37,897 nt of DNA from Acidimicrobiia bacterium (GTDB lineage: Bacteria; Actinomycetota; Acidimicrobiia; Spongiisociales; UBA5794). A program made the position numbers and the translations under genes. Shown piece by piece: positions 1 through 37,897 of the stretch (the first letter of the stretch is position 1; the number at the start of each line of letters is the position of its first letter). Under the pieces are notes generated by a model, which searched no databases, was not told the origin of the DNA, and was given only the letters and a program-made list of their open reading frames with translations. The stretch spans positions 1-37,897 of the forward strand of contig JAOZRW010000021.1 in the NCBI GenBank assembly GCA_029939995.1, given 5' to 3'.

Positions 1-66
1 CAGAAAAGCGGTCTCACATGGAGAAATCCGGAACTCTCCCGAAATTCTCAGCCGGTGGGTCCCCCG

Positions 67-477
67 TCAACTCGACCCCGTCAAGTCGATGAGCCCTCCG
101 TTCGTGGGCATGAATCCGGCTGCGTCGTAGTAGAAGGGACGAAGGTCGTCATCGAAGTCCACATGCAGCCATTCGCATCCCGCCGACCTCGCTTCGTCGC
201 GAGCGACGCGAATGAGATCGACGCCGATCCCGCGACGACGAGAATTCGAGGAAACCATCTCGTCCTGAATCCAGGCGTGTACCAAACCGTCCCATACGAC
301 GTTCACGAACCCGACGAGATCATCCTCGCGTCGGGCTGTCACCCATCCGAGACTGTGCTCGTCGACGAGCGATCGCCAATCATCGTGGAACATCCGATGC
401 CCGAAGGCATCGGCATGCAACGTGTTGACCTCATCATTGTCGAAGGCTCCCCGCCACTCGTACTGTGTCTCGGGCAT
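67..477 (-). CDS. GNAT family N-acetyltransferase
   Basis: 136-aa single-domain GNAT protein, predicted to transfer an acetyl group from acetyl-CoA to an unidentified amine. The acetyl-CoA pyrophosphate-binding motif A is visible at about residues 77-92 (SSNSRRRGIGVDLIRVA, matching the R/Q-x-x-G-x-G/A signature). The C-terminal part carries the usual FYYDAAGF strand-helix segment. The length is normal for the fold and I see no signal peptide or membrane segment. The ATG at 477 is favoured because a TAGGCT -10 hexamer lies 6 nt upstream, giving a leaderless transcript like many genes here. It follows asnA on the same strand with a 67-bp gap that holds a small hairpin. Family assignment is secure; substrate is unknown. 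Confidence 0.88.
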   Translation of the reverse strand: MPETQYEWRGAFDNDEVNTLHADAFGHRMFHDDWRSLVDEHSLGWVTARREDDLVGFVNVVWDGLVHAWIQDEMVSSNSRRRGIGVDLIRVARDEARSAGCEWLHVDFDDDLRPFYYDAAGFMPTNGGLIDLTGSS

Positions 478-483
478 ACACGG

Positions 484-489
484 AGCCTA
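484..489 (-). promoter_or_regulatory. -10 element (TAGGCT) of the GNAT gene
   Basis: TAGGCT on the minus strand ends 6 nt before the ATG at 477. This is the leaderless spacing seen repeatedly in this window. No -35 is obvious. Confidence 0.5.
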
Positions 490-512
490 TGAGCGCGAGG
501 CCCCGGATGCCA

Positions 513-532
513 TTGGATGTCGTGACGTCCAA
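513..532 (-). terminator. Hairpin just downstream of asnA
   Basis: TTGGATG and CGTCCAA can pair (7 bp, one G-U) around a 6-nt loop, starting 12 nt after the asnA stop on the minus strand. There is no U-tract, so termination is only a suggestion. Confidence 0.3.
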
Positions 533-544
533 CCGACCTCGCTC

Positions 545-1675
545 CTACTCCAGGACGAAGATGTTCCGTTCGGCGCAGATGTCTTTGAGGATCTGAGGCC
601 AGACCGTCACCGACACCTCCCCGAGGTGCGCCTTGCGCAACAGGTACATGTAGGTCCTCGACTGGCCGATGCCGCCGCCGATCGAGAGAGGGATCTCGTC
701 GTTCAAGATCGCCTGGTGGTAGGGCAGTTCGAGGAAGTCGAGTTGGCCGGTCATCTCCAGCTGTTGCCGGAGGGTCTCCTTCGTGACGCGCACGCCCATC
801 GATGTGAGCTCGTGTCGTCGCTTCGTCACGGGGTTCCAGACGAGGATGTCGCCGTTCAGCCCGTGCATCGGCCGTCCGTCCGCCGAGACGGTCTCGGTGA
901 CCCAGTCGTCGTAGTCGGCGGCCCGCATCTCGTGCGGGTAGCCGTCTTCGAGCGTCCAGCCGATCCCGTAGATGAAGACCGCCGGGTGCTCCTGGAGGAT
1001 CGCCGTCTCGCGTTGCTTGCGGGGAAGGTCCGGATATCGAGCGAGCAGATCCTCCGCATGGATGAAGAACAGCTCCTCTGGGATGTCGGGGTAGCGGGGA
1101 TCGTAGAGCTGGGGGAACAGTTCGAGGGCGTGCTGTCCGGCGCCGTGGAGCACCTTCCAGATTCGTTGCACGGTGTCGGTGAGGTAGTCCAGCGTACGGT
1201 CCTCAGCCGTGATGACCTTCTCCCAGTCCCACTGGTCGACGTACGCAGAGTGATCGTGATCCAGGAAGTAGTCCTTGCGGACTGCCTTCATGTCGGTGCA
1301 GATGCCCTCCCCCGGTCGCATGTCGAACTGCGCGAGCGCCACCCTCTTCCACTTCGTTGCAGCCTGAACGACCTGCGCGTCGATCGGATGCTCGTCATGG
1401 TCGTTGCTGATGTGGAACTCGACGGGGCCACGCGAGCCGTCCCGGTCCAGATAGTCGTTGACACCGCTCTCGGAGTCCACGATGAGCGGCACCTGGACCA
1501 TCATGAGACCGAGCTCCCGGCATAGATGCTCCTCGATGTACGCCTTCACGGCGTAGAGGGCCTCCATCGTCTCCCGGTGGCTCAGCGCCGACGAATAGTC
1601 GGTCGGGAGGATCCGAGCGACGTCGTCGTAGTTTCCGATACCCGGCCCGGCGAGATCGGCGGTCTTGTCTCCCAT
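545..1675 (-). CDS. asnA: Aspartate--ammonia ligase (asparagine synthetase A)
   Basis: 376-aa ammonia-dependent asparagine synthetase, converting aspartate, ATP and ammonia to asparagine, AMP and PPi in the cytoplasm. It aligns by eye with E. coli AsnA across its length: YVDQWDWEKV (about 145-154), the RYPDLPRKQRETAI block, AADYDDW, LNGDILVWNPV (about 275-285) and the C-terminal GGGIGQSR of the class II aminoacyl-tRNA-synthetase-like core (about 333-340). It is about 45 residues longer than the 330-aa E. coli enzyme, mostly at the N-terminus. The ATG at 1675 has a good Shine-Dalgarno (TAGGAGG) upstream, so unlike many neighbours it is leadered. Actinobacteria more often use glutamine-dependent AsnB. 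Function is secure. Confidence 0.95.
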   Translation of the reverse strand: MGDKTADLAGPGIGNYDDVARILPTDYSSALSHRETMEALYAVKAYIEEHLCRELGLMMVQVPLIVDSESGVNDYLDRDGSRGPVEFHISNDHDEHPIDAQVVQAATKWKRVALAQFDMRPGEGICTDMKAVRKDYFLDHDHSAYVDQWDWEKVITAEDRTLDYLTDTVQRIWKVLHGAGQHALELFPQLYDPRYPDIPEELFFIHAEDLLARYPDLPRKQRETAILQEHPAVFIYGIGWTLEDGYPHEMRAADYDDWVTETVSADGRPMHGLNGDILVWNPVTKRRHELTSMGVRVTKETLRQQLEMTGQLDFLELPYHQAILNDEIPLSIGGGIGQSRTYMYLLRKAHLGEVSVTVWPQILKDICAERNIFVLE

Positions 1676-1773
1676 GGGGCGCGCCTCCTACGGCATCGGT
1701 TCCAATCCTCCCGCACCGTATCGCTGCGCGCAGGCCCGGTGTAGGGGCCGGAGTCTCTACGGGCAAGGACTTT

Positions 1774-1790
1774 CGGCGGTAATACCGCCG
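1774..1790. repeat. Perfect hairpin in the asnA-GNAT spacer
   Basis: CGGCGGT and ACCGCCG are perfect inverted arms around AAT (the whole palindrome is CGGCGGTA-A-TACCGCCG). It lies between the upstream minus-strand GNAT gene and asnA. It has no U-tract, so it could be a weak terminator or part of the adjacent repeat element. Confidence 0.4.
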
Positions 1791-1800
1791 TCGCTCCGAA

Positions 1801-1853
1801 CCGTGGGCTGAAGACGGCGCATAGGGCGCAGAGAACCCTGGGTTCGCGATGGG
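1801..1853 (+). repeat. Interspersed repeat, half copy 1
   Basis: 53-bp segment that matches 28367-28419 at 46 of 53 positions. It includes the invariant CATAGGGCGCAGAG and the palindrome GAACCCTGGGTTC. It abuts the stop codon of the minus-strand GNAT gene. Only the right half of the palindromic element seen at 28305-28409 is present here. Confidence 0.75.
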
Positions 1854-2759
1854 CTAGAGGGGCTTGGTGTATTGGTCGAGGAGGTGCCACGGCTTGAAGC
1901 CGACGCTGTGGTAGAGCGCCCTCGAGGCCTCGTTCGCCCCCTCGTTCACGACCGTCGCATACTCCATCCCGGCCGATGCCATCGCACGCAGCGCGTAGCG
2001 GAGCATCGCGGCGCCGAGGCCGCGCCGTCGATGGTCCCGATGCGTGCCGACGGGTTCGAACAGCCCGGTGCGGTTCACCGGGTCGTGCCACGTGACGGTG
2101 AATGCCGCCAGGCTCCCATCCGGTGCTTCGACGACGAACTCTCGTTCCGGCGCGTACCCGGGAGACTCCATCACCGTCCGGTACAACTCGGCCGTCCACG
2201 TGGAACCGAACGATGCTGCATGCACCTCGCCCAGTGCCCCCGCCTCTTCGACGCCGTGGACCGCCCGGATCCTGTACCCGTCCGGAAGTCGCGGCTCCTC
2301 CAGATGCTCGAGACGCATCCGGTTGAGAGCCCACGGCTCCTCCTCGACTCGTGCCCACCCCAGCTCGACCAGCCTGCGTGAACGCTGCCGGTCACACCGG
2401 AACGCTTCGCCCTCGAGACGTTCTTTCTCGATCCCCATGGTTCGCATCAGCCTCACCGTCTCGGCTTCTGCATACCGGAACACACGCGTCTCCAACTCGA
2501 CGGATCGCAGATCGGGACGCACCTGGGCGTCGAAACCGGCATGTCGGGGTGATACGAGGACCCATGCGGCGACGCCGCTCTCGTCCTCCCAGATCGTGAG
2601 AACCTCCGCGGGGTCGAAGAGCTTGTTCCCGTTGAAGAGTCGATGGGCGATGTCTCCGGGATGGAGGAACCCGCACCCGTCCGTTGCTCGATTCGCCTCG
2701 GCGTTGAAGGTCTGGAGCAGGTCGACGTCGGCCTCGCCCTCGTAGCGGCGCCGGATCAC
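1854..2759 (-). CDS. Two-part GNAT family acetyltransferase
   Basis: 301-aa protein with a clear GNAT domain in the C-terminal half. Motif A is THRDHRRRGLGAAMLRYAL (about 239-257), followed by the NEGANEASRALYHSVGF segment typical of motif B. The N-terminal half (FNAEANRATDGCGFLHPGD, then LTIWEDESGVAAWVLVSPRHAG) looks like a degenerate second GNAT fold lacking a convincing CoA loop, so a tandem-GNAT arrangement is likely. The GTG start at 2759 overlaps the upstream HAD gene stop as GTGA, indicating translational coupling. Its stop is directly followed by repeat copy 1. Substrate unknown. Confidence 0.85.
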   Translation of the reverse strand: MIRRRYEGEADVDLLQTFNAEANRATDGCGFLHPGDIAHRLFNGNKLFDPAEVLTIWEDESGVAAWVLVSPRHAGFDAQVRPDLRSVELETRVFRYAEAETVRLMRTMGIEKERLEGEAFRCDRQRSRRLVELGWARVEEEPWALNRMRLEHLEEPRLPDGYRIRAVHGVEEAGALGEVHAASFGSTWTAELYRTVMESPGYAPEREFVVEAPDGSLAAFTVTWHDPVNRTGLFEPVGTHRDHRRRGLGAAMLRYALRAMASAGMEYATVVNEGANEASRALYHSVGFKPWHLLDQYTKPL

Positions 2760-3403
2760 GGTCCGTCCGGTGCTGCAAGATCAACGGCGTCGGTGAGCGT
2801 CGCCGCGACCGGCACACCCGTCTTCTTCAGCTCGGCCGGGTGATGAGAGCCGCCGTCGTAGAGGACGCACCCCGCGCCGAGTTCCCTCGCCGCCGCCGCG
2901 TCGTCGAGTGAGTCGCCGATCAGGACCGCTAACGACGGACCGATCCCGAGCGTCTCGAGGTGAAGACGCAGATGCGCGGCCTTCGTGCCGCCCCCGTCGT
3001 TCCGGTTGCCCTGGACGAGCACCATCCGGTCGTCGAGGCCGCGCCGCACGACGCAGGCCGTGAGATCCTCTTCCCACCACATCGAGAGGATCGACTGGCT
3101 CCACCCCCGGGCATCGACCGCGTCGAGTGCTTCCGCCGCACCGTCGGCCAGCGGGACCCGGTCGAGGGAGTGCGCATATCGCTCGTGGAAGGTCCGATCG
3201 AGCGTCGCCCACTCCTGTTCGGTGATCGAGCGCTCGAGAAGGCTCTCGTAGAACCGATGCACGGGCCTGACGAAGTGATCCCGGTAGTCGTCGGCGTCGA
3301 TGGGGTCCTCACCGATCTCGCGAAGGGCCGCGTTCACACATTCGACGACGATCGGAAGGTCGTCGACGAGCGTGCCGTTCCAGTCCCAAATCACATGCAT
3401 CAC
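2756..3403 (-). CDS. HAD family hydrolase (phosphoglycolate phosphatase-like)
   Basis: 215-aa haloacid dehalogenase superfamily phosphatase. Motif I is DWNGT (about residues 7-11, with the nucleophile Asp), motif II is ILSMW (Ser), motif III is the Lys in GGTKAAHL, and motif IV is GDSLDDAAAA. The helical cap between motifs I and II fits a C1-cap, phosphoglycolate-phosphatase-like member. The HAD fold is secure; the substrate is inferred only by family. Start codons GTG (3403) and ATG (3400) are adjacent. The gene is divergent from the LOG gene across only 23 bp, with a TAACCT -10 element 8 nt before the GTG. It is coupled to the downstream GNAT gene by a 4-bp overlap. Confidence 0.88.
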   Translation of the reverse strand: MMHVIWDWNGTLVDDLPIVVECVNAALREIGEDPIDADDYRDHFVRPVHRFYESLLERSITEQEWATLDRTFHERYAHSLDRVPLADGAAEALDAVDARGWSQSILSMWWEEDLTACVVRRGLDDRMVLVQGNRNDGGGTKAAHLRLHLETLGIGPSLAVLIGDSLDDAAAARELGAGCVLYDGGSHHPAELKKTGVPVAATLTDAVDLAAPDGP

Positions 3404-3411
3404 GTCGTGTC

Positions 3412-3421
3412 AGGTTAGGTT
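3412..3421. promoter_or_regulatory. Overlapping divergent -10 elements (HAD / LOG genes)
   Basis: AGGTTAGGTT contains TAACCT for the minus-strand gene (3412-3417) and TAGGTT for the plus-strand gene (3416-3421), sharing 2 bp. Each ends 8 nt from a possible start codon (GTG 3403 and ATG 3430). Confidence 0.5.
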
Positions 3422-3426
3422 GCAGC

Positions 3427-4494
3427 GTGATGCGATCGTACGACATGGGAAATGACGCCCTCGACGGGGCCATCGAAGATCTGCTGGACCTGGCCGCGCC
3501 GTCCGACTCCGGCAACCGCGACCTGGTTCGCGAGATGGTGGTCACCTCGCTGAAGATGCTGCGCGACGGCACCGACCGTGGGGATCTGAAGCTCCTCAAC
3601 TCGACGTTGAAGGAGATGCGCTACTCGTTCCTCGTGTTCCGGGGCTACCGCGACGTGCGAAAGGTGACGATGTACGGATCGGCGAGGGTCGAGCCGCACG
3701 ATCCGAACTACGAGATGGCGGCCGAGTTCGCCGGGCGCATGGTCGATCACCACAAGTGCATGGTCGTGACCGGGGCGGGCCCCGGGATCATGGAGGCGGG
3801 GAACCGGGGAGCGGGCAGCGACTACTCGTTCGGCGTGAACATCCGCCTTCCGTTCGAGGACGCAGCGAACCCGTACGTGCACGAGAGCCGGCTCATCAAC
3901 TACAAGTACTTCTTCACGCGCAAGCTCACGTTCGTCAAGGAGTCCGACGCGTTCGTCCTGTTCCCCGGAGGGTTCGGGACGCTCGACGAGTCGTTCGAGC
4001 TCCTCACGCTCATGCAGACGGGCAAGTCCGATCTCCATCCGGTCGTCATGCTCGAGGCACCGGGGACGGGCTACTGGGGGTCGTGGGAGCGCTTCGTCGA
4101 CACGCTCGTCGGCAAGGGGATGATCTCCGCGGACGACCTCAATCTCTTCACCGTCACGAGCGACCTGGACGAGGCGATCGACGAGATCCGGTCCTTCTAC
4201 GCCGTCTACCACTCGCAACGGTACGTGTCCGGAGATCTCGTGTTTCGCCTGACGAAAGAACCGACCGACGCGGAGGTCGCCGACTTGAACGCGAGGTTCT
4301 CGGACATCGTCCGAACCGGGCAGATCGAGAAGACCGGTGCCTCCCCCGCCGAGATCGCCACGGACGACTTCGTCGACCTTCCCCGACTCCGTTTCCGGTT
4401 CGACCGACGCCACTTCGGTCGGCTCCGGTGCATGATCGATCACCTCAACGGGGTCGATCGGTGCGGACCGCGTGAACCGAAGGAACGCGGGTAG
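3427..4494 (+). CDS. LOG family (TIGR00730-type) Rossmann-fold protein
   Basis: 355-aa protein of the LOG / formerly 'lysine decarboxylase-like' family. Characterised members hydrolyse cytokinin or purine nucleoside 5'-monophosphates to base plus ribose 5-phosphate. The two diagnostic motifs are GAGPGIMEAGNRGAG (about 116-130) and PGGFGTLDE (about 179-187), the latter binding the phosphoribosyl group. The C-terminal 120 residues and N-terminal 75 residues exceed the approximately 190-aa core, as in the longer bacterial subgroup. Start is GTG at 3427 or ATG at 3430; the TAGGTT -10 spacing prefers 3430. The exact nucleotide substrate cannot be read from sequence. Confidence 0.87.
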   Translation: MMRSYDMGNDALDGAIEDLLDLAAPSDSGNRDLVREMVVTSLKMLRDGTDRGDLKLLNSTLKEMRYSFLVFRGYRDVRKVTMYGSARVEPHDPNYEMAAEFAGRMVDHHKCMVVTGAGPGIMEAGNRGAGSDYSFGVNIRLPFEDAANPYVHESRLINYKYFFTRKLTFVKESDAFVLFPGGFGTLDESFELLTLMQTGKSDLHPVVMLEAPGTGYWGSWERFVDTLVGKGMISADDLNLFTVTSDLDEAIDEIRSFYAVYHSQRYVSGDLVFRLTKEPTDAEVADLNARFSDIVRTGQIEKTGASPAEIATDDFVDLPRLRFRFDRRHFGRLRCMIDHLNGVDRCGPREPKERG

Positions 4495-4497
4495 CAG

Positions 4498-4503
4498 TAG
4501 AAT
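4498..4503 (+). promoter_or_regulatory. -10 element (TAGAAT) of the TIGR03084 gene
   Basis: TAGAAT ends 8 nt before the ATG at 4512 and starts 4 nt after the upstream stop codon. The gene therefore probably has its own leaderless promoter despite the tight spacing. Confidence 0.5.
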
Positions 4504-4511
4504 ATCCCGCC

Positions 4512-5294
4512 ATGAGGGAGATCCTTTCAGACCTCGTCGCGGAAGAGCAGCAGCTGGACCAGTTCCTGCAGAGTCTGTCCACGCGGCAGTGGAAGAAGAA
4601 GACACAAACCAATGATTGGACGATCCAGGACCAGGTGAGCCATCTGGCGCACATGGAGGGGTTCGCCGCTGAGATCATCGCCGAAGGACGTTCGCGTCTG
4701 GACGCCGAGCAGATCACCGACATCGAGGCCTGGTATGCGAAGGGCCCCGAAGAGGGACGCGGTCAGCGGCATCAGGAAGTGATCGAGTGGTGGCGTCACG
4801 GACGCGCCGACGTGGTCGACGCCCTCTCGCGCATGCTCGCGACCGACCGCATCCCGTGGATCTACGGCGACATCAGTGCGAAGAGCTTCGCCACGATGCG
4901 TCTCATGGAAACGTGGGCGTACGGTCTCGACATCAAACTCGCGATCCTCGGGAGGATCATCCCGCTTCCACCGGACGAGCTGGAAGAGGACGAGGAGGAT
5001 CCGCTCGCCGACACGCCGCGGCTCCGTCACATCGCCTGGCTCGGTCAGAAGAGCCTGCCGTTCGCGTTCGAGCAAGTCGATGAACCCTTCCCCGCTTCCG
5101 GGATCCGGGTCGAGCTGATGGGGCCGAAGTACGCAGCGTGGCGCTTCGGACCGGAAGACACCGATCAGGTGATCCGGGGAATGGCGGGAGACTGGTGCCG
5201 GGTGGTCGTCCGACGCCAGTCGGCCGAGGACACCGGGCTGAAAGCGGTCGGTTCCGCCGCCGAGCGTGCGCTCGAAATCGTTCGGGTCGACTGA
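4512..5294 (+). CDS. TIGR03084-type DinB-like protein with an altered metal ligand
   Basis: 260-aa protein of the mycothiol-dependent maleylpyruvate isomerase N-terminal / DinB-like fold. The N-terminal WTIQDQVSHLAHME block supplies His44, and the third helix carries METWAYGLD. Family members normally bind a divalent metal with His, Glu and a second His in ETWAH; here Glu133 is kept but the second His is Tyr137 (TAC codon). The enzyme may therefore bind metal differently or not at all. It has a full-length C-terminal domain (about 175-260). It is 3 bp upstream of the BtpA gene, so the two are probably co-transcribed. Family assignment is good; biochemical role is unknown. Confidence 0.8.
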   Translation: MREILSDLVAEEQQLDQFLQSLSTRQWKKKTQTNDWTIQDQVSHLAHMEGFAAEIIAEGRSRLDAEQITDIEAWYAKGPEEGRGQRHQEVIEWWRHGRADVVDALSRMLATDRIPWIYGDISAKSFATMRLMETWAYGLDIKLAILGRIIPLPPDELEEDEEDPLADTPRLRHIAWLGQKSLPFAFEQVDEPFPASGIRVELMGPKYAAWRFGPEDTDQVIRGMAGDWCRVVVRRQSAEDTGLKAVGSAAERALEIVRVD

Positions 5295-5297
5295 CGC

Positions 5298-6065
5298 GTG
5301 GTACTCCCCCGACTGATCGGCATGGTCCACCTCGAGCCCCTTCCGGGTGCGCCCGGATATGGCGGTTCGATGGCTGCAGTCATCGACCGGGCGCGGTCCG
5401 ACGCGCGGTTGCTCGCCGATGCCGGCTTCGAAGGCATCATGGTCGAGAACTTCGGCGACGCCCCGTTCTACGCGGATGACGCCCCCAAGGTCACGATCGC
5501 GGCGATGACGCTCGCGATCGGAGAGGTGTCCACCGTCGGGCTGCCCATCGGGGTCAACGTGCTCCGGAACGACGCTCTCGGAGCCCTGTCGATCGCTGCG
5601 GCGGTCGAGGCCGCGTTCGTCCGGGTCAACGTCCTCTCCGGGATCATGTACACGGATCAGGGTCCGATCATCGGCCGGGCCGCAGAGGTGGCCAGGGCAC
5701 GACGGGAGCTCTCACCCGCGACCGCCATCATGGCCGACGTGTTCGTCAAACACGCCACGCCTCCCGCCGGCCTCTCCCTCGTCGACGCCACGAACGATCT
5801 CGTCGAACGCGCCGGCGCGGACGGTGTCATCGTCTCCGGATCCGGAACCGGTGCCGCGACCGACCTCGGAGATCTCCGCACCGTCGCAGAGCGGTCCCAT
5901 CTCCCCGTTTTCGTCGGCTCCGGAGCCACCGCGGGCACCGTCGCTGAGATCCTGGCGATCGCCGACGGCGCGATCGTCGGCTCCGATACGAAGGTCGACG
6001 GCATCGCCACCAACCCGGTCGATCCAGAGCGCGCCGCCGCCGTCGTTCTCGCTGCGAATCGCTGA
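5298..6065 (+). CDS. BtpA/SgcQ family TIM-barrel protein
   Basis: 255-aa protein of the BtpA family. It is named for cyanobacterial photosystem I biogenesis but is widespread in non-photosynthetic bacteria, where the related SgcQ sits in sugar operons. Visible family features are GMVHLEPLPGAPGY at the N-terminus, ENFGDAPFY (about 51-59), GVNVLRND (about 84-91), ADVFVKHA (about 147-154) and the C-terminal phosphate-site-like GSDTKVDG (about 227-234). No photosynthesis genes are nearby, so the photosystem role should not be transferred. The GTG start lies 3 bp after the TIGR03084 gene stop, implying one operon and perhaps a shared pathway. Confidence 0.85.
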   Translation: MVLPRLIGMVHLEPLPGAPGYGGSMAAVIDRARSDARLLADAGFEGIMVENFGDAPFYADDAPKVTIAAMTLAIGEVSTVGLPIGVNVLRNDALGALSIAAAVEAAFVRVNVLSGIMYTDQGPIIGRAAEVARARRELSPATAIMADVFVKHATPPAGLSLVDATNDLVERAGADGVIVSGSGTGAATDLGDLRTVAERSHLPVFVGSGATAGTVAEILAIADGAIVGSDTKVDGIATNPVDPERAAAVVLAANR

Positions 6066-6112
6066 AATCGACCGCGAACCACGATGTCGACCCGGTCTCG
6101 CACAACGAAGGT

Positions 6113-6209
6113 TCTTACCCACCACAGCGTGCGTAAGACGATTTTGTAGTTCTAGCCCACCTCAACCTCGAGTTGAGGGATGATCGCTGAACCCCTGTGG
6201 TTGAGCGAT
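6113..6209. other. Hairpin-rich intergenic segment
   Basis: Three inverted repeats lie in a row in an AT-richer spacer. TCTTAC/GTAAGA (6113-6138) is followed by CGATTTTG. CCTCAAC/GTTGAGG with a 5-nt loop is perfect (6160-6178). ATCGCTGAACC/GGTTGAGCGAT has one mismatch and a 5-nt loop (6183-6209). No ORF here is convincing. It may be a terminator region for the BtpA gene, or a small structured RNA. Confidence 0.4.
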
Positions 6210-6291
6210 CTCCGCAAGTCTCACGTTGCACATGAGGGATGCTCGGAGCGCCCATCCGGCCCGGGATGCGACCAAATCGCTCTCGCCCGCC

Positions 6292-6297
6292 TACGCT
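6292..6297 (+). promoter_or_regulatory. -10 element (TACGCT) of the coiled-coil gene
   Basis: TACGCT ends 9 nt before the ATG at 6307. This supports the 129-aa start over the longer ORF. Confidence 0.35.
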
Positions 6298-6306
6298 TCG
6301 GCCCGT

Positions 6307-6696
6307 ATGAACGAACCCGCCACCGTCGATGAGCTCCTCGCCGAGATCGTCGAACTCACCTCCGCGATCGACGCCTCGGTTCCCGACTCGCCCGAGCGCA
6401 AACGGCTCGAACGGCGGCGCGAATCGCTCCGGGACCTCGCCCGCGCAGCGAGCGACAACGCGCGATCGGACGCCGATCTCCGCAACGAACTCGGGACGCT
6501 CCAACGGCGCCTTTCCCAGATCGACGATCGCCCGATCGACAAGGGCTGGACCGAGAAGACGAACTACCGCTGGTTCAACGATCCGGGGGCGTACTCATCG
6601 CAGATCAACCGGAAGATCACGGAGCAGGATGAAGACGAGCGCGCCGCCGTTGTGAAGCGGATCGGGGAGATCGAAGCGGTGCTGTCCGACAGGTGA
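6307..6696 (+). CDS. Small coiled-coil protein of unknown function
   Basis: 129 aa. I do not recognise a family. The sequence is highly charged and almost entirely predicted helical: DELLAEIVELTSAID, ERKRLERRRESLRDLARAASDN and DLRNELGTLQRRLSQID have heptad character, followed by a short central segment YRWFNDPGAYSSQI and a last helix DERAAVVKRIGEIEAVL. There is no signal peptide or membrane segment. The ORF track extends upstream to 6226, but the ATG at 6307 is better because a TACGCT hexamer sits just upstream and the extra 27 residues have no structure. It ends 41 bp from the convergent DUF971 gene. Confidence 0.72.
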   Translation: MNEPATVDELLAEIVELTSAIDASVPDSPERKRLERRRESLRDLARAASDNARSDADLRNELGTLQRRLSQIDDRPIDKGWTEKTNYRWFNDPGAYSSQINRKITEQDEDERAAVVKRIGEIEAVLSDR

Positions 6697-6737
6697 CCGG
6701 GATGGTAGGTTCGGACGGCCGGCACCCGGCCACTCCC

Positions 6738-7031
6738 CTACCCGGCCGGCTCGGCCAGGTCGTACAGCGCCCGGTAGGGGTAGATGCCGTCGGCGTGGCC
6801 GTCACGGAACGTGAACCGGATGGCGTAGCCGCCGACGAGGACGGCATCGGCGATCTCCGACTGGTTCCCCAGCTGGATGAACTGGGTGACTTTCGCATCG
6901 CGCTCGCGACACTCGGCGCACGGGCAGGCGTCACGAAGTCGCTTCCCGGTGATCGTCCCGGTGCTCCCATCGTTCCATACGATCGTCACCGACCCTGCTT
7001 CGACATCGATGCGTACCGGTTCGTGTCCCAT
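6738..7031 (-). CDS. DUF971 domain protein (zinc-binding, BBOX N-terminal-like)
   Basis: 97-aa protein matching the DUF971 / gamma-butyrobetaine hydroxylase N-terminal-like domain. It has IVWNDGSTGTI, the cysteine cluster CPCAECRER (about 36-44) that binds zinc in this family, and the closing GGYAIRFTFRDGHADGIYPYRAL. Stand-alone copies occur next to Fe-S or Mrp/ApbC genes elsewhere, but no such neighbour is present here. The ATG at 7031 is preceded by TAGCGT 7 nt upstream. It is divergent from the DUF4032 gene with only 35 bp between start codons. Confidence 0.85.
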   Translation of the reverse strand: MGHEPVRIDVEAGSVTIVWNDGSTGTITGKRLRDACPCAECRERDAKVTQFIQLGNQSEIADAVLVGGYAIRFTFRDGHADGIYPYRALYDLAEPAG

Positions 7032-7038
7032 TGCGAGA

Positions 7039-7060
7039 ACGCTACCAGGCTGCCTATCTT
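7039..7060. promoter_or_regulatory. Divergent -10 pair between DUF971 and DUF4032 genes
   Basis: The minus-strand TAGCGT (7039-7044) ends 7 nt before the ATG at 7031. The plus-strand TATCTT (7055-7060) ends 6 nt before the ATG at 7067. Both transcripts are probably leaderless. Confidence 0.5.
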
Positions 7061-7066
7061 CGCAAC

Positions 7067-8302
7067 ATGGCGGTTCCGCAGATCCACATCCGACCCGGAC
7101 ACCCGGACTTCCTCGATCTTCCCTGGGACCGTCCGATCTCTGCGTGGACCGACCCGCATCTCGTCGAGATGCCGACCGGAATCCACCGGCATCCGGTGGT
7201 CTTCGTCGCGTACGAGGAAGGGATCTACGCCATCAAGGAGCTCCCCGTTCGTCTCGCGACGCACGAGTTCGAGACGCTGCGGTCCCTGTCCGAGCGCACG
7301 AACAGGTCGGCGAGACCGGCCGGTCTCGTCATACGCCCCTGGAGCGACCCCGGCGAGGAGTGCTCCGGGGCCGTCATCACCCGGTTCGTCGACTACGCAT
7401 TCCCCTACCGGGAGCTCGTGTCCGGAGGGAGCTTCGGGCCCCGGCGCGCGCAGATGCTCGACGCCTTCGCCGGACTCCTCGTCGAGCTCCACCTGGCCGG
7501 GTGCTTCTGGGGCGACTGCTCGCTCTCCAACGTTCTCTACCGGTACGACGCCGGTGCCATCGAAGCGATCATGGTCGATGCCGAGACCTCCCGGCTCCAC
7601 GACGAACTGAGCCGGGGGCAACGCTACGAAGACCTCGACATCATGCAGATCAACCTCGCAGGCGACATGGCCGACATCGCGGCGTCGCAGGGCTACGACC
7701 TCGACGATGCCGATCTCGAGCTCGGTTTCGACATCACCGAACGGTACCGGCTGCTGTGGAAGGAGCTCACGACCGATCTGGTCATCAGACCCGATGAGCG
7801 CTATCGCATCCGCGAGCGGATCCGACGGCTCAACGACCTCGGCTTCGCCGTCGACGACGTCGAGATGACCCCGGAAGGACCATCGCAACGAGTCCGTATC
7901 TCCGTACGCGTCGGCGGCAGGACGTTCCACTCGCAGCGGCTTCGCGAGATAGCGGGGATCGATGCATCGGAGAACCAGGCCCGGCAGATCCTCAGCGATG
8001 TCGCCTACCACGAGGCGAAATACGGCGAACGGGGTGAGAACCGTTCCCTCACCGGCAAAGCCGTGGCAACGATGCGATGGCGCATGACCCGGTTCGAACC
8101 GTTCACGAAACGGATCTCGCAGCTTCGCCCCGACGACGACCCCGTGCAGGGCTACTGCGACTTCCTCAATTTCCGGTACAACCTCGCGACGGCACGCGGG
8201 CAAGACGTCGACAGCGAACTCGCATTCGAAGAGTGGATCGAGGCCGGCATGCCCGGCTTCGATCCGGAGCTCACATCCCGGGAACCGGAGACGCTCCGGT
8301 AG
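7067..8302 (+). CDS. DUF4032 protein with kinase-like N-terminal half
   Basis: 411-aa protein of the actinobacterial DUF4032 type. The N-terminal half resembles a lipopolysaccharide-kinase / aminoglycoside-kinase fold. It shows FVAYEEGIYAIKELP (nucleotide-binding strand with Lys), GCFWGDCSLSNVLYRYD (catalytic-loop-like D-x4-N, about 144-160) and IMVDAETSR (metal-binding Asp, about 166-174). The C-terminal half carries the DUF4032 region, including RISVRVGG and the EAKYGE and LNFRYNLA segments. Kinase activity is inferred, not shown. The ATG at 7067 is chosen over the TTG at 7031 because of TATCTT 6 nt upstream. Its 3' end overlaps the convergent SDR gene by 32 bp. Confidence 0.82.
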   Translation: MAVPQIHIRPGHPDFLDLPWDRPISAWTDPHLVEMPTGIHRHPVVFVAYEEGIYAIKELPVRLATHEFETLRSLSERTNRSARPAGLVIRPWSDPGEECSGAVITRFVDYAFPYRELVSGGSFGPRRAQMLDAFAGLLVELHLAGCFWGDCSLSNVLYRYDAGAIEAIMVDAETSRLHDELSRGQRYEDLDIMQINLAGDMADIAASQGYDLDDADLELGFDITERYRLLWKELTTDLVIRPDERYRIRERIRRLNDLGFAVDDVEMTPEGPSQRVRISVRVGGRTFHSQRLREIAGIDASENQARQILSDVAYHEAKYGERGENRSLTGKAVATMRWRMTRFEPFTKRISQLRPDDDPVQGYCDFLNFRYNLATARGQDVDSELAFEEWIEAGMPGFDPELTSREPETLR

Positions 8303-9038
8303 CGCCCCCATCGACGGGCAGCGTCACCCCGGTGATCCACGACGCCGCGCTCGAAGCCAGGAACGCCACCGCGGCAGCGACGTCCTCCGGCTCACCGATC
8401 CGTTTCAGCGGATGAAGCGACGCCGTGTGGTCCTCGATACCGTTCCACAGCATCGAGGACAAGCGAGTTCGCACCACGGACGGTGCGACGGCGTTCACCC
8501 GGACCTTCGGGGCGAACTCGTAGGCCAGTTGCCGGGTCATGTGGATCAGCGCCGCTTTCGACACGTTGTATGCGCCGAGCGCCGTGCCGGGTTGGATCCC
8601 GCCGACCGATGCGACGTTGATGATGACACCGCCGGACTGCTTCATCGCACGATGCCACACTTCGCGGGACCAGATCAGCGGCCCTCGCTGGTTCACGGAC
8701 CAGGTCTTGTCGATCGCACCAAGGTCGACGTCCGCGATCGGACCGGCGGATGGATTCGTTCCTGCGTTGTTCACCAGGACGTCGCACGCCCCGAAGCGAT
8801 CGATCACGGCGGACACGGCCGCCGCAGCTGCGTCGGGATCGTCCGCTCTGGCCTCGAAGGTGAGCAGCCGGTCCGGATTCCCGAGTCGCCCGGCCGCTTC
8901 GGCCAGGTTCTCGGCGCGGCGGGAGGTGATCGCGACGCCGCGCGCCCCCGACGCGAGGAACTCGGCGGCGATCGCCTCTCCGATTCCCCGACTCCCACCG
9001 GTCACGAGCATCACCTGATCATCGAATCGAATCTCCAT
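8271..9038 (-). CDS. SDR family oxidoreductase (FabG-like)
   Basis: 255-aa classical short-chain dehydrogenase. The nucleotide-binding motif is VTGGSRGIGEA (about 11-21), the NNAG motif is VLVNNAGTNP, and the active site has Ser in NVASVGG with Y-x3-K in YNVSK. The C-terminal IGEPEDVAAAVAFLAS and ITGVTLPVDGG are typical of FabG-like 3-oxoacyl reductases. The ATG at 9038 begins MEIRFDDQVML; the long ORF to 9587 is an artefact of an open frame. It lies 11 bp downstream of the flavin reductase gene, so the two are probably co-transcribed. Substrate uncertain (3-oxoacyl-CoA/ACP or sterol-type ketone). Confidence 0.9.
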   Translation of the reverse strand: MEIRFDDQVMLVTGGSRGIGEAIAAEFLASGARGVAITSRRAENLAEAAGRLGNPDRLLTFEARADDPDAAAAAVSAVIDRFGACDVLVNNAGTNPSAGPIADVDLGAIDKTWSVNQRGPLIWSREVWHRAMKQSGGVIINVASVGGIQPGTALGAYNVSKAALIHMTRQLAYEFAPKVRVNAVAPSVVRTRLSSMLWNGIEDHTASLHPLKRIGEPEDVAAAVAFLASSAASWITGVTLPVDGGATGASPVPGM

Positions 9039-9049
9039 GGGCCCTCCGT

Positions 9050-9553
9050 TCAGTGTCCACCGCGGCGAACGCCACCGTACTTCATCCTCGTGTCTTCCAT
9101 CCGCGCGACGGGCACGTCCCGGGCCCCTTCCCGGAACCCGGCATCGACGACCTCCCCGAGGAAGAGATCGTGTGTCACGAACTCGACGGTTTGGTAGAGG
9201 CGGCACTCGAGCCAGGCCACCGCTTCGTCGAAGATGGGGACACCCGTGATCCCCTCGTGAACCGGCCGTCCGTTCAACGCCGAACCTTCTCTCGTCGCAG
9301 GTTTCGAGAACGACCGGAAGACCCGCGTGTCGGCCCGGTCCCACAGGTTCACGGAGAAGGAGCCCCCCTCGCGAATGAGCCGATTCGTGACGGCCTTCCG
9401 GTCCACGCCGATGGCGATGATCACCGGCTCCATGGAGACCTGCGTCACCCACGAATGGGTCATCCCGTTCCACTCGTCTCCCGAACGCGACCCGATGAGG
9501 CACAGCGCGTTCGGAATCGTCCACGTAACGGCGTTCAAGGTCGCTGGGTCCAT
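9050..9553 (-). CDS. Flavin reductase family protein (FMN-binding)
   Basis: 167-aa protein of the flavin reductase-like split beta-barrel family, which reduces free FMN/FAD with NAD(P)H or binds FMN. Typical segments are IPNALCLIGSRSGDEWNGMTHSW (about 13-35), the SMEPVIIAIGVDRKAVTNRLI strand-helix, and FSVNLW. The ATG at 9553 (MDPATLNAV) follows a GGAGGGG Shine-Dalgarno, with a TAGGGT hexamer further upstream. It is first in a two-gene unit with the downstream SDR and divergent from the universal stress protein gene across 48 bp. It could supply reduced flavin to a monooxygenase encoded elsewhere; none is visible here. Confidence 0.85.
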   Translation of the reverse strand: MDPATLNAVTWTIPNALCLIGSRSGDEWNGMTHSWVTQVSMEPVIIAIGVDRKAVTNRLIREGGSFSVNLWDRADTRVFRSFSKPATREGSALNGRPVHEGITGVPIFDEAVAWLECRLYQTVEFVTHDLFLGEVVDAGFREGARDVPVARMEDTRMKYGGVRRGGH

Positions 9554-9589
9554 GGGGTCCCCTCCGGGTCGTCGGATGATGTTCCACCC

Positions 9590-9595
9590 TAGAAT
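9590..9595 (+). promoter_or_regulatory. -10 element (TAGAAT) of the universal stress protein gene
   Basis: TAGAAT ends exactly 6 nt before the ATG at 9602, which fits a leaderless promoter. Confidence 0.55.
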
Positions 9596-9601
9596 GGCAG
9601 G

Positions 9602-10093
9602 ATGCACGTGCTCATCGCGACTTCGGGCGTGCTCAGGCCCGAACCCGCCGTCGAATTCGCCCGCCGGCTCCTCGGCCAACACGGACGCGTGACCTTGATC
9701 ACGGTCATCGAAGTTCCCCGCGCCTTTCTCGGAGAGCTCCACAGCAGCGACCCGCGTGAGGCGGCGTCCGCCGGGGAACGTGCCGTCGAGTCGTATCTCG
9801 AAGAGCGAGGTCGGAAGATCGTCGAGCCGGTGAGGATCGCCCTCGAGACGGCCCTCATCCCGACCGACGTCCGGTTCCTCGAAGGAAGCGACGCGGCCGC
9901 CACGATCACGTCCGCCGCAGCGCAACTCGAAGCAGATCTCGTCATCGTCGGCGCCACCCGGCCGATCTTCAACCGCGAAGCGTGGGAGAGCGTCTCCGCC
10001 AGAGTCATGCTCGAATCGGGGCGTCCCGTGCTCGTCGTGCCGTCACCGCCGGCCGACGATGCACCGAACGACTCGCGAAGCCGGGCCGACTGA
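9602..10093 (+). CDS. Universal stress protein family protein, degenerate ATP site
   Basis: 163-aa UspA-fold protein. It starts MHVLIATSG and has the central VRFLEGSDAAATITSAAAQLEADLVIVGA strand-helix-strand, ending ESGRPVLVVP as in most UspA domains. The ATP-loop consensus G-x2-G-x9-G-S/T is not preserved: after VIVGA the sequence runs TRPIFNREAWESVSARVM with no GS pair. A non-nucleotide-binding member is therefore likely. It has an unusual acidic and Ser-rich C-terminal tail (DDAPNDSRSRAD). It is transcribed alone from a leaderless-type promoter and is convergent with the lipoprotein operon. Confidence 0.85.
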   Translation: MHVLIATSGVLRPEPAVEFARRLLGQHGRVTLITVIEVPRAFLGELHSSDPREAASAGERAVESYLEERGRKIVEPVRIALETALIPTDVRFLEGSDAAATITSAAAQLEADLVIVGATRPIFNREAWESVSARVMLESGRPVLVVPSPPADDAPNDSRSRAD

Positions 10094-10140
10094 CGATCGA
10101 CCCGCCGTCGAGCAGGCCGGTCCCGACTCTCGAGCTCCGA

Positions 10141-10632
10141 TCATCGTCCCGGCACGGAGAGCTCGAACGTCGAGCCGCAATACCCCTCGACCAGATCGCG
10201 TGCCGCCAGTTCGACGGTGGTCACCGACTCGGGGATCTCAATGCCCCCGAGCGACCGCGTGAACGGCTGCTCGTCGACGTGGGGATGCGCGAGGACTCGC
10301 GTGCCGAGAACGGTTCCGTCCGGTGCTCGCACCTCCCAGGCGTCCGCGTACTTCTCCCAGCCGGTGTCTGGGCTGAGGACCGTCGCCGAGATGCGATACG
10401 TGCCGGAGTCGCCTTCGATCGAGCCGTCGATCACGTTCGCGCACCCCGCCGGCGTGTCTGCAGGTGCCGACGTCGCAGAAGTCGCCGGGTCGCCACCGGG
10501 AACCGGCTGCTCCGCGTCGCCCGCCGAAGTGCACGCCGCGAGCACCATGATCGCACCCAGTGCGACGACGACGAGACGCCCGCCGCGATTCGTCCACGGA
10601 GCACGATGATCCGTCCGTCGTCTCCCGATCAT
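10141..10632 (-). CDS. Predicted lipoprotein, third gene of a lipoprotein operon
   Basis: 163 aa with no recognised family. A long basic n-region (GRRRTDHRAPWTNRGG), hydrophobic stretch VVVALGAIMVLAAC and lipobox LAAC predict lipid anchoring on the outer face of the membrane. After a Ser/Thr/Pro-rich linker the mature domain contains two Cys (GCANVIDG and GYCGSTFEL) that could form a disulfide. The ATG at 10632 overlaps the preceding stop as ATGA, so it is preferred to the ATG at 10647. The domain looks beta-rich (GTYRISATVL, SVTTVELAARDL). Role unknown; co-translation with two other lipoproteins suggests a shared complex. Confidence 0.78.
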   Translation of the reverse strand: MIGRRRTDHRAPWTNRGGRLVVVALGAIMVLAACTSAGDAEQPVPGGDPATSATSAPADTPAGCANVIDGSIEGDSGTYRISATVLSPDTGWEKYADAWEVRAPDGTVLGTRVLAHPHVDEQPFTRSLGGIEIPESVTTVELAARDLVEGYCGSTFELSVPGR

Positions 10633-11186
10633 CCCATTGCGTCGCATCGAAGATCGACCTCCATACCGTTCGTGCCGATGGCCTGTTCCAGCGCACCGCA
10701 GGATGCTCGCACCCGGAGTTGGGCGTCGGCGAAGCCCGAACCCGCGATGATCCCGTCGATCTGCTCGAACGACGTTGCCGTGGTCAGCGTCTCGAGGATC
10801 GGGGATATTCCCGACCGGGAGACGACCAGCGCCGACACGAAGTCATCGTGGTCGGCGGAGATCTCCGCGGGCGGGCCGAGCTCCCCCAGGTCCCGGATGT
10901 AGCGATCCAGCGCGTCACCGAGCGATGAGAACAGGACGGTGGATCTGCCAACGGTCTCGTCGAATACGGCGTCCCGAAGGGCCGAGCCTTCCAGGTCTCC
11001 CCGGAGGTCGGTGATCGTGCCTTCCAGCCCCGTGGCGTACGCCGCTCGTAGGGACTCGACCTCGGCCGTGTAGCCGGAGGCAAGGCCCTCCACCGCGGGC
11101 GCGTACTGCTCGATGGAGCCGCCCGGCGCAGAGCACCCCGCGCCGAGGACCGCCGCCATCGCCAGGGAGACGATGATGCGTGTCAC
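10629..11186 (-). CDS. Predicted lipoprotein, second gene of a lipoprotein operon
   Basis: 185 aa with no recognised family. VTRIIVSLAMAAVLGAGC is a compact signal peptide with lipobox LGAGC. The mature part is mostly helical: YAPAVEGLASGYTAEVESLRAAYATGLEGTITDLRGDLEG and DALDRYIRDLGEL. Two Cys near the C-terminus (ASCGALEQ, LRCDAMG) could pair. The GTG start at 11186 overlaps the upstream stop as GTGA, and its own stop overlaps the next gene as ATGA, so all three genes are translationally coupled. The helical pattern resembles extracytoplasmic binding or scaffold proteins, but I assign no function. Confidence 0.78.
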   Translation of the reverse strand: MTRIIVSLAMAAVLGAGCSAPGGSIEQYAPAVEGLASGYTAEVESLRAAYATGLEGTITDLRGDLEGSALRDAVFDETVGRSTVLFSSLGDALDRYIRDLGELGPPAEISADHDDFVSALVVSRSGISPILETLTTATSFEQIDGIIAGSGFADAQLRVRASCGALEQAIGTNGMEVDLRCDAMG

Positions 11187-11869
11187 GTCGGGAGGAGGTC
11201 GCTGAGCGGCACGAAGGACTCGGCGATCGCATTGCATGCTGCATCTGAGATGGAGGCTCGGCAGAAGAGCTCGTATCGAAGCCCCGCCTCCGTCCAACCG
11301 AGGCTCAGGCCGTCGGGGACCACGATGGGAACGATGTCGCTCTTCGCCGCGCCGATGCCGTCGGGAGCCGCACCGACGCGGAGCACAGAAGCCCGTCCGC
11401 TCTCCACGGTGTACGGCTCGACCGTCCACAAGCCGAACGCCGCCGAAGTGTCCGGATCGAGCGTTCCGGTCGCCGGATCGAACACGAGTTGGCTGGTCAC
11501 CCACCGGACGTCCCCTGGGATCGTGGAGGGGAACTGGATCGTCGGGAGAGCCGACGCGATCTCCGACCGGCTCGCCTGGACGAACCGGCTTCCGATCTCC
11601 CGGCTCCACACGGCCGCGATCGTCGCTCGCGGATCGGTGCCGGGCGGTACCGTTGCGATGTCGTCGTTGACCCAGAGCGCATCACCTGCTTCAACCATCG
11701 CCTCGTCGCCGATCTCGACCACGATCGGTGGAGGAACCGTCGTGGCGACCGTTGCCGCCGTCACCCACCGGGCGGTGGCTTCCCCCACGTGCTCGAGCGG
11801 CCCCGCTTCGCCGCATGCAGCGGCGACGGCGCCGAGAACGAGAGCGATGATCAGCATCCGAAGTTTCAC
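11183..11869 (-). CDS. Predicted lipoprotein, first gene of a lipoprotein operon
   Basis: 228 aa with no recognised family. The GTG start gives MKLRMLIIALVLGAVAAAC; an ATG at 11857 would also give a full signal peptide. The lipobox is VAAAC and the mature protein begins with a Thr/Pro-rich stretch. The mature domain (about 60-225) mixes strands and loops (PIVVEIGDEAMVEAGDALWV, AAFGLWTVEPYTVESGRASVL) and has two Cys near the end (LFCRASISDAACNA). It is divergent from the lipoate-ligase-family gene across 60 bp. It leads a three-lipoprotein operon with 4-bp overlaps and no other gene type present. Confidence 0.75.
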   Translation of the reverse strand: MKLRMLIIALVLGAVAAACGEAGPLEHVGEATARWVTAATVATTVPPPIVVEIGDEAMVEAGDALWVNDDIATVPPGTDPRATIAAVWSREIGSRFVQASRSEIASALPTIQFPSTIPGDVRWVTSQLVFDPATGTLDPDTSAAFGLWTVEPYTVESGRASVLRVGAAPDGIGAAKSDIVPIVVPDGLSLGWTEAGLRYELFCRASISDAACNAIAESFVPLSDLLPT

Positions 11870-11917
11870 GATGACCCAAGTTTGCCACCGATCACCGAAT
11901 ACCGACGTTCAACTCCC

Positions 11918-11923
11918 TACGAT
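11918..11923 (+). promoter_or_regulatory. -10 element (TACGAT) of the lipoate ligase-family gene
   Basis: TACGAT ends 6 nt before the ATG at 11930, in the leaderless arrangement. Confidence 0.5.
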
Positions 11924-11929
11924 CGCCGG

Positions 11930-12700
11930 ATGTCCCGTCGCACCATCGATCTCGTCCTCGACGGATACGACGATCGGAACGGGCTCGACACGGGAGCATC
12001 CCATGCCCTGCTCGAACGCGTCTCCGACGGACTCGCCGGTGAGACGTTCCGCATCTCGATGCCCGGACCGGTCGTTGCGTTCGGAAAGCGGGACGTCCAC
12101 TCCCCCGGTTTCGCCGACGCCGTCGATCGCGCGCGTGCGCACGGATACAGCCCGATCATCCGGCTGCCCGGCGGACGCGCCGCCGTGTTCCACCCTCTCA
12201 CGGTGTCGTTCTCATGGACGCTTCCCACCCCCTCCCCGATCGATGGGGTCCGGGAACGTTTCGCCGAGGTTGCAGATCTCATCGTCCGGACACTCGATCG
12301 GCTCGGCGTCCCGGCGGCCGTCGGCCGGATCGACGGCGAGTACTGCCCCGGCGAGTACAGCGTGCACCACGCGGGGAGGATGAAGCTCGCCGGAATCGGC
12401 CAGCGTCTCGCACGCAGGGCCGCTCACGTGGGCGGTGTGCTCGTAGTCGGCGAATCCGCGCGTGCCCGGGAGGTCCTCGTCCCGGTGTACGACGCCCTCG
12501 GGCTCGTCATAGATCCGGACACGGTCGGCGCGGTCGACGACGTCGTCCCCGGCCTCGACGTCGCTGCGGTCGTCGACGCCATGATCGAGAGCCTCTCGGA
12601 GACGGCCACGCTCGTGCAACGCAAGTTCGACGACGCGACGCTCGAGCGCGCGTCCGAGTTGGCCCATCTTCACGTCCCGCGAAGCCGGGACCTTGCATGA
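11930..12700 (+). CDS. Lipoate--protein ligase / octanoyltransferase family protein
   Basis: 256-aa biotinyl/lipoyl transferase-fold protein. RLPGGRAAVFHP (about 78-89) corresponds to the family's R-x2-G-G-x3-H substrate loop, and RMKLAGIGQRLARRAAHVGGVLVV (about 151-174) carries the conserved Lys-x-x-G-x-x-Q and following strand. A Cys at EYCPGEYSVH lies about 13 residues before that Lys, where LipM-type octanoyltransferases have their catalytic Cys, so an octanoyl-ACP transferase is as likely as a lipoate ligase. No separate ligase C-terminal domain is evident. It lies 28 bp upstream of the aroQ fusion gene on the same strand. Family secure; exact reaction open. Confidence 0.82.
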   Translation: MSRRTIDLVLDGYDDRNGLDTGASHALLERVSDGLAGETFRISMPGPVVAFGKRDVHSPGFADAVDRARAHGYSPIIRLPGGRAAVFHPLTVSFSWTLPTPSPIDGVRERFAEVADLIVRTLDRLGVPAAVGRIDGEYCPGEYSVHHAGRMKLAGIGQRLARRAAHVGGVLVVGESARAREVLVPVYDALGLVIDPDTVGAVDDVVPGLDVAAVVDAMIESLSETATLVQRKFDDATLERASELAHLHVPRSRDLA

Positions 12701-12728
12701 CGGCTCCCCGCCGCCGAAACTAGGACAC

Positions 12729-13892
12729 ATGCACATCGTCATCATCAACGGCCCGAACCTGAACCTGCTCGGAACACGGGCTCCCGAGATCTACGGTTCG
12801 ACGACCTTGCAGGACGTCGAGGAGATGTGCACCCGCTGGGCAGAGGAGGTCGGCGCCACGATCACCGCATACCAGTCGAACCACGAAGGAGACCTCATCG
12901 ACCGGCTGCAGCGCTCCTCGAGCGTCGATGGGATCGTCATCAACCCGGGAGCGTTCACGCACTACTCGTACGCGATCCGGGACGCGATCGAAGCGATCCC
13001 GGTGCCGACGGTCGAAGTGCACATCTCGAACATCCACGACCGGGAGCCGTGGCGGCGGACATCCGTCGTCTCGGATGTGTGTGTTGCAACGATCTTCGGA
13101 AGGGGCGTCGACGGCTACCGGGACGCGATCCGTCACATCGCAGCCCGGGCCGCGTGGCCGGCCGAGACCATCCCGTACGGTCCGGCACGAGACGAAGTGG
13201 CGGATCTTCGCGTTCCGCCCACGGCCGGGCCGCACCCGGTCGTCGTTCTCATCCACGGCGGATTCTGGAGGGAGACGGTCGGGCGCGACCTTCTCGACGG
13301 TATCGCGATCGATCTCACCAGACGTGGATGGGCGACCTGGAACATCGAGTACCCGCGCATCGGCAGCGGCGGGGATCGCGTCACGACTCCGGCTGCGGTC
13401 GAAACCGCGATCCGATCGCTCGCCGCGATCGCCGAGGATCGGAATCTCGATCTCTCACGGATGATCGTCATCGGTTGCGGTTCCGGTGGCTATCTCGCGA
13501 TTCGGTCCGCGGCCGAAGAGCACGAGCCACGGTTCCGTGCGCTGGTGGGGCTTGCGCCGATCGGCGACCTCGAGGCTGCGGATCACGCCGCCGTCGGAGA
13601 CGGCGCCGTTGCAGCGTTCATGCAGGGCCCGTCGGGGGACGAATCGGAGCGGTACGCCGCCCCGTCATCCGACGAGACTTTGCCACTCGGGATTCCCCTG
13701 CTCGTCGTCCACGGGGATCGGGATGATCGGATTCCGGTGGAGCTGAGCCGGTCCTTCGTCGGTCGCGCGGCCGATCTCGGCGACACCGTCGTCTATCACG
13801 AGTTCGAGGGGGTCGGCCACGACGTCCTCATCGACCCGGAGTCGACGGCGTGGCAGACGGTCGCGGACGAGATCGATCGCTTCAGGCGGTGA
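12729..13892 (+). CDS. aroQ: Fusion: type II 3-dehydroquinate dehydratase (AroQ) + alpha/beta hydrolase domain
   Basis: 387-aa continuous reading frame. Residues 1-140 form a complete type II dehydroquinase (shikimate pathway): [18 protein letters not shown] with Arg17 and Tyr22, [10 protein letters not shown] with Asn72 and His78, EVHISN with His98, and REPWRRTS. Residues 147-387 form an esterase/formamidase-like alpha/beta hydrolase: YGPARDEV, oxyanion loop IHGGFWRE (about 175-182), WNIEYPR, acid HGDRDDRIP and His in [10 protein letters not shown]. The nucleophile elbow reads GCGSGG where relatives have GHSAGG, so Gly251 sits at the Ser position and a Ser is displaced by one (Ser252). Dehydroquinase activity is likely; hydrolase activity is doubtful. 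The ATG at 12729 is fixed by homology. The 3' end overlaps the aminotransferase gene by 11 bp. Confidence 0.9.
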
Positions 13893-15087
13893 AGTCGATC
13901 AGCCTCGTGAGGCCCTCTTCGAGGTCGTCGTCGGAAAGGGCGAACGAGAGACGCGCATAGCCGGGGGCGCCGAATGCCTCCCCGGGGACGACGGCGATCT
14001 TGATCTCCTCGAGCAGCAGCGCGGCGAGGTCCATCGTCGTGTGCGCCGTCCGTCCGTGCAGGTCCCGATCGAGAAGACCCCGAAGATCGGGGAACGCGTA
14101 GAACGCCCCTTCCGGTTCTGCGCAGCGGACGCCCGGAACTTCGCGGAGTAGACGCACCATCGTTTTCCGTCTCCGGTCGAACACGGATCGCATCTCACGG
14201 ACGGCGTCGAGAGGTCCGTCGACGGCGGCGATGGCTGCTCGCTGGGATACGTTCGCCACGTTCGAGGAGATGTGGCTCTGGAGCCGCGTCGCCGCTCCGA
14301 CCATCTCGGTCGGCCCGATCATCCAGCCAACCCTCCACCCGGTCATCGCGTAGGTCTTCGCAACCCCGTTCACGACGATCGTCTTCTCCGCCGCGGCGGG
14401 CACCACGACCGGGAGCGAGTGGAACGCTGCGTCTCCGTACACGAGGTGCTCGTAGATCTCGTCGGCAACGACCCAGATGCCCCGCTCGGCGGCCCACCGT
14501 CCGATCGCAGCGATCCCGTCCCGTCCGTACACGGCCCCGGTCGGATTCGACGGTGACACGAACAGCAGCGCCTTCGTCCGCTCGGTCGTCGCCGCTTCGA
14601 GTTGGTCGATCGTGACCTCGAACCCGGAGGTGTCGTTCGTCGGAATCGGAACCGGGACGCCGTCAGCGAGACGGATCGCCTCCGGATAGGTCACCCAGTA
14701 CGGTGCGGGGAGGAGCACCTCGTCACCCGGATCGAGAAGGGTCTGGAACGCCAGGTACACGGCTTGCTTGCCGCCGTTGGTGATCATCACCTGGGAAGGG
14801 TCGACGATCAGCCCGGAGTCTCTCGCCGTCTTCCTCGCAACCGCCTCGCGCAGAGCAGGAAGACCGGCCGCAGGGGTGTACCGGAAGTTCGAGGGGTCGT
14901 CGAGCGAATCGCGTGCGGCGTCCACGATGTAGGCGGGTGTCGGGAAGTCGGGTTCCCCGGCGCCGAATCCGATCACCGGCTCGCCTGCAGCACGAAGAGC
15001 CTTCGCTTTCGACGTGATCGCGAGCGTCGCCGACTCGGCCACGCCCACCGCACGCCGGGATACCGCTGATGCCGTCATCATGTTCAC
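13882..15087 (-). CDS. Aspartate aminotransferase family (class I PLP aminotransferase)
   Basis: 401-aa fold-type I aminotransferase close to bacterial aspartate aminotransferase Ib. [16 protein letters not shown] marks the N-terminal substrate loop. The PLP site comprises [28 protein letters not shown] and [10 protein letters not shown], with Schiff-base Lys in [16 protein letters not shown] and the carboxylate-binding Arg in GYARLSFAL. It is likely to interconvert aspartate and oxaloacetate with 2-oxoglutarate; prephenate or aromatic use is possible. Several Met starts cluster (MNMM); an AAAGGTG Shine-Dalgarno precedes them, and a TATTGT -10 lies further upstream. It is convergent with aroQ and divergent from the amidase. 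Confidence 0.92.
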
Positions 15088-15134
15088 CTTTGCTGAGAGA
15101 ACGCTTCACAATAGGCGCAGGCCGTTCCATGCGA

Positions 15135-15140
15135 TAGATT
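15135..15140 (+). promoter_or_regulatory. -10 element (TAGATT) of the amidase gene
   Basis: TAGATT ends 6 nt before the ATG at 15147. Confidence 0.5.
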
Positions 15141-15146
15141 GCGGCC

Positions 15147-16649
15147 ATGGAGCCATTCAACGACTACGACCGATACGACGCGGTCGGCCTCGCACAGCTC
15201 GTCGCCGACGGTGACGTCCACCCGCTCGAACTCGTCGAAGCCGCCGCCGCCCGGATCGAAGCGGTGAACCCGACGGTCAACGCCGTGATCTGGGATCGGA
15301 TCGAAGAAGCCCGGCTCGAAGCCGGCTCCGTCGATGGGGATGGGCCGTTCGCCGGTGTCCCGATCCTCATCAAGGATCTCGTCGTCGAGACGGGGAAGCC
15401 GGCGACGTTCGGCTCGGTGTTCTTCCGCAACTACGTCGGTGAGACCACGTCCGAGTTCCGTCGCCGTATCGGCCGATCGGGCTTCATCGATCTCGGTAGG
15501 ACCAACACGCCGGAGTTCGGCCTCCTCCCGACGACCGAGCCCGTCCTCTACGGGCCGACGAAGAACCCGTGGGACCTGAGCCGCTCTTCCGGCGGGTCGA
15601 GCGGCGGGGCCGCGGCGGCGGTCGCTTCCGGGATCGTCCCCCTCGCTCAGGGAAGCGACGGCGGCGGTTCGATCAGGATCCCGGCGTCGGCGACGGGGCT
15701 GTTCGGTCTCAAGCCCTCGCGCGGCCGGAATCCCCGGCGACCCGGCTCGTCGATCGACTATCTCTCCGTCGAGCACGCTCTCACGCGCAGCGTTCGGGAC
15801 AGCGCAGCCTTCCTCGACGCCGTCCACGGGCCGCTCCCCGGCGATCAGTACTGGGCGCCCCCGCCGCGTGGCTCGTTCCTCGAAGCGGCCGCGCGGGACC
15901 CGAAGCCGTTGACGATCGCGTTCAGCGTCCGCGATTTCCGCGGCGACCGGGCACATCCGGAGTGCGAGGCGGCCGTGCGCGACACGGCCCGACTTCTCGA
16001 AAGCCTCGGACACCATGTCGTGGAAGCCCAACCGGACGTCGACGGGTCGCTCCTGGCGAATGCCTTCATGGAACTCTGGGCGGCGCTCGCGGCGACGGGC
16101 TTCGGCCTCGTGCTTCGCGGCGCGTCCGAGCTCAAGCCGGCCATCGGCCGCCTCCGTCGCATCGCCGGCGACCAACGAACCATGCGATTGATCAGCCGGA
16201 TCGACCAACGCGACGCCGGGAAACCGGCATTCGAGCCGTTCACGTTCGCCCTGGCCGAGCGATCGGGACACCGGTCGCAGGTCGATCTTCTCGAAGCCGA
16301 ACTGGCGTTGCAGACGATCGCTCACCAGACCGGCGATTTCCTCTCCACGTACGATCTGTTCCTCACGCCGGTTCTCGGCTCACCCCCGGTTCCGCTCGGC
16401 TACATCGATCAGGCGCTGCCGTGGGACGAGTTCGTCGACATGATCTTCCGTTACGTGGCGTTCACGCCGCTCGGCAACTTCGCCGGGCTTCCGGCCATGT
16501 CGGTGCCGCTCCACTGGACTCCGGACGGCCTTCCGGTGGGCTCGCACTTCCTCGCCCGACTTGGAGACGAGGAGACGTTGCTGTCGCTCGCCGGGCAACT
16601 CGAGCGGTCCCGCCCATGGAAGGATCGGAGACCCCCGGAACTCGCCTGA
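15147..16649 (+). CDS. Amidase (amidase signature family)
   Basis: 500-aa amidase-signature hydrolase cleaving a carboxamide or linear/cyclic amide. The Ser-cisSer-Lys triad is intact: Lys76 in PILIKDL, cis-Ser at about 151-152 in [17 protein letters not shown], and nucleophile Ser175 in [12 protein letters not shown]. The C-terminal part ([35 protein letters not shown]) is typical of the 6-aminohexanoate-cyclic-dimer hydrolase / NylA-like group. GatA is unlikely because no gatB or gatC is adjacent. It has its own leaderless-type promoter. Repeat copy 3 begins 17 bp after the stop codon. Substrate cannot be deduced. Confidence 0.9.
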
Positions 16650-16666
16650 CGACACGCACGGCGTTC

Positions 16667-16713
16667 CGTGGGCCGGAAACGCGCCTATGTGCGCCTACGA
16701 GCCCTGGGTTCGC
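16667..16713 (+). repeat. Interspersed repeat, half copy 3 (degenerate)
   Basis: CCGTGGGCCGGAAACG followed by CTATGTGCGC and GAGCCCTGGGTTCG aligns with the right half of the element at 28367-28413, with several substitutions and an indel. It lies between the convergent amidase and ferritin genes. Confidence 0.6.
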
Positions 16714-16736
16714 AGCGCGCGGGTGGGCTGGTGGCG

Positions 16737-17237
16737 CTACTCGGCGGCGGTGCGGCTCCCGAGCTCCCGATCGAGGAACAGCATCCCGTGCGGCCCGCCT
16801 TCTGCGAGCGCGAGGTCGTCGAGGATCTGGGAGAAGGTGGCTTCCTCCTCGATCTGCTCGGTCACGAACCAGTCGAGGAGCGGGACCGAAGCGAAGTCCT
16901 GTTCGGACACGGCGAGTCCGTAGAGGCTGTTGATCGCCGTCGACACGCCGCGTTCCTGCTCCAGGCTCGTCTCGAACACGTCGACGACGCTGTCGAACTC
17001 GGAGGGCGGCGCTTCGAGCGCTCCGAGGAGGACGCGTCCGCCACGATCGAGGACGAACTGATAGAACTTCATCGCGTGCTCGGTCTCTTCAGCCGACTGG
17101 GCGTGCATCCATCGTGCCATTCCGCTGAAACCCGCCGAGTCGAGCCATGCCCCCATCGACAGGTAGTTGTGGGCCGCCTGCAACTCCATCGTGATCTGGT
17201 CGTTGAACGCGGCGTTCATCGTCTCGCTGATCTGCAT
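16737..17237 (-). CDS. Ferritin (non-haem, FtnA-like)
   Basis: 166-aa ferritin, storing iron by oxidising Fe(II) at a diiron ferroxidase centre within a 24-mer. The four-helix bundle is complete. Ferroxidase ligands appear at Glu18 (TMELQAAHNYLSM), Glu51 and His54 (SAEETEHAMKF), Glu near LEQERGV, and EQIEEEATF in helix D. No haem-binding Met typical of bacterioferritin (around residue 52) is seen. A GAGGAG Shine-Dalgarno precedes the ATG at 17237. Divergent from the yhhN-like gene across 56 bp. I saw no obvious iron-box or IdeR palindrome upstream. Confidence 0.92.
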   Translation of the reverse strand: MQISETMNAAFNDQITMELQAAHNYLSMGAWLDSAGFSGMARWMHAQSAEETEHAMKFYQFVLDRGGRVLLGALEAPPSEFDSVVDVFETSLEQERGVSTAINSLYGLAVSEQDFASVPLLDWFVTEQIEEEATFSQILDDLALAEGGPHGMLFLDRELGSRTAAE

Positions 17238-17280
17238 CAGGTCTCCTCTCGCTCGATGTGGATGGTACCGGATCTGCAGA

Positions 17281-17286
17281 TAGGCT
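17281..17286 (+). promoter_or_regulatory. -10 element (TAGGCT) of the YhhN-family gene
   Basis: TAGGCT ends 7 nt before the ATG at 17294. It supports that start over the in-frame upstream ATG at 17258. Confidence 0.5.
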
Positions 17287-17293
17287 TCTCTGC

Positions 17294-17920
17294 ATGACCG
17301 TCATCGCTGTTCTCGTCACCATCGCATTCACGGCGGCGCTCGTCTGGGCGGAGACCGCCGAATCCTCCGCACTCCGCTGGTTCAAGATGGTCGCTTCGAC
17401 CGGATTCCTGGCGATCGCCGTGTCCGTCGGTGCCCCTTCGTCCACCTACGGCCGGATCGTCCTGGCGGCGCTCGCACTCTCCTGGATCGGAGACCTCCTC
17501 CTCACGTACCGGTCCCGATCGGCGTTCCTGGCGGGGCTGGTCGCCTTCTTGCTCGGCCACGTCGCGTTCGTCGCGGCGTTCTGGTCGCTCGGCATCGGGG
17601 TCGTCTACGCAGTGGTCGCGGCCGTCGTCGTCGCGGTGATCGCGATCGTGGTCTTGCGATGGCTCGCCCCGCACGTCGGAGACATGAAAGGCCCCGTCGT
17701 CGCGTACGTCGGCGTGATCTCCGTGATGGTGATGTTCGCCTTCGGCGCGTTCGGGAACGGTGCGAGCGTGCTCGTCCCCGTCGGAGCCATGCTCTTCTTC
17801 GTCTCCGATCTGTTCGTTGCGCGCAATCAGTTCGTGGCGCCCGACGTCGCAAATCGCATCTGGGGGCTTCCCCTCTACTACCTGGCGCAGATCCTCCTGG
17901 CGCTCTCGACCGCGAATTGA
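17294..17920 (+). CDS. YhhN/TMEM86 family membrane protein (lysoplasmalogenase-like)
   Basis: 208-aa polytopic membrane protein with about seven to eight hydrophobic helices. The YhhN/TMEM86 family includes lysoplasmalogenases that hydrolyse the vinyl-ether bond of lysoplasmalogens. Conserved acidic positions proposed to be catalytic are visible in LSWIGDLLL (about 67-75) and FFVSDLFVARNQF (about 167-179). ATG 17294 is chosen over 17258 because of the -10 spacing and because it places the first helix at the N-terminus. It lies 20 bp upstream of the sixA-like gene, which has its own -10 hexamer. Actual lipid substrate unknown. Confidence 0.85.
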   Translation: MTVIAVLVTIAFTAALVWAETAESSALRWFKMVASTGFLAIAVSVGAPSSTYGRIVLAALALSWIGDLLLTYRSRSAFLAGLVAFLLGHVAFVAAFWSLGIGVVYAVVAAVVVAVIAIVVLRWLAPHVGDMKGPVVAYVGVISVMVMFAFGAFGNGASVLVPVGAMLFFVSDLFVARNQFVAPDVANRIWGLPLYYLAQILLALSTAN

Positions 17921-17928
17921 GACGGGGG

Positions 17929-17934
17929 TAGGCT
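17929..17934 (+). promoter_or_regulatory. -10 element (TAGGCT) of the sixA-like gene
   Basis: TAGGCT ends 6 nt before the ATG at 17941, within the short gap after the YhhN-family gene. Confidence 0.5.
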
Positions 17935-17940
17935 CGGCGC

Positions 17941-18447
17941 ATGATGCGCCTGATGCTGCTGAGACACGGGAAGTCCGATTGGAACACCGACGTTCGCGGA
18001 GATCGCGCCCGCCCGTTGAACGGCCGGGGCGAGCGGGCTGCGGCCACGATGGGCGTCGTGCTTGCGAAGATGGGAGAAGTCCCGGACCGTATCGTCTCGT
18101 CGCCCGCCGTCCGGGCTGAGGCGACCGCCTCGATCGCCCGCATATCGGGCGGGTGGCCGGCACCCCTCGAGATCGCCGACGCCCTCTACGGCGCCGGGCC
18201 GGCCGAAGCGCTCTCCGTGGCTGCACGCTCCGGCGCCGATGCCGATCGGCTCATGCTCGTCGGTCACGAGCCCACCTGGTCGCTCCTGGCACGCCATCTG
18301 ACGGGTGGTCGGGTGATCGTGAAGACCGGCACGGTCCTCGCCTTCGATCTCGACGTTGCCTCTTGGGCCGAGACGGAACGCTCCGGCGGTGCACTGTCCT
18401 ACGCTCTCCATCCGAAGATGTTCGACGACGATTGGGACTTCAGATGA
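17941..18447 (+). CDS. sixA: Histidine phosphatase family protein (SixA-like)
   Basis: 168-aa protein of histidine phosphatase branch 1. The phosphoacceptor motif is LLRHGKSDW (about 6-14), with the SixA-type 'RHGKS' form. [12 protein letters not shown] supplies the second Arg, and [10 protein letters not shown] (about 104-113) supplies the second catalytic His. SixA dephosphorylates phosphohistidine in phosphorelay or PTS proteins; small-molecule activity is equally possible for a protein with this compact fold. Starts ATGATG (17941 or 17944). Its stop overlaps the threonine aldolase start (ATGA), so the two are translated together, though they have no obvious pathway link. Confidence 0.85.
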
Positions 18448-19475
18448 TCGACCTCCGGTCCGACACGGTTACCCGCCCGACCGAGGCGATGCGTGCTGCG
18501 ATGGCGTCCGCGCCGGTTGGCGACGACGTCCTGGGCGACGACCCCACGGTTCGACGCCTCGAGGAGCGGGTCGCGGGGCTCCTCGGCAAGGAAGACGCCG
18601 TATACGTCCCTTCGGGGACGATGGCGAACCAGATCGCGCTCCGTGTTCACACGCGGCCCGGTGACCGCGTGGTCATGGACGCCGACTCCCACATCCGGGT
18701 CCATGAGAGCGGAGCGCCCGCCGCCCTGGCCGGCGTCACGATCGCACCGGTCGCCGGCGATCTCGGCGTCTTCACCCCGGACCAACTCGCCGAAGCTGCT
18801 CCCGGCCCCTCGCCGGACTTCCCCCCGGGACTGTTCGATCCGACGACCCTCGTCACGATGGAGAACACGCACAACGAGGCGGGAGGAACGATCTGGCCGC
18901 TCGAATCGATGCAGTCGATACAGGCAACGGCGTCCCGCCTGGGGCTCGGGGTCCATCTCGACGGTGCGCGACTCTGGAACGCCGCCGCGGCGACGGGCAT
19001 CGACCTCGCCACCTACGCGGCGACCGCCGACACCGTCAACGTCTGCTTCTCGAAAGGCCTCGGCGCCCCGATCGGGTCGGCCCTCGCCGGTCCCCAAGAG
19101 GTCATCGACCGGGCCCGCTGGTTCAAGAAGATGTACGGAGGCGGGTTCCGTCAGGCGGGGATCATCGCCGCCGGGGCGCTCCACGCCGTCGACCACCATC
19201 GCGAGCGTCTCGCCGAGGATCACGCGAACGCCCGGCGCTTCGCCGAGGCTGTGGCCGACATCGACACCCTCTCGATCGATCTCGCCGCGGTCCACACGAA
19301 TCTGGTCTACTTCGACGTCGCGAACGCCCAGCAGTTCGTCGATCGCCTCCGCGCCGAAGGCGTCGACAGCCTCGCCGTCGGACCGGACCGGATCCGCGTC
19401 GTGTTCCATCTCGACGTCTCGGATGACGACACGGTCGAAGCGATCGGGGCGCTGCGGAAGGTCGCGGGCGGCTGA
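18444..19475 (+). CDS. ltaE: Low-specificity threonine aldolase family (PLP-dependent)
   Basis: 343-aa fold-type I PLP enzyme that cleaves L-threonine or allo-threonine to glycine and acetaldehyde. It starts [26 protein letters not shown], a near-invariant family N-terminus. It continues with [41 protein letters not shown] (usual form EN-T-H), [11 protein letters not shown], and PLP Lys in [11 protein letters not shown]. The relation to the GntG-type beta-hydroxy amino acid enzymes leaves substrate range open. ATG 18444 overlaps the SixA stop by 4 bp. The long upstream ORF extensions are shadows. Confidence 0.92.
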
Positions 19476-19491
19476 GCGACCCGGCGAAGCG

Positions 19492-19953
19492 TCAGACGAG
19501 AGAAGCGGTGACGACCGCCGCCACCGAGAGCACGATCGTGACGATGACCATCACCGCCACGAACGTGCGGGAGATCCCCCCGTCGTCGAGCGGATTGCGC
19601 ATCGGCCGAACGTCGGCCACGACCGAATCGAGGAAGTCGTCCTCGTTCGGCGTCGGTGTCGGAGCCGACGGTTCGTCGAAGCTCCCGCCGAGCGCAGCTG
19701 CGAGCGGAACGGCGGACACGCTCGAGAACTCCGATGGGGAGTCGGGTCGGAAGAGGACGGTTTCGCCTCCGAGCGTGAGATTGAACGATCCGTTCTTCTC
19801 CGGGGCGATGGCGTACTCGGCTCGCGGCCAGGATCCCAGTTGATTGTCACCAGAGGTCAGGGTGACCCACTCGGGGTCGAGGCTCAACGTAGCGGCGAGA
19901 CCGCTTCCCACATCTCCGGGAAGGAGCACGTCGCCCGTGAACGTCTTCGTCAT
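19492..19953 (-). CDS. Hypothetical C-tail-anchored membrane protein
   Basis: 153 aa; no family recognised. The N-terminal 80 residues look like a small beta-domain (FTGDVLLPGDV, ATLSLDPEWVTLTS, EYAIAPEKNGSFNLTLGGETVLFRP). A disordered Pro/Glu-rich linker (PSAPTPTPNEDDF) follows, then a single C-terminal membrane helix TFVAVMVIVTIVLSVAAVVTASLV, so the soluble domain probably faces the cytoplasm. The ATG at 19953 has a strong GGAGGAT Shine-Dalgarno. It lies 63 bp downstream of dnaE2 on the same strand and ends 16 bp from the convergent aldolase gene. Read-through from the dnaE2 promoter is possible but unproven. Confidence 0.75.
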   Translation of the reverse strand: MTKTFTGDVLLPGDVGSGLAATLSLDPEWVTLTSGDNQLGSWPRAEYAIAPEKNGSFNLTLGGETVLFRPDSPSEFSSVSAVPLAAALGGSFDEPSAPTPTPNEDDFLDSVVADVRPMRNPLDDGGISRTFVAVMVIVTIVLSVAAVVTASLV

Positions 19954-20016
19954 CGATCCTCCATGTGTGAGTTCCCTTCAGACATCGGCACGAAGCCCCT
20001 CTCGGGTGAAGTCGAA

Positions 20017-23000
20017 TTATCGAAAATCTCGGGAACGCACACCGTCGACGGACCAGCGTTCGAAGCGGTGCGCGACGAAGTTCGTGACACCGTCGACGTG
20101 TTCGACGACACCATCGATCACCACCCCCACCGCCTTGCGGGCCACCTCGTAGTTCGCTTCCCACACCTGAGGGAGGACGACCACGTTGAGGAGGCCCGTT
20201 TCGTCCTCGAGATTCAGGAACCGGACTCCCCGCGCCGTCGAAGGGCGCTGCCGGTGGGTCACGATGCCGCCGACACGGGCCCGCTTCCCGTGGCGGCGCC
20301 CTCCGAGGATGCCGACGATCGGTGTGCAACCGGCCGCGTCGAGGGCGCCCCTGGCGAGCGCCACCGGGTGCGTCGTCGAGATCCCCGTCGACCAGAGGTC
20401 CGCCTGAACCCGCTCGGCGTCCCCCATCGCGCGGAACGGCGGAGGTCCCTCACCGGGGGGAAGGGGAAGCCGGCCCGGACCGAGTTCGGTGAGGCTCCCC
20501 GCGACCCACATCCCATCCCGCCGATCGAGACCGATGGGGTTGAGCGCACCGGACGCGGCGAGCCCCTCATAGGCATCGAGGGGAAGACCGGTCCGCTGGG
20601 CCAGGTCCTCGGGCCCGGTGAACGCTCCGCCGAGCATGCGGGCCGCCTCGATCCGCACGATCTCGGCTTCGCCCAGGTTCCGCACGTATCGCAGCCCGAT
20701 CCTGAGCGCGACCGCGCTGCGTAGCGGATCGTCGACGGGCCCCCGGCCGCGCCGCCAGATGCCGCCCAGATAGTGAGCGACGTCGCCGGCGTCGACGACG
20801 ACCGGTTCGACGGTGCAGTCGAACGACGACGAGTTCACATCGGGGGGAAGCACGACGACGCCGTGGTGCTGTGCGTCCTGAACGAGCGAGTTCGGGGTGT
20901 AGAAACCCATCGGCTGCGCATTGAGCAAGCCGGCGAAGAACTCGGTCGGCCAATGGTGCTTCAGCCAGGCCGCCGCATACACGATGTAGGCGAACGAGAC
21001 GGAATGGCTCTCCGGGAACCCGAACGACGCGAACCCTTGCAGTTTCTCCCAGATCTCGTCGGCCGGAGGCCCCGTGATGCCGTTGCGCTCCATCCCCGAG
21101 TAGACCTCTTCGCGAAGCCGCTCCATGGCCTCGGAAGCCCGTTTGTGCGTCATCGCCTGACGCAGACGATCGGACTGGCCGGGGGTGAAGCCGGCGCAGA
21201 CCCGTGCGAGTTCCATCAGCTGCTCCTGGAAGATCGGGACGCCGAGCGTCTTCTTCAGGATCGGCTCGGCGGAAGGGTGCGGATACCCGACCGCTTCCTC
21301 CCCGTTCCGACGCCGGAGATAGGGATGCACCGACTGACCCTGGATCGGGCCGGGTCGGATGAGCGCCACTTCGACCGCCAGGTCGTAGAAGGTCTTCGGC
21401 TTCAGCTTCGGCAGGGTCGCCATCTGCGCCCGGGACTCCACCTGGAAGATCCCGACCGTGTCGGCCCGGGTCAGCATGTCGTAGACGATGGGCTCCTGGG
21501 GGATCGTCGCGAGATCGACCTCGACGCCGTGGGCCCCGGCGATGAGATCGACGCTCAGGTGCAGCGCGTTGAGCGCTCCGAGGGCGAGCAGGTCGAACTT
21601 GACGATCCCCATCGCAGCGCAGTCGTCCTTGTCCCACTGGAGGACCGACCGATCCTGCATCCTGCCCCACTCCAGGGGAACGGTCTGCCAGAGGGGACGC
21701 CGGGAGACGACCATACCGCCCGAGTGGATGCCGAGGTGGCGGGGGAACCCGTCGAGCCGGCGGCACACGTCGACGATCAGGTCGCTCGTCAGCCCCTCGG
21801 GGAGGTCGACGGTATCCCCGATCTTCGACGGGTCGCGGCTGTCGAGGTAGCGCGTGAGACCGTTGACCTGGGCTTGTGTGAGGCCGAACGCCTTCCCGAC
21901 GTCCTGGAGCACGGAGCGGGCCCGGTAGGTGATGACGTTCGCAACCATCGCCGCCCGTTCTCTCCCGTACCGCCGGTAGCAGTACTGGATCACTTCTTCA
22001 CGGCGTTCCGCTTCGAAGTCGATGTCGATGTCCGGGGGGCGTCCGCGCTCTTCCGAGAGGAACCGCTCGAAGGGGAGGTGGAGACGGATCGGGTCGACCC
22101 GCGTCAGGTTGAGGCAGCGGCAGACGGCCGAGTCCGCACCGGATCCGCGGATCTGACAGTAGATGTCCTGTGATCGGGCGAACGTGACGATGTCCCATGC
22201 CACGAGGAAGAACCCGGAGAAGCCGAGCTCGGAGATCACGGCGAGCTCGTGGTCGAGGCGGTGCCGGGCGTCGAGATCGATTCCGCCGTCTTCTCCCGGG
22301 TACACCGTGCGGGCCCCCTGGTCGACGAGATGGGCGAGGTACTCGTCTTCGGTTGTGAACGCCCCGGGCATGGGGAAGTCCGGGAGCTCCGGTGCCAGGA
22401 GATCGAGGTCGAATGCGAGGGATGCTCCGAGATCCGCCGCCCGTTCCACAGCCCCCGGGTAGCGGGCGAACCGTGCGGTCATCTCTTCGGGCGATCGCAG
22501 ATGGCGCAGGTCGGTCGCCGGCCGGAACCCGTCCGCCGTGTCGAGATCTCTCCTGCCCGCGATCGCAGCGAGAACCTCAGCGAGGTCGGCGTCGTCGCGG
22601 TGCGCGTAGTGGACGTTGTTCGTCGCCACGGAGGGAAGGTGGAGTCGTCGAGAGACTTCGTAGAGAAGATCGTTGCGATCGTCGTCGTCCGGCATGCCGT
22701 GGTGCGTGAGCTCGATGTAGAGGCGTCCGGGGAAGATGTCGCGGAGCTTCATCGCGGCGGTCATCGCTCCGGCGAGATCTCCGGCCTGTGCCGCCCGGGG
22801 CACGGCCCCGTTCCTGCATCCGGTCAGGGCGACGATCCGCCCATCCCGGGAAGCGGCCGCGAGACGCTCGTAGTCGTAGACGGGCCGGTCCTTCTCCCCC
22901 TCGAACTGGCCCCGGGTCACGAACCGGCTCAGCGCCGCATACCCCTCCGGGTCGGGGGCGAGCAGAACGAGATGGTCCGATGGGGCGATCCCCACCGGCT

Positions 23001-23319
23001 TGCTCCCGTGCATCCGCCGGATCCTCCCCCGTCGCGGAGCCGATCCCGGTTCGCGAGGCGAGTCGGATCGCTGCGGGACGACGACGCCCGGCGCCGGTAG
23101 GCGACGCGCCATCCCGATCTCCGTTCCGTAGACGACCGGAAGGCCGATCTCGCGAGAAGCGGTGTGCATCTTGACCACGCCGCGGAACCCGTCGTGGTCG
23201 GTGACGGCGAGCGCTGCGTAACCGAGCTCGGCGGCACGGGCGACCAGATCCCGCGGGTGCGAAGCCCCGTCGAGGAAGCTGTAGTTGGTGTGTGCGTGGA
23301 GCTCCGCGTATCGTGCCAC
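20017..23319 (-). CDS. dnaE2: Error-prone DNA polymerase DnaE2 (ImuC)
   Basis: About 1100-aa C-family polymerase alpha subunit of the DnaE2 type, which carries out damage-induced translesion synthesis with ImuA'/ImuB in actinobacteria. The PHP domain (YAELHAHTNYSFLDGASH, AVTDHDGF) is followed by the palm with GSGADSAVCRCLNLT and catalytic PDIDIDFE (about 429-436). The late QADLWSTGISTTHPVALAR and the OB-fold end (RFLNLEDETGLLNVVV) are DnaE2 signatures. The track starts at ATG 23340, but I prefer GTG 23319: a TACGAT -10 lies exactly 6 nt upstream and a LexA box sits directly upstream of that -10. No imuA or imuB is in the window. Confidence 0.93.
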   Translation of the reverse strand: MARYAELHAHTNYSFLDGASHPRDLVARAAELGYAALAVTDHDGFRGVVKMHTASREIGLPVVYGTEIGMARRLPAPGVVVPQRSDSPREPGSAPRRGRIRRMHGSKPVGIAPSDHLVLLAPDPEGYAALSRFVTRGQFEGEKDRPVYDYERLAAASRDGRIVALTGCRNGAVPRAAQAGDLAGAMTAAMKLRDIFPGRLYIELTHHGMPDDDDRNDLLYEVSRRLHLPSVATNNVHYAHRDDADLAEVLAAIAGRRDLDTADGFRPATDLRHLRSPEEMTARFARYPGAVERAADLGASLAFDLDLLAPELPDFPMPGAFTTEDEYLAHLVDQGARTVYPGEDGGIDLDARHRLDHELAVISELGFSGFFLVAWDIVTFARSQDIYCQIRGSGADSAVCRCLNLTRVDPIRLHLPFERFLSEERGRPPDIDIDFEAERREEVIQYCYRRYGRERAAMVANVITYRARSVLQDVGKAFGLTQAQVNGLTRYLDSRDPSKIGDTVDLPEGLTSDLIVDVCRRLDGFPRHLGIHSGGMVVSRRPLWQTVPLEWGRMQDRSVLQWDKDDCAAMGIVKFDLLALGALNALHLSVDLIAGAHGVEVDLATIPQEPIVYDMLTRADTVGIFQVESRAQMATLPKLKPKTFYDLAVEVALIRPGPIQGQSVHPYLRRRNGEEAVGYPHPSAEPILKKTLGVPIFQEQLMELARVCAGFTPGQSDRLRQAMTHKRASEAMERLREEVYSGMERNGITGPPADEIWEKLQGFASFGFPESHSVSFAYIVYAAAWLKHHWPTEFFAGLLNAQPMGFYTPNSLVQDAQHHGVVVLPPDVNSSSFDCTVEPVVVDAGDVAHYLGGIWRRGRGPVDDPLRSAVALRIGLRYVRNLGEAEIVRIEAARMLGGAFTGPEDLAQRTGLPLDAYEGLAASGALNPIGLDRRDGMWVAGSLTELGPGRLPLPPGEGPPPFRAMGDAERVQADLWSTGISTTHPVALARGALDAAGCTPIVGILGGRRHGKRARVGGIVTHRQRPSTARGVRFLNLEDETGLLNVVVLPQVWEANYEVARKAVGVVIDGVVEHVDGVTNFVAHRFERWSVDGVRSRDFR

Positions 23320-23325
23320 CCGCTC

Positions 23326-23331
23326 ATCGTA
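23326..23331 (-). promoter_or_regulatory. -10 element (TACGAT) of dnaE2
   Basis: TACGAT on the minus strand ends 6 nt before GTG 23319 and lies 1 bp downstream of the LexA box. This places the operator in the promoter spacer. Confidence 0.55.
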
Positions 23332-23332
23332 A

Positions 23333-23348
23333 TCGAACATGTGTTCGA
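23333..23348. promoter_or_regulatory. LexA (SOS) box
   Basis: TCGAACATGTGTTCGA matches the actinobacterial SOS-box consensus TCGAAC-N4-GTTCGA in all 12 specified positions. It sits just upstream of the dnaE2 -10 element. It is also 25 bp upstream of the CAGAAT hexamer of the divergent small membrane protein gene, so it could affect both. LexA control of dnaE2 is established in mycobacteria and relatives. Confidence 0.88.
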
Positions 23349-23373
23349 TCGTCCCGTGGGTTCACCGATCGAC

Positions 23374-23379
23374 CAGAAT
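23374..23379 (+). promoter_or_regulatory. -10 element (CAGAAT) of the small membrane protein gene
   Basis: CAGAAT ends 6 nt before ATG 23386. It is a one-mismatch version of the local TANNNT pattern. Confidence 0.4.
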
Positions 23380-23385
23380 GCCCCC

Positions 23386-23604
23386 ATGTTCGACGGGTAC
23401 GTCTCCGAAGATCTCACCCCGGAGGAGATCGCACAGCTCCGGCGACGCCGCCTCGTCCGCGCGGCGATCGTCATCGTCGTCGTCGTTGCCATGATCGCGG
23501 CGATCCTCATCCCCGTCATCGTCCGGATCGTGCACACGCCCCGACCCCCGGACACCGTGATCGCGCACCACGCGGGGATCGCATGGCGTAGGATGGTCGT
23601 ATGA
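23386..23604 (+). CDS. Small single-span membrane protein
   Basis: 72 aa; no family recognised. MFDGYVSEDLTPEEIAQLRRRRLVR is a charged N-terminal segment. AAIVIVVVVAMIAAILIPVIVRIV forms one long membrane helix, and a short tail follows. Positive residues before the helix suggest the N-terminus is cytoplasmic. The ORF track gives a longer ORF from 23164, but ATG 23386 is preferred. It has a -10-like hexamer 6 nt upstream, and the upstream extension lies inside dnaE2. The stop overlaps the next gene start as ATGA. It shares its upstream region, including the LexA box, with dnaE2. Confidence 0.68.
   Translation: MFDGYVSEDLTPEEIAQLRRRRLVRAAIVIVVVVAMIAAILIPVIVRIVHTPRPPDTVIAHHAGIAWRRMVV
23589..23594 (+). 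promoter_or_regulatory. Possible internal -10 element (TAGGAT) before the ACT gene
   Basis: TAGGAT ends 6 nt before ATG 23601 and lies inside the upstream coding sequence. It may give a separate leaderless transcript. Confidence 0.35.
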
Positions 23605-23978
23605 AGGAGTTCTCCATCACCCTCGCGAACCAGCCGGGTCAGCTCGCAACGCTGGCTCGCCGTCTCTCGGACGCCGGTGCACGCATCGAATCCCTCGCCG
23701 CGATCGCCGAAGATGGGAAGAGCCTCGTTCGTTTCATGGCCGATGACTCCGACGTTGCCCGCCGCGTCTTGCGCGAGGCGGGCCTCAAGTTCGAGGAGCG
23801 CCCCGTACTCGACACGTTCCTCCCCCGAGCGGCCGGCGCGCTCGCCGACGTGGCGCAGCGCCTCGGGGACGCCGGGGTCAACATCGACTCGATCTACCTC
23901 CTCCACTCGAACGCGGAAGGGCTCCACTTCGCCGTCACCGTCGATGATCCAGAGGCGGCACGCGCCAACCTGCCCTGA
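23601..23978 (+). CDS. Tandem ACT-domain protein
   Basis: 125-aa protein made of two ACT-like beta-alpha-beta units, probably a small-molecule (amino acid) sensor. The first unit begins FSITLANQPGQLATLARRLSDAGARIESLAAI (about 4-35). The second has PRAAGALADVAQRLGDAGVNIDSIYLLHSN (about 75-104). Both contain the Gly at the beta1-alpha1 turn expected of ligand-binding ACT pairs. There is no catalytic domain, as in stand-alone ACT regulators. It overlaps the small membrane protein gene by 4 bp. Its stop TGA abuts the LCP gene stop head to head (TGATCA) with no spacer. Ligand unknown. Confidence 0.85.
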   Translation: MKEFSITLANQPGQLATLARRLSDAGARIESLAAIAEDGKSLVRFMADDSDVARRVLREAGLKFEERPVLDTFLPRAAGALADVAQRLGDAGVNIDSIYLLHSNAEGLHFAVTVDDPEAARANLP

Positions 23979-25652
23979 TCACATCCCGCATTCACTCTCG
24001 CCGGTTCGGCTCTGCCCGGCGACGCCTTCTTCGAGCACTTGCCGGACCTTCCATCGGATCCGGCTCACGTTCGGGATCGGGTATCCCCCGGGGGCGCGGC
24101 CGTCGTTGTAGGTCGGGGGGACGAACCCGACGGTCGCGATCCGGTCGAGATCGATTCGACCGAGGATCTCCACCATGTCGGGGAGCAGGCTCAGCGGGAT
24201 GTCCGTGACGACCGAGCGCTCCACCACATCGGCCATCGTGTGGAACGACCGAACGAGGGTGAACGGGTCGGCCTCGTCGACGGCGGCCCGTATGAGGCAC
24301 CGTTGTCGCACCATTCGCGCGTAGTCGGAGGAGCCGATCCTCCATCGCGAGTAGGCGAGCGCCTCGAGTCCGGTGAGGTGGTTCATTCCCGGCTCGACGT
24401 TCACTTTCGCCTTGGGCGAGTCCTCCGAGGGGGCCGACACCATGACGTGGAACGGCTCCTGAACCATCACGTCGACGCCACCGAGGACGTCGATGAGGTC
24501 GACGAATCCGGCCATGTTGACCATGAAGTAGTAGTCGATCGGCAGGTCGACGAGGTTCGAGATGACGTCCTTGAGGGCCGCGAGCCCGGGGTCGGGAGTG
24601 CCCGGATACGAGCGAGTCCAGTCCTCCGTGTACTGATGGACGCGGTTGAGCATCTCCGGGAAGCACCGGCATGAGACGAATTCAGGACGGTCGGGGATCC
24701 CGTCGCCGTCCTCGTCGATCCAGTCGTCCGGATAGCCGTCCTCGTCCTCGTCTACGGCTTCGCGTTCGATCGCCCGTTTCTCGAGTTCGATGAACGAACG
24801 CTCGAAACGCCGCGGGAGCGGTACCCGCTTGAAGTTGCGCGGCAGCCCGAACAACGCCGCGTCCCCCGTTTCGACGTCGACGGTGGCAACGATCATCGAA
24901 TCGGTTCGCAGCCCCTCCCGCCCCGGACCCTCGTCGGCACCGACGAGCAGGATCGTGAGCCGCTCGGCCCCGACCCGCTCGTCGAACGGGGGGAACGGAG
25001 CGGCGAGGCTCGGCGGAGCGATGATCTCGACCCATTCGTCGATGGCGTCCGGATCGCCGGTACCTTCCCGGAACACCAGGTTGCGGGTCGAGCGGGTGAA
25101 CTCGAAGCCGACCGGTCCGAACCAGTCCGGCCGGCCGTCGGGAACTTGAGGCGCCCGGGTGGGTGTCTGGATCACCCTTCGAGGCACCGTTGTGGTCACC
25201 GACGGGCTGTCGGCGGTGACGAACACCGTCTCGAGGAGCGTGATCCCGCGGATCGTGTACGAGGCGGCGATGGCATGCGGTGCGACGACCACCACGGCGA
25301 GAGCCATGATCGTCACGGCTGCGGCCCGGACGGACGTCCGTCCGCCGGCGAGGACGTATGCATCGGCCACGGCGGCGATCCGCCATATCACGGCGACGAC
25401 GTTCAGTCCGAGCGAGAGCCGCAGGATCGACGGCCTCACCAGCCAGCCGAGGATCTCCCCGGCCCCGATCGCCCCCATTCCCAGGCCGATAGCCGCAGCG
25501 AGGAGCCCGACCGCGAGCGGGGCGACGAAGATCGCCGCCCGGAGGCGATGGCCGGTGTACCACTGTCCTGCGCCGGGGATGACGGCGGAGGCGACCGCCG
25601 CGATGATCGGCGACCGGTCCGGCTCGCCCTCTCGTCGTCGACGCTCCGTCAT
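23979..25652 (-). CDS. LCP (LytR-CpsA-Psr) family cell-envelope glycopolymer transferase with unusual insert
   Basis: 557-aa membrane protein. About four hydrophobic helices lie in residues 15-140, starting with an IPGAGQWYTG segment resembling TM2-type motifs; most LCP proteins have just one. The extracytoplasmic LCP domain (about 225-530) has LTILLVGAD, RTDSMIVATVD, LPRNF, YYFMVNMAGFVDLIDVLGGVDV and YSRWRIGSSDYARMVRQR, covering the Arg/Asp residues that bind polyprenyl pyrophosphate and Mg. LCP enzymes attach glycopolymers such as arabinogalactan or teichoic acid to peptidoglycan. An acidic insert (about 300-321) reads DEDEDGYPDDW then DEDGDGIPD, like thrombospondin/EF-hand calcium loops. 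ATG 25652 is chosen because TACCGT lies 6 nt upstream. Confidence 0.9.
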   Translation of the reverse strand: MTERRRREGEPDRSPIIAAVASAVIPGAGQWYTGHRLRAAIFVAPLAVGLLAAAIGLGMGAIGAGEILGWLVRPSILRLSLGLNVVAVIWRIAAVADAYVLAGGRTSVRAAAVTIMALAVVVVAPHAIAASYTIRGITLLETVFVTADSPSVTTTVPRRVIQTPTRAPQVPDGRPDWFGPVGFEFTRSTRNLVFREGTGDPDAIDEWVEIIAPPSLAAPFPPFDERVGAERLTILLVGADEGPGREGLRTDSMIVATVDVETGDAALFGLPRNFKRVPLPRRFERSFIELEKRAIEREAVDEDEDGYPDDWIDEDGDGIPDRPEFVSCRCFPEMLNRVHQYTEDWTRSYPGTPDPGLAALKDVISNLVDLPIDYYFMVNMAGFVDLIDVLGGVDVMVQEPFHVMVSAPSEDSPKAKVNVEPGMNHLTGLEALAYSRWRIGSSDYARMVRQRCLIRAAVDEADPFTLVRSFHTMADVVERSVVTDIPLSLLPDMVEILGRIDLDRIATVGFVPPTYNDGRAPGGYPIPNVSRIRWKVRQVLEEGVAGQSRTGESECGM

Positions 25653-25658
25653 ATCCCC

Positions 25659-25664
25659 ACGGTA
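25659..25664 (-). promoter_or_regulatory. -10 element (TACCGT) of the LCP gene
   Basis: TACCGT on the minus strand ends 6 nt before ATG 25652. This favours that start over ATG 25670. Confidence 0.5.
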
Positions 25665-25700
25665 GGCCATTTCTCGAGATCCGTCGGCCTCACGCTGCGA

Positions 25701-26675
25701 CTACACCATGTCCACTGCGCTGATGGCCCATGCGACTCCGTCCTCCGGGTCCTCCACGGCCAGGTGCAGGGCCCATCCGCCGACGGCGTCCCCGGGATCC
25801 CAGAGCACCCACCGGAACTCGTTCGCTTCGGCGAGTTCATCCGGATCGTCCGGCATGTCGTCGAAGCCGAGCAGCGCAGCGAGCACCCACCATGCGAGGG
25901 TCCGGCCGATCGGCGTCCCCCTCCTGCTCCCGAATGCCCCGCCGCTCGCACCCGCCCACACCATGGCGGAGAGGGCTTCGGTCATGTCCACGTCCGCCAC
26001 GCGGGCCCGATGCGGGCCGAGCGTCCGGATGGCGCTGTGGGCGTCGCCCCACACCTGGACCACGTCGGCGTGTCCGCTCGATTCGTCCCACCAGGGCCGC
26101 ACGAGGCCCATCAGGGCTTCGCCCGGTCCGTCGTCGTCCGTCGTCTCTCCAGGCTCCGGCAGGTCGACCCAGTCGAGCGATGTTCGGTCCCCTTCCGGGA
26201 AGTCGACGCCGTCGGATCGGTAGACGGCCGTCGTGTAACGCGGCTCCCACGGTTGGAGCGTCGGAGGGATCTCGAGGATGTGCGCATCGATCGCGTCGGG
26301 GTCGACCACGTCGCCCCGAATGGCCCGTTCGTGCGCGATCATCGCTCGCAGCGATGGGATGGTGACGAGCGGATCCAGCTCGTCCCACGTGTGCCTGGAC
26401 GCGGCGACCTCCCAGAGCGGGCCGGAACCGTACCGGCCTTTCCCGTGCCCGAGGACGGACGCAGCGAACGACGCCGGAGCATCGAGCGCCAGGCGGTACT
26501 CGGCGTACTCCGCCGGGCCCCAGACCTGCTTGCCGCGTTCGACGGCTTCCCGGCAGCGATCCCGCACATCCTCGATGCCGGCCCAGTCCCGCGAGGTCAC
26601 GAGACCGTCGACGTACCGGACGAGCCCGTCCAGATCGCTCGATTCGATCAGCGTCGTCAGCGCATCGTTCTTCAC
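25701..26675 (-). CDS. Conserved-looking soluble protein of unknown function
   Basis: 324 aa; I do not recognise the family with confidence. The protein is acidic and rich in Trp (EVAASRHTWDELDPL, VRPWWDESSGHADVVQVWGDAH, TLAWWVLAALLGF, EFRWVLWDPGD, AISAVDMV), with no signal peptide or clear membrane span. The N-terminal 100 residues are helical with repeated R-D/E-x patterns (SSDLDGLVRYVDGLVTSRDW). The GTG start at 26675 is chosen because TAACGT lies 7 nt upstream. The ORF track extends through an improbable region beyond 26744. It lies 48 bp upstream of the LCP gene on the same strand and is divergent from the gene at 26760. Confidence 0.7.
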   Translation of the reverse strand: MKNDALTTLIESSDLDGLVRYVDGLVTSRDWAGIEDVRDRCREAVERGKQVWGPAEYAEYRLALDAPASFAASVLGHGKGRYGSGPLWEVAASRHTWDELDPLVTIPSLRAMIAHERAIRGDVVDPDAIDAHILEIPPTLQPWEPRYTTAVYRSDGVDFPEGDRTSLDWVDLPEPGETTDDDGPGEALMGLVRPWWDESSGHADVVQVWGDAHSAIRTLGPHRARVADVDMTEALSAMVWAGASGGAFGSRRGTPIGRTLAWWVLAALLGFDDMPDDPDELAEANEFRWVLWDPGDAVGGWALHLAVEDPEDGVAWAISAVDMV

Positions 26676-26682
26676 ACGCCAG

Positions 26683-26688
26683 ACGTTA
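26683..26688 (-). promoter_or_regulatory. -10 element (TAACGT) of the unknown-function gene
   Basis: TAACGT on the minus strand ends 7 nt before GTG 26675 and supports that start. Confidence 0.45.
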
Positions 26689-26759
26689 GGCCATTCCCAC
26701 AAGCGATGATCCCGGAGCGGACATCGGCGTGTCACAATGGTCATGGCGGAAGGGGGCAG

Positions 26760-27176
26760 GTGAATCAGGTAGCCGAAGAGCGAAAGCGGCCGCGCCGCAT
26801 CTCGGGGTGGAGCGCGTTCTCCGTCATAGGGCTCCTCGGCACGCTCCTGGCGTTCTCGTTCCTGTCGTTCGCAGGGCCGTTCGCGTGGCCATTCATCCTC
26901 ATCCTCGGAGCGGCCGTGATCTGGGTGAGGCCTCCGGCCCGAGCGTGGTTCGGCCTCATCTCCGGTATCGGAGCGTTCCTGCTGTTCATCGCCGCTATCC
27001 ATCTCGCCGATGCACCCTGCGACACACCGACGGGCATCGAGGCGCTGCGAACCTCGGGAAGCTGCGGCGGACTCGACTCGAAGCCCTGGTTGATCATCGG
27101 GGCCCTCGTCTTCGCCCTCGGGTTCGGTCTCTACCTGTGGGCACGACGACGCGTGATGAAGACCGAGCGGCCCTAA
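26760..27176 (+). CDS. Small integral membrane protein
   Basis: 138 aa; no named family recognised. After a short basic N-terminus there are four hydrophobic segments: FSVIGLLGTLLAFSFLSFAGPF, WPFILILGAAVIWV, FGLISGIGAFLLFIAAIHL and WLIIGALVFALGFGLYLWA. The third and fourth are separated by an external-looking loop with two Cys (DAPCDTP, SGSCGG) that might form a disulfide. The C-terminus is basic (RRRVMKTERP), consistent with a cytoplasmic location. The GTG start follows a strong GGAAGGGGG Shine-Dalgarno. It lies 28 bp upstream of ychF. Confidence 0.75.
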   Translation: MNQVAEERKRPRRISGWSAFSVIGLLGTLLAFSFLSFAGPFAWPFILILGAAVIWVRPPARAWFGLISGIGAFLLFIAAIHLADAPCDTPTGIEALRTSGSCGGLDSKPWLIIGALVFALGFGLYLWARRRVMKTERP

Positions 27177-27204
27177 CCTGCTGGCACCCTCTTGAAAGGC
27201 GCTC

Positions 27205-28296
27205 GTGGGCATCCGCTGCGGCATCGTCGGTCTCCCCAACGTCGGCAAGTCGACGCTGTTCAACGCGCTGACGCGCGGCGAGATCCAGGCCGAGAACTAT
27301 CCGTTCTGCACGATCGAGCCGAACCTCGGAGTCGCCCTCGTGCCGGATGAGCGGCTTGCGAAGATCGCCGACATCGTGCATCCGGAGGCCATCGTCCCCA
27401 CGGTCGTCGAGTTCGTCGACATCGCAGGTCTCGTCGCCGGGGCGTCCCAGGGGGAAGGCCTCGGCAACCAGTTCCTGCACCACATCCGCGAAACGGACGC
27501 GATCGCCCAGGTGGTTCGCTGCTTCGACGATCCGAACGTCGTTCACGTCGCCGGGGAGATCGATCCGGTCTCGGACCTCGAGACGATCGACACGGAACTC
27601 GCCCTCGCCGATCTGGAAGGTGTCGCACGGGCGATCGACAAGGCCGAGCGCAAGGCCAGAGCCGGAGAGAAGGACGCCGCGGCCGCCCTGGCCGTCTACC
27701 AGCGTCTCCAGGACCACCTGTCGGATGGGCGTCCGGTTCGATCGATGGACATCTCGGACGCCGAGCGGCCGATCGTTCGGGACCTCTTCCTGCTGACCGC
27801 GAAGCCCGCGATGTACATCGCCAACGTCGCCGAGGACGGTCTCGGAGAGAATCCGTACGTCGATGCGGTACGGCAGTACGCAGCCCACGAAGGCGCCGAC
27901 GTGGTCGTCATCGCCGGGAACCTCGAAGCCGAGCTCGCCCTTCTCGACGACGAGGACCACGACGAGATGCTGATGGAGTACGGGTTGGACGAGCCCGGGC
28001 TGAACAAGGTCATCCGGGCCGCCTACCACCTCCTCGGTCTTCGAACCTTCTTCACCGCGGGCCCGAAGGAGGCGCGGGCGTGGACGGTCCGACGGGGAGC
28101 GACGGCGCCGCAGGCGGCGGGCGAGATCCATACGGACTTCGAGAAAGGCTTCATCCGCGCCGAGGTGATCGCCTACGACGACTTCATCGCATACAACGGT
28201 GAGCAGGGCGCTAAGGACGCAGGTAAGTGGCGCCTCGAGGGCCGGGACTACGTCGTCCGAGAAGGCGACGTCATCTTCTTCCGCTTCAACCTCTAA
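27205..28296 (+). CDS. ychF: Redox-regulated ATPase YchF (OLA1 family P-loop NTPase)
   Basis: 363-aa Obg-like ATPase that binds ribosomes and is involved in stress responses. [15 protein letters not shown] is the P-loop (about 8-22). [22 protein letters not shown] is the G3 region with the family's hydrophobic substitution instead of the catalytic Gln. NVAEDG takes the place of the G4 NKxD motif, characteristic of ATP preference. The TGS domain is at the C-terminus ([21 protein letters not shown], ending DVIFFRFNL). GTG start at 27205 with GAAAGGCG upstream. The nested palindromic repeat begins 8 bp after the stop. Confidence 0.97.
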
Positions 28297-28304
28297 CGCC
28301 CCAT

Positions 28305-28409
28305 ACCCAGGGTTCCTGACCCTGTATTTGCCGTCTCCAGCCCGCGGAATGAAGAACCCTCGTGAACCGCGGGCCGGAGACGTCACATAGGGCGCAGAGA
28401 ACCCTGGGT
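28305..28409. repeat. Nested symmetrical palindromic element (repeat copy 2, full)
   Basis: The outer arms ACCCAGGGTTC / GAACCCTGGGT (11 bp, perfect) enclose two spacers of exactly 16 nt. Inner arms CGTCTCCAGCCCGCGG / CCGCGGGCCGGAGACG (16 bp, one mismatch) flank a 19-nt loop. The total is 105 bp, symmetric about its centre. Its right half recurs at 1801-1853 and, degenerate, at 16667-16713. It fills the 142-bp gap between ychF and the SGNH gene. It contains no gene. Confidence 0.8.
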
Positions 28410-28425
28410 TCGGGACGGGGTGGGG

Positions 28426-28431
28426 TAGCCT
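28426..28431 (+). promoter_or_regulatory. -10 element (TAGCCT) of the SGNH hydrolase gene
   Basis: TAGCCT ends 7 nt before ATG 28439, just downstream of the palindromic repeat. Confidence 0.45.
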
Positions 28432-28438
28432 TGGCGGA

Positions 28439-29218
28439 ATGGTCGGGACGCTTTGGAAAGTCGTGAAGGGGCCGCTCGCCGTCGGGGGCATGCTCGGCGC
28501 GCAGTTGGTCCAGGCCATCCAGCGACCCGATCTCGAGAGTCTCACGGACCAGCATCCGTCCGGAGTTTTCGGCGATCCCTCGCTCCCCCCGCTGAAGATC
28601 GTCGTCCTCGGCGATAGCACCGTGACCTGCCCCGGGGTCGAACCGCTCGACGCGTGCTGGACCCGGCGGACCGCGATGGCGCTCTCCGACCGCTATCACG
28701 TCGAACTCGTCTCCGTGGCCGTCGGCGGTGCGCGGATCTCCGACGTGCGCGGCGAGCAGATGCACCGCGCCGTTCTCACCGGCGGGGACCTCGCGATCGT
28801 GTGCGTCGGCGGGAACGACGCGCTGCGCGGTACGCCGGTCGATCGGTTCGAGAACGCCTACGACCACGTTCTCCGCACGCTGACCTCGGCGTTCGACGCG
28901 GTCGCCGTCTGCGGCGTCGGCGACCTGGGGACCATCCCCCGCCTCCCTGCTCTGGTTCGGGGAGTCGCACGCGTCCGTGCCCGGTCGATCGATCATGCCA
29001 TCGGCAGGGTCGCCTCGCGCCACGGCGTTCCGAAGTCCCGCGCCTGGGGCCCGGAGTACACGGCGTTCGAGACCGATCCGGAGGTGTGGGCGGGAGATCT
29101 CTTCCACGCTTCGGCCGTCGGGCACGCCATCTACGCCGATGCGGCGATCCCTCTCGTCGAAGAAGCCCTCAGACGCTCGCGCTTCGCTCCGCCAGAAAGT
29201 GGCGAATCATCGACGTGA
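28439..29218 (+). CDS. SGNH/GDSL family hydrolase
   Basis: 259-aa esterase/lipase-like SGNH hydrolase. Block I is IVVLGDSTVTCPG (nucleophile Ser about residue 60), block II has the Gly in SVAVGGARISD, block III is CVGGNDALRG (GxND), and block V is AGDLFHAS (Asp and His). The N-terminal GTLWKVVKGPLAVGGMLGAQLVQA is moderately hydrophobic and may be a membrane-associated helix rather than a cleavable signal. The Cys pair around block I (TCPG...DACW) is uncommon. Start fixed by the TAGCCT spacing. The 3' end overlaps the convergent uridine kinase gene by 50 bp. Substrate unknown. Confidence 0.85.
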   Translation: MVGTLWKVVKGPLAVGGMLGAQLVQAIQRPDLESLTDQHPSGVFGDPSLPPLKIVVLGDSTVTCPGVEPLDACWTRRTAMALSDRYHVELVSVAVGGARISDVRGEQMHRAVLTGGDLAIVCVGGNDALRGTPVDRFENAYDHVLRTLTSAFDAVAVCGVGDLGTIPRLPALVRGVARVRARSIDHAIGRVASRHGVPKSRAWGPEYTAFETDPEVWAGDLFHASAVGHAIYADAAIPLVEEALRRSRFAPPESGESST

Positions 29219-29861
29219 CCGTCCCGATCGCACCGGGGTTGTATCCCTCGGGAACGATGATGTCGGCGTACCGCTTCGATGGTTCCACGAACTGCAGATG
29301 CATTGGGCGCACCGTCTTCTCGTACTGAGCGAGCACGGAATCCACCGTCCGGCCGCGCTCGACGATGTCCCTCGTGAGACGGCGTATGAGCCGGAGGTCG
29401 GCATCGGTGTCGATGTAAACCCGCAGGTCCATCAGCTGGCGCAACGACGGTTCCGCGAGGATCAGGATCCCCTCGACCAGGATGACCGACTCGGGCTCGA
29501 CGTGCACCGTCTCGGCCGCACGCGTGTGATTGGCGAAGTCGTACACCGGCCGGTCGATCGCACGGCCCTCCCGGAGCGCCAGCAGATGCCCGACCAACAG
29601 CTCGTTCTCGAGCGAGTCCGGGTGGTCGTAGTTGATCTTCGTCCGCTCTTCGTACGTGAGGTGCGCCTGGTCCCGGTAGTACGCGTCGTACGGGAGTCGG
29701 GCGACGACCCCGGCCCCGACGATGTCGACGACGCTCTGGGCGATGGTCGTCTTCCCGGAACCCGAACCGCCGGCGATGCCGATGATGAGCGGATGTTCGG
29801 GATCTTCACCGTGGGGCCACGACGCCGCGTGGCCGAAGTGCTTCTCCAGGTCGAATGCCAT
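29169..29861 (-). CDS. udk: Uridine kinase
   Basis: 230-aa P-loop kinase phosphorylating uridine/cytidine to the monophosphates in pyrimidine salvage. GIAGGSGSGKTTIAQ is the Walker A motif (about 28-42). LPYDAYYRDQ and NYDHPDSLENELL are the uridine-kinase substrate segments, VYDFANHTR matches the family's YDF motif, and VILVEGILIL is the Walker B-like strand. RRLTRDIVERGRTVDSVLAQY is the lid. It is about 15 residues longer at the N-terminus than E. coli Udk. ATG 29861 has TAGAAT 8 nt upstream. Convergent overlap with the SGNH gene by 50 bp. Confidence 0.95.
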   Translation of the reverse strand: MAFDLEKHFGHAASWPHGEDPEHPLIIGIAGGSGSGKTTIAQSVVDIVGAGVVARLPYDAYYRDQAHLTYEERTKINYDHPDSLENELLVGHLLALREGRAIDRPVYDFANHTRAAETVHVEPESVILVEGILILAEPSLRQLMDLRVYIDTDADLRLIRRLTRDIVERGRTVDSVLAQYEKTVRPMHLQFVEPSKRYADIIVPEGYNPGAIGTVTSMIRHFLAERSASV

Positions 29862-29869
29862 GGATTCCG

Positions 29870-29875
29870 ATTCTA
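29870..29875 (-). promoter_or_regulatory. -10 element (TAGAAT) of udk
   Basis: TAGAAT on the minus strand ends 8 nt before ATG 29861. Confidence 0.5.
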
Positions 29876-29962
29876 GGCCCCCGTCGACCCCCGGTGCATC
29901 GCCGGCGCCTTCGCCATCTTCGTTGCCGCTTGTTCGACGGGATCCTCTACCAGAGCGAGCTG

Positions 29963-30361
29963 ATGACGCTCACACTCCCGGAGATCGACGACGCCCAACC
30001 GGCCGACGCTGCTCCCGAGCATGGAGAGAACCTCGCCGAGGGGGCGACCGCCGGTGACGCCGACGACGCCTTCATCACGATCGACCTGGGGTCTCCGCAG
30101 GACATCGCCGGCGTGGAGTTCCTGACGCGGACGACGGCGGACGACTCGGCGACGACGATCACGTTCTTCGTGACGGTCGACGACGGCGAACAGTTCGGAC
30201 CGTTCACCGCCGGCACTCCGGCCAACCCGGAGTTCAACGCTGCACCGTTCGTCGGGCAGGTGCTCCGTTTCGACGTCGAGAACAGCACCGGAGGAAACAC
30301 CGGTGCGATCGAGATCCGGGCGTTCGCCCCCGGGTCCATGTCCGGGGACGCGGGGGGCTGA
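29963..30361 (+). CDS. F5/8 type C (discoidin)-like domain protein; N-terminus probably displaced by frameshift
   Basis: 132 aa from ATG 29963. The sequence GENLAEGATAGDADDAFITIDLGSPQDIAGVEFLTR is typical of the first strands of a galactose-binding/F5-8-type-C jelly roll, followed by TTITFFVTVDDGEQFG and QVLRFDVENSTGGNTGAIEIRAF. Such domains bind carbohydrate or other surface ligands and are nearly always exported, yet this frame has no signal peptide. Another frame directly upstream (29898-29960) reads IAGAFAIFVAACSTGSSTRAS and then stops at a TGA overlapping this ATG (TGATG). That stretch looks like a lipoprotein signal with lipobox VAAC but lacks a start codon in frame. Either the gene is frameshifted or the two are coupled by chance. 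Confidence 0.6.
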   Translation: MTLTLPEIDDAQPADAAPEHGENLAEGATAGDADDAFITIDLGSPQDIAGVEFLTRTTADDSATTITFFVTVDDGEQFGPFTAGTPANPEFNAAPFVGQVLRFDVENSTGGNTGAIEIRAFAPGSMSGDAGG

Positions 30362-30380
30362 CCTCTCCCGCTCCCGGTGG

Positions 30381-31145
30381 TCAGCGAAGTGTGATGTCCC
30401 CCGACATCGTGTTGATCGACATCGTGGCGGGGATCGACGGCGTCTCCCCCGAAGGCTCGACGAGATTCCGGAACTTCCCCGACCTCGTTCGTATGTCGGC
30501 GTCGATCGCCATCCCGGGCGCGAGGCCGACGTCGAGATCGCCCGACATGGTCCCGACCTTGAGCGACGAACCGGAGAATCGGCGGATTCTGACGTCGCCG
30601 CTGGTCGCGCTCACCTCGATCGAACCGTCGACGGTCCCGATCGAGGCATCTCCCGAACTCGTGGCGATCGACAGCCCTCCCCGCGCCCGGGCGACCCGGA
30701 CGTCGCCGGAGGAGGCCGCGAGTTGGGCCTCCCCCGCGAGATCGCCGATGGCGATGTCCCCGCTCGCGGTCTTGATCCGGACGCGTCCGCTGCATGCGTC
30801 GACGTCGACATCTCCCGAAGCCGCTTTCACGTCGACGTCCGACGTGGCGACGGCGAGCCGGACATCCCCGGAGGCCGTCCGACAGTGGAACGCCGTTCCC
30901 TGCGGCACGGTGAGCCGGATCGTCGGGCCCCGTCGGAACCACCTGCTGCTGCCGCGAGAGAAACGGATCGACACGATGTCTCCGGCCTGTGTGACGTCGA
31001 ACAAGCCCGTTTCCCGGTCGGCCCCGTCGATCACGACTCCGATGACACCCGGGGCTCCCTCGACGGCGACGATGTCGACCGACGGCGTCTCGACGACGAC
31101 CTGCGGCCGATCCCCCACGGTGAACTCTCTCTCGAACTGGTTCAT
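30381..31145 (-). CDS. DUF4097 family beta-repeat protein (putative adhesin-like)
   Basis: 254-aa protein of the DUF4097 right-handed beta-helix-like family. The C-terminal three quarters is a repeat of T/A-x-SGDV units: TASGDVRLAV, AASGDVDVDA, TASGDIAIGD, ASSGDVRVAR, TSSGDASIGT, ATSGDVRIRR, TMSGDLDVGL, TMSGDITLR. No signal peptide or lipobox is present (MNQFEREFTVGDRPQVVVETPSVDIVAVEG), so this copy appears cytoplasmic. The ATG at 31145 overlaps the RHH gene stop as ATGA. Such proteins often sit beside transcription or stress regulators; here an RHH protein is coupled to it. Molecular function unknown. Confidence 0.85.
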   Translation of the reverse strand: MNQFEREFTVGDRPQVVVETPSVDIVAVEGAPGVIGVVIDGADRETGLFDVTQAGDIVSIRFSRGSSRWFRRGPTIRLTVPQGTAFHCRTASGDVRLAVATSDVDVKAASGDVDVDACSGRVRIKTASGDIAIGDLAGEAQLAASSGDVRVARARGGLSIATSSGDASIGTVDGSIEVSATSGDVRIRRFSGSSLKVGTMSGDLDVGLAPGMAIDADIRTRSGKFRNLVEPSGETPSIPATMSINTMSGDITLR

Positions 31146-31585
31146 GTCTCGATCGTCCCCGTGTATCGCCGGCCGGTACGGTGTTCGCGGGCTTTGCTCG
31201 CCAGAGTCTTGACGACGTAGGTGTTCATCGAGTCGCCCGCCTCTCCTGCCGCTTCTTCGATGGTCGTCTTGAGATGATCGGAGAGCCGTAGCGTGATGCG
31301 TGCCTCGAGATCGTCCGTGTCGACCGGAGGGGACTCGTCCGCGGCACGAACCGCGAGGACGGGGACGCCGTGTCGCAGTTCGACGGCGACTTCATGACCG
31401 GGGAGTTGGGCGTCGGCCTCCTCCGCCGCCTGTGAGGCGAGCAGGCCGACGGCTCGCTCGATCGCCGGCCCGAGCGCGACCATCAACGCGTCGGCTGCTT
31501 CGGTCACCGCCGGATCATCACCTGCGAGTCGGAGCTGCGCTTCGAGCGCACGCTCGATCTCCGTCGTTGCAACGGTCGGATCCAT
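31142..31585 (-). CDS. Ribbon-helix-helix domain protein (HicB/Arc-type DNA-binding C-terminus)
   Basis: 147 aa. The C-terminal 50 residues (ARITLRLSDHLKTTIEEAAGEAGDSMNTYVVKTLASKA) match a ribbon-helix-helix fold: a short beta strand for major-groove contacts followed by two helices, as in HicB antitoxins and Arc/MetJ repressors. The N-terminal 90 residues are helical and acidic (ERALEAQLRLAGDD, ADALMVALGPAIERAVGLLASQAAEEADA). They end in a short strand segment (AVELRHGVPVLAVRA). No toxin gene is adjacent. It is coupled by ATGA overlap to the DUF4097 gene and lies 13 bp after the 39-aa ORF. It is probably the regulator of its own operon through the palindrome at 31761-31781. Confidence 0.78.
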   Translation of the reverse strand: MDPTVATTEIERALEAQLRLAGDDPAVTEAADALMVALGPAIERAVGLLASQAAEEADAQLPGHEVAVELRHGVPVLAVRAADESPPVDTDDLEARITLRLSDHLKTTIEEAAGEAGDSMNTYVVKTLASKAREHRTGRRYTGTIET

Positions 31586-31598
31586 GTTCCCTCGCTTC

Positions 31599-31718
31599 TC
31601 AATGCCCGTCGCCGGACCGGATGAGGCGCAGCGACGAGCGGCGCCGCTCCTCTTCGTCCCATCCGCACGACGTCTCGATCATGACCTGCACGACTTCCGG
31701 GGTGTTGTACCAGAGCAT
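31599..31718 (-). CDS. 39-aa small protein leading the RHH-DUF4097 operon
   Basis: Absent from the ORF track because of its size. It begins MLWYNTPEVVQVMIETSC and ends LRLIRSGDGH, with a central acidic/basic patch GWDEEERRRSSLR. An excellent Shine-Dalgarno (GAGAGGAG) precedes the ATG at 31718. The stop is 13 bp before the RHH gene start, which has its own GAGGGA. It starts about 36 nt after the predicted transcription start. The composition is that of a folded short helix-helix peptide rather than random translation. Function unknown; it could be a partner or leader peptide for the RHH protein. Confidence 0.62.
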   Translation of the reverse strand: MLWYNTPEVVQVMIETSCGWDEEERRRSSLRLIRSGDGH

Positions 31719-31760
31719 CGGGGCTCCTCTCTCCGTCACCCGTCATCGGGCGACATCGCC

Positions 31761-31781
31761 ATGATGTCATAGTGACATCAT
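31761..31781. promoter_or_regulatory. Perfect 9-3-9 palindromic operator
   Basis: ATGATGTCA, then TAG, then TGACATCAT: perfect 9-bp arms. It covers the -10 and most of the spacer of the predicted minus-strand promoter. It resembles a tandem half-site operator for an RHH dimer pair. The promoter-proximal GATGTCG at 31753-31759 (read on the minus strand as CGACATC) may be a further half-site. Confidence 0.7.
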
Positions 31782-31789
31782 TCTGTCAA
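31761..31789 (-). promoter_or_regulatory. Promoter of the micropeptide-RHH-DUF4097 operon
   Basis: On the minus strand, a consensus TTGACA (31784-31789) and CATCAT (31761-31766, 4/6 to TATAAT) are separated by exactly 17 bp. This is one of the few classical -35/-10 promoters visible in the window. Confidence 0.6.
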
Positions 31790-31820
31790 GATCTTTCGAT
31801 CCCAGCCGGGAACGCCCCGC

Positions 31821-31826
31821 TACACT
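31821..31826 (+). promoter_or_regulatory. -10 element (TACACT) of the thiamine operon
   Basis: TACACT lies about 7 nt upstream of the 5' end of the TPP riboswitch, giving a transcript that starts at the aptamer. Confidence 0.5.
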
Positions 31827-31833
31827 GGAATCG

Positions 31834-31941
31834 ACCACTCCGGGGAGTTCGGGAACGCCGAACTGAGAGGGCGGCCGATTCAGCATCGCTGTGAACGCCG
31901 TTGACCCGCCGAACCTGATCTGGATCATGCCAGCGGAGGGA
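31834..31941 (+). ncRNA. TPP riboswitch (THI element)
   Basis: The two conserved TPP aptamer halves are clear: CTGAGAGGG (31863-31871) for the pyrimidine arm, and ACCTGATCTGGATCATGCC (31913-31931) followed by AGCG for the pyrophosphate arm. The closing stem P1 can form between CTCC (31838-31841) and GGAG (31935-31938). The 3' strand of P1, GGAGGG, is also the Shine-Dalgarno for the thiN GTG start 5 nt downstream. Thiamine pyrophosphate binding should therefore hide the ribosome-binding site directly. The variable stem P3 (GGGCGGCC...) is typical in length. Confidence 0.93.
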
Positions 31942-31945
31942 GCGC

Positions 31946-32605
31946 GTGGAACGCTACACCGGCCGAGCAATCATCCTCTCGGGCGGAGACCCGCTCGAGA
32001 AGATCGCCGACGTCACCATCCCCGAGCACACACTCGTGATCGCCGCAGACAGCGGGCTCGCTCACGCCGGTGAACTCGGGCTGACGGTCGATCTCGTCGT
32101 CGGCGACATGGACTCCGTCGATCCTTCCGTGCTCGCCGACGCGGCAGCGCACGGGGTCATGATCGAGCGTCACCCGACGGACAAAGACCGCACCGACCTC
32201 GAACTGGCCGTTCATGCAGCGATCGATCGGGGGGCGGGCAGCATCACGATCATCGGTGCGCACACGGGACGCCTCGACCACCTCCTCGGAGCCATGGGGC
32301 TCTTCGCCGCCGTGGCCCCCCGTCTCGACGAGCTCATCTGGTTGGATGGGATCACCGACGTCATCGCCTGCTCCCCCGGGCGAACGATCACGGTCGCAGG
32401 CAACGCAGGCGAACAGGTATCCCTCATTCCGACCGGGTCCGATGTTCACGGGATCGCGACCGGCGGCCTGCATTGGCGGCTCGACGACGAGACGCTTCTC
32501 GCCGGGTCGACCCGGGGCCTCAGCAACACGATCGAAACCCCGCCGGCCTGGGTACGCGTCGGCGATGGAACTCTCCTGGTCCTGCACGAAAGGAATCCGT
32601 CGTGA
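31946..32605 (+). CDS. thiN: Thiamine pyrophosphokinase
   Basis: 219-aa enzyme transferring pyrophosphate from ATP to thiamine to make thiamine pyrophosphate, the ligand of the riboswitch in front of it. Family landmarks are ILSGGDPL, AADSGLAHAGELGLTVDLVVGDMDSVD (about 33-59), TDKDRTDLELAVHAA (about 78-92) and the IGAHTGRLDHLLG motif (about 102-114). The C-terminal substrate domain (QVSLIPTGSDVHGIATGGLHWRL) is complete. GTG 31946 is fixed by GGAGGG in the riboswitch P1 stem. The stop overlaps thiB as GTGA. Having this kinase first in a transporter operon fits salvage of imported thiamine. Confidence 0.95.
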   Translation: MERYTGRAIILSGGDPLEKIADVTIPEHTLVIAADSGLAHAGELGLTVDLVVGDMDSVDPSVLADAAAHGVMIERHPTDKDRTDLELAVHAAIDRGAGSITIIGAHTGRLDHLLGAMGLFAAVAPRLDELIWLDGITDVIACSPGRTITVAGNAGEQVSLIPTGSDVHGIATGGLHWRLDDETLLAGSTRGLSNTIETPPAWVRVGDGTLLVLHERNPS

Positions 32606-33642
32606 AACAAACCGTTCTCGTGGCCGTGGGGGTCGTCATCGCCTTGATCGGCGCCTCGTGCAGCAGCAACTCCGGCACATCCGAAGAGGTCGTCCTGATG
32701 ACCCACGAGTCGTTCGCCGTCTCCGACGGCGTGCTGGAAGCCTTCACCGAACAGACGGGCATCACCGTCACGGTGCTGCGCTCGGCAGATGCGGGGACGA
32801 TGGTCAGCCAGGCGGTCCTGACGAAGGACCACCCGGTCGCCGACGTGATGTACGGGATCGACAACACGTTCCTCGGCCGGGCCATCGACCAGGATCTCTT
32901 CCTCCCCCACCGCGCGGCCGCGATCGACACCGTTCCCGAGTCCTACCGGGATCCGGAGGACCGTGTCACCCCCATCGATTTCGGCGATGTGTGCCTCAAC
33001 GTCGATCCGGTCGGCCTCGCCGACCGGGGCCTCGCGTCCCCGTCCTCCATCGCGGATCTCGCCGACCCGGAGTACCGCGGGACGCTCGTCGTCGAAGATC
33101 CGTCGACCTCGTCACCGGGCCTCGCCTTCCTCCTCACCACGATCGTGACGTTCGGGGAGGGCGGCGACTACCCCTGGCAGGCCTACTGGAGAGATCTCGT
33201 GGAGAACGACGTGCGCATCGTCGCCGGATGGGACCAGGCCTACTACGGGGAGTTCTCAGGTGGATCGGGTGAAGGTGAGCGCCCGATCGTCGTGTCCTAC
33301 GCCACATCCCCGGCGGCCGAGGTCTACTTCGGCGAGCTCGACGAGGCGCCGACGGCGATCGTCGACGACGGCTGCTTCCGGCAAGTCGAGTACGCCGGCG
33401 TGCTCGCGGGAACCGAGGCCGAAGCCGCAGCCGGCCGACTCGTCGATTTCCTCCTCGAGCAGACGTTCCAGGAAGACATCCCGTTGAACATGTTCGTCTT
33501 CCCGGCTAATCGAGAGACGCCGTTCCCCGATCTGTTCACCACCTACGCTCGGTCACCGTCGAACCCGATCGTGATGGATCCCTCGTTCATCGGGGAGAAC
33601 CGTGAGCGCTGGCTCGGCGAGTGGGCCACCGTCGTGCGATGA
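32602..33642 (+). CDS. thiB: Thiamine ABC transporter substrate-binding lipoprotein
   Basis: 346-aa solute-binding protein. MKQTVLVAVGVVIALIGASC is a signal peptide with lipobox IGASC, followed by a Ser-rich linker, so it is anchored outside the membrane. The mature part follows the TbpA/ThiB pattern: VVLMTHESFAVSDGVLEAFTEQTGITVTVL, ADVMYGIDNTFLGRA, VTPIDFGDVCLNVD, DPSTSSPGLAFLL, and aromatic residues such as YPWQAYWRDL and GWDQAYYGEFSGG that line the thiamine site. GTG 32602 overlaps the thiN stop (GTGA), and its stop overlaps thiP (ATGA). An AAAGGA Shine-Dalgarno lies inside thiN. Confidence 0.93.
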   Translation: MKQTVLVAVGVVIALIGASCSSNSGTSEEVVLMTHESFAVSDGVLEAFTEQTGITVTVLRSADAGTMVSQAVLTKDHPVADVMYGIDNTFLGRAIDQDLFLPHRAAAIDTVPESYRDPEDRVTPIDFGDVCLNVDPVGLADRGLASPSSIADLADPEYRGTLVVEDPSTSSPGLAFLLTTIVTFGEGGDYPWQAYWRDLVENDVRIVAGWDQAYYGEFSGGSGEGERPIVVSYATSPAAEVYFGELDEAPTAIVDDGCFRQVEYAGVLAGTEAEAAAGRLVDFLLEQTFQEDIPLNMFVFPANRETPFPDLFTTYARSPSNPIVMDPSFIGENRERWLGEWATVVR

Positions 33643-35258
33643 GATCGCGGCGCTCGCTCCTCCTGCTCGCGGCGATCCCGGTCGCCTATCTGACGTACTT
33701 CTTCGTCTATCCGCTCGTGACGATCCTCGCGACCGGGCTGCTCCCCAACGGCCGGTTCGCCACCTCGGCCTTCGTCGACGTCATCGCCGACCCTGCGATG
33801 AGATCGGTCGCGTGGTTCACCCTCTGGCAGGCGGTCGTTTCCACGGTCCTCACGGTCATCCTCGGCCTGCCCGGCGCGTACGTCTTCGCACGGTACCGGT
33901 TCCCGGGCCGGTCTCTCCTGCGGTCGCTGACCCTCGTCCCGTTCGTCCTCCCTACGATCGTCGTCGGCGTCGCGTTCCTGTCGTTCCTCGGACCGGGAAG
34001 CCCCCTCGGCCTCGATCTCCGCGGCAGCATCTGGGCCATCCTCATCGCTCACGTCTTCTACAACCTCGCGATCATCATCCGCGGGGTCGGCGTGTTCTGG
34101 GAGCAGATCGACCCGAAGATCGAGGAGGCCGCCCGAACCCTCGGCGCCGGGCGCATCCGCGTTCTGCGCGAGATCACCCTCCCCCTGCTCCGACCGGCGA
34201 TCCTCTCGAGCGCGGCTCTCGTGTTCCTGTTCACGTTCACGTCGTTCGGCGTCATCCTCATCCTCGGCGATCTCCGACACACGACGCTCGAGGTCGAGAT
34301 CTGGCGGCAGGCGACCGCCTTCCTTCGCCTCGATCTCGCAGCGGCGCTGGCCGTGCTTCAACTCGCCGGGGTGACGGCGATCCTCCTGCTGTACGGCAGA
34401 GCGCGAAAACGCGAGACGGGCGACCTCCCGCTCCTCCCACCCGCCGAGGTGGCACGCCGCCCACGCACCGCGGGCGAGCGGCTCCTCGTCGCCGGAACCC
34501 TCGCGATGCTCCTGGCGATCGTGGTCACGCCTCTCGCCGTCCTGGTCTCCCGCTCGCTCAGCACGGCCGACGGCATCGGCCTCGCCAACTACGTACATCT
34601 CATCAACCCGCCGCGGGCCTCCGCGCTGTTCGTCTCACCCTTCGACGCGATCCGCAACTCCCTCGGATTCGCACTCCCCGCCGTCGTGATCGCCGGAACG
34701 ATCGGCCTGCTGTCCGCCACGGTGATCGTGTCCGGTCGCGGTCGCGGCGGCGGTGTCTTCGACACGATGCTGATGCTCCCCCTCGGAACGTCCGCCGTCA
34801 CGATCGGCTTCGGTTTCCTGGTGGCCCTCGATCGGCCGTTCGATCTCCGATCCTCCCTGCTCCTCATCCCCATCGCGCACTCCCTCGTCGCGATCCCGTT
34901 CGTCGTCCGCAGCACTGTGCCGGTGATGGACGCGGTGCAGCACCGGTTGCGCGAAGCGGCACTCGTTCTCGGCGCTTCCCCGCGCCGTGCATGGCGCGAG
35001 ATCGACCTGCCACTGGTGGCGCGGGCCCTCGCCGTCGGCGCTCTCTTCGCGTTCGCCATCTCGATCGGCGAGTTCGGGGCGACGTCGTTCATCGTCCGGC
35101 CCTCGACCACGACGATCCCCATCGCCATCTTCCGGCTCCTGGGTCGACCGGGAACGTTCGGCGAGGCCATGGCCATGGCCGTCGTCCTGATGGTGATCAC
35201 CGCCGTCGCGGCGTTGGGGATCGAAGCCATCCGCGGCAACCGAACCGGGGGTGTGTGA
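33639..35258 (+). CDS. thiP: Thiamine ABC transporter permease (fused two-domain)
   Basis: 539-aa membrane protein with about 12 helices in two homologous halves, each with an EAA cytoplasmic loop that docks the ATPase: EEAARTLGAGRIRVLREITLP (about 164-184) and REAALVLGASPRRAWREIDLP (about 439-459). This fused layout is the normal form for ThiP. A hydrophilic linker (GRARKRETGDLPLLPPAEVARRPRTAGE) joins the halves. The ATG 33639 overlaps the thiB stop (ATGA), so it is preferred to 33621. Its stop and the thiQ start share TGATG. Specificity for thiamine rests on the operon and riboswitch. Confidence 0.93.
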   Translation: MRSRRSLLLLAAIPVAYLTYFFVYPLVTILATGLLPNGRFATSAFVDVIADPAMRSVAWFTLWQAVVSTVLTVILGLPGAYVFARYRFPGRSLLRSLTLVPFVLPTIVVGVAFLSFLGPGSPLGLDLRGSIWAILIAHVFYNLAIIIRGVGVFWEQIDPKIEEAARTLGAGRIRVLREITLPLLRPAILSSAALVFLFTFTSFGVILILGDLRHTTLEVEIWRQATAFLRLDLAAALAVLQLAGVTAILLLYGRARKRETGDLPLLPPAEVARRPRTAGERLLVAGTLAMLLAIVVTPLAVLVSRSLSTADGIGLANYVHLINPPRASALFVSPFDAIRNSLGFALPAVVIAGTIGLLSATVIVSGRGRGGGVFDTMLMLPLGTSAVTIGFGFLVALDRPFDLRSSLLLIPIAHSLVAIPFVVRSTVPVMDAVQHRLREAALVLGASPRRAWREIDLPLVARALAVGALFAFAISIGEFGATSFIVRPSTTTIPIAIFRLLGRPGTFGEAMAMAVVLMVITAVAALGIEAIRGNRTGGV

Positions 35259-36241
35259 TGCTCGAGGTATCCGATCTCACCGTCCGCTACGGGACCGAGA
35301 CCGCGCTGGACGGCGCCAGCCTGGTCGTAACGGATCGATCGATCCACGCGCTCATGGGCCCGTCGGGATCCGGCAAGTCGACCATGCTGCGCACGATCGC
35401 GGGCCTCGAGCATCCGGACGGCGGCGACGTCAGATGGGACGGCACCTCCGTCGTCGACGTACCTACGCATCGGCGTGGATTCGGGCTCATGTTCCAGGAC
35501 TACGCGCTGTTCCCCCACCGGACCGTGGCGGGGAACGTCTCTTTCGGCTTGCGCATGCAACGCCTCGACGCGGACACGGTCCGCAGGCGGGTCGAGTCGG
35601 TCCTGGACCTCGTCGGCCTCCCCGGCTACGAGAACCGAAGCGTCGGAACCCTCTCCGGCGGTGAGCGTCAGCGCGTGGCGCTCGCCAGAACGCTCGCCCC
35701 GCGCCCCCGTCTCGTGCTCCTGGACGAGCCACTCGGCGCTCTCGACCGGTCGCTGAGAGAGCATCTCCTGATCGAGATGCGCTCGATCTTCACGAAGATC
35801 GAAGCCACCGTCCTCTACGTGACCCACGACCGCGACGAGGCGTTCACGATCGCCGATCAGGTCGCGATCATCCGGGACGGCCGCGTCGTGGCGGACGACA
35901 CGCCCGAGGGACTGTGGCGCCGCCCCCCGGACGTCTGGACGGCGCGCTTCATCGGCCTCGAGAACCTCTGCACGCTCGCGGGACTCGCCCGGCTGGGTCT
36001 CCGGCCACCCGCTGCTGAAGCGACCGCGGGCGCCGTTCCGCCCGAGGCGATCACCCTGTCGGCGGACGGGTCGAAGAGCGGCACCGTCGTGGGATCCCAC
36101 TTCCGGGGCGGCGCCTACCGGGTCGAACTCGACGTCGGAGCCGATGCGCTCCTCGTCGCGTGGTCCCCGACCGGCCTCGAATCCGGAGCACAGCAGCGGT
36201 TCGAGATCGCTGCCGGGTCGGTCAGGTGGTTCGTCGACTGA
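35258..36241 (+). CDS. thiQ: Thiamine ABC transporter ATP-binding protein
   Basis: 327-aa ATPase of the Fe/spermidine/thiamine import class. Walker A is MGPSGSGKST (about 33-42), Q-loop MFQDYALFPHRTV, ABC signature TLSGGERQRVALARTL, Walker B RLVLLDEPLGALD and H-loop VTHDRDEAF. About 95 residues beyond the ATPase core form a C-terminal regulatory OB-like part (PPEAITLSADGSKSGTVVGSHFRGGAYRVELDVGADALLVAW) resembling the TOBE domain; typical ThiQ (about 230 aa) lacks it, so this member is longer. It is the last gene of the operon; its stop abuts the convergent hydrolase gene stop (TGATCA). Confidence 0.92.
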   Translation: MLEVSDLTVRYGTETALDGASLVVTDRSIHALMGPSGSGKSTMLRTIAGLEHPDGGDVRWDGTSVVDVPTHRRGFGLMFQDYALFPHRTVAGNVSFGLRMQRLDADTVRRRVESVLDLVGLPGYENRSVGTLSGGERQRVALARTLAPRPRLVLLDEPLGALDRSLREHLLIEMRSIFTKIEATVLYVTHDRDEAFTIADQVAIIRDGRVVADDTPEGLWRRPPDVWTARFIGLENLCTLAGLARLGLRPPAAEATAGAVPPEAITLSADGSKSGTVVGSHFRGGAYRVELDVGADALLVAWSPTGLESGAQQRFEIAAGSVRWFVD

Positions 36242-36799
36242 TCAATCCAGGAGCTCGGTCGTGGACACGACGCTCCCGAAGTCGGCCTCGATGTTGAGCG
36301 CTGTGTACCGGGCGATCTCACGCGCCCGGTACACCTGATGGTTGGCGCCGCTGATGTCGAACGTGTGGGTTGCGTCGAGCACGAAGAGCAGCTCGAATCC
36401 CAGATCGCTCCCGACCCGGGCGGTCGTCTCGCAGCACATGTTCGTCTGGATGCCGCATACGGCGATCCCTGCGACTTCGTGCTCGCGCAGCCATTCGCCG
36501 AGGTCCGGAGTGCCGTGGAACGCGGAGTGCACGGACTTCGAGACGAGGAGGTCCGGGGAACCGGTGATCACGTCCTTGAAGGCGTTCCCCGGTGTTCCGA
36601 CCTCGAGTGGTGAGCCGACCGTCGTCGAGTCGTGCCGCACGAACACGACCGGCCACCCGTGATCGCGCCAAGCCGATATCAGACGGCCGACGTTCAGCTC
36701 ACAATCCGGGTTGTTCCGATCGCCCCAGTACGCGGTGTCGTCGAACCCCTTCTGGACGTCGACGACGATGAGGGCCGTCGCACCCTTCCACCCGCTCAC
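36242..36799 (-). CDS. Cysteine hydrolase (isochorismatase family)
   Basis: 185-aa protein of the isochorismatase/nicotinamidase-like cysteine hydrolase fold. The catalytic triad is visible: Asp14 in LIVVDVQKGF, Lys in LLVSKSVHSAF (about residue 88), and Cys in CGIQTNMCCETTARVG (about 121-122). FNAEAD-type metal ligands of nicotinamidases are not evident, so a general amidohydrolase is more likely. The ATG at 36799 overlaps the upstream SDR stop by 4 bp. Both are probably one transcript. The 3' end meets thiQ stop to stop. Substrate not deducible. Confidence 0.88.
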   Translation of the reverse strand: MSGWKGATALIVVDVQKGFDDTAYWGDRNNPDCELNVGRLISAWRDHGWPVVFVRHDSTTVGSPLEVGTPGNAFKDVITGSPDLLVSKSVHSAFHGTPDLGEWLREHEVAGIAVCGIQTNMCCETTARVGSDLGFELLFVLDATHTFDISGANHQVYRAREIARYTALNIEADFGSVVSTTELLD

Positions 36800-37701
36800 G
36801 AGTAGAGCATCGGGCCGAGCTTGGCGAACTCGTCTCGTGCGGAGAACGGAACGATGTACCCGTCTTCGACCCGTATCTCGTCGATGTGCTCGACGACGTC
36901 GTCGATCGTGAGCGGCCCTTCACGCTCCGGGTGTTTGAAGTAGCCCTCGGTGAGTCCGATGAACACCCGGCTCACGGATCCGCCGCCGACCGACCACACC
37001 TCACCGGTGAGCCGGTTCTCCTCGGACACCAGGTAGGCCACAGCGGGGGCGACGGACTCCGGGTCGAACCGGTCCGCCATCTCCCCGAGGATCTCTTCCG
37101 TCATCCGTGTGTGAGCGATGGGCGCCACCGAGTTCACGAGCACGTTGTACTTGGCTCCTTCGAGCTTGAGCGCGTTCATGAGACCGATGAGGCCACCCTT
37201 CGCCGCACCGTAGTTCGTCTGCCCGAAGTTCCCGAACAGGCCGGACGCCGACGTTGCGAAGATGATCCTGCCGTACTGCTGCTCCTTCATGATCTTGAAG
37301 GCCGGCATCGTCACGTAGAACGCTCCTTCGAGGTGCACGGCGAGGACGGATCGCACATCCTCCACGGTCATGTTCACAAGCGTCCGGTCGCGGAGGATCC
37401 CGGCGTTCGATATCACGATGTCGAGACGACCGAACGACTCGACCGCGCGGTCGACGATGGCGGCTCCGCCTTCGGGATTCGCAACCGAGCTGTACTCGGC
37501 CACCGCCGTGCCTCCGGCGGCCCGGATCTCCTCGACGACGGCGTCGGCGGCTCGCGCGTCCGACCCCTCTCCGTGTACGGACCCCCCGAGATCGTTCACG
37601 ACGACCGCAGCTCCCCGCGAGGCCAGCAGGAGCGCGTAGGCACGTCCCAGTCCCCCACCTGCTCCGGTTACGACGGCAACTCTGTCCTGGAAGTCGATCA
37701 T
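36796..37701 (-). CDS. SDR oxidoreductase, (3R)-hydroxyacyl-CoA dehydrogenase-like
   Basis: 301-aa short-chain dehydrogenase of the subgroup related to the dehydrogenase domain of peroxisomal multifunctional enzyme 2. VVTGAGGGLGRAYALLLASRGAAVVVNDLGG (about 10-40) is its nucleotide-binding signature. NAGILRDRTLVNM, SASGLFGNFGQTNYGAAK with the Y-x3-K catalytic pair, and NSVAPIAHTRMTE follow. The C-terminal 50 residues (VFIGLTEGYFKHPEREGPLTIDDVVEHIDEI) are the extension usual in this group. It probably oxidises a 3-hydroxyacyl-CoA with NAD. The ATG 37701 has AAGGAG upstream and a TAGGGT -10 at 37733-37738. That -10 directly abuts the inverted-repeat element at 37739. Confidence 0.9.
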   Translation of the reverse strand: MIDFQDRVAVVTGAGGGLGRAYALLLASRGAAVVVNDLGGSVHGEGSDARAADAVVEEIRAAGGTAVAEYSSVANPEGGAAIVDRAVESFGRLDIVISNAGILRDRTLVNMTVEDVRSVLAVHLEGAFYVTMPAFKIMKEQQYGRIIFATSASGLFGNFGQTNYGAAKGGLIGLMNALKLEGAKYNVLVNSVAPIAHTRMTEEILGEMADRFDPESVAPAVAYLVSEENRLTGEVWSVGGGSVSRVFIGLTEGYFKHPEREGPLTIDDVVEHIDEIRVEDGYIVPFSARDEFAKLGPMLYS

Positions 37702-37738
37702 CGCTGCTGCTCCTTGTCTGGTTGAAGCTCGAACCCTA

Positions 37739-37897
37739 GTGCTCTGTCCACGAACGTTCGGGGTGTCGATGTCGAGTCGGGGGCGTTGCTCGCAAGGCCG
37801 CAGGACGAAGCCGCATTCGGGAATGCGTCGAGGACGAGAACGCCGCGAGCGGCGTCCCCGGCCGACAGAACAGCGCAGAGGTTCGTGGACAGAGCAC
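37739..37897. repeat. 159-bp element with 17-bp perfect terminal inverted repeats
   Basis: GTGCTCTGTCCACGAAC (37739-37755) and its exact reverse complement GTTCGTGGACAGAGCAC (37881-37897) bound a segment without a credible ORF. The interior has further hairpins: GCATTC-GG-GAATGC and ACGCCGC-GA-GCGGCGT. The right end coincides with the last base of the window, so any target-site duplication cannot be seen. It resembles a MITE or REP-type palindromic element. No transposase is nearby. Confidence 0.75.

Follow-up and report, generated by a model that had tools for sequence, protein, structure and literature searches.

The window, that is the whole 37,897-nucleotide stretch of DNA that was analysed, carries on its minus strand (31789-30381) a three-gene operon behind one promoter, encoding a 39-residue micropeptide, a ribbon-helix-helix (RHH) protein and a DUF4097 (toastrack) protein. 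The features of the locus are the following.

31784..31789, minus strand: −35 hexamer TTGACA, found by pattern match
31773..31780, minus strand: candidate operator box 1, TGATGTCA, lying in an inverted-repeat arm and belonging to a conserved box pair
31762..31769, minus strand: candidate operator box 2, TGACATCA, 11 bp from box 1
31761..31766, minus strand: −10 hexamer CATCAT, overlapping operator box 2
31751..31758, minus strand: weak third box, CGATGTCG, matching in 6 of 8 letters and in the 11-bp register
31724..31729, minus strand: Shine-Dalgarno sequence GAGGAG of the peptide gene, read from the sequence
31599..31718 (stop included), minus strand: gene of the 39-residue micropeptide, MLWYNTPEVVQVMIETSCGWDEEERRRSSLRLIRSGDGH, based on family conservation, dN/dS and a low-confidence helix
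31142..31585, minus strand: gene of the RHH protein, 147 residues, based on Pfam, fold prediction and alignment with Arc
30381..31145, minus strand: gene of the DUF4097 (toastrack) protein, 254 residues, Pfam PF13349
31831..31958, plus strand: TPP riboswitch of the divergent thiamine genes, a neighbour outside the operon and a marker of conserved synteny

The promoter matches the pattern TTGACA-17-CATCAT exactly (31789-31761, minus strand), and shuffling gives a chance expectation of 0.05 such matches per window with at most one mismatch. In most relatives a TTGAC-type −35 also lies upstream of the boxes and the best −10 match is found with a 17-nt spacer, the commonest hexamer at this spacing being CATCAT (52 cases). 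The sequence-only reading had proposed this promoter, overlaid by perfect 9-bp inverted arms with a 3-nt spacer, and both the pattern match and an inverted-repeat scan agree with it. The coupling of the RHH and DUF4097 genes by ATGA is likewise as first read: the DUF4097 start codon overlaps the RHH stop codon (31145-31142), and the DUF4097 assignment has an E-value of 3.7e-22.

The peptide reading frame runs from an ATG at 31718 to a TGA at 31599 and encodes 39 residues; a 46-residue version starting from an in-frame GTG was ruled out, since homologues align from the ATG and begin MLW. In the 50 family genomes searched the peptide lies directly upstream of the RHH gene and aligns from the ATG, and essentially every RHH copy of its own Acidimicrobiia family has the peptide ahead of it, with the consensus MLWYNNPExVxA...RxxLRL. 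Against the nearest relative dN/dS is 0.08, and most close peptide pairs fall between 0.07 and 0.3, the highest values being 0.45 and 0.88 (the latter for L001/L003). The short ORF with a strong Shine-Dalgarno sequence that had been picked out from the DNA is thus upheld by family conservation and purifying selection, and on these comparisons it is a real, if easily overlooked, gene retained in a group of uncultured actinobacteria, because it precedes essentially every RHH copy of the family and its dN/dS is low. A helix is predicted at residues 7-36 at low confidence (pLDDT 65).

When 296 genomes of the class were searched with a profile, strong peptide matches were confined to the family, once per genome, and a widespread stand-alone peptide gene was ruled out, as the sole match without an RHH gene (in G001) sits at an operon remnant. 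At this remnant (L078, G001:C178, about 1360-1720), which was identified by reading the sequence, a deletion took the RHH gene and nearly all of the DUF4097 gene, whilst the intact peptide MLRYNNPECVMAIHDARCPSTVHEGRHLMRLARSDSRPADN stays, together with the riboswitch, decayed boxes, the Shine-Dalgarno sequence and the end of the DUF4097 gene; its −10 element has decayed (CTTCAA), W3 of the peptide is R, and it is known from one metagenome assembly. Other families of the order have short, Shine-Dalgarno-bearing ORFs with different bodies in the slot of the peptide gene. Where the spacer between operator and RHH gene is long, such an ORF was found in 72 of 79 loci, against 27% after shuffling, a count made by a mechanical ORF rule whose misses include loci that plainly have the peptide (L007, L254), whose picks at L154 and L157 look wrong, and which also missed or mis-picked L152. 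When the family peptides are compared by profile with those of two other lineages, the alignments span the N-terminal ~20 residues (probability 82, 69 and 57%), which suggests that the peptides of different lineages share descent; a candidate N-terminal motif at the level of the order would be of the type M-x-[WF]-...-[VI]-x-A-[IL].

Two architectures can be recognised across Actinobacteriota, with about seven switches between them on the tree. In Acidimicrobiia and a few other lineages the peptide gene occupies a gap of ~135-320 nt. In Streptomyces-type loci and several other lineages the boxes adjoin or overlap the RHH start codon and there is no peptide, and commonly the second box ends 10 nt ahead of the RHH start or runs into it; this placement of the boxes implies that the RHH transcripts of these lineages are leaderless. 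Among the loci that we take to be Streptomyces-type, L188, L191 and L218 have no peptide, and in their RHH-DUF4097 operons, apparently leaderless, boxes of the TGGTGCCA type abut the RHH start codon. The expectation that the peptide would precede RHH-DUF4097 pairs in other actinobacteria therefore holds for Acidimicrobiia and a few others but fails for the Streptomyces-type loci and several other lineages. The proposed three-component module fares similarly: in the Acidimicrobiia order the peptide has been kept under purifying selection and a DUF4097 gene lies downstream of the RHH gene in 146 of 148 loci, but the module is not universal, with RHH-DUF4097 pairs of the other architecture having the same operator layout and no peptide.

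The inverted arms (31761-31769 and 31773-31781) are 9 nt long, 100% complementary and 3 nt apart, and are the sole inverted repeat in the 261-bp region scanned (31700-31960). Each arm holds an 8-bp box that is itself pseudo-palindromic (TGAYRTCA), and box 2 pairs with the third box (31751-31769) with 2 mismatches. With an HMM of the RHH protein, 152 distinct Actinobacteriota loci with enough upstream DNA were collected and scored for the pair TGRYRYCA-N3-TGRYRYCA, a pattern neutral between A and G at letter 3. At a threshold of at least 14 of 16 letters, the pair is present upstream of the RHH gene in 146 of the 152 loci, compared with ~1% of shuffles, so that the palindrome which the sequence-only reading wanted checked is kept across the phylum as a box pair. 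Distances between perfect boxes peak at 11 bp (n=153; 10 bp, n=9; 12 bp, n=4) and again at 22 bp (n=52), a third box in register at distance 22 being common among relatives, and the boxes occur in direct as well as inverted order. Because of these peaks, the palindrome is better described as two adjacent boxes of an array: the perfect arms are present, but the term is imprecise for short boxes spaced about one helical turn apart.

The box pair appears exclusive to the RHH gene. Across the 2.55-Mb genome TGAYRTCA-N3-TGAYRTCA has a single match at a tolerance of up to 1 mismatch, and this absence of a second pair rules out a genome-wide regulon at that stringency. Exact pairs in the Acidimicrobiia family number 21 sites in 19 of 50 genomes, every one on the contig that carries the RHH gene, and the reversed pattern gives 0 sites in the same 50 genomes.

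The RHH protein consists of an N-terminal alpha-alpha-beta-beta domain (3-81) and a C-terminal ribbon-helix-helix (about 95-137). Its own Pfam matches, to HicB (22.1 bits) and TacA1 (21.7 bits; cut-off 21 each), are limited to residues 96-134, and its homologues match HicB, TacA1, Arc and RHH_1, as a strand-helix-helix DNA-binding domain. The predicted fold (pLDDT 84) matches AtaR (top), Arc and NikA, all at weak E-values. Residues 3-81 (31579-31343, minus strand) form a confident alpha-alpha-beta-beta prediction that is conserved across Actinobacteriota, for which fold comparison gave no convincing PDB match. The nearest named relatives are from Acidimicrobiia metagenome assemblies, with 78% identity of the RHH protein to that of Acidimicrobiia bacterium bin30015.

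In a sequence profile, R96-I97-T98-L99-R100 of the RHH protein aligns with Q9-F10-N11-L12-R13 of Arc, where Q9, N11 and R13 contact bases (PMC12645479). Residue 98 varies together with letter 3 of the box: loci with Thr98 have a TGA majority in 93 cases, a tie in 6 and TGG in 0, loci with Asn98 have TGG in 19 cases and TGA in 1 (L203, with mostly TGA half-sites), and Ser98 loci are mixed (TGA 14, tie 9, TGG 1). L174 and L178 have Ala at this position and TGATATCA boxes, a possible third specificity class seen in two loci only. The Fisher value for the pairing, 1e-20, is uncorrected for kinship and overstates the case, since the tree needs only about four changes of residue 98 and holds few independent pairs (one on supported branches and four on the best tree, too few for a test). 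For the supported pair, ~9/10 random pairings show the operator changing together with the residue, and none shows a change in the opposite direction. The evidence that the RHH protein reads the boxes is thus good, not conclusive; it would provide a candidate binding site for a widespread RHH family, the companion of DUF4097 throughout Actinobacteriota, and Thr/Asn with TGA/TGG would be a candidate one-residue specificity switch.

Taken together, the locus is probably a vertically inherited, self-repressing chromosomal operon, with RHH dimers on the box array over the promoter. Dimers would bind the 8-bp TGAYRTCA boxes, which recur at 11-bp intervals across the −35 and −10 elements, as neighbours on the same face of the DNA in a MetJ-like manner, and once bound would keep transcription of the operon low. 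We infer binding and repression from comparative evidence, and the earlier proposal that the RHH protein represses its own promoter is strongly supported at this level, because the boxes are conserved at 11-bp spacing, are placed only at RHH genes and are paired with a base-contacting residue. The peptide would be dispensable for autoregulation as such, since many RHH-DUF4097 operons do without it. Either the peptide or the DUF4097 protein may be the effector, as the sequence-only reading had it. As selection falls on its amino acids it would act in trans, and as it is restricted to this operon its partner would be sought among the RHH and DUF4097 proteins; a plausible but tentative proposal is that it tunes repression by partnering, as a small regulator, either the N-terminal domain of RHH or the DUF4097 protein. 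The tuning is perhaps linked to the state of the envelope, because toastrack proteins recur in envelope-stress operons (PMC11237479). The narrower version, in which the peptide family of the order is a ligand gating the RHH repressor through the alpha-alpha-beta-beta domain and so controlling the toastrack protein, we regard as rather unlikely as it stands; if true, it would describe a peptide-gated RHH switch whose sister form in Streptomyces-type actinobacteria has no peptide and is apparently leaderless.

Several features of the operon resemble known systems. MetJ binds tandem 8-bp pseudo-palindromic met boxes over promoters with an 8-bp period, and the boxes here are also tandem, 8 bp long, pseudo-palindromic and laid over a promoter, presumably with one RHH dimer per box; in contrast to MetJ, the period is 11 bp, exact pairs occur only at the protein's own operon, the N-terminal domain is a different one and there is no sign of a role for S-adenosylmethionine. 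The likeness to Arc lies in the alignment of R96-T98-R100 with Q9-N11-R13, whereas the protein here is a chromosomal, two-domain protein of 147 residues with another operator sequence. HicB and TacA (AtaR) provide the best Pfam matches of the RHH part and, for AtaR, the weak top fold match, but the operon has no HicA or GNAT toxin gene and is not mobile, and the HicB match is confined to residues 96-128 in the RHH part, leaving aside the predicted N-terminal domain that lacks a PDB match. A toastrack protein is shared with Lia/PSP systems (LiaG, DUF4097), although the LiaG model scores 57 of 285 bits, well below its cut-off, the regulator here is an RHH protein rather than a two-component system, and no PspA, PspC, LiaI-LiaF-TM or LiaRS partner was found among the operon and adjacent genes scanned. 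RiPP precursors have modifying enzymes encoded in the locus; besides the peptide gene, the operon itself has only those of the RHH and DUF4097 proteins.

Autoregulation by RHH proteins is of a known kind. The literature searched, which covered few subscription journals, gave no description of the conserved micropeptide, of the box array or of the two architectures. The same search found nothing joining DUF4097 with HicB, and what it found joining DUF4097 with ribbon-helix-helix proteins does not, in the passages covered, describe this operon. The locus would be a concrete, testable example of a bacterial micropeptide (<50 residues) that is conserved at a constant regulatory position, and its many natural variants and the sister form that lacks the peptide could serve as controls.

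Three other roles for the peptide were weighed. It is doubtful that the peptide is the output of the operon, acting on the membrane or another cellular target with the RHH protein as governor and the DUF4097 protein as scaffold: its aromatic N-terminus (MLWYNNPE), the basic tails of many relatives and the recurrence of toastrack domains in envelope-stress operons would suit such a role, but the peptide has no obvious transmembrane stretch in its sequence and is itself not basic (net charge −2, the median across peptides being +4), and a membrane-active amphipathic helix is unsupported, the hydrophobic moment being no better than in shuffles (mean z 0.35).

We consider it unlikely that the ORF is a cis-acting leader whose translation, and not its product, sets RHH expression by coupling or attenuation. 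The amino acids, those of a C-terminal RLxRL-like segment among them, are under purifying selection, the RHH gene has its own GAGG upstream, and the peptide persists without RHH in G001. The position of the ORF between promoter and RHH gene, often ending near the RHH start, is what such a leader would have, but the spacing, 13 nt here, ranges elsewhere from overlap to >100 nt, and so short a stretch leaves no room for an attenuator with its terminator/antiterminator.

Least probable is a miniature toxin-antitoxin module with the peptide as a small toxin, the RHH protein as antitoxin and autorepressor and the DUF4097 protein as accessory, for although the resemblance of the RHH domain to the antitoxin families HicB and TacA1, the first-gene position with autoregulation and the median peptide charge would be typical of one, the peptide and the DUF4097 protein match no known toxin family in Pfam, NCBIfam or PADLOC, there is no recognised adjacent toxin gene and no mobile, patchy distribution of the type II kind, the plasmids and phages searched gave no match, the peptide's amphipathicity is no better than that of shuffles, the operon keeps its place next to a TPP riboswitch in 13 of the 20 loci scanned (one in another family), and G001, its −10 and W3 changes notwithstanding, is a poor fit for a peptide toxin kept in check by RHH. 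The judgement that this is not an ordinary toxin-antitoxin pair thus gains support from synteny, from the lack of plasmid or phage copies and from a natural loss of RHH that spared the peptide.

The operon has neighbours on either side. Downstream, between the uridine kinase and DUF4097 genes and on the opposite strand to both, lies an ORF (29855-30361, plus strand) that matches the F5/8 type C domain (E 6.9e-07) and whose true start may be further in. Upstream, a thiamin pyrophosphokinase gene at 31946-32605 diverges from the operon together with the TPP riboswitch; the operon and thiamine promoters are apparently back to back, so that bound RHH might affect the thiamine genes as well.
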